Assembly: GCA_027475525.1 (NCBI GenBank)
Contig: JAMWFC010000049.1
Coordinates: 4,882,947 to 4,946,946 of the forward strand
DNA: 64,000 nucleotides
Direction: 5' to 3'
From: Macrolepiota albuminosa
Taxonomy: Eukaryota; Basidiomycota; Agaricomycetes; Agaricales; Agaricaceae
Part shown: positions 1 to 64,000 of the stretch, piece by piece
Layout: every line of letters begins with the position of its first letter
How positions within the stretch are numbered: position 1 is the first letter of the stretch
Made by a program: the position numbers and the translations under genes
Notes under the pieces: generated by a model
What the model was told of the DNA's origin: nothing
What the model saw: only the letters and a program-made list of their open reading frames with translations
Databases searched by the model: none

Positions 1-356
1 ACTAGCAATATCCAAATCCTCTCCTTTCTCGTTCTTGAGCGTCACGCTCGGCAAATTGTCCACAATATCGATTGGAGCCCCCTCTTTGTCTTCAAGAGCT
101 TCTTCATCGCTATTTGTTTTTGCCTCCAGAGCCGTTAGCCCTCATTTACATCATGTATAGACATATAAATCACCTTTTTTTTCGAGACTGACGAGCCATC
201 TTCCGAACCAGCATCCTCAGTTTCTGCGGCCTTCGCAGACCGTTTCTTCGATGCAACTTTCGGCTGCTCTTCTTTCGGCTGTGTTACAATTCGCGATGAA
301 CGTCGCATAGGTTTTGTGCTCGTCGCTCCTAAGCTTTTACGAGGAGGCATGGTCAA
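1..356 (-). CDS. Nuclear BCP/PrxQ-type peroxiredoxin, 5' part (runs off the window)
   Basis: Exon 1 is 174-356 (61 residues). A 50-nt intron (124-173; donor GTGATT, branch-like CTAAC, acceptor GGAG) keeps phase 0, and exon 2 runs from 123 past position 1. Residues 1-61 are very basic and Ser/Lys-rich, with a TKPMRRSSR patch and several KK pairs, which fits a nuclear localisation tail. Exon 2 then reads an acidic linker followed by IVDNLPSVTLKNEKGEDLD, the typical start of the thioredoxin fold in bacterioferritin-comigratory (PrxQ, yeast Dot5-like) peroxiredoxins, just before the catalytic Cys region, which lies outside the window. The family reduces hydroperoxides through a peroxidatic cysteine and thioredoxin. 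The start could be either of two close Mets (356 or 350). Family inferred from a short stretch; the active site is not visible. Confidence 0.72.
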
Positions 357-1533
357 GTCTGTTGGATGAGTGTGCTCAAGGCACGGTGCAGTGTGATGTT
401 ACGGTGTAACGGACGGCCGTGACCCATTTCGTACTCATTTTGTCACTTCAGGGCATACCAGAGATTTCTGGAGAAACATCAATTAGAAACAGGTCAGATA
501 ATTTCTAACTAGTGCCCTTCCAAATGTAGGCATGTAATGCAGGAGGGGCATATTTTGATATGTGACTACAGTGTGACCAGTGTTAGAACTATCACAGTGT
601 AGTAAGTATCACCTCAGTCTGATAATAATGACTATATTTGCTGTACCTATCACAGTGTAGTAAGTATTACTATGGTATGGTATCAGTAATGTGTTCAAGT
701 AAGCAGTCTGCATAAAACTCATCCTCAGTCCAATAATAATGACTGAGGAGTACATATGGGTAGGAAGGAGTATATATACATACTGTAAGATAATGGGGTC
801 ACTGTCCTTGTGCACTTTGTCCAGAACATGTGCTTTGTCAATGTGATTGTGTGAAGGGTGTGGTGTGAGTGATTGAGGCCAATGGTGTTGTCATTGTGGG
901 TGTACAATTGTTGGATTGTGATCGTCGTGGGCACTTTGGGCACTAACAACCAGAAGCCTCACTGCTCTTACCATCATCTAGTAGTACAGCAAAAGCATTG
1001 CAGGAAATTTTTTTCATTTGCTCTTTGCTTTGACATTTGCAAAGTGGTTTCTTTTCCTGTTCTTCTTTTCTTTCTTCTGTTTTTATTGTTCTCCATCTTT
1101 TTCTTCTTTTTCCCTGCCTTAGTTTTTTGCTTGGTTTGAGCATCATGAAATTCTTTGAAGCCTCAAAGTCGCAAAACCATGTTGACTGCCCAGCACACAT
1201 TGCACCCTTCTTCAGTTCTTCCTATCAAAGATGTGTCCTCTGCCTTGTTGGTGGGAGATTAAAATGACATGACTGGGAGCCAGCAATTGTTGATGAGCCC
1301 TTTGAACACAGTTACCAAGGTACAGTGGCTCAAAAAACTGTCCTAATGTTTCATACTTTTTGAAAGATGACATTGGCATGAAGGTTGAGAAGTACCTAGA
1401 ATCTTAATTAAATCATGTAGAATACTATGGCATTGTAGCTACAAAATAAATCTAGGTTTGTGTAATTGAGATCAAGATATATTTGGGAGTAGTTCAAGCT
1501 GGTTGAACCACATCTTGACCTTCAACTACCATC
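357..1533. other. Intergenic, no recognised gene; interspersed direct repeats
   Basis: No credible coding region seen. A 21-bp sequence (CTATCACAGTGTAGTAAGTAT) occurs identically at 589-609 and 647-667. A 22-bp block beginning CCTCAGTC occurs at 612-633 and, with two differences, at 723-744. The stretch at 1010-1140 is pyrimidine-rich and gives only low-complexity frames. A short palindrome, GTTCAAGCTGGTTGAAC, lies at about 1492-1508, close to the mariner fragment. Confidence 0.5.
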
Positions 1534-1902
1534 ATGAAACCTATTCCTCCTGCACAATGCTCTACTGTTGCTTCTCTTCTTGCTCAAAGGTATTCTCTGC
1601 ATCAGATTGGGGCTCAAACTGGTCTAGGGAAGTCTACTATTGGAAGGATTGGTAGAGAGTTGGAGATGGACAAGGAAAACCATGCTGGAGGCTGTCCTAC
1701 TAAGCTTACTCCACATGATAAACAGGCTATTGTTCGACAAATCTCAACTGGTAGACCTGATACAGCTGTTCAGGCCACCAATTTTATCAACAGCATCATT
1801 TCCAATCCTGTCTCTCCTCAGACTGTCTGGAATGTGTTGAAGGAGGAGGGGTATCAGTCTGCTACTAAGAGAAAAGTTCCTATGCTTAAAGCTAGACATT
1901 GA
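1534..1902 (+). pseudogene. Tc1/mariner transposase, N-terminal helix-turn-helix part only
   Basis: The 122-residue frame has the paired-type HTH layout of fungal Tc1/mariner transposases: an N-terminal helix, then a recognition helix around YSLHQIGAQTGLGKSTIGRI, a GRP-box-like linker (GGCPTKLT) and a second helical region ending SPQTVWNVLKEEGYQ and LKARH. In intact relatives the next residues lead into the DDE catalytic domain. Here the frame stops at LKARH and nothing downstream resembles the catalytic core, so only the DNA-binding half remains. It cannot transpose. No terminal inverted repeats were found. Confidence 0.75.
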
Positions 1903-2430
1903 CACAGGACACTGCATTCTTGCCTACCCAAATGAATGATGCACTCACTGAGGGCTTGAAAGAGGGAGGAGACCAAACAGAACTTGGATTGCAAAAGTTC
2001 AAGAGGTGGCCAGGGAGAGAAGCAATTTGGGAAGACATGATACTTCTCAAACCCAAGATTGCCTCAAGGTCAGGAATCACAGAGATGGTGGATTTAGCAG
2101 ACAACTTGCTTTGAGGAGTCTGCCACCCACCATCCACATATTGGGTCACACAGATTACATTATGTAGGGGTAATTTATAGGTGTCCTATTAATTCTTTGA
2201 TATTTCTCTGGAATATACATATATGTTCAATATCTAATCTTCTTTACTTTCATTGGCTTTTACCACAACCTCCTGATTTGATAGATTGGGAAAACTGTGA
2301 GATCTCAAGACAGTATCATATACTGCAGTATATACATTGACACAATTGGTAAAGTCCAAGTATAAATGGATGTGAGGATAAAGCCTGCAACATGGCCAAC
2401 AAACACCTGTTTTGCAGTTTGCATGAAACT
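1903..2430 (+). other. No recognised feature
   Basis: AT-rich sequence between the mariner stub and a gypsy gag scrap. The short frames at 1899-2114 (plus) and 1892-2149 (minus) resemble no family I know and look like chance. Confidence 0.4.
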
Positions 2431-2906
2431 ATGCCAGGAATGAATGAGGCAGTCAGAATCCATATGGATCATATGCATGACAGCCTCACTTGACTGGTGG
2501 ATGACTCCTTAGGAGTCAGGTTCAAATTTCCTGCTGGGGTAAGCCCCCGCAAATCTGATGGTAAGCACATACATGCATATGCTGGAGGGCATAGGTTTTT
2601 CCAGCTGGAGGATTGGGCCATGGACATCTGTTACCATTTGGCAGCATGCTGCTATGGTGGAGATGATATGGACCAAGAGACAACCACCATGTCCTTCACA
2701 TTAATTGTGACAAATCACATTGGACATTTAAAGAGGTCCTGATAGGACTGTATAACCACTTTGTTAATACAGCAACAATGCAGGAAGCTCAGGATGCCTT
2801 TAGAAAGGCAGTGTATGATGCTAAGACTGGCATCCAGATATTTTATGATGACCTGGTGGGTCATGTGCAGAATATGGCCATCTATCCAGTCAAATACACA
2901 ATTTGT
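2431..2906 (+). pseudogene. Ty3/gypsy Gag (capsid) fragment, related to elements B and C
   Basis: Translation from about 2431 gives a capsid segment colinear with element B Gag: a VDDSLGVRFKF stretch, GKHIHAYAG, LEDWAMDICYHLAAC, then, after a deletion and frame change near 2690-2750, MQEAQDAFRKAVYDAK and HVQNMAIYP. B has the matching MQDAREAFIATSYTEQ and HAQNMSIYP. There is an in-frame TGA just before the VDDS motif. The match ends abruptly at about 2905, where the frame runs into the remnant of the antisense accessory gene, so this is a recombination or insertion junction. It is too short and broken to be functional. Confidence 0.75.
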
Positions 2907-3725
2907 GCCAAACAAGCTGCTGCTAAAGAGCGTGCTGAGGTCACTCTTTGCATTTTTCCCCCTCCACTTCTTTTCTAATTTCTCCCTTCCTTTCCAGACC
3001 TGCTGCTGTGATGAGGCTCATCATGCCCATGACCACCGCCAGGAGCGTGATAGTGATGTGGAAATGATGAGTGTGTCATCCCCTCATCCTCTCAAGTGCA
3101 AGACTAATGATGTGAGCACATTCTTCTATTTCTAGAGACCTAAATTGATGAGCTCTTCACGTGATTTGCTCATTTCTCTCTCTCCCTTCAGCCCACACCT
3201 GAGGCAGCACCCAATGCCAAGAGGCCTCAGTTTCAATCCTCAGTTGGTGTGTCTCTTTTTCTTTTATTACATAAACTAGGCTAATTTTTGCTACCCTCAG
3301 CTTTGTACTGCCCTGATGGCTCTTGTGCACAGACTCTTCTAGATGAAACCAACTGTATCCTTGCCAAAGATGGCAAAGTCTCCCATACCACTTTACATGA
3401 CTACCTTCAGATACTCGACGATGCCGCCTGTCAGCAGCTTTTCACTCTGGATCTTGCGCAACAGCGCTTCAAACAACTTGTCATGCGTTGCAAGGCTGTT
3501 TGGACCATACTCAATAACCAGGCTCTTTCCAATGCAGAGATCCGCATTGGAGAGCTTCAAGTTGGCTCTCCTTCCAAGTTGGTTCATCCTTCCTACTTGT
3601 TCTGCTCTGTCTTGCACTCCCTTACTCTGTTCTCCCAGCCAGCCATCAAAAGCCCAGATGTTGAGATTCCTGGGCTGGATTCTAAGACTGACAAGGTAAA
3701 CAATGCTATTGAAGCTACTTTGTAG
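2907..3725 (+). pseudogene. Decayed, 5'-truncated copy of the retrotransposon antisense gene (see 33386-34654)
   Basis: This plus-strand stretch is the counterpart, inside the minus-strand element A', of the six-exon gene at 33386-34654. It begins within exon 2 (KQAAAKERAE) and keeps exon 3 (HDHRQERDSDVEMMS), exon 4 (PTPEAAP), exon 5 (from YCPDGSCAQTLLDE to IRIGELQVGSP) and exon 6 (SPDVEIPG), ending near TAG 3723. All intervening introns are still present. Compared with the young copy, CpG sites are mostly TpG or CpA. Exon 1 and half of exon 2 are missing, replaced by unrelated gag sequence. Confidence 0.8.
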
Positions 3726-3884
3726 TTACAATAGTATTGTTACTACTTAGTAGCCCAATAAACTTGCTTTCTGTGCACAATAACTTGTATTCGTCGCCCT
3801 CAATTTGCGTGACATATGAGTGATGTCAAGTGCTTCTTCTTTGATCAATCAGGATCAGCCCTGCTGATCCACTGATCCAAGACT

Positions 3885-5358
3885 GGGAAAAAGATACACA
3901 CAGATAAGCTAGCAAAGGTGCAGAACAAGGCACTCAGACACATGGCGGGTGTGTTCTGCACAATGCCCATCAAGGCGCTAGAAACTGTCATTTCAACACC
4001 ACCAATCAAAGTTACACTAGACATGATTGTGGGAGGTTATGCTAACAGACTCCACAGGCTCAAGATGACAAACCTGATTATAGAATGCCTATCTGAAGAA
4101 TGGCAAGAAGGTAGACCGGCATCAAACCCTCCACCATTCCTGTCCAGGAAGAAAAGGAGCAGACAAAAAACTGCCAAACTAACGCAACTCAAAAGGCTAG
4201 CAAGGAAGACATACAGGCCAATAACAGGTGAGTCCATTGACCCCTTTATTTCACCAGCATGGAGGAGGACAATGAGTGACCACGGCGGAAGACTAACAAT
4301 AACAGGGGCCCCAAAGGGCAGCAGCAAGTTGGAAGAGGCCAAGAAACACAAGGAGAGGATCAACAACCTTAAATTTGACAGGAACCGCATCACAGTATAC
4401 TCAGACGGGTCCATGCAAGAGGACAAAACAAACAAAGAGGTCAGGTGCACAGGGTGGGGACTCGTAGGTTACCACCAGGGCCAAAAAATCTTCTCGAGCA
4501 GAGGAGGCATGGGACACAGAGCTGAGGTATATGATGCGGAACTGGTCAGAATCGCACAAGCAGCGAGGATGGCTACAGAGTATGCAAAACGACACAAACA
4601 GGTAAAACACATATACATATTTGCTGACAATACAGCAGCAGATGGTTAGGACTACCTACACAGTGGACAAGTTCCTTGATGGCAACGATGAGAGAACATT
4701 GAGCATAGAATGGTGCCCAGGCCACAAAGACATGGAGGGAAACAAGCAAGCAGACGAAGAGGCCAAGATGGGGGCAGAGTTGTGGACACAGGACTACAAT
4801 ACGTTGTCAAACGCGAAGAGGAGGACAAAGGAGAGGGCTCTTAAGGCATGGCAGGAAGAGTGGCAGAGGATGCCAGTGACAGGAGGCTTCACTGTGGCAA
4901 ACAGGCTAAGCCCAAGATGGAAACCAAGAGAATATGTGACACACACCCCAAGAGAGGTCTTTGGAAGGCTCACACAGTGCTGGATGAAACATGCTTTCAT
5001 TGGTAAGTACTATGCTAAGTTTGTGCCTAACAAACCAGTAGGATGCCCATGCGGCGAATGATTCCAAACAAGGGAACACATCATACTGGAGTGCCTGAGG
5101 TATGAGGAGTACCGACACTTACTACGGGAGGCAGACAAACAGATAGAAATGGGAATACTACTCGGAACAAAAGAGGGACTCAAAGTGATGGTTAAATTCT
5201 TAACCAAGACCGGAGCGTTTATAAAGACGGGAGAGAAAAGGACACAACAAAAGATGCTGACAGCAGATGATGAAGACAATGAGGAGGAGGAGGAGAACTG
5301 GTGGAGGAGGATGGAAGGAGTAAGAGAGGAGATGAATGGACTGGTCAAGGGAGAGTAA
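3885..5358 (+). pseudogene. LINE ORF2 C-terminus: RT thumb, RNase H, CCHC zinc finger
   Basis: Reading from 3885 gives the RT thumb/connection typical of fungal LINEs (VQNKALRHMAGVF, GGYANRLHRLK). An RNase H domain follows with its catalytic set in order: D in YSDGSM, E in YDAEL, D in FADNTAA, and the H motif CPGHKDMEGNKQADEEA. The C-terminal zinc finger reads CPCGE..., then REHIILEC. Defects: the frame breaks between ADNTAA and the rest of RNase H (about 4640-4650), and an in-frame TGA lies at 5059-5061 inside the zinc finger. The frame then continues to TAA 5356-5358. The RT catalytic part is missing. Confidence 0.82.
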
Positions 5359-5737
5359 GGAGGGAGAGGACAGACTGGAAGATGAACAGAACACTAGTGG
5401 AACAAGAGGAGCAGAACTGGGACCAAAAACTGTGGGAGGTCAAGACACCCCATGTACGCAGACATGCTGGGGCGAACATAAGTAACAAACAAGGCCCTCA
5501 AACCTCCAACCCAATCTCACCCCAACAAACACATGTTCTACCAGGAGAAGTTTGTGACGTAACCCAGTTTACCATCAACGCCACCAAAAACCACACAAGG
5601 AGAGTTCTACTTCACAAAACTACATTACATGATCACAGATAGATAGACCATCAGTTAACATACTTGGAGTAGAGCATGTACAGGCCCTACCCCCACCTCT
5701 TAGCCCTGCATAGCAGCTTGCCAGCAGTTAAAATCAA

Positions 5738-5761
5738 ATTCATTCATTCATTCATTCATTC
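5738..5761 (+). repeat. ATTC x6 microsatellite, LINE 3' tail
   Basis: Six perfect ATTC units close the LINE. A tandem short-repeat tail in place of poly(A) marks the 3' end used for target-primed reverse transcription in several LINE clades. The sequence changes to A' sequence right after it. Confidence 0.8.
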
Positions 5762-5763
5762 CC

Positions 5764-6797
5764 ACCTCAGACCATGGTTCCACTGTTTGCTTCCCCATTT
5801 ATCTGATCATGTGGGGTAACTTGTTGTCATTCCCCATGCTGTCATTTGGTGCATTTTTGCTGCCCTTGCTCGTCTCCTCAAACTTATGCTCTGTCACCCA
5901 GCCTATGCTACAAGGATTCTGCCTGCTCAGTGCATGTCACGACACACCCTTCCTCCATGGCACAGCTGATCATGTTGACACCAGGTTCTTTTGATCATGC
6001 GGAACCATGGTAATTCCATGACTTCCAGTCCTCAGATGCATCTAAGACCCCATGGCTGTCTCAGAACTCTCTCATTTCTCCTTTCACTCTTTTTCAACAA
6101 CCTCTTTGTATGTGTGCAGATGGCAGCTGCAGGATATCCCCCTTTCTTTCTTTTACATCTCAATGCAAACCCATGTGGCCAACATCAGTTAGTCCTGCTG
6201 ACTGTGCATTTGATTCTGTCCAAGAGCACTTTTGTAAGTCACTCTCTCTTAGTTGGACTTGCACCCATGTTACCTCCTCCCCAGACTGCCTTAGAGTATT
6301 TCTCTCACTCGTAGGCTCCCAACTCTTGTCTGTAGCCTTCCCAATATATTTCTTGTTGCTGCTTCATTGTTTTAAGCAAGCTTAATTCACACATGCTCTC
6401 CATACATCAACGCATGTCAACACATTTAATTATTGATGTGAACACGTGCTTAGTTATGTGTGACAACATTACATAAGCAGGTGCACCAATGATTTGATTA
6501 CCAAAGCAGGCACCTAGGCTGACATTAACATGACTAGCACGTGGTTATGTTTCCAAGAATGCTCAATTCAGCACGTGTGACCATGTGTTTGAGAATATTT
6601 GCACACCTCAGCAACGTGATGATGCGCTGTTGTGTTTCTTCTGGTGTCCCTGATCTTTTCTATCCTTAGACCCTCCTTAAACCTTAGTAGTCTATTGGTA
6701 GCTGCTGTAGTAGCTAGCATACAATGCCACCAGGTGTTTTTCTGCCCTTTTTTAACAATTTTTCCACCATCCAGAGACCAGGAACAGGAAGACTACG
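5764..6797 (-). other. Post-pol spacer of A' (CpG-decayed)
   Basis: This stretch aligns by eye in reverse complement with 32256-33145 of element A, with most CpG changed to TpG or CpA. An inverted repeat at 6527-6551 (AACATGACTA, 5-nt loop, TGGTTATGTT) is the eroded counterpart of the perfect 10-bp palindrome at 32452-32476. No coding function assigned. Confidence 0.65.
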
Positions 6798-7923
6798 TTA
6801 TTCTTCCTGATCCTCCCCTAAGTGTAAATTCCAGAGGTAGAGGTCTTCCTCCACTTGTCCTTCCTGTCTTTCCTCTCTTAACTCTTGTAATTTAGAGGGA
6901 GTAATATCAATCCATTCCTCAATACTAGTAGGCAGAGTGATTTGCTGCCTAGCCTTGTAAGGTATAACCCTAAAGGCAGCTACTCTCTCTTGCCACACAG
7001 TACCGTCCAACTCTGCCACTATATAGTTGCCTCCCTTAGTCCTAGTCAAGACTACCATAGGTCCCCAATAGCACTAAGTCTCTTGGTTTGAACTTGTACT
7101 CCTTGATAGAGGCTTCATTTTCTCTTGTGAAGTTCTCTGCCCACCTCAACTTCTCCTTGCTGACCCTAGTCCTCATGTCCTCTACATGCTGGTAGTGCTT
7201 TGCCAGTGCTTGAGCCCTTAAGTCAATTAAGTCTTCTGTAGATACTGGCCCATCAGGCCAGTCTACCAATCAAGTGGCTTCAACTAAGTCCAAGGGTAGT
7301 ATAGGATGTGCTCCAGTTACTAAGAAGAATGGGGAACACCCAAATCTCTTTCTAACTGTAATCCTGTCTGCCCACATTACATGCCAAAAGAACCAGTACC
7401 ACTTGGTTCTGTCTTCACAGGCTTTATACAAGGCCTGCCTCACATCCCAATGTGGTCTCTCTATCCTCCCATTAGCTCTAGAATTATAGGGAGCAATAGT
7501 TATGCCCTGTATCCCATACTTCTTAGATAGCCAATGTACCACTTTTGTGAACTGCCCAGCATTATCTGTTACAATAGTGCTTATACAGCCCCATCTGCAT
7601 ATCACTTCTTCAAACAACCACTGCCCAATCAACTTGTGGTTATCCTTCTTCAAAGGTCTACCCTCCATCCATGAGGTTAAAGCGCACCTCCCATGTACAA
7701 TATACTTGCACCCATTTGAACTTGGTGTCATGTGCATGGTATCCAAGTGTATGGTTTCAAATATACTGGGAGTATAGGCTACCACAAGCTGCCTGCATAC
7801 TGCAACTTTCTGCCTAACTTGGCAAGCATGACAAGTGTCTATATACCACTTTACATCAGCTTCCATTTCTGGCCACCAAAACCTCCTCCAGTAAAGCCTT
7901 AGTTGCAAAGGTCCCTCTATCAT
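6798..7923 (-). pseudogene. A' integrase, frame-broken
   Basis: Three minus-strand pieces (7923-7270, 7269-7042, 7058-6798) together match the element A integrase: the Cys pair of the HHCC finger (CHACQVRQK), the core residues in LDTMHM, VTDNAGQF and NGRIERPHWD, and the C-terminal domain (KEYKFKPRDLVL, then VVLTRTKGGNYIVAE). A TGA follows VEAT at 7270, and a deletion near 7058 removes the start of the C-terminal barrel (VRNIVAAKSLSGKMS in A). Left of 7923 part of the zinc finger (ALGH) is deleted. Inactive. Confidence 0.85.
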
Positions 7924-8038
7924 GAGCTGACTTTAACATGTACATCCTCCTGTCCTTCTCTATGACTAGCTTGTGCTTTCCCTCTTCTCCTCTCTTGTAA
8001 AACCTCCCCTTGAGATCAAAGAAGAACTGCCTTGCAAA

Positions 8039-9600
8039 CTATAGAAATTGTCCTTCTTTCACCTCTCTGGGTACCTTTCCAGGATGCCTAAGCCAGTCCT
8101 GTACTAGGGGTAAGAGGTTATCTAAGGATTTCCCCTTCTCAGTTCTCCTCTCTTCCTGGTACTCTTCTACAGTAGAGGCAGAGGGCTTGTCTGGCAGCAA
8201 GAGTGTAGATAAAGTTAAGACTGCTACTGGATTCAGTGTAGTCCCTGCTTTAGTACTCTGCTCTTGTAAGCCTAAGGCTATCCCTTGCTCTCTGTCTCTA
8301 CCCAACTCCACTTCCTCCTGTACATCCTCTGGAGTGACTGCTAACAAGTAGCCTCCTCTTGTATCAATCTCATCCATGAAGTCTTCTAACTTGAGAGGCA
8401 CATGTTCCTCCCAGCCAGGTACTTTGTTAATCTCATCTGGATACTCAAAGGACATTGGCTTTGGATCATCCAGTAAAGATGGGTCCACAGGAGGATACTC
8501 TTCATCTCCTGGTTGCTTCTCTCTGCGAGATAGACCATCCATACTGAAAGTCTTTCCTGGCACATGCCTCAAGGTGAAGTGATACATAAGTACAGCTTCT
8601 ACCCAGCGCATTATAGTAGCATTAGGTCCTATTCCTGGGTTGCTCAGCATGCCCTTGAGGTATTTAGCATCACTCTCAATGATAAGCTTTCTGCACCCTA
8701 GTAACCAATAGCTGCTAACTTGTAATGCCCTCATAAGACCATACAACTCTCTCTTAGGTTGTGAAAACCTAGCCTCCCTCTCATTCAAGGTAATGGACCC
8801 CAGTCTAGCACAAGTCCTCTGTTTTGGATTTGTACTGTCTTCTTGGAAGATCCCAAACCCAACAGCCATCCAAGAAGTGTCTACTGCCAAGATGACAGCA
8901 CCTTCAGACTCATAGTCTATAGGTCTCAGAGCTGCACAACTTGCTAACCTCCTCTTCATCTCCTTCATGGCCTCCTTTTGTTCTTCCTCCCAGACAAAAG
9001 CCACATCATCCTTAGTGAGCCTATTGATAGGCTCTGAGATCTTGGCATAGTCCTGGATGAACATTCTGAAGGTACCACAAGTTCCCAAGAACTTCCTAAC
9101 CTCAGAGACATTGCGGCAGTCTCCCCAACTCATGACCACTGCATATCTCTTTGTCTCTGGCTTGCACCCCTCATAAGAACACAGGTGTCCTACTACAGTG
9201 ATTTCATCTGCACATAGTACTGACTTAGTCCCTGAGAAGGTTCCTCCCACATACTTGATGTGCTGAACAACTCTATTGACATTGTTTCTTATATTTCCAA
9301 ACACTTGCACAGTTTCCTCCTGGCTTTTCTCCCCCCCACTCTTTAACTCTTCAGGTAGGTAGCCTAGCTCTCCATTCAGGTAAGCTCCCAGCAACTGCCC
9401 TGTCCTTTCTCCTTCTCTTCCAGTAGCATGGTAAGCAGCCAAGTACACATCCCTGAGTTCTTGCTGCTCAAAACTCTTCTCCTTGACACAGTACCCCTTG
9501 ATCCAGAAACCTTCCTCCTCACTCCCCTCTATCATCACTGCAGCCTCTCCTTGATCTGGGATCAACTCCTCAAGGCTGAAGCTTTTCCCAACTCCTCCTT
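8039..9600 (-). pseudogene. A' pol: RT core deleted in frame, RNase H kept
   Basis: The frame starts downstream of the conserved slippery site and is colinear with the RT frame of A up to QVFG. It then jumps to RNNVNRVV, skipping about 900 bp (28800-29701 in A) that hold the whole RT palm, including the YIDD box. The deletion leaves the frame open through the RT connection and RNase H (AVDTSWMAVGF, KRELYGLMRAL, IESDAKYLKGM) to a TAG at 8039. Here RNase H is fused in frame, as element A must have been before its 2-nt deletion near 30038. Confidence 0.88.
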
Positions 9601-9699
9601 GTTGCCACCAGGGGGTGCCTTGCCTCTCTCATAAGTTGGCAGTGCAGTCCTCTTCCCCAGTATTAGGATCCCTGATAGTGATAATTGCACTACCATCCT

Positions 9700-10416
9700 T
9701 CAAGTTCTGCACATTACTCTCAGTGGCAGTATCAAATGGCCTCCCCAGTAATACTGTATAAGCAGGTTTCTCAAAAATATGCACTTGCAAGTATATTGTG
9801 AAACCCTCAGCAATATAGCCTCCACATTAGCTTGGTCATTCACACTAGGGTACAGAGACCTCAACACTTGTAAGTCTCTGGCCACATAGACCACTTCTGG
9901 CCTATTCCCTGGTGGAAGCTGTTCCAAGAAGGTAGCCACACAGTCCTCATGAACCACTGATCCCTTTGGAATCCCCTCTTCTTCACTCTGAGAGATATGG
10001 TACCCTGGTTGAGGCAAGTCATCTATGTTGACCTGGCCCATTACAGAAGCACTTCTATCCTCTTGTGCAAAGACCTTGGCTGCTGTCCACTTGGTAGCAC
10101 CTTCTCTCCTTCTCCAAGTCTTCTCCAGAGCCTCCTGTAAGGCTGGCACCTTCAACAATTCCCTTGTAGAAATTGTCACTTCATTATCCAATATTTTGTT
10201 GACAATCTCATCCTCCCTTCTCTGCCACACTCTGGGTTGATACAACTCTTTCTTGTCATTTTGAAATTTTACTATTTTCTCTCCATTGACAGCAGGCACC
10301 TGCTCAAAGGGCAGGTTCCCTTTGCCTACTTCTATAACTCCCCTTTGCCTTTTTAGATCACTCTCAGGTGGTAGTGGTGTCCTCAATTCAGGCTGGACCC
10401 TTCCATCTGCCACCAT
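9700..10416 (-). pseudogene. A' protease frame without the DSG active site
   Basis: The frame opens at MVADGRVQPEL, 11 nt past the Gag stop as in A, and is close to A for about 200 residues. It then jumps from NVEAILL to RVSQYTCKCIF. The deleted segment contains the aspartic protease signature that A shows as ILDSGSQIVCMA, together with about 50 further residues. The frame shifts at this point and soon ends. A retropepsin without its DSG triad cannot be active. Confidence 0.85.
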
Positions 10417-11112
10417 CCTTGAGTTCTCTAAAAACCCTCCTGCTTCTGCTGGGGGCTCTTCTCATAAGTCTGACTCCTAGTAGTTATCAGACTTGCCACC
10501 AAGCTCTGCAGCTCCTCTATCTTCTTCTCTAAATCATCTTTCTCCTTGGGCACTGCCTGCACATAGGTAGCCACACTGGGCACCAAAGTGACTGGCTCTT
10601 CAACCCAACCATAGAAGGCAGCAGCCTTAGGATCCATGATAGCATTGACCCTCTCTTTGGGAGACACATTAGGTGGACTCCTGGGAATAGGATCTCCAGA
10701 AGGTAGCCTAGGCCTACCTTCAAAGAGGATGAGCTTGCCTTCTTGGACTTGAGTCTTGAGATATTCACAGTCATTGGTCCTGTGTCCCAGCTCACAAGAT
10801 GATAACAGTTTATTCCTGCAGCTGAACTGTTGCCTCCTTGAAACTGAACAGTCGGCAAGGCCTGAGCAGGCATCCCAATCCTGTTCTGCAGACCTCCCTG
10901 CATAGGAACCTGACTCTTTGCCTTCCACTCATCGTTCATGGTCTGCATGAACCCCCTCAGACTGCTCATCTCTTTCCCCAAAGCCATAACTCCATCTTGC
11001 AAGTTGGCTAACCTCCCCTCAGTCTCCAGATCAACCTCCTGCTTAACTTTGATCACCCCTGGAGCTCTCTCTTTTGTTCCCTCATCATCTCAGAATGACG
11101 TTCCAGAGTCGA

Positions 11113-12008
11113 TATAGTACTTGGTAGAAGTATTACTTGATAGTTCTGGGGCTTGCTAGTGTAGAATATGACCTTGAATTCCCACTGACTTTGACGACAA
11201 AAGGGATAATTATTATCTTGAATGCGTTTAATAATTTTGCAAAATGCCAAGGTTTTGAGGAATTATAATATTGAATGAGAATAATAATATTCCCACAAGT
11301 CGAGGTTTCTTAACAAACTCCGGCCTAAGCAATTCACTCCCTGGGAATCACCGAGCCTTTGCCTATCAATTGCCTGCCTATTCTCTACTAAACTTGGGCT
11401 ATTTATACTGTTTTTCTGGTGCACAGACCACTATCTACATATGACTCTTTGTCAGAAACTCTCCCACTTCCAGAACATATGTATTTGATAGTCCAATTTC
11501 CCTTTTGGGAGGCCTGTTTCAGTGCCACCCGTTCCACCATTCTTCTGGATGTTTCAGATTGCCACTTCCCCATTTGCTTGAGCTCCATTTAGCATGATCC
11601 CATTCATAGATCCTTCTTTCCTCTTTTAGCGCCTCCCTGCATCACCTACTTCTTTTCTTTCCTCCTTCCGGTTATGTCAAATCGAACATTGGCTGATTTG
11701 ATGATAAAACTGAGAAATTATAATATTGAATGACAATAATAATTTCCCAATTTCATCCTATTCTGTCCATTGCCAGCTTCCATGCTTTTCCTCTCCATGA
11801 CAGTGGTTAGACTATTGTTGAGCTGATAGTTTGAACTGGTCCCTGCCTGTTGTTCTGTACTTTTCTGTGTATTTGTTGGGATGTTTTTGGAGATGGTTAT
11901 TTGTTGAGACTGCTACCAGGAGGCTTACAGTTTTCAGCCCATGATTAAATGTTTATTTTGACTTCTGGTGCATGGTGTGTCCCTGACTGCTGGTACAGCG
12001 TCTTATCA
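11113..12008 (-). repeat. Solo LTR of the A family with TCGA target duplication
   Basis: Reverse complement starts TGATAAGACGCTGTACCAGC and ends near AGTACTATA (mutated from TACTACA), matching the 846-bp LTR of element A along its length, with extra AT-rich segments. It is flanked by TCGA at 11109-11112 and 12009-12012. Removing the LTR and one TCGA rejoins the A' Gag codons around VDSGTSF in frame. No internal region is present, so it is a solo LTR left by LTR-LTR recombination. Confidence 0.9.
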
Positions 12009-12187
12009 TCGACTAAAATAGACACAATATTTATAACTTCCTTTAGATCATATCTGTCATCTTTGTGTCATCTCCTAGATACATCACTGTAATGTCCATA
12101 CTTTTGCAAGACTTGTGCTAAAATTAGTTCCTGGAATGCCAGTGTGAAGCACTTGGTAAATTTATCCACCAATGCTCCATTCCCTAG

Positions 12188-12343
12188 CACCCCTGTCAAC
12201 TTCTTTGCCTCTGCCCGGAATTTCCAAACAAGCACATGAATTTCTTCTGTGTCATGCTGCCCTAACACCCCTGTCAACTTCTTTGCCTCTGCCCGGAATT
12301 TCCAAACAAGCACATGAATTTCTTCTGTGTCATGCTGCCCTAA
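12188..12343 (-). repeat. 78-bp in-frame tandem duplication inside A' Gag
   Basis: Two adjacent, nearly identical 78-bp units (12188-12265 and 12266-12343). Translation shows VWKFRAEAKKLTGVLG twice, joined by QHDTEEIHV; element A has it once. 78 is a multiple of 3, so the frame is kept. Confidence 0.9.
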
Positions 12344-12979
12344 ATGTGCATGCTCTCAACAGATCTGATCAAGCACTGCCACGCTTCCTTTATTCGAGAT
12401 TGCTTCAGGGTAAGAACTTTGTATTTCTTTGATGAAATCGTGATATGTAGATTTGTCCCCAAAGCTATCTAACCCTCTCCACTCACTATCCATCTCAGCG
12501 TCCACATACTCTGTCAACCTGTCCTTCTGTTCCTGGTTGTCACTAATCCCAGCAGCCTTGAAGAGGCTTTCCATCTTTCAAAGGAAGCATCATACTTCTG
12601 TAGGCTGTGTGTGGACAAACCAAGGTGCGTCACAACTTGTTGACAATGGCATTTTTTGTCTCACAACTTTGGCAGGCATATTTGCAGTTATATTTTGTGT
12701 ATTTGATGTATTTGGATTATTAATAGTATTGATGTGTTTGCAGCTGGATCTTAAGATCTGTTTAGGATCCCCAGCACTATTGAGTGTCATGGTTTTGGTA
12801 CTACAGGTTACGGGCTTGCAGACATGCTCCGTGGTGTTGACCCATTGCTTAGGTATGGTTCTCTTTAGTCTTTCTGGGGTTCCATCTTGTAAGGGCATTG
12901 CTTTCCCAGAAAGCCCCTGACTCAGCAGAACCTGACAAATGTCAGCGCATGGTATGCTACCCACCATTTCTCCAGCAAT

Positions 12980-13470
12980 TAACATTGTGCTAACTGAGTC
13001 TATAGTGGTAGATTTGCCTGCAGTTGAGGGGTCAACAACTCCACAAAGGATGGAATCAGTGCCTCCCCCCTCCCACAATTAATGTTGTACTGGAGGAGGA
13101 GTCAATGGTGATGGAGACAGGCACAGTTGCGGAGTCCTCATCAGACAGGTCATAGACCCATTTATTTTTGTTAGGTAACTCTGAGTATACACTCAACACT
13201 TCCAGGCTGACACGCACTCCAGTGTAGCATGTATATTTTACTTTACTCTAAATTTTACCTTGTTTCTTGCTGCTTGCATTGTATGCACACTAGCACCCTA
13301 AGATATTTTAAGATTCAGTGTTATTGAAAGACACTACTACCTCACTCATGGTACTAACCTCCTACAGCAACATGATATGCGTCTTCGACTGATGCTTGCA
13401 CTACTGTGCATATTTTGTTTCCACTTCTACCCCTTTCCTAAGACTGAGTATTTGGTCTCATTGGGGGGTA
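12980..13470. other. No recognised gene
   Basis: Sequence to the right of A' Gag where the 5' leader and LTR of A' would be expected. It does not match the A LTR. Minus-strand frames here resemble no known family. A short 3' stretch (about 13441-13470, ending GGTCTCATTGGGGGGTA) is shared with 51090-51117 and looks like the polypurine tract of the adjoining LTR. Confidence 0.4.
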
Positions 13471-13639
13471 TGTAACAGAGCGTCACACATGTACTAGCAT
13501 CAACAATGATATATGCCTTCAGTAGAGTATCATGTAAGATAACATCTTGTATTCACTCTAGTTCTAGTCAATCGGATACTGTGGTCTCAGCACTGTGTGA
13601 AATACACAAGATAGTTCTAGCTCGTAACCAACGGTTACA
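13471..13639 (+). repeat. Short gypsy-type LTR (169 bp), same family as 51118-51291
   Basis: Begins TGTAAC and ends GTTACA. It is colinear with the 174-bp LTR at 51118-51291 (shared blocks: CTAGCATCAAC, AGTATTATGTAAGA-like, CAACATCTTG, ACACAAGATAGTTCTA). It is preceded by a polypurine run (GGGGGG). Only the 3' LTR and its polypurine tract remain. Confidence 0.75.
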
Positions 13640-14074
13640 GTAGGGAGGCGAGGAGTGATGTGACAAGGTGTATTGATGCATATCAATTAAGCAAAAGAGG
13701 AATCACATAAGGTGAGGGTGGGATGACAAGTGGCAGCTGTTATTGATGGCAGTTACCAAGGGTGGGAGGACAATGAGCAGATGGTGTTGATCGCTGTGAT
13801 AGACAGTGGTTACAATGTGATGGACAATGCCGTGATGGGTGTTGTCAGCAGGCACATGTGCCTAGCACTGGCCCTGATGTACCTGGTGACCAGAGGTTTT
13901 TTCAGTGTTGAAATCATCAATATCCAACATTTATTGGCAGTGAGTGATGTTTACTATATTCTAAGTCTACTGACTTGGCTGACAGGGGTGTCTCAGCAAG
14001 TATATACATCAATCATATGGTGATGTCAAGGTGGGCCAGAGGGCCTGGCATTTAGCCAAGAAATAATCAGAAAG
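13640..14074 (+). other. No recognised feature
   Basis: The open frame at 13730-14023 is rich in hydrophobic residues but matches nothing I recognise and is probably chance. Confidence 0.35.
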
Positions 14075-15819
14075 ATGTCAATTTGGTATCATTTGGCAGC
14101 AGGACCAAACATAAGAAGGATGAACTATGGTGGAATGGCAGACTGCCTTAAAACAAAGCATAATGTTTATGTGGTAGGTGATGCTGAGAAGCTAGCAGAA
14201 ACAGTAAGGAATGTCAACCACCGAGAGTCAGATGAGTATGAATGTAGAACATGCATGGAAATAGAAAACACCACAGGATGCATGCAACCCCACTCATGTT
14301 TAACCAGGGTAAAAGATATGTTTGACACCCTCCTGGATAAATGAGACCCTAGAGCATGGCAACTGGATGACCGACTAAGGATTGCCATGAACCAAGAAGA
14401 CACTGAAGAAGTCCCAAACTTAGTCATGTTTGACCCACATTAGCTGACATATTTAGAATCTTCACTATGGGCCCAGTCAACAACACACTGCACCTTGCAG
14501 GAATACACAATGTCTGGAACAAATCCTTGACAGCATTCATCAAATACCAAAGACAACCAAGGAGGACACTAGAGGAGGAATGGGTAGGAGCAGTTGTAAT
14601 CTTTAAGGATAGAGCAGATTTAAATACTGGTAAAAAGTGGAGCAACATAGGACAGGAACAAGGTGGAGGCAACCTATTGGCAATTGCCCTAGCCTCTATG
14701 GTGGCAGGAATACACACGCTGCTCACACTCAACATAAGATCATACAATGACCTTGCTGCACTAACAGAAAAAAGGGAGGAATATGAGGACAAAGGTTTCA
14801 TAGGCGTAAAAAATGCTGGAATTCTAAGGATAGTGATTGGCTGCTTGAGAATGCACACATCTCCAGTATACTTCCAAGATCTTAAAGACCTTCCAACATC
14901 AAGAGAAGAAACAGCAGCAACCAAACTAGCTAAGGCCACACTCCAAGACAAGAACATAATGGTCCTACCCCCCATCCCTGCAGAACTACACCTGACAGGT
15001 GCTAAACTGTCCAAGATGACCCAAGCCAGGGCATATAGGGCAATAAGACTGAGTAAGAGCACCCCAACAAGGGTAAGAACAGGAAGGATAGTAGAAGAAG
15101 TTAAACGCGCAGTGGGAAGGGTAAACAAAAGGATGCCAACTAATGCACAAGTCTGGTCGAGTCTGCATAACAAAGACCTATCAAAACCAATGAGAGTGTT
15201 CATCTGAAAATGCATGCACAATGCCTACAAAGTTGGTTCATACTGGGACTGAGTAACTATGGCACCAAAACTACACAGCAGGCACCTCTGTAGCCATGAT
15301 GGCGAGGAGGACTCCCTGAACCACATTATCATGGAATGCACATGTATAGGCCAAGACCTGGTGTGGGAAATCATAAGTAAAGTCTGGAAGAATAAAACAG
15401 AGAAGATGCTCCCCAAACCAAATCTAGCCACCATCCTAGGGAGCCTAGTTATGAAAATGAGGGATGAAGATGGCTACCGCTCACAAGGTCACACATGTCT
15501 TCACAAGATACTACTCCTGGAGGCTGCACATTTCATCTGGTCACTGCATTGCGAGAGAGTTATTAGCAGAGACGGAAACCCACACTCAACAATAGAAGTC
15601 ATCAATAGATGGAACAAAACACTACTAAGCAGAGCGAATTTGGATGTCAAACTAACAAACAGAGCCTTAGGCAAGAAATCAATCCCTCAACCGCTCGTAG
15701 AAGAGACATGGGAGGAAACAGGCGTAATAGATCTAACCATCCTGGAAGACGGCCAACAGACAAATCAAGGCAGGGTTTTAGTGGGTAGTAGGCCCAGCTC
15801 AAGAAACGGAATAAGATAA
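14075..15819 (+). pseudogene. Non-LTR retrotransposon C-terminal part (degenerate RNase H and terminal domain)
   Basis: Consecutive pieces match the C-terminal polyprotein region of agaricomycete LINE-like elements. 14075-14344 holds a Cys-containing linker (YECRTCMEIENTTGC). 14467-15207 holds a degenerate RNase H (IRSYNDLAAL, EDKGFIGVKNA). 15259-15819 holds the terminal domain (HDGEEDSLNHIIMECTC, then AAHFIWSLHCERVI). The 14467 and 15259 pieces share a frame and are separated by two TGAs. The first, at 15205-15207 between FI and KCMHNAYKVG, stands where relatives have Trp, as I recall them. The RT domain is absent. Confidence 0.7.
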
Positions 15820-15824
15820 GATAT

Positions 15825-16035
15825 CACCCTGGGTTGTGAGCCCCACACACGTGCGTAAAAGAATTTCCTCGTGGAGAAACACCTCTAGCTGCCCAAGTTT
15901 TTATTGGAACCTGGTTTAAATCCCAGGTGAGCAGCCAAGCGGGCGCGGGAGTCTCGCCATGGGCGTCGGCTCCCCAGCCATCGAAAACGCTACTCCAAAA
16001 AAAATAATAATAAAATAAAAATAAAAATAAAAAAA
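15825..16035 (+). mobile_element. SINE-like element with A-rich tail
   Basis: About 160 bp of non-coding sequence ends in an A-rich tail made of AATA/AAATA units (about 15995-16035). Upstream, ACCTGGTTTAAATCCCAGGT (about 15908-15927) forms a T-arm-like hairpin whose GGTTTAAATCC fits an RNA polymerase III B box with the usual CG changed to TA. I could not place a convincing A box or target duplications. Alternative: a 3' end of an unrelated poly(A) retroelement. Confidence 0.45.
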
Positions 16036-16307
16036 GGCGCAGCTGACAACACGTGACCACTCCACCGTAAGTACATATTCGAACGGAAGGAATGCGAGAC
16101 ACGGTCGAATGTCACAGTCACAATCCTTCGGACATCTTGTATTGATACTGTCATCTCTACCGTACCGTACTCGTATATGCAGTCGTAAGTCATTAAAATG
16201 AATCGAGTAGTCCTCAGATCTTGACACTCCCACTCGTGTGGAGGCGTCAGAAAGACGTTACGATCGGTTCGCGCACCAGCTCTTACCCTGCTCAGGAAGA
16301 ACAAATT
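16036..16307 (+). other. Unassigned sequence upstream of the truncated HOP1-like gene
   Basis: This is where the HORMA domain exons of a complete HOP1 gene should lie. No frame here resembles HORMA. The reading frame of the first exon extends upstream to about 16221 without recognisable homology. Confidence 0.4.
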
Positions 16308-17949
16308 ATGGATGCCATAACGAGGAACATCGCATGGTCTGGCGACCAGGCTGTCGAATTGGACGACGCTGATGGCGAAGGAGAAGATGATCCTGATTAT
16401 GTGCGCCTTCCTGACGGTACCTACGTGAAAAAAGTGGAGAATGATGTCCCCGGACCTCTAATTCCGAGTGGAATCAGGAACGATGAGACTGGCGTTATTG
16501 AACCTCTCTGCGGACCTATGGATATAGAAGAAGCGCATTTAACAGGCGTCTCAGAGAAGTTGGTCAAAGACATGCACACCCAGTCTATTTCGAACGAAAC
16601 TGCACCCCTCGGTTAGGGACCATGTACCTCCTTACTTTGATTCGCGCTGACTATTGATGATAGGCACGGAAACACAAGCGGAATCCATTGAGTCGTTTGG
16701 TTCAGAATTAGACGTAAAAGCTGCTGAAAAAAGCCGGGCTACTTACAAACGCACTTCGTCCATGGGCAAGAGTATCCCTGATCATGGTCTTGAATGCGAT
16801 TGTGGCGTCAGCGTAGGTTGTTCTTCCTTTCTTTCAACGACTCCTTCAACCCGATCTTTTCTGCCGTTGCATTGCAGGTCGAGGATTCAAATTGCTTCTG
16901 TGAGGGTGGTTGTGGGAGGTGGTTTCATATTTGGTTAGTTTTCCCGTTTGAAATCGATTTTATCTTCCTCACTGTCGTATTATATAGGTGCATGGGGTAA
17001 TGACTGTTCAACGCATGGAGACAGGAGCTCTAACTCTATTTCAGATATCATTCCGTTGACGATCCTCGCTTGCCTTCGGAATTCCATTGTTTCTCTTGCC
17101 GCCTGAAAGCTGCTAATTCCTGGCCGTTAATCACCGACTCATACACTACTATTCTTTCCAAATTTCAAGACCTTGCTCTCTTCAGGCATGCTTTTCCAGT
17201 CTTTCTAATGTCCAATTTTTGATGCGTTGTCATGAACTGGTTCAGGCGATCCATAAAAATTGCCGAAACACTTAAAGGGACATTCGTGACAGCCGACTTC
17301 ACGAAAGCAAATGGTGGGATCTTTCACGGCTTCTTGCTATTTTTTCCCTCAAGGTTTTCGAGGCACATCTCGTGACGTTTCTCGCCGTCTGATCGGTAGA
17401 CTAGAAAGAGAAGGTCGACGCATACTCTTTCTTAATGTCGCGTATGCTCATCCTAGGCCACTCACAGGATTATTGACCCAGCAGATAACCGTTCTTGATG
17501 ACCTCGGATTTCCACAGAACGAAAATGCTAACATAAAAGAAAACGCTAAAGCTAAGGCCAGGAAGAATATGCAACCAAAAACTTTTATCGTCAATCGCGA
17601 GGCACTGAGTAGTGTAAAATACACGGAATACTTCAACCCAGATCCAGCTGTTGAAAGGCGCCTTCTGAAACTCGCGGAACTGGTACATGTCCTCTTCTTT
17701 TACCGAGAGCATGCTTTCAACAACATATAGACATCTCGGCTGAAACCTTCTCTCAAAATCATTAGTACCGATACTACGAACACCACGACTTCTCAATCAA
17801 CCCGGATATCTCTTCAAGAAACATGCGAGGATACTCAGACAGAGATGGAGACTCAAATCGCGCCCTCTGAAGTTGGCTTTAAACGTATCAACCCTGTACA
17901 TGACAATGACGGAACTCCGAAGCCTGGAAGGAAAAAAATCAAGATCTAG
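16308..17949 (+). CDS. Hop1-like meiotic protein, C-terminal part only (HORMA domain missing)
   Basis: Eight exons (16308-16611, 16664-16812, 16878-16933, 16988-16996, 17045-17185, 17246-17313, 17354-17682, 17731-17949) join in frame to 424 residues ending PGRKKIKI. One exon is only 9 nt, and the intron 17186-17245 has a GC donor. Residues DAITRNIAWSG and EDDPDYVRLPDG match the region after the HORMA domain in basidiomycete Hop1 proteins. A PHD-like zinc finger follows (CDCG, CFCEGGCGRWFHIWC, FHCFSC), then a winged-helix-like part (FRRSIKIAETLKG, RRLIGRLEREGR) and YFNPDPAVERRLLKLAEL. Hop1 organises the meiotic chromosome axis through HORMA binding to closure motifs, and that domain is absent here. 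The gene follows retroelement debris, so it is probably a truncated duplicate, although all splice sites and frames are intact. Confidence 0.78.
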
Positions 17950-18329
17950 GTCACACACGGTTTGGATCTGGCGGAGTGATCTCTGGGGTTGTCTCTACTT
18001 GGCTATTGCTTCGATCCGTGCTTCTAAAGTTGATGTCAATCTTGCTTTCTGGAAACTCCTGCTTGCCAAACCAACTGCTTTCGAGCTCTTGTTACTTTCA
18101 TCATTCTTTATTGTATTGTTAGTCGGCTGTGCAGTCTTTTACTTTCCAATGACGCATGTAATATTAGTTCGTAAACAAGGCTGGTTGACCACGCGCTCTG
18201 TGACATAAAATGGAGAAAGATTAGACACTGGGGAGAGCACGGAAATAGATTTCCGTGCCGTGCGCAGCAGCTACAATGGAAGCAGCGGATACTCACTTGG
18301 GCGCAGCTCTGCGATGGCCGCGCCTGCCC
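17950..18329 (+). other. Downstream of the HOP1-like gene, no gene seen
   Basis: Probable 3' flank. No recognisable frame. Confidence 0.35.
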
Positions 18330-18560
18330 GCGCTACCCGCAGAGAAAATTCGCTATCGTGAAATGATCGGTTCATTAATGTACGCTGCTGTAATGACGCG
18401 TCCCGACATTTTGTACGCAGTCTCGATTTTGTCTCAACACCTTGACACACCCAGAACGACTCACATGATTGCAGTAACTCGTGTATTTCGGTATCTTTGT
18501 GGCACGACCGACAAGAAACTGGTTCTTGGAGGCTTGAATCCTACTCACACTGGACAAGGA
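18330..18560 (+). pseudogene. Ty1/copia RT C-terminal fragment
   Basis: The frame shows YREMIGSLMYAAVMTRPDIL, AVSILSQHLDTP and AVTRVFRYLCGTTDKKL, the linker between RT and RNase H that is diagnostic for copia polyproteins (IGSLMY...TRPDI...VLRYLKGT). It is flanked on both sides by unrelated sequence, so only about 75 residues remain. Confidence 0.85.
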
Positions 18561-19868
18561 GTCGCAGCTAGATTCTGATTGTCCTTCGTCTGCTTCGGAG
18601 CTCGAATACAGGGACTCAGGATCCAACTCATTGATGGAAGATGAGCTAGAAGAATTGTCCAATGGATACTTGCGTTTATTGTGTAGTCGTTCTAGGGCAC
18701 GGCCAAGCGCGCTTTCATGGGTTACTTGCATGATAGGCTTAGTAGAGCTCAGCGGGTCAGCCTTGTCCCTCGTCTTACGGACGGTTGACTTGTACTTTGC
18801 TTTCGTTTTAGAGCCTTCAGCCACCTTACAAATCAATTCCCCTAGCTCGCTGGAGTGGCAGGGATCCGGTACAATCTTTCCTCTTACGGTGGGCCGAGGC
18901 CTGTTTCTTCTGGTCGTGGTCTAGCTCCCTTGTGAGTGTCTTGCGGTCACACAAGTACTCCAGGAACTCTTTCTGAGTGATCACGTCATCATCACCCTCC
19001 TCCTGACCCTCGATGTCAGTATGTTCCCCGTTCCCCTCGGGCACACTGAAGTAATCTTCGTTTCCAGGGGCTTCAGGCACAGACTGGTGAACCCGGTGAT
19101 CTGGGAGGTCGCGATGCGTACTATGTAGATTGTAATCGTCGAGCATCTCTTGTTGAATATGTGGGTTGATTTCCTCTTCCTCAAAGCGGATATCTCCCCA
19201 GTTTCCTGGGTCCACCCCTTTGCCCTTCCACTGGTCTCCTAGTTGAGTAGTGCTGGTCGTGTGGTGGACATTTTCCATACGCTTATCGGTGTGAGCCCTT
19301 TGCTCATCATGTGCCTTAATAAGGACATCCTCCTGAGTTAACCCCAGGGCCCATTTTCTTCGTCGTCAGGTATGTGGGGTGTATGCGCATTTTGGACCTG
19401 GTTGGTGAGGTCCGCATCATTAATGGTACTATCTACTACAAAGGGTATTACTGCACAGTCTTGACGATCGTCACCGTCAGACCCCGAACTTGTGAGGTTA
19501 GAGTTTATGTCGTTGTCCTCGTCTGGGACCACGGTCTCGCTGGCTACTGGCTCAGCAGCATCCACTTTGTAATCAGTGGGCATCGCGGCAGGGTTAGTGC
19601 TCGCGGGATTCTCAAAGTGCGATCGCCGATCAGCATCTTTGGTACTCACATCGTCAGTCCCAGGCAATGCTTTGGGGCGTTGCAGGGGGTCGGTATTGCG
19701 GACTGCCGTGGAACTCAATCGGCGGGCCGAGAGCTTTCCGGTGGGCAGTATACGTCGAGAGCTTCTGGTTTCCATGTTTTTTAGTGATAGGTCAAGGATG
19801 TTGGTACTCACTACTATGGGGGTCCTCGGGTGATCAGTCCAAGGGGTTCCGACAGATAGTGAGTGCAA
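18560..19868 (-). pseudogene. Element F: N-terminal Gag region of an LTR retrotransposon
   Basis: Minus-strand pieces 19868-19338, 19350-18826 and 18836-18570 read as one Gag-like N-terminus with two frame breaks. Features: a basic start (METRSSRRILPTGKLSARRL), long acidic/Ser-rich stretches, KGKGVDPGNWGDIRFEEEE, a charged helix (LEYLCDRKTLTRELDHDQKK), and a Ser-rich tail (NSSSSSSINELDPESL). KGKG-DP-NWG with a following charged coiled coil is a pattern I associate with gypsy Gag proteins of agaricomycetes. The element is cut at about 18560 by the copia fragment before the capsid. Confidence 0.55.
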
Positions 19869-19914
19869 GGTTTCAAAAGTGGGTTTTAGCTAGAGCTTTG
19901 TGGTGTTCAAAATA

Positions 19915-20151
19915 TGTAACCGCAGCGTGAAGTCACGGTGAGGTCACACGGGAGATGGATAGAGTCTTCGCACAATCGAGAACAGGTGTAAGCTCTAGGA
20001 TTGGGAAGAACTGGCTACAGGATATCGAGAGTGTGCTTATATACCCGTAGCCTAACAAGATATCAAATGAGTCCCTAGCGGACAGGTACTCGAGGGTGAT
20101 GGTAAACAAATAGGGGTCCGGAAAGAGCGTAATCCGGTCACGGTCGCTACA
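19915..20151 (-). repeat. 5' LTR of element F (237 bp)
   Basis: On the minus strand it begins TGTAGCGACC and ends GCGGTTACA, the same end structure as the LTR of element C (TGTAGCG...GTTACA). It has a TATA box (GTATATAAGC, about 20033-20042) facing the Gag. The next bases, TATTTTGAACACC, resemble the post-LTR sequence of elements B and C (TTTTTTGAACC, TTTCTTTGAATCC), a candidate shared primer-binding site. It interrupts the RNase H fragment to its right. Confidence 0.6.
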
Positions 20152-20620
20152 TCGGGCGTTTGCCGAAAATTTCCTCAGCACAGTCCTTTGTGTGCCCCAG
20201 GGTTTCCTCTGTGCGGGTGCGTTTTGCACCCATTCTAGTTTGTCAGCCCCTTCGTTCCTTTCATGGCTGTTGTGCCCTTTAATCCATTTCGGCTTAGTTT
20301 TTGTGCGTCTTTTGCGCGCTCTTTCTATTGTTAGTCTGTTCAGGAGGGGGTTTGCCGTATTCAGGTACCCCTCATCTTCGCTCTTCTTCAGGTTCTTTGT
20401 CAGGGCGTTGATTACATATCGTGAGTCGAGTTCAATATTGAGGTTTCCCTCCGGGGGGCTTTCTCTAACGCTTCTTTCAGGGCCAGTAGTTCCCCTGTTT
20501 GGTCGGATTGAGGCAAGTAGTTTGGGACTTTTATCCTTATACTGGACCTTCCTCCTGAGAATATCACGTCTTACTATCTTAGCTCTTCACAGCGTATATT
20601 CTGATGTTCTTAGTAAGTAG
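20152..20620 (-). pseudogene. Non-LTR retrotransposon RNase H fragment
   Basis: The minus strand reads LDSRYVINALTKNLKKSEDE, TANPLLNRLTIERARK and WIKGHNSHERNEGADKLE. The SRY-I-LTKNL and KGHN-H-RNEGAD-L motifs are the second half of LINE-type RNase H, including the catalytic His loop and the last Asp. The frame ends at the start of the F LTR. Inactive fragment. Confidence 0.75.
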
Positions 20621-20792
20621 TACGGTCATTCTCCGTGCACAGAATATTTGGCGGTATGGTCCCATTCGCCAGGTTGCAAGAACACGACGAAAATTCATGA
20701 TCCTTACTGTCTGACGACGCACTGCGATAGGCTGCGTTGATCAAAAAAATCCTGGCACGTTCATACACAACCGGGCTCAACTACCCACTGAA

Positions 20793-22399
20793 TCAGACAA
20801 ACACCGCAATCGCCCCTCTTCCAGGGACCACGTCCTCGTAACTGATAGGTAGTGGAACCATCTTCCCTTTCCTCTTGCCCCCGATCGGGCCCTTATCAGG
20901 CTTCGGGGCCCATATCCCGCCAATCTTGATGCTCGCGTGGACCCTTCCACAACTCTCTACAGGACATTGCCACTCATGTATATCCTCAACAAGCGGTTTT
21001 GTGCTTCGTTTACGCTTGCCGAGGACGTTAGTTGTGGCCGTTAAAGAAGGGAGCATGGTAGGGACAGGTGGCAACGGAACACGAGATCGTCGCCGTGAAC
21101 GCATGGTATTTGCAGCGGACGCGAAAATTTCCATATTGAAAAAGGTATTAGCGCCGTCGTTCGCCTTGGCTTTGGCTTTTCCTTTCCCACCAAGACTCTC
21201 TTCTTCGGGAACACCGACAATATCCAAACATTTTCCATCAATCATATGCCCGCATCTTAATGCCCACACCTTCCTCCGTCGGCCTTCGTCACCAACAAGA
21301 CCTCCACCAAGAACAAGAGGGTCCAAGCACCTAGCACAGACAAGAAGCTCACGTACAGATGCAGTGGGTGACGCAGGTGCTGACGATGGACCCGGACTCG
21401 CGATGGATCCGTCCTCTAAATCCGACGCTACGAGATCGATAACAATAGGAGCGGGTTTGGGAGGAACGGGCTCTGGTGGGGCAAAATTGAACGTGTATCC
21501 CGGCTGTGGCGGATCAGGATGCGTGTATTCGACCTTGTACTTGTCATCCTCTGGACGCTGGCGACGGAACATCGGGTCCTGGAAGGCGAAACCACCGGGC
21601 TGGAAGGCGAAACCGCCGGGCTGGACCGCGGCGGCAGCGGCAGCATTGAGCGGTTCAAAGCGGAAAAAACCATCGTCTTCTTCATTGTTTGCAGGACTGA
21701 TGCGCGTAAACGTGGTGTGGAGCTGCCGTAAAGCATTAACGCCACGACCAATCAGCCCAGGTTGTTCCCCGTTATTGACGATATGATTATGTAGATACCG
21801 ATTCCTATCGCGGTTGTTATTGAGACGGGGTCCTTGGTCGTTCAGAGCGATGATTGCGCCACCTAGACCGAGAGCAGGGATATGATGACGTTCATGTTCG
21901 GCTCGTAGTTGTGCAATCGGTAGCCGTCGGTGTCGGCTGGGGTGCGCAAGGACAGCTCTGGTAGATAAAGGTCGTATGTTACCCCCTAGATGGAAATTTC
22001 GCTCTATTGGACGAATTACAGGGGGTGTACCCGCGTCTAGTGTGCGTGGGTTTGTGGGAAAGCTAGCTAGAATAGAAAATCGGGGAGGTAAAGGTGGTAC
22101 GGGTGGTTGCTGGATAGGCTCGGCGGCTGGTGGAGGTGGCGAAATCAGGCGTCTTTGCTGGGAAGCTGTATGAGCTTGTGTTAGCCATTGTAAACCATAC
22201 TAATGATAAACGAGGACTAGCCTGCACGTGTGCTCCCAGACGCCTGAGCCTGAGGAACACTTTCATCATCGATATCAATGACAATGACCTCCCTAGGTTG
22301 TCCTATCGGTCTCGAGAGGGTACTCGTACTCAGCTCGTCAACGTCGATAATCTCGACGTTGACAATGGAACGCCGTCTCTGCTGAGAATTCCTCGGCAT
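20793..22399 (-). CDS. RING-like zinc finger protein with SUMO-interaction-like motifs
   Basis: Exon 1 is 22228-22399 and exon 2 is 20793-22174, with a 53-nt intron (GTGCAG...CTAACACAAG); together they encode 517 residues. I start at ATG 22399 (MPRNSQQRRRS). The N-terminus has two hydrophobic-acidic motifs, VNVEIIDVDEL and VIVIDIDDE, and a third (PIVIDL) lies at about residue 300; such motifs often bind SUMO. The middle is Arg/His/Asn-rich, with a duplicated QPGGFAFQ. Cys pairs follow the RING pattern: CARC (337, 340), RCGHMIDGKC (365, 367, 373) and a distant CPVESC (461, 466), with a long Lys-rich insert and an NLS-like GKRKRSTK. SIMs plus a RING suggest a SUMO-targeted ubiquitin ligase; this is inference. 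No defects seen. Confidence 0.8.
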
Positions 22400-23280
22400 A
22401 AACAATGGTGGTCAGTCCTCGCCCAAGCCGAATTAGTCAGCAGCAATGATTAGTCCAAATTTTGTCAGGAGCTGAATCGATCGAAACCTCTTTGATCGAG
22501 GTCTATGTAAGCGACACGACCCTCGATCAACCCCTGACGAAATCACATTGCTTTGTTCAAATTAAGCGATACGAACCTCATGGCCATATCACATCGCTTT
22601 GTCGCATTATCTCATTGTTTTCTCCCTTTTGACACAGTATTTATAGTTCCACTTACGCCTGTAATCCTACGATTGCGACCACTCCGTATGGATTATTGAT
22701 CCCGCCAAATACGGCTGGGGAGCTAACTTCTCTTGGGTTTTTTACCATCGTCCTCTACGTGCACGTATTTACACTTCTCTCGACTGTTGAATACAGTGAG
22801 GTTCTATTGTCTGTCTGGTGCTGGTCTAAGTGTGGACAACGTCCTACACTTTTTTGACAATATCCAACCTTCTGCTGTAGTCCATTTTCTGAGTTGCGTC
22901 AATGACACAACGGCGAGTTTGGCTTGACTATCCCTGCCTTGAGTTCCAGAGACAGCGAATATCCTGTAGACTATTGGGTAATTGCTCTAGTTTCAGACGC
23001 ATATATTGGGGGGTTTTCTGGGTACAGAAACACCACGTCAAAATCTACCTGCCAAACTGCCTCAAACGTCTTTCACTTCTGTTCCTTTGGCAACACGCTG
23101 TAGTGCGTGCAATAGGACCGAAAACACTTCTTCACTGTCTTGTGTGCCTACCATCAACCTTTGATCTAGCAGGCTGGCTGAAACCATTGATTCCTTTCCT
23201 TTACAAAAACAGAATCTACCTTCTGATAGTTCTTCTTCTCCGACACGTGCCCCAATAACCACTCGCCAGAAAATGACGTC
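22400..23280. other. Intergenic; possible LTR or promoter sequence
   Basis: Contains the upstream region of the RING gene, with an imperfect inverted repeat GATCGA...TCGATC (22477-22530). TATTTATAG at about 22640 could be a plus-strand TATA box. No clear gene. It may include the LTR of the gag fragment that follows, but I could not define ends. Confidence 0.35.
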
Positions 23281-23921
23281 TGTTGCGGAACTGGGACCTA
23301 AACAGGCCACCATCGAGGATTGTTATACCAAGCCTCTATTTTGATGGAAGGAGATTTGATACCTAAGATCGCTAAGGCATGCCGAGACTTTTTTGACACA
23401 AAGGGCATTGAAGAAGCTGACCAGGTTCATCACCTATTGGTCAGTATCAAGGATTATCATATGCACAATTGGATTTCTGGGCAATGTGACCACATTATTC
23501 AGATGTCCTTTGACGAGTTTATGAAGGAAATTCATTCAAATTATCTGCCTCCTGACTGGGAACCATGAGTTTGTATCTGTATCCTATCTGCAAATTTCAA
23601 TCACAAGAAGCAAACCTTCTGGGATTTTGCATCATATATTCAAAAACAAAATTCACTGTTGCTAAGAACTCCATCTCATTTTGATCTCGCCCATCTACAT
23701 ACAAAGCAAAATTGGATTCTGCACTGTCTATGATGTACTTTGAGCATAACCTGGATGCCACCACAGACTTTCATACTTGGTTGAACAGTATTCAGCTGGT
23801 TGATGAAACACATTGTCAATTGGAGAAGCGGGCAAGGGAGATTACCAACAAAGTTTTCCATCAATCCAAGAAGCCTCCTGTCAGCTGGAAGCTAAGCAAC
23901 ACTAGAGGTATCAATTTGTAA
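23281..23921 (+). pseudogene. Retrotransposon Gag (capsid) fragment
   Basis: Frames at 23281-23568 and 23575-23921 form one degenerate capsid: TIEDCYTKPLF, KIAKACRDFFDTKGIEEADQ, YHMHNWISGQCDHI and MSFDEFMKEIHSNYLPPDWE, then LDATTDFHTWLNSIQLVDE and LEKRAREI. The W-region and FDEFM-E-R--YLP-DWE pattern is typical of agaricomycete gag proteins, where it is followed by a helix with FW-F and a Leu-rich segment. Several stops and frameshifts. No pol follows. Confidence 0.7.
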
Positions 23922-24074
23922 CCATCAGTGTCAAACACGAAGGAGTAACAACTATATATTATACCTAGAGGTATCAATTTGTACTAGTAACAATAAGTGT
24001 AAGTAATACAATGTTAAGACAACGATAATTGGAGACACTTACACCGTCAGTGTCAAACACGAAGGAGTATCAAC
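23904..24074 (+). repeat. Short direct repeats
   Basis: TAGAGGTATCAATTTGTA occurs at 23904-23921 and 23968-23985. A block CAGTGTCAAACACGAAGGAG occurs at about 23935-23954 and 24048-24067, within a longer near-identical 30-bp match. They lie between the gag fragment and a copia 3' end and are probably remnants of a retroelement end. Confidence 0.6.
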
Positions 24075-24212
24075 TGAAGGTGTAGAGTGGCAACAACTCA
24101 AATGTATGCTAGGACCACGTGATATGAACAATACTGAGACAAATAACCCATTTGGGCAACACAACCCCATCAGTGAGGAAGTGAGCGTGGTAATGAAAAG
24201 AAGATTTTAAGT

Positions 24213-24301
24213 GGGTCTGGAGACGAGACCAAGAGCAGGAATAAACTTATAATGTAAAGCCTTCGGTAGAGGTTTGGTAAGAATGTCAGCAATCATGTCG
24301 G
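24213..24301 (-). pseudogene. Ty1/copia RNase H C-terminal end
   Basis: The minus strand reads MIADILTKPLPKALHYKF, followed by IPALGL. ADILTKPLP is the hallmark of the end of copia RNase H. Directly to its right, on the same strand, lies the element D RT, so the two elements are fused at about 24301. Confidence 0.85.
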
Positions 24302-25068
24302 AAGTAGAAATCCAAGATCTCGGGCTTGGCATGGAGGTTGTGCTCCCAGAGGCATTTGAGAACTTGCCGGACGTGCTTCTGGTGGTCCTCCTTTGAGTCA
24401 GAGTAGATGAGGATCAAGTAGATGATCACGAAGACGTTGCTCATGTCGTGGAAGATGTTGTTCATGAAGTATTGGAACGTGGTGGGGGAGTTAGCCATTC
24501 CGAAAGGCATCACAAGGTACTCAAACAGACCATACTGCGTGCAGAACGTGGTTTTCCATTTGTGTCCCAGGGCGATGCGGACGTTGTTGTAGCCGGAGCG
24601 GAGGTCAATTTTCGTGTAAACCTTGGCACTGCAGAGTCAATTGACCAGATTGCCAATGAGCGGGAGCAGGTAGCGGTTCTTCTTGGTGATCTTATTGAGT
24701 CCCCGGTAGTCAACGCAGAGTTGGAGCAAACCGTCCTTCTTCTTGGTGAATAGAACTGGGGCTCCGGCGGCGGAGGCAGAGGGTCAGATGAATCCCTTAC
24801 TGAGCATTTTGTTGAGGTAGTCCTTGAGGGCCCGGAGTTCGACTTCCGACATGTTGTACACCTTGCTGAAAGGGGGGGCGGCTCCTTCCTCAAGGTCAGT
24901 AGTATGGTCGTAAGGGCGGTGAGGGGGGATTTCCTTGGCGTCTCCTTCGGAGAATACATCAGCGAACTCGTGATACTCTGGGGGAACTACTTCTCGGAGG
25001 ATCTGCTCCTTGGTTTTCTTTTCTGGGGGGATAGCATCCCCTCGAAGGTGTTCTTCCAGGAGAGATGG
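24302..25068 (-). pseudogene. Element D reverse transcriptase (3' part, right edge at nested element A)
   Basis: The minus-strand frame gives SLLEEHLRGDAIPP, PPEYHEFADVFSEGDAKEIP, the RT motifs [50 protein letters not shown], then VIIYLILIYSDS. In place of YLDD-ILIYSD it has YL-ILIYSD: six nucleotides encoding exactly Asp-Asp are missing (around 24420). There are in-frame TGAs after KGFI and before LCSAKVYTK, both where Arg is usual in the family. The rest of pol is missing beyond 24302. Confidence 0.88.
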
Positions 25069-25914
25069 TGATACGACGCTGTACCAGCAGTCAGGGACAC
25101 AACATGCACCAGAAGTCAAAATAAACATTTAATTATGGGCTGAAAACTGTAAGCCTCCTGGTAGCAGTCTCAACAAATTATATCTCCAAAAACACCCCAA
25201 TAAATACACAGACAGTACAGAACAAAGGGCAGGGACCAGCTCAAGCTATCAACACAACAATAGTCCAACCACTGTAATGGGGAGGGGAAGCATGGGAGCT
25301 GGCAGAAGTGACGAAATGGGATCAATTTGTGATGATCTAGATCAAGATCAGATCTGACAATGCCCGATTTGACATGACTGAAAGGGGAAAGGAAAAGAAG
25401 CATGGAGGGATGTCAAAAGAAGCATGGAATGCAGGGAAGCGCTAAAAGGGGAAAGAAGGATCTATGAATGGGATCGTGCTAAATGGAGCTGAAGCAAATG
25501 GGGAAGTGGCAATCAGAGACATCCGGAGGAATGGTGGAACAAGAAGTTGAATGGTGGAACTGGTGGCACCGAAACATGCCTCCCAAAAGGGAAATTGGAC
25601 TATCAAATATGTTCTGGAGGCTGGAGAGTTGACAACAAAAGAGTCATGTGTAGATAGTGGTCTGTGCACCAGAAAAACAGTATAAATAGCCCAAGTTTAG
25701 TAGAGAATAGACAGGCAATTGATAGGCAAAGGCTCGGTGGTTTCCAGGGAGTGAATCACTTAGGCTGGAGTTTGTTGAGAACCCTCTGCTTTCAGGAAGA
25801 TTATTGAAAGCCTTCAAATATATCAATTTCATCATCAAGTCAGTGTGCACTGCAAGTAACCTTCTACACCATCAAGCCCCAGAACTATCAGTAATACTCA
25901 CACCAAGTACTACA
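25069..25914 (+). repeat. 5' LTR of element A
   Basis: Starts TGATACGACGCTG and ends AAGTACTACA. TATA box TATAAATA at 25681-25688, preceding a likely transcription start in the last quarter of the LTR. I see no difference from the 3' LTR when the two are read side by side. Confidence 0.95.
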
Positions 25915-26238
25915 TCTGGAGCCCACCGCGAGGGGCTTTGGCTTAGAAAGTTTACCAACAAGAAACACTGTCATCAAGTTCATTTGTGGACCAGCAAGTC
26001 AGGTTCACCTCAAGCTTAATTCAAGATTTCATTTGCACCAAGAGGGTCAACCCCAGAGAAGCTAAAGAGGACAGTGCCCAAGCAAAAGGTCAGTCCTAGG
26101 GAGCAAGCACACAAGCCCACTACCAGGAGCAGCAAGACCACCACACTCAATAGTGTTGGGGACCCTGAACAAGTCTTGAGATCAAGCAGAAAGCCAACAT
26201 CCAAAACTATCAAAATTACAAGTACAAATCTATCAAAT

Positions 26239-27510
26239 ATGCCAGAAGTTACAAGACAAAAATTGCCTCTGTCTACAAGCAGAGATGCACCTAGGTTCAC
26301 CCACACACAGCCCACTGAAGTCAGGCGCTTCCTCAGAAAGATGGAGAGTCTCTTCAAGGCTGCAGGGATTAATGATGCTGGGGAGAGGAAGGAGAGGGTG
26401 ACAGAGTATGTGGATGCAGAGACAGACAGTGAGTGGAGGGGATTGGACAGTTTTAGTGATGAGTCAAGTTGGGAGGTCTTTGTCAAGGAGGTCCAAGATT
26501 CCTACCCAGAGGCAATCTCTGATGAGGGGAGTGTGGCAGTACTTGACAGGATCTGTAGAGAGCATGCAAGGTTGGGACAGAATGACACAGAAGAGATCCA
26601 TGCACTGGTCAGAAAGTTTAGGGCTGAAGCCAAGAAGTTGAAGGGGGTGCTTGGGAATGGGGCACTGGTTGAGAAGTTCACTAAGTGCTTCATCCCAGCC
26701 TTCAGGGAACTTATTCTGGCCCAGGCCTTGCAAAAATATGGTCATTATAGTGACATAACCAGGAGGAGACACAAGGATGATAGATATGATCTGAAGGAAA
26801 TCATCAATGTGGTGGCTATTTTGGTTGATTCTGGAACCTCATTCAGGGACAATGACAGTCCACAGGAGAAGGTCCCAGGGATGATCAAGGTCAAGCAAGA
26901 GCCAGATTTGGAGACTGAGGGGAGGTTAGCTAACCTCCAGGATGGAGTCATGGCTCTGGGGAAGGAGATGAGCAGTCTGAGGGGGTTCATGCAGACCATG
27001 AACAATGAGTGGAAGGCAAAGAGCCAGGTTTCTATGCAGGGGGGTCTGCAGACTAGGATGGGGATGCCTACTCAGGCCTTGCAGACTGTTCAGTTTCAAG
27101 GAGGCAACAGTTCAGCAGCAGGAATAAACTGTTATCATTGTTGGGAGTTGGGACACAGGACCAATGACTGTGAATATCTCAAGACTCAAGTCCAAGAAGG
27201 CAAGCTCATCCTCTTTGAAGGCAGGCCTAGGCTACCTTCTGGGGATCCCATTCCCAGGAGTCCACCTAATGTGTCTCCCAAAGAGAGGGTCAATGCTATC
27301 ATGGATCCTAAGGCTGCTGCCTTCTATGGCTGGGTAGAAGAGCCAGTCACTATGGTGCCTAGTGTGTCTACCTATGTACAGGCAGTGCCCAAGGAGAAAG
27401 AGGATTTAGAGAAGAAGATAGAGGAGCTGCAGAACTTGGTGTCCAGTCTGATAACCACTAGGACTCAGACTTATGAGAAGAACACCCAGCAGAAGCAGGA
27501 GGGTTTTTAG
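26239..27510 (+). CDS. Element A Gag (capsid and nucleocapsid)
   Basis: 424 residues from ATG 26239 to TAG 27508-27510. The frame is open upstream to about 26040, but the first Met (MPEVTRQKLPLSTSRD) is conserved in A', so I use it. An N-terminal helical capsid region (VRRFLRKMESLFKAAGI, EFKYVD-type acidic helices, NGALVEKFTKCFIPAFREL) is followed by a coiled stretch and a CCHC zinc knuckle (CYHCWELGHRTNDC, near residue 300), then a Pro-rich part and a final helix (KEKEDLEKKIEELQNL). Packages element RNA in virus-like particles. Its last codons overlap a slippery heptamer. Intact. Confidence 0.9.
   Translation: MPEVTRQKLPLSTSRDAPRFTHTQPTEVRRFLRKMESLFKAAGINDAGERKERVTEYVDAETDSEWRGLDSFSDESSWEVFVKEVQDSYPEAISDEGSVAVLDRICREHARLGQNDTEEIHALVRKFRAEAKKLKGVLGNGALVEKFTKCFIPAFRELILAQALQKYGHYSDITRRRHKDDRYDLKEIINVVAILVDSGTSFRDNDSPQEKVPGMIKVKQEPDLETEGRLANLQDGVMALGKEMSSLRGFMQTMNNEWKAKSQVSMQGGLQTRMGMPTQALQTVQFQGGNSSAAGINCYHCWELGHRTNDCEYLKTQVQEGKLILFEGRPRLPSGDPIPRSPPNVSPKERVNAIMDPKAAAFYGWVEEPVTMVPSVSTYVQAVPKEKEDLEKKIEELQNLVSSLITTRTQTYEKNTQQKQEGF
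27501..27507 (+). promoter_or_regulatory. -1 frameshift site GGGTTTT at the Gag/protease junction
   Basis: The Gag frame reads GAG GGT TTT TAG, so G GGT TTT fits X XXY YYZ and abuts the stop codon. After a -1 slip, reading continues GGG TTT TTA GAG AAC TCA AGG ATG and enters the protease frame at 27522 without a stop. The same heptamer and spacing occur in A' (about 10431-10437, minus). Confidence 0.8.
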
Positions 27511-27521
27511 AGAACTCAAGG

Positions 27522-28526
27522 ATGGTGGCAGATGGAAGAGTCCAGCCTGAATTGAGGACACCATTACCACCTGAGAGTGATCTGAAAAGGCAAAGGGGAG
27601 TTATAGAAGTAGGCAAAGGGAACCTGCCCTTTGAGCAGGTGCCTGCTGTCAATGGAGAGAAAATAATAAAATTTCAAAATGACAAGAAAGAGCTGTACCA
27701 GCCCAGAGTTTGGCAGAGAAGGGAGGATGAGATTGTTAGCAAAATATTGGACAATGAGGTGACAATTTCTACAAGGGAATTGTTGAAGGTGCCAGCCTTG
27801 CAGGAGGCTATGGAGAAGACTTGGAGAAGGAGAGAAGGTGCTACCAAGTGGACAGCAGCCAAGGTCTTTGCACAGGAGGATAGAAGTGCCTCTGTAATGA
27901 GCCAGGTCAATATAGATGACTTGCCTCAACCAGGGTACCATATCTCTCAGAGTGAAGAAGAGGGGATTCCCAAGGGATCAGTGGTTCATGAGGACTGTGT
28001 GGCTACCTTCTTGGAACAGCTTCCACCAGGGAATAGACCAGAAGTGGTCTATGTGGCCAGAGACTTACAAGTGTTGAGGTCTCTGTACCCTAGTGTGAAT
28101 GACCAAGCTAAGGTAGAGGCTATATTGGACAGTGGGTCCCAGATTGTGTGCATGGCATTGGACAAGGCACTAAGTTTGGGATTGACTTGGGATCCTGATA
28201 TAAGGTTGCGCATGGAGAGTGCCAATCAACAGGTTAATGAGTCTTTGGGGATGGCCAAGAATGTGCCCTTCAAGTTTGCTGAGGGTTTCACAATATACTT
28301 GCAAGTGCATATATTTGAGAAACCTGCATATACAGTATTACTGGGGAGGCCATTTGATACAGCCACTGAGAGTAATGTGCAGAACTTGAAGGATGGTAGT
28401 GCAATTATCACTATCAGGGATCCTAATACTGGGAAGAGGACTGCACTACCAACTTATGAGAGAGGCAAGGCACCCCCTAGTGGCAACAAGGAGGAGTTGG
28501 GAAAAGCTTCAGCCTTGAGGAGTTGA
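27522..28526 (+). CDS. Element A protease frame (retropepsin)
   Basis: 334 residues in the -1 frame relative to Gag. The first 200 residues are a conserved but unfamiliar region (RELLKVPALQEAME, DDLPQPGYHISQSEEEGI, VVHEDCVATFLEQLPPG). An aspartic protease domain follows with the active-site loop AILDSGSQIVCM (about residue 204), and the flap and C-terminal strand around YTVLLGRPFDT. It would be made as a Gag-protease fusion by frameshifting, or start at MVADGRV. Cleaves Gag and Pol. Ends TGA 28524-28526, overlapping the RT frame. Intact. Confidence 0.88.
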   Translation: MVADGRVQPELRTPLPPESDLKRQRGVIEVGKGNLPFEQVPAVNGEKIIKFQNDKKELYQPRVWQRREDEIVSKILDNEVTISTRELLKVPALQEAMEKTWRRREGATKWTAAKVFAQEDRSASVMSQVNIDDLPQPGYHISQSEEEGIPKGSVVHEDCVATFLEQLPPGNRPEVVYVARDLQVLRSLYPSVNDQAKVEAILDSGSQIVCMALDKALSLGLTWDPDIRLRMESANQQVNESLGMAKNVPFKFAEGFTIYLQVHIFEKPAYTVLLGRPFDTATESNVQNLKDGSAIITIRDPNTGKRTALPTYERGKAPPSGNKEELGKASALRS

Positions 28527-30076
28527 TTCCAGATCAAGGAGAGGCTGCAGTAATGATAGAGGGGAGTGAGGAGGAAGGTTTCTGGATCAAGGGGTACTGT
28601 GTCAAGGAGAAGAGTTTTGAGCAGCAAGAACTCAGGGATGTGTACTTGGCTGCTTACCATGCTACTGGAAGAGAAGGAGAAAGGACAGGGCAGTTGCTGG
28701 GAGCTTACCTGAATGGAGAGCTAGGCTACCTACCTGAAGAGTTAAAGAGTGGGGGGGAGAAAAGCCAGGAGGAAACTGTACAAGTGTTTGGGAAATATAA
28801 GCCTGTTGCCAAGAAAGTTAGACCTGTGTTGGGTACTACACCAGAGGAGTTCAGGATAGAAAGGAATATCACTGGTGATCCTTTAAAGGACATGCCACCT
28901 TTGAGTCCACATCCACCTGAATTCAGACCTACTGGGAGGTACACAGAGGAGTGCAAACAGATTATTGACCAAGCACATGAAGGAGAGTTTCTATGGCCAG
29001 AAGAGAGGAAGTTACTGCACCAGCTGATGATGCAGCAGAATGAGGCCTTTGCATGGAATGACAGTCAGAAGGGGAAGTTCAAAGAGGAATACTTCCCACC
29101 TGTTGTTATGCCAGTAGTACCTCACCAGCCTTGGGTGTTGAAAAACAGACCCATACCTCCTGGGAAGTACAATGATCTGTGCAAGGAGATTAAGAGGAAG
29201 TTGGAAGCAGGGGTTTATGAGAGGTCAAACTCCTCATATAGATCACAATGGTTTGCTGTTCTGAAGAAGGATGGGAAAAGTCTAAGGCTTGTGCACAGTT
29301 TAGAACCTCTAAACAAAGTCACTATAGCTCATTCTGGAGTACCTCCTGCTACAGAAGAACTGGCCAACCACTTTGCTGGAAGAGCATGTGGTGGGATGTG
29401 TGACCTCTATGTTGGATATGATGAAAGGACTTTGGACCCTAAGTCTAGAGACTATACCACCTTTCAGACACCTTATGGAGCTCTGAGATTGGTGACATTG
29501 CCAATGGGATGGACTAATTCAGTTCCCATCTTCCATGATGATGTTACTTATATCTTGCAAGATGAGATACCTCATGTCACTTGGCCTTATATTGATGATG
29601 TTCCAATAAGAGGACCTGAGACTAGGTATGAGTTGGAAGGAGGAGGGTATGAGACTATTGCAGAGAATCAAGGGATTAGGCGCTTTGTATGGGAGCACCT
29701 GAACAATGTCAATAGAGTTGTTCAGCGCATCAAGTATGCTGGAGGAACCTTCTCAGGGACTAAGTCTGTGCTATGTGCAGATGAAATCACTGTAGTGGGT
29801 CACTTGTGTTCTTATGAGGGGCGCAAGCCAGAGACAAAGAGATATGCAGTGGTCATGAGTTGGGGAGACTGCCGCAATGTCTCTGAGGTTAGGAAGTTCT
29901 TGGGAACTTGTGGTACCTTCAGGATGTTCATCCAGGACTATGCCAAGATCTCAGAGCCTATCAATAGGCTCACTAAGGATGATGTGGCTTTTGTCTGGGA
30001 GGAAGAACAGAAGGAGGCCATGAAGGAGATGAAGAGGACTAGCAAGTTGTGCAGCTCTAAGACCTATAGACTATGA
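28481..30076 (+). CDS. Element A reverse transcriptase (frame ends early by 2-nt deletion)
   Basis: The frame is open from 28481, with no ATG needed if reached by frameshifting. RT motifs in order: SQWFAVLKKDGKSLRLVHS, DLYVGYDERTL (motif A Asp), LPMGWTNSVPIFHDDV and the catalytic WPYIDDVPIRGP (about 29585-29600), then the thumb (EVRKFLGTCGTFRMFIQDYA). In A' the frame runs on into RNase H through MKRRLASCAALRP. Here two bases are missing near 30038-30040, so reading leaves at MKRTSKLC and stops at TGA 30074-30076. All RT residues are intact but RNase H and integrase are out of frame. Confidence 0.9.
   Translation, partial: WQQGGVGKSFSLEELIPDQGEAAVMIEGSEEEGFWIKGYCVKEKSFEQQELRDVYLAAYHATGREGERTGQLLGAYLNGELGYLPEELKSGGEKSQEETVQVFGKYKPVAKKVRPVLGTTPEEFRIERNITGDPLKDMPPLSPHPPEFRPTGRYTEECKQIIDQAHEGEFLWPEERKLLHQLMMQQNEAFAWNDSQKGKFKEEYFPPVVMPVVPHQPWVLKNRPIPPGKYNDLCKEIKRKLEAGVYERSNSSYRSQWFAVLKKDGKSLRLVHSLEPLNKVTIAHSGVPPATEELANHFAGRACGGMCDLYVGYDERTLDPKSRDYTTFQTPYGALRLVTLPMGWTNSVPIFHDDVTYILQDEIPHVTWPYIDDVPIRGPETRYELEGGGYETIAENQGIRRFVWEHLNNVNRVVQRIKYAGGTFSGTKSVLCADEITVVGHLCSYEGRKPETKRYAVVMSWGDCRNVSEVRKFLGTCGTFRMFIQDYAKISEPINRLTKDDVAFVWEEEQKEAMKEMKRTSKLCSSKTYRL
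28499..28505 (+). promoter_or_regulatory. -1 frameshift site GGGAAAA at the protease/RT junction
   Basis: The protease frame reads TTG GGA AAA GCT, so G GGA AAA fits X XXY YYZ. The RT frame is open from 28481 and is the -1 frame here, giving GGVGKSFSLEELIPDQ. Conserved in A' (about 9582-9588, minus: CAACTCC-TTTTCCC context). Confidence 0.78.
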
Positions 30077-30095
30077 GTCTGAAGGTGCTGTCATC

Positions 30096-32255
30096 TTGGC
30101 AGTAGACACTTCTTGGATGGCTGTGGGGTTTGGGATCTTCCAAGAAGACAGTACAAATCCAAAACAGAGGACTTGTGCTAGACTGGGGTCCATTACCTTG
30201 AATGAGAGGGAGGCTAGGTTTTCACAACCTAAGAGAGAGTTGTATGGTCTTATGAGGGCATTACAAGTTAGCAGTTATTGGTTACTAGGGTGCAGAAAGC
30301 TTATCATTGAGAGTGATGCTAAATACCTCAAGGGCATGCTGAGCAACCCAGGAATAGGACCTAATGCTACTATAATGCGCTGGGTAGAAGCTGTACTTAT
30401 GTATCACTTCACCTTGAGGCATGTGCCAGGAAAGACTTTCAGTATGGATGGTCTATCTCGCAGGGAGAAGCAACCAGGAGATGAAGAGTATCCTCCTGTG
30501 GACTCATCTTTACTGGATGATCCAAAGCCAATGTCCTTTGAGTATCCAGATGAGATTAACAAAGTACCTGGCTGGGAGGAACATGTGCCCCTCAAGTTAG
30601 AGGACTTCATGGATGAGATTGATACAAGAGGAGGCTACTTGTTAGCAGTCACTCCAGAGGATGTACAAGAGGAAGTGAGGTTGGGTAGAGACAGAGAGCA
30701 AGGGATAGCCTTAGGCTTACAAGAGCAGAGTACTAAAGCAGGGACTACACTGAATCCAGTAGCAGTCTTAACTTTATCTACACTCTTGCTGCCAGACAAG
30801 CCCTCTGCCTCTACTGTAGAAGAGTACCAGGAAGAGAGGAGAACTGAGAAGGGGAAATCCTTAGATAACCTCTTACCCCTAGTACAGGACTGGCTTAGGC
30901 ATCCTGGAAAGGTACCCAGAGAGGTGAAAGAAGGACAATTTCTTAGATTTGCAAGGCAGTTCTTCTTTGATCTCAAGGGAAGGTTTTACAAGAGAGGAGA
31001 AGAGGGGAAGCACAAGCTAGTCATAGAGAAGGACAGGAGAATGTATATGCTAAAGTCTGCTCATGATGCACTTGGTCACAGAGGGACCTTTGCAACTAAA
31101 GCTTTACTGGAGGAGAGGTTTTGGTGGCCAGAAATGGAGGCTGATGTAAAGTGGTATATAGACACTTGTCATGCTTGCCAAGTTAGGCAGAAAGTTGCAG
31201 TATGCAGGCAGCCTGTGGTAGCCTATACTCCCAGTATATTTGAAACCATACACTTGGATACCATGCATATGACACCAAGTTCAAATGGGTGCAAGTATAT
31301 TGTACATGGGAGGTGTGCTTTAACCTCATGGATGGAGGGTAGACCTTTGAAGAAGGATAACCACAAGTTGATTGGGCAGTGGTTGTTTGAAGAAGTGATC
31401 TGTAGATGGGGCTGTATAAGCACCATTGTAACAGATAATGCTGGGCAGTTCACAAAAGTGGTACATTGGCTATCTAAGAAGTATGGGATACAGGGCATAA
31501 CTATTGCTCCCTATAATTCTAGAGCTAATGGGAGGATAGAGAGACCACATTGGGATGTGAGGCAGGCCTTGTATAAAGCCTGTGAAGACAGAACCAAGTG
31601 GTACTGGTTCTTTTGGCATGTAATGTGGGCAGACAGGATTACAGTTAGAAAGAGATTTGGGTGTTCCCCATTCTTCTTAGTAACTGGAGCACATCCTATA
31701 CTACCCTTGGACTTAGTGGAAGCCACTTGGTTGGTAGACTGGCCTGATGGACCAGTGTCTACAGAAGACTTAATTGGCTTAAGGGCTCAAGCACTGGCAA
31801 AGCACTACCAGCATGTGGAGGACATGAGGACTAGAGTTAGCAAGGAGAAGTTGAGATGGGCAGAGAACTTCACAAGAGAAAATGAAGCTTCTATTAAGGA
31901 GTACAAGTTCAAGCCAAGAGACTTAGTACTGGTTAGGAATATAGTGGCAGCTAAATCTCTAAGTGGGAAAATGTCTGCTCGCTATTGGGGACCTATGGTA
32001 GTGTTGACTAGGACTAAAGGAGGGAACTACATAGTGGCAGAGTTGGATGGTACTGTGTGGCAAGAGAGGGTGGCTGCCTTTAGGGTTATACCTTACAAGG
32101 CTAGGCAGCAAATCACTCTGCCTACCAGTATTGAGGAGTGGATTGATATTACTCCCTCTAAACTACAAGAGTTAAGGGAGGAGAAACAGGAAGGACAAGT
32201 GGAGGAAGACCTCTATCTCAGGGGTGTACACTTAGGAGAAGAACAGGAAGAATAA
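30096..32255 (+). CDS. Element A RNase H and integrase (out of frame with RT)
   Basis: 719 residues in one frame. RNase H shows AVDTSWMAVGF, QPKRELYGLMRAL, IIESDAKYLKGML and LRHVPGKTFSMDGLSR. After a long acidic linker comes the integrase HHCC finger (SAHDALGHRGTF, CHACQVRQK) and the DDE core (HLDTMHM, IVTDNAGQF, NGRIERPHWD). The C-terminal barrel follows (FKPRDLVLVRN, YWGPMVVLTRTKGGNYI). No chromodomain. The start given is only the first in-frame Met; the true protein would be the C-terminal part of Pol. Integrase inserts the cDNA with the 4-bp stagger seen in the target duplications. Confidence 0.92.
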   Translation: MAVDTSWMAVGFGIFQEDSTNPKQRTCARLGSITLNEREARFSQPKRELYGLMRALQVSSYWLLGCRKLIIESDAKYLKGMLSNPGIGPNATIMRWVEAVLMYHFTLRHVPGKTFSMDGLSRREKQPGDEEYPPVDSSLLDDPKPMSFEYPDEINKVPGWEEHVPLKLEDFMDEIDTRGGYLLAVTPEDVQEEVRLGRDREQGIALGLQEQSTKAGTTLNPVAVLTLSTLLLPDKPSASTVEEYQEERRTEKGKSLDNLLPLVQDWLRHPGKVPREVKEGQFLRFARQFFFDLKGRFYKRGEEGKHKLVIEKDRRMYMLKSAHDALGHRGTFATKALLEERFWWPEMEADVKWYIDTCHACQVRQKVAVCRQPVVAYTPSIFETIHLDTMHMTPSSNGCKYIVHGRCALTSWMEGRPLKKDNHKLIGQWLFEEVICRWGCISTIVTDNAGQFTKVVHWLSKKYGIQGITIAPYNSRANGRIERPHWDVRQALYKACEDRTKWYWFFWHVMWADRITVRKRFGCSPFFLVTGAHPILPLDLVEATWLVDWPDGPVSTEDLIGLRAQALAKHYQHVEDMRTRVSKEKLRWAENFTRENEASIKEYKFKPRDLVLVRNIVAAKSLSGKMSARYWGPMVVLTRTKGGNYIVAELDGTVWQERVAAFRVIPYKARQQITLPTSIEEWIDITPSKLQELREEKQEGQVEEDLYLRGVHLGEEQEE

Positions 32256-33385
32256 ATCAGTCTTCCTTAGGTTCTGGCAGAACTAGAGGGAGAAAGTGCA
32301 GAAAACATGTATTGGCATTGTACAATAACTAGTACAGTTGCTACAAACCAACTACATGGGTTTTGGACAGAAGTGGTGGGAATGAGAAGAGGGTTGGCAC
32401 AACGAGCACACGTTGTTACGCTGCTGACGTGCTGAGTCGCGCGTTCTTGGAAATGTGACCACGTACTGGTCACATTGACGTTAGCTGAAATCGTCGGTGC
32501 ACCTGCTTATGTAACGTGGTCGCGCGTACTGTCGGCGGCACGTTGGGCACATGTGGATGGATAAATGTGTGGTCAAAGTTTGCCAGTGCTGGACTCTGAA
32601 TAAGGGGAACAGGGCAAGGAATATATTGGTTGAACTACGGGACAAGACCCTGTGTCTACGGAGTAGCGCAAAAGAATTGAGGACTTGCGCACGAAAACGC
32701 GCTAAGTCAGAATTGAACGCGCGGTCCGCAGATCTACTGATGGGAGTCCACGTACAGTTGAAACGTAAAAAGCTGAAGGAGATGTCGTCCACAAGACGTC
32801 GAAAGCGAGTAAAAGGGGATAAGAAGAGGTGCAGGGGAGGCGAAAGAGTTCTGAGACAGCTGTGATCTCCCAGACGTGTCCGGATAATGGAACAGAGCAA
32901 AAGTTCCGTTGTTCCGCGTGATCGGAAGAACTTGATGGCAATGACCGAGAACTGAGTGGGAGGTGTGACGAGGGGTGGTCTCCCTGGCAAGGTGCCCATG
33001 GCAATAGAGGATGAGTAAGGGAGACAGGGAGTGAAGCTAGGAGACGCACACCAAGCGGTCAGTGTGGGGGGAAAAACAAAGAGTTACCCCACACGATCGG
33101 ATAAAAAGGGAGCCGAGTAGTGGGAATGACGGTCCGAGGTGGGGGAAGCGAAAAGAAGCAGGCTTCCCCGGGTGATCGGAACGACGGGAAGAAGCTGAAA
33201 CAAAAATAGCGAGCCGAAAAGAAGTGCTGGCGGCTCGGATCATCGGATCAGCAGGGCTGATCATGATCGATCAAGAAGACTTACATCACTACTACGTCAC
33301 GCAAATTAAAGGCGTCGAACTCAAGTTATTGCGCGAGGAAATTAAGTCTATTGGGCAGCGTAGTAGTAACGAATATACCGTGTAA
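32256..33385. other. CpG-rich spacer of element A with a perfect 10-bp palindrome
   Basis: Lies between pol and the 3' end of the antisense gene, and present in A' too, so it belongs to the element. AATGTGACCA (32452-32461), loop CGTAC, TGGTCACATT (32467-32476) is a perfect inverted repeat. The plus-strand frame 32551-32865 is basic and unlike any family, and I do not call it. CpG is abundant here, in sharp contrast with the gag-pol part. Confidence 0.7.
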
Positions 33386-34654
33386 CTACAAGGCTGCCTC
33401 AATAGCATTATTTACCTCGTCCTCCTTGGAATCCGGCCCAGGGATCTCAACATCCGGGCTTTCGACGGCTGGCTGGGAAATAGAAGGAATGAGTGCGAGA
33501 CGGAGCAGAGAAAGCTAAAGAGAACGAACCGATTTGGAAGGAGAGCCGACTTGGAGCTCTCCGATGCGGATCTCTGCATCGGAAAGAGCCTGATTATCAA
33601 GGGCAGTCCGTACGGCCTCGCGACGCGCAACAAGTTGCTTGAAGCGTTGCTGTGCGAGATCCAGCGTAAAAAGTTGCTGGCACGCGGCGTCATCGAGTAC
33701 CTGAAGGTAGTCGCGAAGCGTAGTACGAGAAACTTTGCCGTCCTTGCCTAGAATGTGATCGGTTTCGTCGAGGAGAGTCTGTGCACAAGAGCCATCGGGA
33801 CGGTACGAGGCTAAGACAGCAAAAATGAAATGGGTTTTGTGTGAGAAAGGAAAAAGAGACGCACCAACAGAGGATTGAAACCGTGGCCTCTTGGAGTCGG
33901 GTGCTGCCTCAGGCGTGGGCTGGAGAGAAAGCGAAAAATGAGCAAATCGCGTGAACAATTCGTCGATTTGAATCTCTGAAATGGAAGGAAGCTCACGTCG
34001 TTAGCCTTGCGCTTGACAGGACGGGGAGATGACGCACTCATCATCTCTACGTCGCTGTCACGCTCCTGGCGATGGTCACACACACGGCGGGCATCCTCAC
34101 GGCGGCGGGTCTGGAGCAACAGGAAGGGTGAGAAGGGAATGGTGATGGACAAAGCAAAGAGTGACCTCAGCGCGCTCTTTGGCTTCGTGTGCAGCTTGTT
34201 TGGCAGCTTCTTCGGCACGGCGATCATTGATTAATTTAAGAATCGAGTCCGCAAAAATACACCAATTTTTGATATTGGAAGAAGTCTGGGCAAGTCGACG
34301 TTCGATGCGGTCCTGGACCTTGTAGAGAATGTTGTAAAGGCCAGACTGCTCAGCAATGAGGGGGAAGTCGGAGTGATCCACAAAGTTCTGGGGGCAATGC
34401 ATACAAAGTTAAATTTGGAACAAGCTCCAAAAATAGAAACAACGCACAAGTTCAGCTGCTCCGACATGCCGGGATACTAGAATCGGTGCCTCTTTGGCAA
34501 GAGCTTCCTCACAGAGACGTGTGACAGCAGTGCTAAAGGCGGCAATATATTTGACGGATTTTATTTGTTGATCCTTGTCCCGGATGATGGCGCTTTCAAG
34601 GAGAGAATAAGGGTCAGGACCAAGGGGTCTTTTAGGACCAGTAGGAGGAGCCAT
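33386..34654 (-). CDS. Antisense accessory gene of element A, six exons, 321 residues, unknown function
   Basis: Exons on the minus strand: 34448-34654, 34166-34387, 33997-34110, 33865-33919, 33530-33810, 33386-33472. All five introns (54-77 nt) have GT-AG ends and phases fit exactly. Residues 1-69 are helical (YSLLESAIIRDKDQQIKS). 70-143 are a long helical, partly coiled region (YNILYKVQDRIERRLA, RRAEEAAKQAAHEAKERAE). 144-200 hold a charged, Ser/Pro-rich hinge with NLS-like PVKRKAND and SKRPRF. 200-293 are helical again (DGSCAQTLLDETDHILGKDG, LQVLDDAACQQLFTLDLAQQ), with an acidic tail. I recognise no domain. It reads toward pol, starting 213 bp from the 3' LTR, with TTTAAA about 40 bp upstream of its ATG. 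Introns persist because the genomic RNA carries them antisense. A decayed copy is at 2907-3725. Confidence 0.82.
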
Positions 34655-34867
34655 GGGGGGAATGGTGAAGTGAGGATGTGGTGGACAATAAGGAGGGTTT
34701 AAATGGCCTTTGGAGCGACAGGGGAGGCAGCAAAAACATGCAAAAGAAACCTCACAACATTACAGGAGGTTCAGACAAAAATGTTGACATTATGGCAAAG
34801 AAATGGGACTTAACCTAATCTGGAACTGTGAATGACTGAGGACAGTCTTTATTTGGTGGGGGGGAGA

Positions 34868-35713
34868 TGATACGACGCTGTACCAGCAGTCAGGGACACA
34901 ACATGCACCAGAAGTCAAAATAAACATTTAATTATGGGCTGAAAACTGTAAGCCTCCTGGTAGCAGTCTCAACAAATTATATCTCCAAAAACACCCCAAT
35001 AAATACACAGACAGTACAGAACAAAGGGCAGGGACCAGCTCAAGCTATCAACACAACAATAGTCCAACCACTGTAATGGGGAGGGGAAGCATGGGAGCTG
35101 GCAGAAGTGACGAAATGGGATCAATTTGTGATGATCTAGATCAAGATCAGATCTGACAATGCCCGATTTGACATGACTGAAAGGGGAAAGGAAAAGAAGC
35201 ATGGAGGGATGTCAAAAGAAGCATGGAATGCAGGGAAGCGCTAAAAGGGGAAAGAAGGATCTATGAATGGGATCGTGCTAAATGGAGCTGAAGCAAATGG
35301 GGAAGTGGCAATCAGAGACATCCGGAGGAATGGTGGAACAAGAAGTTGAATGGTGGAACTGGTGGCACCGAAACATGCCTCCCAAAAGGGAAATTGGACT
35401 ATCAAATATGTTCTGGAGGCTGGAGAGTTGACAACAAAAGAGTCATGTGTAGATAGTGGTCTGTGCACCAGAAAAACAGTATAAATAGCCCAAGTTTAGT
35501 AGAGAATAGACAGGCAATTGATAGGCAAAGGCTCGGTGGTTTCCAGGGAGTGAATCACTTAGGCTGGAGTTTGTTGAGAACCCTCTGCTTTCAGGAAGAT
35601 TATTGAAAGCCTTCAAATATATCAATTTCATCATCAAGTCAGTGTGCACTGCAAGTAACCTTCTACACCATCAAGCCCCAGAACTATCAGTAATACTCAC
35701 ACCAAGTACTACA
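34868..35713 (+). repeat. 3' LTR of element A
   Basis: Same length and apparently the same sequence as the 5' LTR. Followed by the ATGG target copy at 35714-35717. Also lies upstream of the antisense gene and could serve as, or contain, its promoter in the reverse direction. Confidence 0.95.
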
Positions 35714-38700
35714 ATGGCGAGGTGTGTAGCTGAAACGTGGGTGTTCCATCCTTCATGAGGCAGGCGAAGGGGGCGGCTCCAATGATCCTAATGTCGAGTG
35801 CGCTCGGATCGATCGGAGTCGCAGACGCATCAGCCAGAGCGGGTTTGACGTGTGTCTGAGACCGGCCAGGATAGTTCAGCCCTTTGTACTTGTTCCAGGG
35901 GATGTTTGGGGGTTGATCAGGGGCCTTGCGGGCTCAGATGGGCATGGGTGGCATATGTGTGGGGGGCACGGCTGTCGTCCCAGGGGTGTCGGGCATCGGA
36001 TCACTCCCTAGGGCCCAGAGGTGCACGGCGGTTGAGGGGTGGTCTTCAGGTCCCGGGAAGGTCATGGTAAGCATCCTCCAGTCGATGTCGGGGTTCGTAT
36101 TGCATAGCCAGGGTAATCTCAGCACCATTGGGGTCGATTCATGAAGTTGCGTGACCAGGAAGTTGGAGGTGAACTCGTAGTCGTTGTCCAGGGTCACGCA
36201 CCCCAAGTGAGACCTCTGGATGGGGCTGGAGGAGGAGGGGGTGCTGTCGAGGCATTGCAGGCGGAGGGGCTGGTCGAGGGAGTCGTGGGGAAGGTCGAGG
36301 GCATCGCTAATGAAAACTCCAGCGGCTCCGCTGTTGATGAGGGCCGATATTGGTCCCAGGGCGCCGTCCAGCCTGGCATTGATGATGAAGGATCAGGACG
36401 AGCGGGACTGGAGTCTGGGGGGTGGTGGGGGCCCGTCCGGGGGGTCCTTCGGGGTAGGGTCCGGAGAGCGGGAAATGTCAAAAGGGAGTTGTTGGTCGTC
36501 GGGCATCGGGTTCCGGGTCAGGCGAAGGGTAAGATGTCGCCAATCAATGTGGGAGTTGGTGTCTCGGAGCCACGGGAGCCCTAAAACCAGGGGTGTGGAG
36601 GAGTGGAGTTTGGTTATCAACATCTGGAGCGTGTGAGTCTGTCCGTTGGTGAAGGTAACGGGCATACGCATGAAGTGAGTGATGTCCCCTGCTGTAGAGG
36701 CGTCTCCATCAAAGAGGCAGAGCTGCACTGGGACCAGGAGTCGCTGAGCAGGTTCCGGGGCAAAGGTAGACCATGCTTTGTTGATGAAGTTGTCGGTGGT
36801 GCCACTGTCAACAAGGGTGTTGAGGGGGGTTCCGGAGGGGGTGAGGCGGGTTTTGAGGAGGAGGGAGTGTGAGGAGTGGGAGGGTAGGTAAGCCGTGAGG
36901 GTGTCCTGTGCGAGTGTTGTGGAGCAAAGGTGGGAAACTGGGGTGGAGAAGACGTCGGGGTTGATTCTGCGATTTAGGGCGTCTTCCGGGTCTAAATCGC
37001 CAGGTCATTTTCTGAATACTCGAAGGTGGCATCCTCTCCTTCGAAGGTCCAGGTGGCACGTCCCATAACCTGTCATTGGGGACACTCGGAGATGAAATGG
37101 TCTTTCTCACCACAGAGTATGCAAACGCCTTCCCTCCTTCGTCGTTCCTGCACATCCTTCGGAACTTTGACCCAGGGTCATCCCTTCTTTTGAAGCCGGT
37201 TGGCCCGGAGGGCCTCCTCATCCCATTCGTCGGCGAAGTTGAGGTCTTTGGGGTCTTCCAGGGGCTCCTCGGGGCTTGGTACATCGCCTGGGTCGTGGGC
37301 GGCCACAGTGGCATTGAGTTGGGTCTGGGGGCGGGCACCGCTGCCGGGGTTAGTATTGGGTGGGCCGCGACTCACCAGGGGTCGGCCGCCGGGGAACGCA
37401 GGGGGACCGGGGTTTTGATTTTGGGGATTGGGGGTTTTGCCGAAGGGCCATGGGGGTCGGGAGTTCAAATACTCACTGCGGTCTTCCCAATAGCGCTGGT
37501 CGATCTGCATGACAAGGGCCTTGTATCTGTCGTAGGAGGGTTGTTTTGGGGCGAGTCGGAGGATGTCCTTGATACGTTGCAGCAGGGCGCAGCAGAGGGC
37601 GTACCAGAGGGCGCTGTAATTCCAACCTGTCTCATAAGCTTCCTTCTCAAAACGTACAATGAAGGTGGTGAAACGTTCTTCCAAGCGCATCCGGAGGTTG
37701 AAGAGGTTGTCCTCGGCTTCGACCACGGTGTCGTAGATCCCGAATTTCCCAGAGAACTCGTCAACAAAGGCTTGCCAGCGGGAGAGTGCCGGGTTGTTAG
37801 GGTCGAACTGGATGAGGGCCGTATAATGGTTGAAGGCGATCTCCTGGAGGTATGAGGTGGCAAAGGCCACTCAGGAGCTGTCAACCTGAAAAGTGAGTGG
37901 CTTTGCCTGAAACGTATTAAGACATTGGGTGAGGAATGTACGCCATTTTTGGGGGTCCCGGCCCGTGAATGCATCAGGTTTTTGAATGTCCAGGTGTTCT
38001 TTGCGGGTGAGGGTGTTGTGAGCGTTGTCCGGTCCGGTAGCGTTGCGGGGAGGGGGGCCGGCATTGTAGTAGTAGTAATAATGGTTACTCCCCCCTCCTT
38101 GTGGAGGAAAGGCACTGAGAGCAGGCCCCCACCTGCCTGGAGGGCCTCCTCCAGGTGGCTTACCTGGAGGTCCATGCCCAGGAGGTTCGTTGTTCCAGGG
38201 GAGTTCGTTCCTGCTGGGGGGAGGCCCAGGTCTCCACGCAGGGGGTGGCGGAGCTGGGGGGCCTGGAAGTCGTCCTCGAGATTCAGCTGGGGGTGGCGGA
38301 GGTGGTTAGGGAGGGTTCTGTGGTGTCGGGTCGATCTGAGGGGGGCCGGGTGCCAGGTCAGGTGCCAGGTTGCGTGGGGGACGTTCAACCTGAGAGGGTC
38401 GTGCTTGCATCGGAGGCCGTGGGGGGTTCTGCAGATCGAAGTGGGGCGGGGGGTCACAGTGGAAGTTGGGCTCTGAAGGGGCTGGGGCTGACGTAGGGGG
38501 CGGTATTGGGACGGGTGCGGGCACGGGATGTTGTTCGTTGTTGCCATGCATGAGCTTGTCGATGTAGCACAGTGTATCGTCCATGCTAGGGGTGTCCACG
38601 CAGGGTCTATTGGGGTTCGCCAGGGCCGGGGGGGCATTGTCCATTCGTGGGAGGGGTTCCAGGGGTCTCTGGAGCTGTCCCCAGGTCTCGAAGATACTAG

Positions 38701-39554
38701 GAATGGAGTTAGCCCTACGGCGAGTTGACAAGCCTACCGTGCAGGCAGCGGGCTGATTGAATAGCCCTCCCATCGGGTTGAGAGACCGTAGTATGGCCGA
38801 GGTGTTTTGTTGTTCTTCCCGTTGTCGTTGCTCTGGAGTGGGGACTGCGGAGGCTGCCGGGGCCAGTTCTGGGGGTTTTCGCCGGATGTGAATTGAGTGG
38901 GCCTGCGAAGTCGTCGTGTCCGAATTCTGTGAGGAGTGCCCTTGCCCGTTGCACGAAGTCCTCCGGTGAGATCCTAAGCAAGCAGAGCACTTTGTCCTGT
39001 TGCCACTCATAGTCCTCGAGGCATCGTTGTCCCACTGGTGAGGGAGGAGTCCGAGCGGGTGGGGCGGCGGTTGGGTAGTGTTGAGGGAAATAGTCGTAGT
39101 TGAGAGGTTCCTGGGGTTGGGGGGCAGGGTGCTGGTAACCGTAGTAGGGGGTGGGTGCAAAGGGGCCCTTGCTGGGGGGTACCGGGTGAGGTCTGCTGGG
39201 AACTGGTGGTGTCTCCGGCAGGCCCCTGGGGATGCTCCGGTATGAGGGGACCTCCACGGGTTGCGCCATGGCTAGGTTGGGCGGAGGGGCCCAGCTGGCT
39301 GAGGGCCCCAGATTGTAGAGAGATGGGTCAGGAGCCCAGTGGCAGTGGAGGTATTGGGGTTCGTATGGGAGAGGTGGGTAGGCAGGACGGGGGGTTTGTA
39401 CAGGGTAGTGATCGGGGACCGGGCGTCCATAAGGGTTGGTCTGGTAGCCCGTGGGGTAGTAGGTATGAGTATATGTAGCCATCAAGAATGGTGTAAGGAG
39501 GGAGTCTTGATATTTTGTCAGGTTCCGCTGAGTCGGGGCTTTCCGGGAAAGCAA
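35714..39554 (-). pseudogene. Element D Gag and double-protease region
   Basis: Continuation of the split element. From the right: a Pro/Tyr-rich N-terminal region (39480 leftward: MATYTHTYYPTGYQTNPYG), a long Pro-rich linker with frame changes (STRRRANSIPSIFETWGQ), and a capsid at 37870-37178 (FVDEFSGKFGIYDTVVEAE, MRLEERFTTFIVRFEKEAYE). Then come a CCHC knuckle near 37120-37080 (CILCGEKDHFISEC), two tandem retropepsin-like domains (36836-36480 and 36370-36110) and the linker to RT (GAAPFACLMKDGTPTFQLHTS) ending at the ATGG junction. GC- and CpG-rich, several frameshifts and stops. No 5' LTR could be defined. Confidence 0.8.
36110..36836 (-). pseudogene. Two tandem retropepsin-like domains in element D
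   Basis: The first reads NTLVDSGTTDNFINKAW (active-site loop, about 36835-36780), then VQLCLFDGDAS and LQMLITKLHSSTPLVLGLPW. The second, about 430 bp on, reads ISALINSGAAGVFISDALD (about 36350-36295), then LRLQCLDS and FLVTQLHESTPMVLRLPW. Both end in the LGLPWL / H-N--IDW pattern of gypsy proteases. The second has Asn for the catalytic Asp and LRLPW for LGLPW, so it is probably inactive and perhaps structural. Confidence 0.75.
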
Positions 39555-41043
39555 CGCCCTTACAATGCGGACTTGATCTACAGATACTTGGGTGTCTGGA
39601 ACTCCGGGGCTAGAACTCTGGGGTTCAAGACGCAGGCAGGGGTAATCCCGGGAGAGGGGACTTGGTCCAGGGGTTTTGGGTTGTGAGTAGCTGGGGTATT
39701 GGGTGGGGGTCGAGTCGTGAACCGGAGGTTCTAAGACAAGACCAAGTTAGCAAGTTAAAGTCGCGAAGTACGTACCAAACTTAGAGCACAACTGAGAGCA
39801 CACGGTTATTTAAGCGTTGATGACGCCCAAAATTTGGCCAGTAACAAATATAACTATAGTGTTACCATACCAAAAGCTTGCGTTGGGCGTGCTATAAGTG
39901 ATGTGAGGAGTCCCGGGCAGGTCCCAGAGAACGTGCCTGTGAAAATGGGGTAAAGCTGGTAAGGGGGTCGGCAAGTGTAAAGCGCTAAGGTAAAGCACCT
40001 ATGAAGGGAGCGGTGATAGGCTTCTACTCGGACTGAGCGCATCAAGGGACATTATAGGCCAACCGACACTTGACGTATTCAGGACTCTAGCGACCAGTTG
40101 GGAATATAGAGCAGCTCTAGCTCTGGCAAATTACTACAGGATGTGGAAACTTATCCTAACCCCTAGCTACCAGGCCTCCAGCGCACTCCTTTCACCTAGC
40201 CCAAGGACGAAGGAGGCTCATAACGTATAGCGCTAACACGACGGCGGGAGAGGACTATAACTAAACCCCGATCACTTCCAGAAGGAGCCAGCAGCAGGCG
40301 CTGCCATTGGACGAGGCACTTCAATCAGAAGTCTAAAGGGATCAATGACGGCGGCACTGGATATACTTAAATCCGACATCTGGACCTGACAGGAACTAAT
40401 ACAATGAGTAGCGCTGACATTAGCGCTCACGGCGTCTGTCGAGGATTTTCCGACCATACCCCGGAACAGCCTGGCCAATCGGAGTTATAGAAAAGTGAGC
40501 AGACTCGTACAACTCTAAGTCAATATAGAGTCACCGCAGGTCGCCGTGGGTCATAACGCCGTTGGTCGCCGTCAGCCATGTGCACGAGGTCGCCGATTGA
40601 CAGGTCGCCGTTAGAATAGACCACGAGGAGAGGCGCTAGGAGGTAGCGCCGCAGATGGACTTGTATCTTGACAAACACGGTAGCGCACTGTATATAAAAT
40701 AGCTACTTTTCATGTATATAACAACGAATCGTAACCCCTCGAACTCACAGTTACACTTAGCGTTCAACTCGCGCTAGCCTCCTCCGACTTCGTCACTAAG
40801 TCGGGCGCTAGCTTCGTCTATCTCGTCTTCATCGTTACGGTGCCACTTACGGGCACAATACGCTGCGCTACTCGTCTTTTCTCTAATATCTTTGCCTAAA
40901 CCACGACGCTAACCGTCTGCCAGGTAGCCCCCGAAGCGCTACAATCTAGCGCATCGTTTTACTACCTCCACTCGAGCACACCGGGACCCTGTCAGGACTC
41001 CTCACAACTACGTACGCCAAGCGCTGGAGACGGCGTTGTACTG
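39555..41043. other. CpG-rich unclassified region with TATA box and GGTCGCCG cluster
   Basis: No coding frame of note. GGTCGCCG occurs four times at 40539, 40564, 40588 and 40603. A good plus-strand TATA box, TATATAAAATAG, lies at about 40690-40701, followed by pyrimidine-rich sequence running to the gap. This looks like an LTR or promoter of an unidentified element. The 5' LTR of element D should also be somewhere right of about 39830. Confidence 0.45.
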
Positions 41044-41143
41044 NNNNNNNNNNNNNNNNNNNNNNNNNNNNNNNNNNNNNNNNNNNNNNNNNNNNNNNNN
41101 NNNNNNNNNNNNNNNNNNNNNNNNNNNNNNNNNNNNNNNNNNN
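41044..41143. other. Assembly gap (100 N)
   Basis: Exactly 100 Ns, a common placeholder for unknown length. The diverged repeat copy at 41829-42440 suggests that about 275 bp are really missing. Confidence 0.95.
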
Positions 41144-41350
41144 TGACTGATGCCATCTGTCAGTTGTCATTCTGTCTGCTGTCGGCGCTATCACTGATCG
41201 GATCTGCTTCTTGCCGTGCACAGCTGTCAAATATTGCCAAAATTGGTTAGTTAGCACGCGCTAAGGTATCCTGAGCCTGTGCCATGTTGCCGTAGCCTGC
41301 CATTGATGCGCTGATCCTGTATGGAGTCCTATCAGCATGCTAGTCAAAAG

Positions 41351-41828
41351 CGTGCCAGTCAGCGCATACCAATCAAGCAAAGAGCACGCAACAATCAAAG
41401 TTATCCAAGTTAATATCAAGACTAGCAAATACAACGGGGAACTACGCTATAAGTACTACGGGACCAGGTCTTGGGGTTCTGGGGTGTCTGGGATGGGTTC
41501 CAGGAGTCATTTAGTAGCAGGCAGGGACTGTATACTTGGATCGTGCGTGTGGGGTGTGCAATCAATTGGTGCGGAGGAAGCTGTGATACATGATGCGTGA
41601 TGGCTGGAAGCGAGTCACGTGATCCAATCGTTGATCGGGGCTGGTGGCGGCTGATGGCGGTCCTTGATGCGCATGATGACAGTGTCGGTAGTTATGATGG
41701 TGGGGCGTGTCCTGTGAGGTCGGAGGGAGAGTCCCAGATGGTGTTCTGGAGGTGTCCCGGGGTGGGTCCAGAGGGGAGGGGTCGTGACACTGAGGTGCTA
41801 TTATCTAGCATGTTGTTCTATCACATTT
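41351..41828 (+). other. No recognised gene
   Basis: Between the two copies of the gap-spanning repeat. Two plus-strand frames here are unlike any family. Confidence 0.35.
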
Positions 41829-42440
41829 GCTCAAGCATACTGGGACTCTGTCAGGACTCCTCACAACTATGCATGTCAGGTACTGGAGACAGCATTATAC
41901 TACGTATATGTCTAGCACATCCAACCACAGTTGGTGTCATCACTGTTGCCAAGTAGTTAAGAGTCACTAAAAAGCAATGAACTGTTAAGCAATGTAATTA
42001 AATGTTGTGTATTAAACTAAATAATAAGAAATGAATAAGAGAGCTGTCTATCTGACCGAGGGAGAGAGTGCTAAGAATTATCAGGTACCAGGGTAAATAC
42101 CAAGCTGTCCATCATGAGTAAATGCCATTATGTCTAATTTATAAGCACCATTGTTAGCTAGCTGTATCATGTGCTGATTGATTGATACCACCTGTCAATG
42201 CTTGCTAGTAACATGATGCCAACTGTTATTTCAGCTGCTACCAGTGCTATCACTGATCAGATCTGTTGCTTGCCATGTGTGGCTGTCAGATAAGGCCTAA
42301 AATAAATAAATTATATATGCCAAGTTTAGAACGAGTATAGCAAGATGTCCAGAACTGATGCCAAGCCTGTTATTAATGCATCTAGCCTATGTGAAGTCCT
42401 ATTATCTCTCTCTAACTGAGAAATTGACTATTTCTAGTCA
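41829..42440 (+). repeat. Diverged second copy of the repeat that spans the assembly gap
   Basis: Blocks match 40967-41043 (CTGTCAGGACTCCTCACAAC shared; GGAGACGGCGTTGTACT vs GGAGACAGCATTATACT) and 41144-41350 (CTATCACTGATCGGATCTG vs CTATCACTGATCAGATCTG). The copy left of and across the gap is CpG-rich; this one has mostly TpG or CpA at those sites. Nature unknown (LTR or long terminal-repeat-free element). Confidence 0.65.
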
Positions 42441-42449
42441 CTAAAAATA

Positions 42450-44150
42450 GTTATCATTCTCATTTTTTTGACTGGTGATCTGTGCATCTGCTGAAATCTT
42501 CTTATAGTCTTAGCATATGAATTGAGACTTCACTTCTTCTTTTTTTAAAGAATCTCTGATGCTCTTTTCTAAAAAAATATCTTTCTAATTTTCAACTCTG
42601 CTTGTTATGCTGTTGAAAGAGATTCAAGATGTGCACAATGCATACAATGTGCATAATGCAAAGCACAGATCTTATTGCATGTTATGCGCACAACACAAAG
42701 CACAAATTTTATTGTGTGTGATGATTTTGCACATACTGCAAATAACAAGCTTGTATTTTATTGATGATTGATGTGACAGAGTTTGTTATATAAATAATGT
42801 CATCAATTTATAGAGACATACAATCTTATTTAAAGTTTTTTTTAACAAATTTTTTATACATGCAAATAACAAACTCTATGTATGTAAATCAAAGCTTTTT
42901 TAACAAATCTTATGCAAAGCACAGATCTTATTGCATATAATATGTGCAACACAAATTTAAAGCTTTTTTCAACAAATTTTTTTGTATAACTTGCATGCAA
43001 ATAACAAACTCTATATATGTAAATTAAAGCTTTTTTTAACAAACTTTATATTATATACAGCACGAATCTTATTGCATACAATGCATGTAATGCAAAGTAC
43101 AGACTTTATTGCTTATAATATATGCAATACAAAGCATAAATTTTATTGTATGTGATGCATGCATGTAAAGCACAAACCTTATTGCATATGAAATAAACTT
43201 TTTGCACATATCACATGCAAAATATTATATTATATTGGCTTTAATAGTATTGTTGCTAACCACTATCTTCTGCATTTAGCATATTACATAAGCAAAGCCA
43301 GCATGTCTTGCAAAGTGAGTGCTTTTGTCTTTGCATATAATTATATAATAAAAAGTCTAATACATACAAAAAATCTTTCTGACCAGTTTTTCATTTGATC
43401 TCTCCAAGTCTCAAGCTCAGGGCCCGAGCCTTGTCACACTACAGGTTTTTCAAGTTTTTCTACTTGTCACTATGCCTGTCTCTTTTTGGCACCAGTTTGT
43501 TTTTTTAGGCATTGTTTTACTGATTGCAGACCAGATTTTGATTTTATCACTATACTGTGGAAATCCAAGCTTCTCTAGCATTGCTCCTTCCTATTCCTAA
43601 AATTTCAGAGCCACACGTCTACTTTTGGGCCTGTCATTGTTAATTCACATATTTTGTTGCCCTCAAGTTTTGTGGACCACGTTTCAATTGGAATCATGTT
43701 TGTCAATCTATCAAGCCTATTATAGCTTTTTTTTAGCAAAAATTTCAAATATTGCATGTGCAAATAATAAGCTTAGACTTGAGTTTGCCATCATACACCA
43801 AGTCTAAAATGATGTTATTATAGATGCACAAATAACAAATTTCAACAAACCCTCTAGAACAATAAGAAAAGTGTGCTTCACTGAAATTTGTGTTACATAG
43901 TTTTTTCAAAGCATGCAAATAATAAATTCAACACTTTTTTTTTTGTGTGCATCACAAATATAACAAACTCTGACAATTTTTGTGTGTGATGCACACAAAT
44001 AACAAATCCTTATATATACAAATCTTTTTGCACACAAACCTTTTTATATGTAATGTATGCAAATTAACAAATCTTTATATGTACAAACTTTTTGCATGTA
44101 ATGCATACAAATAATAAGCTTAAGATTTTTTTTCTATAACTACTCTAATG
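42450..44150. repeat. AT-rich field of degenerate short repeats
   Basis: Long AT-rich stretch built from recurring words: GCAAATAACAAACTCTAT (42860s, 43000s), AAAGCACAGATCTTATTGCAT (42660, 42910; variants at 43080 and 43160), AAAGCTTTTTTAACAAA (42890, 42960, 43025) and ATGCAAATAATAAGCTTA variants up to 44115. Copies are imperfect and spacing irregular. No gene. The only open frames come from the repeats. Confidence 0.65.
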
Positions 44151-44173
44151 GACAATCTCTAAAACAATGTTCC

Positions 44174-44364
44174 TGTAACATAATATATTTTAGTAATTAA
44201 TTAATATACAATTATATTAATTAGTTCTTATTACTTTACATTCATGCTGGCTGCCTTACATAAGGCAGCCAATTTTACTGTCATACTTCGTAGTACTAGA
44301 ATCGATTATTGATCTGGTTCCGTTAGTGTGACTGTAAGGCTAAACCATACTTGACTTTGTTTCA
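44174..44364 (+). repeat. Probable 5' LTR of element B
   Basis: Starts TGTAACATAATA and ends TTTGTTTCA just before a TTTTTTGAACC motif like the one following the C and F LTRs. It contains a hairpin, GGCTGCCTTACATAAGGCAGCC (44249-44270), matching the smaller GCTGCTTACAAAGCAGC hairpin at the same place in the C LTR. The downstream order (TACTA...GGT...GTGTGA) is also shared with C. Ends are inferred from this comparison only. Confidence 0.55.
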
Positions 44365-46753
44365 CTTTTTTGAACCTTTCAGGTTCAATTCTGATACTAC
44401 GAACAAAGACTACGTGTCTAAGACCAATAGCCTAGACTGTGATTGCATCAAACAGTGCATCAACTTCTTTGACGCATGCTTCCAGAGTAATAGAGACGTA
44501 TCAACGCCTGATTGGATGGAGACCAATCAATCTGCTGTGCCAACACGCGATGGTGAGACCATTGACCAGTTGTTGATGTATCCTCAATCTGCGGTGACTG
44601 ACCCGGGTCGTCCCAGGTCAGAATATACAGAGGCCAAGCCTTCCCAGCAGCCTCAGAGGATGCCAGGAGGGACGCAATGGAGTGAAGTGCGGCCAACAGC
44701 TGCGCCAAATGGTGCAGCGAGACCAGGGGCAGCTGTGGAAGACCTGGAACAGCGACCCGGCAGGGAACATGAATTTCCCATGCAGACTGGGAGGTCTGGG
44801 CGACAGTTCCAGAGCAGGAGTAGCGCTCAGGGACCAACTGAAGGTCGCAGACCTTTGTCGTACTTCCTGGGGAAGATGCCGAGGCCTGAGGCAGGCAGTT
44901 GGAGAGTGCCAACTGAGTCCACTCCACTGACGCAACATCAGCAGGGAGTTGGAGTGCCGCAGGAAACGACAATTCCTGAGCAAAGAACACCGGCAGTACA
45001 TTGGGAAGACAAAACTTCCGATGATGAGGAGAGTGGATGGAGTGAGTCCACCCTTCAGGTTTAGTGTGCTATGCTATGGAAAAGATACCCTAGCATTATG
45101 AAGGATACCACTCGTGCTCGACTAGGACTGTATGTACTGAAACACATACGGTTGATACAGGCTAGAGGTGATAATGTACCTCAATTAAATACCGTTGAAT
45201 ACATTACATTGTATGTCCAGATTCTTGAGCTGGAAGCCCAAGCATATATGTACCGCAAGGCTAATCGAGGATCAGCTGCCTCGACCCCAGAGGGGGCAAA
45301 CTTGATTCCGAGTATACCTTCGGTGGCAAAGCCAGAGTTGTCTCCCCACCTGAAAGAGGCGATGAGCAATATATATGCTCCCCAGCAAGCAGGAGAGTCT
45401 GACGAGCAGTTCGCTGCAAGGTTTGCAGCAGCACAGAGACAAAATGTATTTAGAGGTCAACTAAGGAGACCTCTGTCGACGGCTGAATCGGTGTCTACCA
45501 TACCTGTGGTAGATAGTAACCTACCCGAAACGCCAGAGACAAGGCACTCTCATCCAAAACAGGAATCAGTGGAGAATACTCCACTGACAAATCAAGTGCC
45601 ATTGGCTGATAAGTTTGCAGAGAGGGTAGCTTATCAGCACATGCAGAACCAAGACCTGAAACACCAGGGACACTCCTGGATAGATGACCAGGGGATTTTA
45701 TTCGATGGGATAACACCCATCAACGAAATGAGAAGGCAATATGTCCAACGGACACATCAGTCTGACACTAGGAGGGGGGACCCGCCCACGGCAGATCCGA
45801 GCTGAGTCCCTGAAAGACAGGTGACAGAAGGGCTAGGAGGACAGGAGAGCCCACTGCATTGGAATGATGCGGGGAAAGTGCACTATATAGGTCACCGACC
45901 AGTACGAGCATTCTCTGTAGTACCTCCAGCAGAAGGTAGAAATAAAACGCCTGGGATAACTGAGGCGACAAAGGTGTATACTGAGAATATGCACCAATGC
46001 CTCAGTAGCATAATTGATGATGCGGTAGGCGTAGCATTGCGCCTTTCCAAAGGTATCAAACCACGTAAGGCGGAATCAAAACACATCCAACCATACAGAG
46101 GGGAGTCCAAGTTTAGTGACTTGGAAAACTGGACGATGGATGTGTGTAACCATCTGGCAGCATGCCAGTATGGGGGGGATTGTCTGGATCAAGAACGTGT
46201 ATTTGTTCTCCTGGAGTTCCTAGACGGACCAGCCAAGGCCTGGTTTCGACATCATGTCTTGCACTATAATCGTGCACGACAGCAATGGATGTTCAAGGAT
46301 GTAATCCTTGAATTGTATAACCAGTTCGTAAGTGCATCTACCATGCAGGATGCTCGGGAGGCGTTCATTGCAACGTCCTACACCGAACAATTGGGTGTTC
46401 AAGGTTTCTATGACACCTTGATAGACCACGCACAGAATATGTCTATTTACCCAGACAACTGGGTAATGATTGATACCTTCCTGCGTGGGATACCCAATGC
46501 AATGAGAGAGTCTCTCATTTGTGATGACGGGCTATCGCCCGAAGTGAATACTGTTGAGGAGTTTGTAGCGCATGTGTTGCGCTACGAGCAAGCCCACAAA
46601 ATTGCACGACACTTTGGGCTACATAGCTCAAAGGTTCGCTCAGCGAACAAGGCTGAGCCTCAGAAGGTAGGCACCTTCTGGGCCCGTCAAAAAGAAATGG
46701 TGGGCAATATGAACCCGAGGTTTGTGATAAGAGCAGCACCTCGGCAGGAATGA
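44365..46753 (+). pseudogene. Element B N-terminal region and Gag capsid
   Basis: One frame with two internal stops (TAG 45062, TGA 45803) and a TGA at 46751. The first part is Gln/Pro/Arg-rich. The middle part (VLKHIRLIQARGDNVPQLN, ILELEAQAYMYRKANR, QHMQNQDLKHQGHSWIDDQG) is colinear with element C. The capsid runs from about 46000: GVALRLSKGIKPRKAESKHI, FSDLENWTMDVCNHLAAC, FLDGPAKAWFRHHVLHYNRA, ELYNQFVSASTMQDAREAF. Motifs are well conserved and there is no frameshift. The TGA 46751 stands at the same aligned position as a TGA in element C. Confidence 0.8.
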
Positions 46754-48148
46754 CGCTTCCATAGCAACCAGACTGGGGACCATAGGGATGCACCAGCACA
46801 GGACGTTCAGAGGGGTCTGTGCCGAGAGGGTGCTCGGCCGCACCAGACTGCTGGTGAGGCTAAAGTGCCGACACCGACTGGGCCACCAAAGTTTGAAGCA
46901 GCTTGCCCTTTCGTGGCAAATAAGTGCTTCAAATGTGGCCAGTCTGGGCATTTCGTGAATGCATGTCCAGTGGGCAGTGGATGGCCTATGGTTAAGCCAC
47001 GTGCATATGTACGGGCGGCACACACTGCTATTCCAGATGCTGAAGGGATAGACTTGGGAAATGAACCTGATGTGGAAGACGAAGAGGTGGAGAACCTCAG
47101 TCCTGATGCACCAGAGGATGAAAACGCCTCTGTGGTAGAGGAGTTGTTGGATGACAAATACGTTGAGGTTGATGTATACGACAACGACTATTATGCCTGG
47201 GAGTCAGACTCAGAATTCATGGGAGCTCTGACGGACTACCTGGCCAGCGCACTAGACTGACCAGTTGGAGCAGCCAATGTGAAGGTGTATAAAGTACACC
47301 TTCGCAAGGCTCCGGAGAAGCTGGTACGGCCGGTGTTGAAGCGTGAAGACAAGGAGTGTCTGGCATCGTACGTTGAAGTGAATGGCCACAAGGCGTGGAC
47401 ATTGTGGGATTCAGGTAGTACGACTACTGGGGTGACACCTCAGTTTTGCCAAGTGCATGATATTTCTGTGAGTGAATTGAAGGAGCCATTACTCCTTCAA
47501 TTGGGTACTGTGGGCAGCCGAGCTGCAGTACAGTTTGGTACGCAGGCGAGTATCACCTGTGCTAGATCAAGGTCAAAAGAGTACCTTGACGTGGTGAATT
47601 TTGATCGTTACGACATGATTATAGGCATGCCATATATGAGGAAGCACAAGGTTGTGCTTGACTTCGCGAAGAATGAGATAGTGGTGGATGGCACCACCAT
47701 TTCTGCAGTGTGAGTGACCATAGATAATGGCGATGGACGTCTCCATTGACACTACACCACGGAGAAGAAGGTGCTAGTCAGGTGACATTGACTAGGCAGA
47801 GGCAAGAAACTGCCTATGGTGGAGGATGGAGAGGATGAGGAGCAAGCTTGTGCGAGCTTGCCAACGGATAGTCCTGCTGTGTTGATGCTGGAAAGCGAAG
47901 CTGTAGAGTACAAACATACTCTGAAGAGGGGGGAGAGCCCCAAGATGGAGTGTGAAAAGCAGGGTAAGCCTGAGGACAAGTGGCCTCAGCACACAGCAAA
48001 CACAGAGTGCCAGCCGACGTCGTTGCGAGTAAAGGTCAAGGACTTAGTAACGGGTGACAAACAAGGACTGATGGAGGACGAGGCATCCTCCACACATACG
48101 AATCGGTCAATCTGGGATCGACCGGTACCTCATCCCACGTTTGAATGA
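46754..48148 (+). pseudogene. Element B nucleocapsid and protease
   Basis: Same frame as Gag. The zinc knuckle CFKCGQSGHFVNACP is at about 46930-46970. An acidic linker follows with TGA 47258, then the protease: SYVEVNGHKAWTLWDSGSTT (active-site loop) and DVVNFDRYDMIIGMPYM. The linker to RT holds TGAs at 47711, 47747, 47783 and 47789 and ends at TGA 48146. TGA 47747 (before HYTTEK) and 47789 (before LGRGK, context TGA CTA G) have counterparts in element C. Confidence 0.8.
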
Positions 48149-48163
48149 GCGTTTGATCCACGA

Positions 48164-50038
48164 ATGCCTGCTGAGTGGAATGAGCTAGTGGCATCGATGT
48201 ATGCGTGGAATGGACCACAATGGACGCCAAATGAGGAGTCATATCATCAGGCTAGTGATGATGAGATATTGCCACCGAGTGAGGTATTCTTCGACGGACT
48301 GTCTGTGACGTTGCAGAGAAGCAAAAAGGAAGTGCCTGTGCGACTGCACACGCCGGATGACAGTGAGCTGAGGATTACTGCCCTCAGAGAGAAGTATGGC
48401 TGCCCAGCCGTACAAGCAAAGCTGTCCGGGCATTCACGGAAGGACGTGGACCGGAAGGGCAAAGGTAAAACCAGTGGTTTTACGAAGGAGGAGATTCCAG
48501 ACCTACGCTCGCAGTGGCAGCAGGAATTTGGGGATATTCTGAATGGAACCAAGGAGGAGTTACCTCCTTGGCGTGAGGTCAATCATGAAATCAACCTTAT
48601 TGATGAGAATAAGGTGTATAAATATCATTTGCCACGATGTCCAATGGCGCTACAGCAGCAGCTCCGAGACAAGACCAATCGGTACCTGAGAGCCCACTGG
48701 TGGGAGGCCCAACCGGCCTCCCAAGCTGCTCCGCTATTGTGCATTCCGAAGAAAGATGGTACATTGAAAACAGCGTTGGATGCTTGCCAACGCAACGACA
48801 ACACCGTAAAGGACGTGACACCACTTCCAGATCAGGAAGTGATTCGAGAGGATGTGGCAAGAGCAAAGTTCAGGTCAAAAATTGACCTGACGGATGCTTA
48901 TGAGCAAGTGAGAATTCGCTTGTCTGATATCCCGAAGACAGTGTTCTCGTCGATCACGGGAACATATGTGAGCAACATCATGCAGATAGGAGATTGTAAT
49001 GCTCCTGCAACATTTCAGAGGTTGATGACCTCCATCTTCCGGGATGTTATTGGGAGGTTCATCCATATATATTTGGACGACATATTCATATACTCCGATT
49101 CAATTGAAGAACACAAAGAGCATCTTTGTGTCATTTTTGAGCGACTGAGGTCTAATCTGCTGTACCTCAAGTGGAAGAAATCTGAACTATATGCCGAGAC
49201 AGTAGATTGCCTCGGACACAAGATTGACAGTCAGGGTATTCACCCTGACCAGGACAAAATCGATCGCATATGCGAATGGCATGTGCCTCATAACTATAAC
49301 GATGTGCGGAGATTCGTGGGACTAGTGAACTATATCAGCAACTGTCTGCCTGATATTACAGCGTATACTGGACCTTTGATGTCCATCACGCAGAACGGAG
49401 CTCCATTCATATGGAGACCTATACACCAATGCTGTTTTGAGATGATCAAGAGGATCTGCTCAAAGACGCCAGTCATTTGTCCTATAGATCCCAGATGTGA
49501 TGAGCCAATTTGGCTCATCTGTGATGCCTCAAAGACCGGAGTAGGAGCAATGTATGGCCAGGGAAGTTCCTGGCAGAATTGTCGACCGGCTGGGTTCATG
49601 TCGAGGAAGTTCACCTCGGCCCAACAGAATTATGCGGTCCATGAGCTCGAAACGCTGGCGATACTTGAGGCACTCCTCAAGTGGGAAGACAAATTGATGG
49701 GATATAAGATCCACATCATTACGGACCATAAAGCACTTGAGTTCTTCAAAACTCAAGCAACGTTGTCCCCCCAGCAACGCCGGTGGATTGATTATATGTC
49801 TCGCTACAACTTTGACATCACATATGTCAAAGGCGAACTGAACAAGGTAGCCGACTGTCTCTCAAGGTATTTCGAGAGCGATAGAGTTGGTGAACACCAT
49901 GATACGCATGATTATGTCGATGCGGATATTTGTATTGATCCACAGGGCAATGATCTTCCATACCATTGCTACAGAGAGGTGAAGGAGCATGTGGTCGAGC
50001 TTCATGCTATGCAAGCAACCGAGCTGCGACGCAGTTGA
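48164..50038 (+). CDS. Element B reverse transcriptase and RNase H
   Basis: 624 residues without a stop. RT: AAPLLCIPKKDGTLKTALD, SKIDLTDAYEQVRI, NIMQIGDCNAPATFQRLM and the catalytic IYLDDIFIYSDS. RNase H: PIWLICDASKTGVGAMYGQG, NYAVHELETLAILEALLKW and HIITDHKALEFFKTQ, then YVKGELNKVADCLSR. All catalytic residues seem present. In the element frame it is bounded by TGA 48146 and TGA 50036. It has no in-frame ATG of its own family context, so expression would need readthrough, reinitiation or an unknown route. Probably a decayed copy with a still clean RT. Confidence 0.85.
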   Translation: MPAEWNELVASMYAWNGPQWTPNEESYHQASDDEILPPSEVFFDGLSVTLQRSKKEVPVRLHTPDDSELRITALREKYGCPAVQAKLSGHSRKDVDRKGKGKTSGFTKEEIPDLRSQWQQEFGDILNGTKEELPPWREVNHEINLIDENKVYKYHLPRCPMALQQQLRDKTNRYLRAHWWEAQPASQAAPLLCIPKKDGTLKTALDACQRNDNTVKDVTPLPDQEVIREDVARAKFRSKIDLTDAYEQVRIRLSDIPKTVFSSITGTYVSNIMQIGDCNAPATFQRLMTSIFRDVIGRFIHIYLDDIFIYSDSIEEHKEHLCVIFERLRSNLLYLKWKKSELYAETVDCLGHKIDSQGIHPDQDKIDRICEWHVPHNYNDVRRFVGLVNYISNCLPDITAYTGPLMSITQNGAPFIWRPIHQCCFEMIKRICSKTPVICPIDPRCDEPIWLICDASKTGVGAMYGQGSSWQNCRPAGFMSRKFTSAQQNYAVHELETLAILEALLKWEDKLMGYKIHIITDHKALEFFKTQATLSPQQRRWIDYMSRYNFDITYVKGELNKVADCLSRYFESDRVGEHHDTHDYVDADICIDPQGNDLPYHCYREVKEHVVELHAMQATELRRS

Positions 50039-51096
50039 CGACTGCAGGAGCGGCAAGAAGGGCAAGACATAGAAGCTGAGCAATTAGAGCAGGCTTGGCC
50101 AAAGGAGGTGACAATGCCATGCCAGGGCAAGACTGGGAGCAGTCATGGACCGTATGGCCATGACTTTACGCTTGCTGACACATTATCACCTACAGGAGAG
50201 TATTGTAACCCTCCTGTTCCTCAAACCAATGAGTACCTCCGGAAGGTACTGAGGGGCTATAGCCACGATGCGTTCTACACAGAAATCCGGCAGAACGCAA
50301 ACTCCCACCCATGCTTCAGCATGGATGAGAAAGGACTGGTCTGAATAACGAATGTTTGAGGGCACGACGTAGTGTGCTTACCATGCGACCAAACATTAAT
50401 CATGCAGGTTGTCACTCAAGCGCATGAGGTTGTTGGTCACTTTGGGACCAACAAAACACTGGAATACCTGAGGCAATGGTACTGGTGGCCTCAGATGCAG
50501 AAAGAAGTGATGCAGTTCTGCCAGACCTGCGAGGCCTGCCAGCGGTCAAAGACCAGCAATAGGAAGCCAGCAGGGAAGTTGCATTCCTTGCCCATCCTGA
50601 CAAAGCCGTGGGACTCCATTGGGATGGACTTTGTTGGTCCATTTCCTGAGTCCAAAGGTTATAACTACCTTTGGGTAGTTATTTGCCGAATGACTAGTAT
50701 GGTGCACTTGATACCGGTGCACACAACCATTACTGCGTCCACATTATCCTGGCTCTATTTGAAGGAGATTGTAAGGCTACATGGCCTTCCAAGTTTGATC
50801 GTGAGCGATCGAGACGCAAAGTTTACGTCTCATTGGTGGCGAGAACTCCACAAGCTCTTGGGAGCTAAGTTGCTTATGTCTACATTGTTTCATCTGCAGA
50901 CAGATGGACAGACAGAGCGAGCAAATAGAAGTATTGCTCAGATCTTTCGTACGGTGGTCCGACTGGACCAATGCAACTGGGTAGATAGGATACCGCTAAC
51001 CAAGTTTGCGATCAACGCGAGTGTGTCAGAGACCACAAAATATGCGCCATTTGAGCTCAATGGAGAGTACATGCCCTCCATGCTGCGCGAACTAGT
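50039..51096 (+). pseudogene. Element B integrase, C-terminus lost
   Basis: Same frame as RT. After TGA 50342 and 50357 it shows the zinc finger (QAHEVVGHFGTNKTLEYL, FCQTCEACQRSK) and the DDE core (SIGMDFVGPFPES, LIVSDRDAKFTSHW, LQTDGQTERANRSI). It ends FELNGEYMPSMLREL, then switches at about 51096 to sequence adjoining the LTR. The C-terminal barrel and chromodomain that C still has are missing. Breakpoint looks like a recombination. Confidence 0.85.
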
Positions 51097-51117
51097 ATTC
51101 GGTCTCATTGAGAGGTA

Positions 51118-51291
51118 TGTAACGGAGTCACACGTAGTACTAGCATCAACGACGCTATAATTATCTAGTAGAGTATTATGTAAGACAACATCTTGTTTTC
51201 ACTCTAAGTACTAGTCAAATCTGATACTGTGGTCTGATTTAGCACTTGTGTGATACACACAAGATAGTTCTAACTCGTAACTCAGGTTACA
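51118..51291 (+). repeat. Short gypsy LTR (174 bp), 3' end of element B
   Basis: TGTAAC...GTTACA, with a family member at 13471-13639 that shares about 30 bp of upstream sequence (GGTCTCATTG-purine run-TA). This marks it as a 3' LTR preceded by a polypurine tract. It differs strongly from the proposed 5' LTR of B, so B may be a chimera. Confidence 0.7.
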
Positions 51292-52348
51292 GTAGTCTGC
51301 CGCTTATGAGCGGCCAATAAGGCAAGGAGATCAGTTTTGCGCTGGGCGTGCATATGATCCATGTCGTCCATCATCCGGCTGATGAGGACGACTGCCTCCG
51401 CATCGCGGAGGTATGATGACTCTGCGGGTACATTGTATCTGTTGTCTCCCAGGCATTGGAGAAGGGTAGCCAGGACTAAGTCCTGGTTGAGACTGGGCTC
51501 GACAGCCCATGCTTTTCCTTTGTTGCATCAAGGACGCGACTCTTCTTTCGAGCTGAGCTCGGATTGGTGCGGCATCTCCAGCCGCTGTAGCAAGGAGAGC
51601 TTGGCCAGGCTCTCCGTCGGTGCATCAGCCGATGAACTGATGCTTTGTTCTGGACTGAGAGTTTCTGTACTCTCAATGGCCACAGTGGCCTGCATGAGGG
51701 GTGCTTGGCATCCCTCTAGATTGTTGACTGGTACTGTGGTCGACAGGGAAGCCGATCTGCCTCCCTTGGCTGTCACCTCATAAGAGGCATTGTACTGGGG
51801 CATTGCACCCCATGCCCCCATCCAAGCCGGGGGGTATGGCATCATTACGGGCACACCACTCATGCCAGGGTAGTGCGCTGGGGTGGTAAACTGGGGCAAA
51901 GGATGTGCGCCCATAGCCCCTCTTGCCATAGCAGAGGCAAACTGCCCCCATCCTGGCACTGCTTAGGGGCTGACTAGCCCCCTGTAGGCCTGTTGCTAGA
52001 ATTGGCCCTCTGTGTGATGTGGTGCATAAGCGCCCACTACTGGTTGTTGGGGCTGATAGCCACCCACAGGTGCGTTCTGGGACATGAAGTTGCCCTGCAT
52101 GGGTTGGAGTGGCGGATAGCCACTGATCACCGGCTGCTGCGGCAGGTAGCCCGCTGCTGGTGGTTGCTGCTGCTGTGGAAAGCCCACAGCTTGTTGCGAT
52201 TGTCCCCACTGGGGCGCATTTTGGGTCAGCGGGGGAGCCATCTGCCCCCCCCTTCAGCCGACGGTAAGACCGACGGCGTACTCTCAAACTGCTGCTGCTG
52301 TAGCTGCTGCTGCTGCTGGTCACTCAAGTCCACGGGCATGCTGTCCAT
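51292..52348 (-). pseudogene. Gln/Pro-rich ORF downstream of element C pol, unrecognised
   Basis: ATG at 52348 gives MDSMPVDLSDQQQQQ. A run of eight G on the minus strand (about 52245-52252) then shifts the frame into QNAPQWGQSQQAVGFPQQQQ, repeated G-Y-x-P-x-x-P units (AAGYLPQQP, ISGYPPLQP, GGYQPQQP) and YAPHHTEGQF. After TAG 51994 and TAA 51961 the same frame continues (WGQFASAMARGAMGAHPLPQ, LEMPHQSELSSKEESRP), then TGA 51528 and a helical end (SSYLRDAEAVVLISRMMDDM, QRKTDLLALLAAHKRQ) that reaches the LTR at 51291. It may be an accessory ORF of C or another Gag-like protein. Function unknown. Confidence 0.5.
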
Positions 52349-52450
52349 GGTTGGGGAAAAAAGCGAAAAAGAAATTTTGCCTTTTAAGACGTGTTTCAGC
52401 CACAGCTGCTGACCAACTCAGCCAAGCCGCGATCGGCACTGTCAATCAAA

Positions 52451-52912
52451 TTAAGCGCTGGCATGCTTACTTAATTGATGTGGGTGCTTAACACCCTTCA
52501 ACTCCAAATAACGGTCAAGTGCCGCCAACTTGGAGCAATGGGAGTGTGGCTCCCATGTTGTGTCCCCAAGGAACCAGTGCACCTCAAACTCAAGCATATT
52601 ACGCTCAGTCCACCAGTGCCCAATGATGCACTCGACGAACCATTCATCATCATCTCGAGCCCCAAAATCATAGGAGCCCAGGGTTGCCCTGTTGGGGAAT
52701 AGCGCATCGTCAGACGTGCTGTATGGTCGCAACAGCGACACATGAAACTTTGGAACGATGCGTCGTTCCTGTAATGCCAGAGGCAGCTCCAACACGTAGT
52801 TGGAGGTACTTGGCTCTGCGTCTAGAATGCGGTATGGGCCCACCCATTTTGGGCAGAGTTTACTTGCCCGACCCTTTGAGAGTCTCAGGTTACGTGTTGA
52901 CAGGTAAACCAA
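52451..52912 (-). pseudogene. Element C integrase C-terminus with chromodomain
   Basis: The frame gives the integrase GPY/F-type barrel (LSKGRASKLCPKWVGPYRIL, then LELPLALQERRIVPKFHVSL) followed by a chromodomain: FVECIIGHWWTERNMLEFEV, HWFLGDTTWEPHSHCSKLAA. Chromodomains of gypsy integrases steer insertion to particular chromatin marks. The aromatic cage positions (F, W, W) are plausible. It follows directly on the zinc-finger part with the catalytic core missing in between. Confidence 0.85.
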
Positions 52913-53902
52913 TGCCTACGGCACGGGTAGCTGGTGTAGCTTTCCGGGAGGGGATCCAGGGGGCAACTTTGCCCTCTGACACGCTGCACATGAGGTGCAG
53001 AACTTAGTCACTTCTTGGGCCATATGTGGCCACCAATACCATCTCTGGATGTAGCCCAACATCCTGGCGGCACCAAAGTGCCCCACCAGTGCATGGGCCT
53101 GGTCCAAGACCCATGTAACAATGGTTTGCATATGGGGGAGGCAGACCACTGCCACCCCTTGACGGTTCTCCGTCATGATCAGTCCACCAGGCTCATGCCT
53201 GAACCGAGGATGGTCGTCAGGATTGGCGATTATCTTGGCAAAGAGAGAATCATTGCCATAGTCCTGCACCACTTCCATTCGGAAGTCGTCACTGACCAGG
53301 CTAGGGGGCTGGGATAAAGGCAATTCGCCTTTGAGCATCTCCGCCAGCGTAACGGGTATATCGGGGTGCTTGTGCTCCCCAGGTGATGCTGGGTCCACGA
53401 CTTCATGCTCCTTGAGCAACTGGGCGGCTACATCCTGCTCTTCACGCTGCTCCCTGAGGTGAGTACTTCGCCTCTGTTCATTGTCACGCATAGCACGTAC
53501 TTTCAGGACATGCTCCCTGAGCTCCTGGTACCGGTGGAGAGGTAAATCCTCTCCATCTGGGTCTATGCGGCAGTCTGCCTGCACATACTCGTGAGGCTCG
53601 TGAGCCTCCCCAACTACATCACTCTCAAAGTAGCGCAACAAGCAGTCTGCCACTTTGTTGAATTCACCTTTAACATAGGTGATGTTGAACTGGTATCTCA
53701 ACATGTAGTCTATCCAATGTCACTGGCACGGCGACAAGTTCACCTGAGTTTTGAAGAACTCAAGTGCCTTGTGGTCTGTTATGATGTGGATGGGATATCT
53801 CATCAGCTTATCCTCCCACTTGAGGAGGGCCTCGAGTATGGCAAGAGTCTCCAGCTCATGCACCGCATAGTTTTGCTGGGCCGTCGTGAACTTCTTCGAC
53901 AT
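52913..53902 (-). pseudogene. Element C RNase H end and integrase zinc finger (DDE core deleted)
   Basis: RNase H: NYAVHELETLAILEALLKW, HIITDHKALEFFKTQ, YVKGEFNKVADCLLRYF. The linker is intact and colinear with B, without stops. The integrase finger (QAHALVGHFGAARMLGYIQR, FCTSCAACQRAKL) runs to KLHQLPVP, where the frame meets TAG 52916. The next piece starts beyond the catalytic core (about 600 bp absent compared with B). Not functional. Confidence 0.85.
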
Positions 53903-54019
53903 GAACCCTGCTGGGCGGCACGTCTGCCAGCTGCTTCCCTGACTTTACATGGCTCCGATGCCTGTCTTGGACGTGTCGCAAATGAGGCATATCAGCTCAT
54001 CCCGTCTAGGGTCAATTGG

Positions 54020-55279
54020 TCAAATCACCAGAGTCTTCATACAGATCCATTTGACCATCTCGAAGCACCGCTGGTGCAATGGCCTCCAATTGAACGGTGA
54101 CTCGTTCTGCGTCATAGCCATAAGTGGCCCAGTATAGGCCGTGACATTGGGCAAGAAGCTCAAGATGTAGTTGACAAGGCCAACAAATCGTTGGATGTCA
54201 TTATAGTTTTGGGGCGTGCGCCACTTCCAAATGCAATCAAGCTTGTCCTGATTGGGGTGGATACTCCGCTCATCTATGACATGCCCTAGGCAGTCTATAC
54301 TCTGAGCGTAAAGCTCACATTTCTTCCACTTCAAGTACAACTTGTACTTGCGTAGTCATTTGAATACGACTCTGAGGTGCTGCTCATGCTTCTCCATAGA
54401 ATCCAAGTAGATGAATATGTCATCTAAGTAGACGTGCATAAAACGTCCTATTACGTCTCAAAAAATAGAGGTCATTAGCCTCTGGAAGGTTGCAGGAGCA
54501 TTACAGTCTCCAATCTGCATTATATTGCTTGTGAACGTGCCCATGATTGATGCAAATATGGTCTTGGGTACGTCTTTGGTGCAAATGCGCACCTGCTCAT
54601 AAGTGTCAGTAAGGTCAATCTTTGAGCAATACTTCGCCCGAGCCACATCTTCCCAGATCACCTCCTGATCTGGTAAAGGAGTTACATTCTTTATAGTGTT
54701 GTCATTGCACTGACGTGCATCAAGAGCTGTTTGAAGGGATCCATCCTTCTTCAGGATGCACAATAATGGTGCAGCTTGAACAGTGGTGCATGGGGACCAC
54801 CATTGAGCATTCAAATAGCAATTAGTTTTATCACGTAGTTGCTCCTGGAGTGTGCACAGGCAGCGTGGCAAGTGGTACTTATATTGCTTGCTCTTGTCTA
54901 TGAGATTGATCTCATGGTTCACCTCCCGCCATGGCAGAAGCTCCTCCTTGGTCCTGTTGACCATGTTGGCAAATTCTTCTTGCCATTGCTGACGCAACCA
55001 AGGTATATCTTCCTCACAAAGGCTTGTTGCCTTCTGCTTCCTCTTCATACGCACCGGGGGAAGTACTTCCACTGTCTCTGAGGGTGGCCAAGGCGGCGGT
55101 GCATATTGCTCGTGCATTGCAAGCACCCAATTGACACTGTCATTGGGTATATGTAGTCTCAGTAGAGAACCCACTGCTGCTGCCTTATAAGCCACGAGGC
55201 TTTTCCCGTCCCATACAAATGAGTACGCTATGGACACCTTGTCCAAGGCTGACTGGCAATACACTGGTTTGATGGTCAT
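54020..55279 (-). pseudogene. Element C reverse transcriptase
   Basis: Colinear with B: VNHEINLIDKSKQYKYHLPR, AAPLLCILKKDGSLQTALD, SKIDLTDTYEQVRI, NIMQIGDCNAPATFQRLM, then the catalytic VYLDDIFIYLDS between two in-frame TGAs (TSIF-TGA-DVIGRF and VVFK-TGA-LRKY). B has Arg at both places (FRDVIG, FERLRS), so these are simple CGA to TGA changes. The thumb and connection continue at 54340-54020. Confidence 0.85.
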
Positions 55280-55299
55280 CCGTCTCTGGTGTGCGTTTC

Positions 55300-55700
55300 A
55301 CCTGGCCAAGTCATGGAGACTCCTTGCATTTCTCCGTAGTGCAATGATGTCACAGACAATTATTAGTGTCGTCTGCTGTAGCTTGTTTGGCCGGGATCAC
55401 TTTCCCATTCACTAGTACCTGACAGTGGTCAAAGTCTAATATGACTTTGTTACGCCGCATGAATAGCGTTCCCAGTGTCATATCATAGCGATCAAAGTTC
55501 GCTACATCCATGTATTCCCAGCTATGTGAGCCCAGTGTTTGGACCATCACATTTGTCCCATACTGCACCATGGCTTGGCTTCCTACGGTGCCCAGCTGTA
55601 ACACCAATGGCGTATCCAACTCCTGCACGGATATTCCGTACACATGGGCAAACTGGGGTGTTATGCCCGACGTAGTACTCCCAGAGTCCTATAAGGTCCA
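55300..55700 (-). pseudogene. Element C protease and protease-RT linker
   Basis: Active-site loop DSGSTTSGIT follows a TAG where B has TGG (KAWTL-TAG-DSG versus KAWTLWDSG). It then shows LDTPLVLQLGTVGSQAMVQY and DVANFDRYDMTLGTLFM. The linker has a TGA before HHCTTEK and another before LGQVK, both matching TGAs of B at 47747 and 47789. Confidence 0.75.
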
Positions 55701-57186
55701 TGCCTTGTGGCCATCTACATCCACATACGAGACCAGGCACTCCTTGTCTGCCCATTTCAATGTAGGGCGCTGCAGAGTGCCCTCTGCACGACGAAGAGTC
55801 ACCTTCTTCATCCGAACCACATTATTCTTTTTGGGATCATTTGTAGACAGCCAATCCATCATCGCCGCTAGGCACTCAGAGTTGCTGTCATGACTGTAGT
55901 ACTCGTTGTTGTAGACGTCATCATATACGTTGACTGTGACGTACTCCTCCCCCTCCACGACCACACTTTCAGGCTTGGCGCCCGATGCCTCCTCTGGGGG
56001 CTCCTGGTCGTTTGTGGGGTGCTCTGCCTCAGACTCGGCAGACATGTCTCTATCACTCCCACTCGTGGCTGCAGTATGTGCGGAGTGTATACCCCTTCCT
56101 CGGGGCTCCTGGCTTTGCGGGGCAGTTGGTAGCGTAGTGGCCTGGTTGGCCACACGCGAAACAAGTCCCCATCTGTCCTGGTGGGTTGGCTGGCTTGAAG
56201 TCCAGCCTTGATTTAGGACGTTCTCTGTCCGGCGCCCACTTTGGGCGTGGGCAGCTCTGCCCTCAGTTCACAGCAGGGGTTCTGCATACCACAAACTGCA
56301 TGTTGCGGTCACGATCCAAATCGGCCTTTTTGGCCAAGAAGGTCCCCACATGCTGACCCTGTGAGGGTGTCCCAGCAGGCAGTAGTTGCCTGGTTCCCCC
56401 TTTGTGTCCACTCTGATGTTCATAGTGGTTAGCAGTCTTCAGGGACTGCTCATACCTGATGGCATATGCCACAAACTCTTCCACATCATTGACTTCTGGG
56501 GACAGTCCATCCTCACGTATCAAATAGCGGCGCATGTCCGCTGAAATGCCATCCAAGAATGTTTCGAGCATTGTATACCTGTCCAGGTATACTGCCATAT
56601 TCTGGGCATGGTTGTTAAGCGTATCATAGAACCCTTGCACTCCCAACTTCTCGGTGTACTTGGCAGACTAGAAATCCTGCCTCGCATCCTGGAGCATTGA
56701 GGGGTGCACTAATCAATCGTATAGTCCTGTAAGGACTCCTTTGAACGTCCAGTCATACTGGACACGGTTGACGTGCAGTACTGCCTGTTGAAACCACCCC
56801 ATGGCCTCTCCGGCCAAGAACTCAGGAAGAATGAAGATCTGTTCTCGTTCCATACGGTTGCCTCTGTATAAGCACATGGCGAGGTGGGTGCATACATCCA
56901 TTGCAATCCTCCAAGTCGCTGAACTTGGACGTGCCTGTATAGGCGCAAATATGCCTACTGTCTGCTTTATGCAGCTTCATCCCGTCTGGTAACCATAAGG
57001 TTACACCTAGGGCATCATCAACTACTCGATGCAGGCAATTGTGCATGGCTTCACAATGCATTCGAATGGCCTCCCGCTGACCCGGGGATCTAGTCGTCAA
57101 ATCAGCGGCTTGGGGAGGTGACTTCCCTTGTCCACCTTGCGGAGGACGTCCCAAGCCTCCTCGACTGTGGGCATAATTGCCCTCGT
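55701..57186 (-). pseudogene. Element C Gag capsid and nucleocapsid
   Basis: Capsid pieces: HCEAMHNCLHRVVDDALGV, DSRHICAYTGTSKFSDLE (then a 1-nt frameshift), MDVCTHLAMCLYRGNRMERE, FLAGEAMGWFQQAVLHVN, GVQGFYDTLNNHAQNMAVY. TGA and TAG flank LVHPSMLQDARQDF. After TGA 56263 the zinc knuckle CFACGQPGHYATNCP is read, then another frameshift leads to an acidic linker (VVVEGEEYVTVNVYDDVYNN). It corresponds to B 46000-47260. Confidence 0.8.
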
Positions 57187-58565
57187 CTCAAGGAGTCAAC
57201 CTAGGGCCATCATCCCAGCCGTTACCAGGGGCATCACATCTTGTGGTGCCATCTCGATCGAGGAAGTCTCCTCGATCATGATTGTTGCACTGCCCTGGAA
57301 CTGGAGAAGCTTGATTCTCCTGACCCTGCGTGATGAATTGACAACACATCTCGTCAATGGGCTTAGTGCCCTTGAATACGATGCTCTGATTGTCAATAAG
57401 GGACTGTCCCTTAGTCCTGAGGTCGCCATTGTGCATATGTTGATACGCGACTCTGTCGCTCAACGTTTTCGCCATGGGCACGCGTGGCATCACAGATGCC
57501 TCAATCTCCACCTTGGGCATGGTACTATCGTGCCCATCCAGACCTGACATATCTGTCCTAAGGTCTTGGTTACGCATGTGTGGGGGCTCCTCATGCCACT
57601 CTGGTCCTGCTGGAGTATAGAAAGTACTCACCAGTCTTGCTTCGGGCATTTCCTGTGTCCATGCTAGTGCCTCCACTAGCTCGATTCCGACGTCTTGATT
57701 GCGCCATGCCAAGCATTCCTTGGACGTGTGGCTCCAGGGGGTCGAGGCCCCTGATTGCCGTGTGGCCTTCTGCTGCACATACATTTGCAGCTCAAGAGTG
57801 AGCACTCTCACCATCAAATCAGTATATTTTGTACTGAATACATCGGGCACTTCGTGCCCTTGTCGCCTAAGTGCTACTATATGTGCTGACGTGTAGCGCT
57901 CGAGTTGCACTTGGGTGGTGTATTTCATCACCTCTGGGTGCAAGTCCCAGAACCCCCGCAAGCACATGGTGTACACAGTTTTCAGCTGCTGCTCCTCTGC
58001 TCCGGCATCATCGTCACTTGACAACTCAATCACCTCCTCTGGAAGCTCTACAACCTCCGGAGCTTCCTCCACTGCTGGTGTGTGCAGGAATCGGTTTTCT
58101 GCATGGAATACTTCAGGCCTTGCAGCCTCCTCCGGTACCTCTTCTATGCGGGCTTCCGCTATTTCAGAAGGCCTTGAGCCCACTGTGGACCACCTGGTCC
58201 CACTACTCTGGCTTGGAGGGAGAGCTCTCCCAGTCCATACTGACGACTCGGTGTCTCCTGGGGTGCCATAGGCACCTGTTGACTGTTGGCCGTCCTCAGG
58301 GGGCCCTTTTGAAGCTAATCAGCTAGACCGTCGCAGTCCTCTTGGCAACTGTGTAACTGGGGAAGTTGATTCCCCTGGCATCTTGTCCTGGAGACGTTGC
58401 TGACCGTCCTGCTGTGAGCTTTCAGCTCTCCAGGCCTCACTTTCATTCCCAGCCAGGTTGGTGCTCTGACCTCGGTCTCGAGCCTTGGGTCTTGCCTAAC
58501 CCGCATTGGACGCTGACGCGTCCTGGGTGTCTGCTGGGTCTCCCCGTAGCTCATGGGCATTCTAC
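57187..58565 (-). pseudogene. Element C N-terminal region
   Basis: The frame 58183-57188 holds a Glu-rich start (EEVPEEAARPEVFHAENRFL, VELPEEVIELSSDDDAGAE) and the region shared with B (LKTVYTMCLRGFWDLHPEVM, RVLTLELQMYVQQKATRQ, QHMHNGDLRTKGQSLIDNQS). It ends at TGA 57188. Upstream, the same frame is readable to about 58480 through one TGA (GLRRSS-TGA-LASKGPPEDG). The very N-terminus is uncertain. Confidence 0.65.
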
Positions 58566-58734
58566 CTGCCGTCAGTGGAAACTGCAGGTATAGGATTACT
58601 CATCCATTCCCTGTTTGAAATTTGCATGGTGTGGCTGTGCAAGAAGCTTGAAAAGCTGATAGAGTTCTGTCAACGAACTCAGCGACTGACGTCGGGTGCT
58701 AGGCAATAGATCCTAGCTCACGGATTCAAAGAAA

Positions 58735-58961
58735 TGTAACGAAGTTACAGGAATTGTGAGCTTAATGTTCACACTGCACAGAATCAGACCAGTCCGGTCT
58801 ATTGACTATGTAGTACAGAACAACAATTAAGCTGCTTTGTAAGCAGCTGGTATAAGTATATATATATAATAATGTAACTAATATTATATTATAATAAATA
58901 TAATATAGTATTAACTACTATTGTAAGTATAAGCTATATGCACATAGCGGACTACGCTACA
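58735..58961 (-). repeat. 5' LTR of element C (227 bp)
   Basis: The minus strand begins TGTAGCGTAGTCC and ends CTTCGTTACA, followed by TTTCTTTGAATCCG. It contains an AT-rich U3 with TATA-like runs, and a hairpin GCTGCTTACAAAGCAGC. Its end sequences agree with the F LTR. No matching 3' LTR was found at the left end of C. Confidence 0.65.
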
Positions 58962-60392
58962 GGAAATGAGCACTGAGTTGTGAAATGCCAAGGCCTTAAC
59001 CGAACAAAGTGAGGTTGAGGCCGGGAATGAGCACTGAGTTGTGAAATGCCAAGGCCTTAACTGAACAAAGTGAGGTTGAGGCTGGGATTAAGCACTGAGT
59101 TCTCTATACATACTTGGAGCTCTAACCGAACGAAGTGAGGTTAGGGTGGAGGCTTAGTTGGGGGGGGGGGTTTGGGGCTACAAAATTCATGCCAAAGACA
59201 CGAATCGTAGCTTGTATAGAATGGGACAACCGTTTCATGGGAATTATTGATTAGTCAGTTCTGACTAAGGCTGACAAAGAATTGCCTTTTTTGTTTGTTT
59301 TCAATGAATGTTGGTAGATAATGCTTAAAAATTTCAGATAAAATCACTGAAAAATCAGAAATAATTCCAGGCCTACTGATACACAGATTTTAGTTTTTTT
59401 TTGGAGATTTATAAATGCTTAATGAAATCTGAAAAATTCAAGAAAAATTCAATTGCTCTATTTTGCAGAAGATGTTAGTAGAAAATGCTTAAAGAATTTC
59501 TGGAAAATCACTGAAAAATCAGGAAAAATTTAAAGAATACTGATACACTGATTGTTAGTTTTTTTGGTATTTATAGATGGCTAAAGAAATCTAAAGAATT
59601 CAAGAAGAATTCATTTCAGCTTACAATAATACTTTGAAAGTTGAGGAAAACTGGGAATGAGCACTGAGCTGTGAAATGTGGAGGCCTTAACCGAACAAAG
59701 TGAGGTTGAGGCTGGGAATGAGCATTGAGTTTTCTATACATACTTGGAGCCCTAACCGAACAAAGTGAGGTTAGGGTGGAGGCTTAGTTGGAGGGGGTTT
59801 GGGGGCAAAGCCCCCAATGAGCTACGAAATTCATGCCAAAGGCACGAATTATAGCTTGTCTATAGTATATGCGACGACTTTTGTGGGAATTTGATATGAT
59901 GACTAAGGCTGACAAATACTTCCTTTTTTGTTTGTTTTTTGGTAGATGTGTGTATAAAATGCTTAAAAGTTCAAAGAAAATCACTGAAAAATCAGGAAAA
60001 AATCAAGGCCTACTGATACACTGATTTTAGTTTTTTGGAGATTTATAAATGTTCAATAAAATCCGAAGAATTCAAGAAAAATTCAATTGCTCTGTTTTTC
60101 AGAAGATGTTAGTGGAAAATGCTCAAATAATTCCAGGAAAATCACCAGAAAATCAGGAAAAATTCAAAGTCTCCTAATATACTGATTTTTTAGTTTTTTA
60201 AAGATTTATAAATGCTGAATAAAGTCCAAAGAATTCAAGAAAAATTCAATTTAGCTTACTTTGAGAGTTGTGAAAAGGGGACTGAGTTGTTAAATGCCGA
60301 GGCCTTAACCAAACGAAGTGAGGTTGAGGCCAGAAATGAGCACTGAGTTGTGGAATGCCGAGGCCTTAACCGAACGAAGCGAATCAATGACA
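58962..60392 (+). repeat. Hairpin-rich repeat array with AT-rich spacers
   Basis: A unit of about 61 bp (GAGCACTGAGTTGTGAAATG, then GCCTTAACC-GAACAAAGTGA-GGTTGAGGC) occurs at 58968, 59029, about 59658 and twice at 60280-60392. A longer variant carries CCCTAACC-11 nt-GGTTAGGG (59750-59776) followed by GGGGGCAAAGCCCCC (59801-59815) and an imperfect AATTCATGCC-AAA-GGCACGAATT hairpin; a first copy lies at 59100-59210. Spacers hold AT-rich repeated words (TTTATAAATGCTTAATGAAA, AAATTCAAGAAAAATTCAAT). Not coding. Nature unknown. Confidence 0.75.
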
Positions 60393-60812
60393 AGAGTAGA
60401 TGCAAAAACAGGATGGACGTGTAGCTAAGTTCATGCCAAGACAAGACAGCCCCTTTGCTGTGCTTGAGGCTTTTCCTGACTCGCCCGAATACGTGTTGGA
60501 CCTGCCAAAATCCATGAATATCGTCAATAAATTTCATGCAAGCTTATTGTCACCATTGATTCCGAACAATGACTCCTTGTTCCCTTCACGTCGCTTGGAG
60601 ATGCCTGGCCCAGTAGTCACAGAGGATAGGCAGGAGGAGCACTTTATAAATTGTATTCTTGATGAATGATGATGGGGCCGTGGACTACAATATCTCATGC
60701 ATTGGCATGGCTATGGTCCTGACCATGATGAGTGGAAGAGCAGTAAAGAAATGGAGGACACCGTGGCATTGGATGATTGGGAGAAAAGAAAGGAAAGGTT
60801 GCGAGAGCAATG
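60393..60812 (+). pseudogene. Gypsy integrase C-terminus and chromodomain scrap
   Basis: Plus-strand frame 60400-60669 reads SPFAVLEAFPDSPEYVLDLP, IVNKFHASLLSPLIPNND and VTEDRQEEHFINCILDE, the barrel end of gypsy integrases. Two TGAs follow, then in the same frame GRGLQYLMHWHGYGPDHDEW and LDDWEKRKERLREQ, a typical chromodomain (ILDERR-GRG-QYLVRWKGYGPE--EW in relatives, as I recall). Differs from the chromodomain of element C, so it is another family. Confidence 0.85.
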
Positions 60813-61133
60813 AATTTTTTGGAACATGGGAGAGTGTAAGCATGAGGCTTACTCGAACTGCCGACTATTCAATTACTGTTCTTGTATCCCGTCATCGTAT
60901 CCCGTCATGGAGCATGTGATGGACGTTATAGGATGGATCCGGAGGGGCTTATGATCGAGGGGCTCCAATCGAAAACCTTAATTCGAAGGGTATTTAGACA
61001 TTGTTCGTGTATTTTCGAGACTAACTTACTTTTCCCCGCAAATTCAATCTTTGTTCCATTCTGTTGTCTCGCTTTTCTCTAAGTGGAGCAGAACTTACGT
61101 TCTCTTACACCTTGGCGTGTTGTTGGCCCTCCA

Positions 61134-61500
61134 AATGGCCTCCATTCTCCTTGGTTCCTCTCCAACCCTTCCTACGTTCAACAGGATATTCAGAGGCAGT
61201 AAAGGGTCGAACCCAGAAAGGATTTTGTAGGAAGACCAAGAAGGAAGACGTAAAGTTGAATACTGAGAGTACGCTCGCTGCTCCGGCGGAACCCACCGAC
61301 CTTCGAAAAGACTCGAATTCAGGAACTTGATCGCGAAAGGAGGGAAAACAAGAATTCGGAGAACAAGGTTGCAGAACTGGATTTGGTCCAAAAAGAAGTT
61401 GATGCACTCTTTCAAAGGCGACCAAACGGAGGAAAGTCGTCGGAAGTCAAAGCCGAGAGGGACAAAAGGAGGTGCTGAAGAAGATGTAGACAAGATATTG
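61134..61500 (+). pseudogene. Decayed gene for a small coiled-coil protein
   Basis: ATG 61134 opens MASILLGSSPTLPTFNRIFR. A TAG near 61228 and two frame changes later, the sequence reads KEDVKLNTESTLAAPAEPT and then LDRERRENKNSENKVAELDL and VQKEVDALFQRRPNGGKSSE, a heptad-like charged helix. Reading these as parts of one protein is inference. I do not recognise a named domain. At least two frameshifts and one stop. Confidence 0.45.
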
Positions 61501-62387
61501 ACCAAGGCGTTGATCGGTTGATCTGTAACTGAAGTTCATTCTCCAAGTCATGCTAACGGGCGAGACAGAGGACCACTAGTCACATACATAAGCTGAGCCT
61601 GTTTGATTTCCTTCCTTGACATGTATTTACTCAGTTATTGTGGTACCCATGTTTCGTTAATATCATCTTTGCAGGCTCCTGGACGTGATGAGTCGCGAAT
61701 TATCTAAGATGAAAAAGTCTTTTAATATACGTGGTTTTTCTACGTAGCGTAATGGTTCTGCAACTTGAAGGCTGAAGAGAACAACATCAGAACTTTTTGC
61801 TGGACTACAAGGAAATAACCCCATCTGGACCAGCACCGGACTCTGGACAGCTTAAAATACCTTGAACTTGACGGCCTGCATAAACAATGCGCTCGAAGTG
61901 CTCTCAGCATCAGCTTGCACAGGGATGGAAGCAACTAAGCTACAAATTCACGTTGCCAGAGCCAGAGTCACGACCGATTATAACTCTTGATCCCAGCACA
62001 GAAATCGTGAAACACTGCAATCGTTGACAATATTGCGTTTTCTTAAAAAGTGATACCGCTTGTAATCAGAATGACCAGCTGGCCGGAACAAGCACAACAT
62101 CCACGTGACATATATATTGTTGACACCTACACGCTGCGGCCCCGGTTGCTGAGGTCAGGTCTATTCATTCTGAGTCTTACTGTACCAAACAGTCACAGAA
62201 GTCAGAGTCTAAAGAGTGCTCCTTCTAAGTCTTGCTTATCCATACTCGTCCTACGAAATTGTACTTAAGCTACTAGGACCATTCTATTTCCGCCATTCAC
62301 ATATTCAGGGGTTCTTTGTGGGCTCTGTGACATATCCTGCAATCCCATTGTGTTGTCCTCGTGCCCATCGAATCCATCGATAACATT
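61501..62387. other. Intergenic, upstream of the kinase gene
   Basis: No convincing gene. Contains short chance frames on both strands. Confidence 0.4.
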
Positions 62388-62399
62388 TTTCTATAAAAA
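62388..62399 (+). promoter_or_regulatory. Likely TATA box of the FunK1 kinase gene
   Basis: TCTATAAAAAGG lies about 55-67 nt upstream of the ATG at 62455, with a pyrimidine-rich stretch (CTGTTTCTCTTCACTTGCC) in between, a common layout for fungal core promoters. Confidence 0.55.
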
Positions 62400-62454
62400 G
62401 GAAACGAGGTGACTGTTTCTCTTCACTTGCCTAACTGTTTGCTCACCTCTCGCT

Positions 62455-64000
62455 ATGTCCTCACTTCGTCCAACGCTTACTGATACCCCTGTCAAATCGG
62501 CAACACCAGTCAGCTTAACACGGAACAAGAGCCCCATGGAAGATGTCAAACGAGACCTTGAAAGAGATATTAAAAACACTCTCTTCACTACCGACACCAA
62601 CGAGTTCTTGAACAAGAGAATCCCTTTGATACCTACAATAGATGAGAGCCTCAGGAGATTGACGACTCTATGTATATATCATCAGTCTCGTTGGACAGGA
62701 TTTCCGCAGATAGCCCCTTCAAGCGAGAAACCACTCTATACGCCTTTTGTCAGGATTTTGAATGCGATTGTTCATACTATGTCTTCGGAGCACATCCGGA
62801 CCAACATCGTATACATCGATCCCCACAATCGAACTCCATTATCTCTTGAAGTAAATATGGCGGCAGGGCGTCCTGATGGCGTAGGAGCTCAACCTGACGC
62901 TAATCTCGAAGAAATAGAGAGGAAAATGCATCTCGAGGTAGACAAAGTAAAATCTCAGGGGGAACGTGGTATTGCGAGGATCAATAGGGCTATTAAACAG
63001 TGCACGAAAGACACAGAAGAGTTTGTAAGTGTATTCGTAATCTACCGGTAGATACCTTATTGACTTCTGCCAGCTTGGATTGTATAAACTTTGGTGGATG
63101 TGCATCCATATCGTTTACGAGGTCAAAGTCATCAAATCAGAAGAGGAACTGTTCTCTGCTGTGAAGCAACTTTTGGGCTATATGCGTCAAGTCTTGACTG
63201 AACAGTTGGATCGGCGCTTTGTATTAGGCTTTGTTCTCTTATTCGACGAGCTCACGCTAGTATCGTGTGACCGATCTGGAGTCACAATGACAAGGACGCC
63301 AATCAACATCCACACAGTAAGGAATAATTTATCAAGTGGCCCCTTTTATTGACAGAGTGTAGGAACCGGAAAAATTGATTCGAATCATAACTGGTTTCTC
63401 GCATATGAATCCCGTACAGCTCGGCTGGGATACAGCAATGAAGATCTATCGCCCTCTTTCAGATGATGCCATGCCATCTTATAAGATTGCCAACAAGTTT
63501 GAGGGTATTCATGGACGAGGTCGTTATAACATCCATTGGGTCATCGATGTCGAAAGAGACGACAAGGTGGAAAGTTATGTTGCGGTGGGTATCATCTCTG
63601 CGATACGCTCGGCAGAGATCTGCGGCCGTGCTACTGTTGTTTACGAAGTCGTCAAATTCGACGAGAGAGAGGATCCCAAGGAGGTCAGAATAGGTTTTCA
63701 CGACTTTGATTGGATCGTTTATTGATGGTATTTTGCCAGACCTATGCGCTCAAGCGTTACTGGAGGCCCATTCGAGCAGACTCAAACGACCCAGACTTGT
63801 ACCCATCTGAGGGTCAAATCTACGACATCCTGGACGATGGACAGACTGATAATCTGAGGCATGCTATTGTATATCATGACGTCAAGATCAATGGCGAAGT
63901 TGACAGTACATTAAAGCTGATTCGCTGTGGTCAGGATGCTCAACCTTATGGACGTCGCGTCAAAAGGCGTCCAGATATAAGATCTGAGACTGATGCTGAT
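62455..64000 (+). CDS. FunK1-family (fungal-type) protein kinase, N-terminal part, runs off the window
   Basis: Exons 62455-63024, 63074-63316, 63363-63683 and 63740 onward join in phase 0, with introns of 49, 46 and 56 nt (GT-AG). Residues 1-190 include a low-complexity start and FLNKRIPLIPTIDESLRRL. Exon 2 has the FunK1 N-terminal signature (AVKQLLGYMRQVLTEQLDRR, FVLGFVLLFDELTLVSCDRS, then PINIHT). Exon 3 has PVQLGWDTAMKIY and RSAEICGRATVVYEVV. Exon 4 has YALKRYWRPIRADSND, which in this family is the glycine-loop/VAIK-like strand (K after L) of the kinase domain, then EGQIYDIL. The HRD and DFG motifs lie beyond the window. The family is strongly expanded in Agaricomycetes. No defects in the visible part. 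Confidence 0.88.

What the first reader, a model, noticed from the sequence alone, without database searches (positions are those of the whole stretch)
33386..34654. LTR retrotransposon carrying a six-exon antisense gene between pol and the 3' LTR
Seen: a minus-strand gene with five GT-AG introns and exactly fitting phases (321 residues) lies wholly inside element A, and a decayed copy with the same exon order and the introns still present lies at the same place and orientation in sister element A' (2907-3725). Position and orientation conserved in two copies means it travels with the element. Introns can survive retrotransposition only because the genomic RNA contains them in antisense. Known: plant Ty3/gypsy and Ogre-like elements can carry antisense extra ORFs. 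I know of no described fungal case with a spliced antisense gene. The protein (helical, with NLS-like patches) matches no family I recognise. It could be a captured host gene, a silencing suppressor or a regulator of the element.
Basis: partly seen in the sequence, partly recalled or inferred. Interest (0 to 1): 0.88.

Follow-up and report, generated by a model that had tools for sequence, protein, structure and literature searches.

The report
Spliced antisense gene inside a retrotransposon
A mushroom-type fungus carries a jumping element with an extra gene written backwards between its own genes and its right end; the gene keeps five introns, and apparently two alternative splice forms, through many rounds of copying, so it looks like a real and selected part of the element whose job is still unknown.

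Summary
Element A (LTRs 25069-25914 and 34868-35713, identical over 846 bp, 4-bp target duplication) carries a minus-strand gene at 34654-33386: six exons, five GT-AG introns, 321 residues. Of 21 near-complete copies aligned, 17 are open throughout; among those, 0 of 20 splice-dinucleotide columns vary versus 141 of 263 interior intron columns, and median dN/dS is 0.15. (1) Intron 3 hides a second, overlapping intron (34037-33976): 57 nt inside 'intron 3' read in frame without indels at dN/dS 0.05, so the gene very probably makes two mutually exclusive isoforms. (2) A sister element family (63-70% identical RNase H-integrase) carries a 32%-identical antisense gene in the same place; in the one copy modelled, intron positions match, both intron-3 variants included. 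The gene was lost by deletion at least three times, once in a lineage still recently mobile, so it is dispensable in cis. Relatives were found only in Lyophyllaceae. Antisense genes at this place are known in plants and in fungal Boty (brtn): a new variant of a known kind. Expression and function are untested; a nuclear regulator is my guess.

The parts
25069..25914 (+). 5' LTR of element A
   Evidence: 846 bp identical to the 3' LTR; ATGG on both outer flanks
26020..27510 (+). gag-like ORF (stop to stop) with a CCHC zinc-knuckle pattern
   Evidence: ORF; no Pfam hit; knuckle seen in the translation, motif recalled
27477..28526 (+). protease ORF
   Evidence: Pfam Asp_protease_2
28481..30076 (+). 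reverse transcriptase part of pol
   Evidence: RVT_1, below its curated cut-off; in A the frame is interrupted near 30030, intact frames exist in other copies
30033..32255 (+). RNase H-integrase part of pol
   Evidence: RT_RNaseH and Integrase_H2C2
32256..33385 (.). fast-diverging spacer between pol and the antisense gene
   Evidence: 1097-1241 bp in the 14 copies aligned; no ORF of 80 or more codons common to them
34448..34654 (-). exon 1 of the antisense gene (ATG at 34654)
   Evidence: 21-copy alignment
34388..34447 (-). intron 1
   Evidence: GT-AG
34166..34387 (-). exon 2
34111..34165 (-). intron 2
   Evidence: GT-AG
33997..34110 (-). exon 3, isoform 1 (carries the basic KRK cluster); in isoform 2 it would end at 34038
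33920..33996 (-). intron 3a, removed in isoform 1
   Evidence: GT-AG
33976..34037 (-). intron 3b, overlapping alternative removed in isoform 2
   Evidence: donor GTGCGT/GTGTGT in 21 of 21 copies, acceptor AG in 20 of 21; matching public models P0009, P0010
33920..33975 (-). coding segment found only in isoform 2, inside 'intron 3a'
   Evidence: 57-nt codon block without indels, dN/dS 0.05 over 17 copies
33865..33919 (-). exon 4
33811..33864 (-). intron 4; recurrent recombination border with exon 4
33530..33810 (-). exon 5, C-terminal module circulating as at least five old allele groups
33473..33529 (-). intron 5
   Evidence: GT-AG
33386..33472 (-). exon 6 with stop codon
34698..34703 (-). TTTAAA, candidate TATA element of the antisense gene
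   Evidence: present in 20 of 20 gene-bearing copies aligned, TTCAAA in the two C93-type gene-less copies aligned; pattern only
34854..34867 (+). polypurine tract before the 3' LTR
   Evidence: sequence
34868..35713 (+). 3' LTR of element A
2905..3724 (+). decayed partial copy of the antisense gene in element A' (end of exon 2 to exon 6)

Best explanation
It is a genuine accessory protein gene of a Ty3/gypsy-type LTR retrotransposon clade, written antisense between pol and the 3' LTR. Inferred mode of action: it is transcribed from its own promoter between the 3' LTR and its ATG, and the host spliceosome removes five introns. Two mutually exclusive versions of the third intron give two isoforms that share the N-terminal helical domain and the C-terminal module but differ in the linker: a basic, NLS-like segment (isoform 1) or a short hydrophobic-patterned segment (isoform 2). 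The protein acts in trans, most likely in the nucleus, to tune expression or replication of the element family. Because the sense RNA is what is reverse transcribed, the introns, antisense to it, pass through each cycle intact. Shown: a coding gene with conserved introns, purifying selection, linkage to the element, age, loss in some lineages. Inferred: transcription, splicing, nuclear site, regulatory role. My odds: 0.97 that it is a real selected spliced gene, 0.85 that isoform 2 is real, 0.4 for a nuclear regulator; the confidence given is for the whole.
For: 17 of 21 copies open, splice sites fixed, dN/dS median 0.15; isoform-2 segment dN/dS 0.05 and fixed alternative donor; public models in Termitomyces for both forms; homologous gene with matching introns and both intron-3 options in a sister-family copy, same place in 16 of 28 sister loci by search; TTTAAA in 20 of 20 gene-bearing copies aligned and changed in C93-type gene-less ones; basic clusters KRK and KRPR; gene-less but recently moved copies point to action in trans or a non-essential role.
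Against: No RNA or protein data. C1 has identical LTRs, so moved recently, yet its gene is broken; C93, C74 and C68 moved recently without the gene. No known domain or fold. NLS and TATA are patterns only; gene-less C88 keeps TTTAAA. Intron 1 is nearly as conserved as intron 3 (mean p 0.147 and 0.127), so low divergence alone would not show coding; the frame-specific dN/dS does. C124, open for isoform 1, has lost isoform 2.
Confidence: 0.5

Rival explanations
1. Silencing suppressor: the protein counteracts host silencing (RNAi or chromatin) in trans, so gene-less copies can free-ride.
For: Old, selected, trans-usable; gene-less copies coexist with gene-bearing ones. Antisense transcripts could feed small RNAs (argument of PMC7264820 section 8).
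Against: No RNA-binding or silencing-related family or fold found. Nothing specific points to it.
Confidence: 0.2
2. Copy-number control: the protein restrains its own family, as truncated Gag does for Ty1 (PMC7175516 passages), and gene-less lineages are escapees.
For: At least three independent losses, one with recent spread (C93, C74, C68 with identical LTRs).
Against: Gene-bearing copies also moved recently and form the larger group seen, 25 against 9 with 3 unresolved.
Confidence: 0.15
3. Captured host gene carried as a passenger or for host benefit.
For: Spliceosomal introns are typical of host genes; capture in antisense would preserve them (inference).
Against: In the own genome the listed matches are repeats or fragments, none recognised as a stand-alone host gene; the listing is capped. 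Database relatives: 18 proteins, 12 Termitomyces and 6 Tephrocybe rancida (candidates capped in 31 and 50). Present in two element families. As the ultimate origin it stays possible.
Confidence: 0.1
4. Only the antisense RNA matters, the reading frame is incidental.
For: Antisense RNAs regulate some LTR elements (PMC7264820 section 8).
Against: Frame-specific selection in the exons and in the isoform-2 segment; exon indels only 6 and 12 nt among intact copies.
Confidence: 0.02

Closest known systems
Plant antisense additional ORFs between pol and 3' LTR (aORF-3R: Grande gene23, RIRE2, Retand, PvRetro13; PMC7264820, PMC11963269)
   Same: Same place and orientation, present in most copies of a family, own upstream promoter (Grande), nuclear protein in one case (Grande), function unknown
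   Different: Here five introns and probably two splice forms; unrelated by Pfam (no TRP28); basidiomycete host. The words intron and splic in these two papers concern other things or are absent in the passages seen
Boty/BcGypsy1 of Botrytis cinerea with antisense gene brtn (reported in PMC7264820, PMC8365987, PMC4227169)
   Same: Fungal LTR element with an additional antisense gene between pol and 3' LTR
   Different: Ascomycete; gag-pol there is reported with a CHROMO domain (PMC4227169 passage), none found here by Pfam. Sequence and intron status of brtn could not be seen
HTLV-1 HBZ and APH proteins of related viruses (PMC10186651 passages)
   Same: Antisense gene at the 3' side, spliced and unspliced forms giving two protein variants, nuclear regulator of the element's transcription
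   Different: No bZIP family hit here; candidate promoter lies between LTR and ATG rather than in the LTR; five introns; no sequence relation seen
Sister element family B in the same genome
   Same: Homologous antisense gene, same place, matching introns in the copy modelled
   Different: 32% identical protein, longer proline-rich N terminus, RNase H-integrase 63-70% identical

Membership tests
Ty3/gypsy LTR retrotransposon | Domain order protease, RT, RNase H, integrase between LTRs | tested here: met
   RVT_1 is below its cut-off and the integrase core was not listed at E up to 0.01, the H2C2 domain was
Ty3/gypsy LTR retrotransposon | Short target duplication and polypurine tract | tested here: met
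   ATGG on both flanks, GGTGGGGGGGAGAT before the 3' LTR; 4-bp repeats also at other copies
Antisense additional gene (aORF-3R type) | Antisense coding region between pol and 3' LTR | tested here: met
Antisense additional gene (aORF-3R type) | In most copies of the family, conserved as protein | tested here: met
   25 of 37 pol loci, 9 without, 3 unresolved; dN/dS 0.15
Antisense additional gene (aORF-3R type) | Own promoter | tested here: inconclusive
   TTTAAA in 20 of 20 gene-bearing copies aligned; no RNA ends
Antisense additional gene (aORF-3R type) | Nuclear protein | not testable with these tools
   Basic clusters only
HBZ-type antisense gene | bZIP domain (HBZ itself; APH-2 to 4 lack it per PMC10186651) | tested here: not met
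   No bZIP in Pfam at E up to 10
HBZ-type antisense gene | Promoter in the 3' LTR | not testable with these tools
   Needs 5' end mapping
Boty/brtn | Homologous BRTN protein | not tested
   BRTN sequence not at hand; the paper is not held
Boty/brtn | gag-pol with CHROMO domain | tested here: inconclusive
   No chromodomain at E up to 0.01, but the same scan also missed the integrase core, so its sensitivity here is limited

The most novel reading that the evidence does not exclude
An LTR retrotransposon clade has kept, since before two element families split, an antisense regulatory gene with five introns and a mutually exclusive splice switch that trades a nuclear-localisation-like linker for another segment; its C-terminal module circulates as an exchangeable set of old alleles, and gene-less elements live off it in trans: a retroelement with a host-like, alternatively spliced regulator.
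Probability: 0.35. Interest if true: 0.85.

Novelty: new variant of a known kind. Interest (0 to 1): 0.72.

Why it matters
What antisense accessory genes of LTR elements do is an open question (so stated in PMC7264820 and the abstract of PMC11963269). Here the gene is old, codon-selected, apparently spliced, intact in many young copies and absent from other recently mobile copies of one genome, so presence and absence can be compared as natural experiments. The conserved alternative intron makes a concrete prediction (two junctions) that one RNA data set can test. It also illustrates how antisense placement lets introns survive repeated retrotransposition: in the one sister-family copy modelled, introns 1, 2, 3b and 4 keep column and phase at about 30% protein identity.

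Full report
Where it lies. The window is G000:C114:4882947-4946946 of an unnamed 100-Mb genome in 129 contigs. The 18 database relatives of the protein come from Termitomyces (12) and Tephrocybe rancida (6) (in only about 8000 candidates were scored), both Lyophyllaceae, Agaricales, so the host is probably a related basidiomycete; this is inference. Element A has LTRs 25069-25914 and 34868-35713, identical over 846 bp, flanked by ATGG on both sides, with gag-like, protease, RT and RNase H-integrase frames in Ty3/gypsy order. In A the RT-integrase frame is interrupted near 30030; of 19 elements compared (A included), 7 have one 1258-codon frame and 5 more have 1254-1265 codons.

The gene. Splicing the minus strand from 34654 to 33386 at five GT-AG introns gives 321 residues. 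The own genome gave 44 matching rows for this DNA (40 of 55 candidates scored, so a lower bound). I aligned 21 near-complete copies. Seventeen are open from ATG to stop; C58 and C44 have one internal stop, C53 is frameshifted and has lost an acceptor, C1 has an internal duplication. Among the 17, none of 20 splice-dinucleotide columns varies against 141 of 263 interior intron columns; over all 21, 1 of 20 against 159 of 263. Exon indels among the 17 are 6 and 12 nt; a third gap of 77 only faces the duplication in C1; introns show 22 distinct gap events, of which some may likewise face insertions in broken copies. NG86 dN/dS has median 0.15 (range 0.08-0.34) over the 123 pairs with dS above 0.1. 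A versus C106 is 0.12, bootstrap 0.08-0.17. Pooled ratios by frame are 0.18 in the true frame and 1.41, 1.95, 1.03, 0.29 and 2.58 in the other five; the 0.29 frame is on the opposite strand, has 8-10 stops in the three copies checked, and is still above the true one. Young copies (identical LTR pairs) alone give the same picture: among pairs with dS above 0.1 the ratio is 0.11-0.26; A and C90 differ by only 4 nonsynonymous and 2 synonymous changes.

A second splice form. The public models disagree at one place: most full-length Termitomyces models read ...VEMMSVSSP..SKRK.ND..., while P0009 and P0010 read ...VEMMKMQIN.LFTRFSLFSLSHQ...; P0011 shows a third join, perhaps a model error. In the window this corresponds to an alternative intron 34037-33976 that overlaps intron 3 (33996-33920), so only one of the two can be removed. 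The alternative donor is GTGCGT or GTGTGT in 21 of 21 copies, the acceptor AG in 20 of 21 (AA in C124). Isoform 2 (326 residues in A) is open in 16 of the 17 intact copies; C124 has a stop in it. The 57-nt codon block unique to isoform 2 has no indel in 17 copies (12 distinct sequences), dN 0.026 and dS 0.569 (ratio 0.05), whereas shifted frames give dN 0.148 and 0.139 with dS 0.042 and 0.051. For a supposed intron this is strong evidence of protein coding. Mean divergence alone would not show it: intron 1 is nearly as similar (0.147) as intron 3 (0.127). Isoform 1 carries the basic cluster KRK at 176-178; both isoforms keep KRPR. Tephrocybe models P0013, P0014 and P0016 resemble isoform 2 here, P0015, P0017 and P0018 read through both segments. 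Splicing itself is not observed, since no RNA was available.

Age. A protein search with the RNase H-integrase frame gave 60 scored rows of 3547 candidates: 32 rows of family A and 28 loci of a sister family at 63-70% identity (counted by hand). With the Tephrocybe protein P0014 as query, 16 of those 28 have a match (E up to 1e-3) about 0.9-1.6 kb beyond pol on the opposite strand (hand tally); the other 12 showed none at that threshold, which does not show absence. One of those 12 (C126) was read directly (L062): it has the gene, with introns of 53, 52, 76 (3a) or 49 (3b), 71 and, chosen by hand as the best-fitting option, 67 nt. Aligned to A at 32% identity (288 positions, isoform 1; 30% for isoform 2), introns 1, 2, 4 and 3b fall in the same columns and phases, 3a differs by one column, intron 5 by ten columns in a gappy tail. 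So the gene, its introns and the splice alternative appear to predate the two families. An old copy on C24 lacks the middle of the gene but keeps spacer and upstream region in the usual order. The P0012 model of Termitomyces sp. J132 joins residues matching the antisense protein (63%) to residues matching this integrase (52%), which suggests the same association there; it may be a model error.

Linkage and loss. Of 37 pol loci that reach the pol 3' end (40 of 141 candidates scored), 25 have the gene or part of it beyond pol on the opposite strand (two of them 12-14 kb away, presumably split by insertions), 9 have a read junction from pol to the stretch before the 3' LTR without it, and 3 are unresolved (hand tally). 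Gene-less C88, C95:1.33M and C13 share one junction and keep a remnant of the first bases of the gene, as do, with a longer remnant, C114:1.38M and C114:1.72M; C93, C74, C68 and C86 have a third junction: at least three losses, two of them plainly from gene-bearing ancestors. Of 17 LTR pairs compared besides A, 11 are identical: gene-bearing C90, C114:6.35M, C64, C114:1.27M, C71, C114:3.78M, C1 and C106, gene-less C93, C74 and C68; C86, C58, C95, C95:1.33M and C94 differ and none was found for C88. Both kinds have therefore moved recently. The gene is dispensable in cis but kept by selection where present; help in trans is the simplest reading (inference). C1, with identical LTRs and a broken gene, fits that.

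Mosaic. Against A, elements of a second type differ in the gag N-terminal part (74-86%), spacer, gene (about 80%) and LTR, yet share the protease-to-integrase block at mostly 94-100%, with some tiles at 84-93%; pol dS is at most 0.12 among the 21 pairs of the 7 intact frames, median dN/dS 0.064. Within the gene, exons 1-2 are 96-100% alike within each type, but exon 5 falls into at least five groups, 71-88% alike between groups (C124, which stands apart, 64-83%), and similarity in exon 5 does not follow type. The change begins near the exon 4/intron 4 border in separate pairs such as A versus C114:1.27M and C95 versus C106. Exon 5 has pooled dS 0.89 and ratio 0.11, so these look like old alleles under constraint moved by recombination, not fast positive selection. 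Whether the diversity is itself selected is open.

Promoter. TTTAAA at 34698-34703 is present in 20 of 20 gene-bearing copies aligned; among four gene-less copies aligned it reads TTCAAA in the two of C93 type, is cut after TTTAA in C95:1.33M, and is intact in C88. It is a candidate TATA element by pattern only.

Comparison with print. Nothing that I saw there describes a multi-intron or alternatively spliced antisense gene in an LTR retrotransposon, but I saw mostly listings and passages, and subscription papers, Zhao et al. 2011 included, are not held. I file it as a new variant of the antisense-accessory-gene kind, not as a member of the HBZ or brtn families.

Noticed in passing
about 27115-32115 versus the rest of element A: The protease-to-integrase block is nearly the same in two element types whose gag N-terminal part, antisense gene and LTRs are far apart: pol seems to have been exchanged between types.
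   Followed up: partly
33530-33864: Exon 5 exists as at least five old allele groups that recombine onto near-identical exons 1-4, with a recurrent border at exon 4/intron 4.
   Followed up: partly
L016-L019 (C93, C74, C68, C86): A gene-less lineage of the same family; C93, C74 and C68 have identical LTR pairs, so it moved recently.
   Followed up: yes
L061 (C24:536400-538900): Old copy lacking the middle of the antisense gene (about residues 43-180) with spacer and upstream stretch in the usual order; C95:1358605-1359226 and C110:4723748-4724253 look similar by coordinates.
   Followed up: no
48149-51157: A different, apparently Ty3/gypsy-type element with RT, RNase H and integrase (rve found by Pfam).
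   Followed up: no
58962-60199: Direct repeats of about 145-169 bp in three copies each, 61-92% alike to the reference copy.
   Followed up: no
11114-12010: An LTR-like stretch sits among gag pieces of element A' (blastn order), suggesting a nested or rearranged copy.
   Followed up: no
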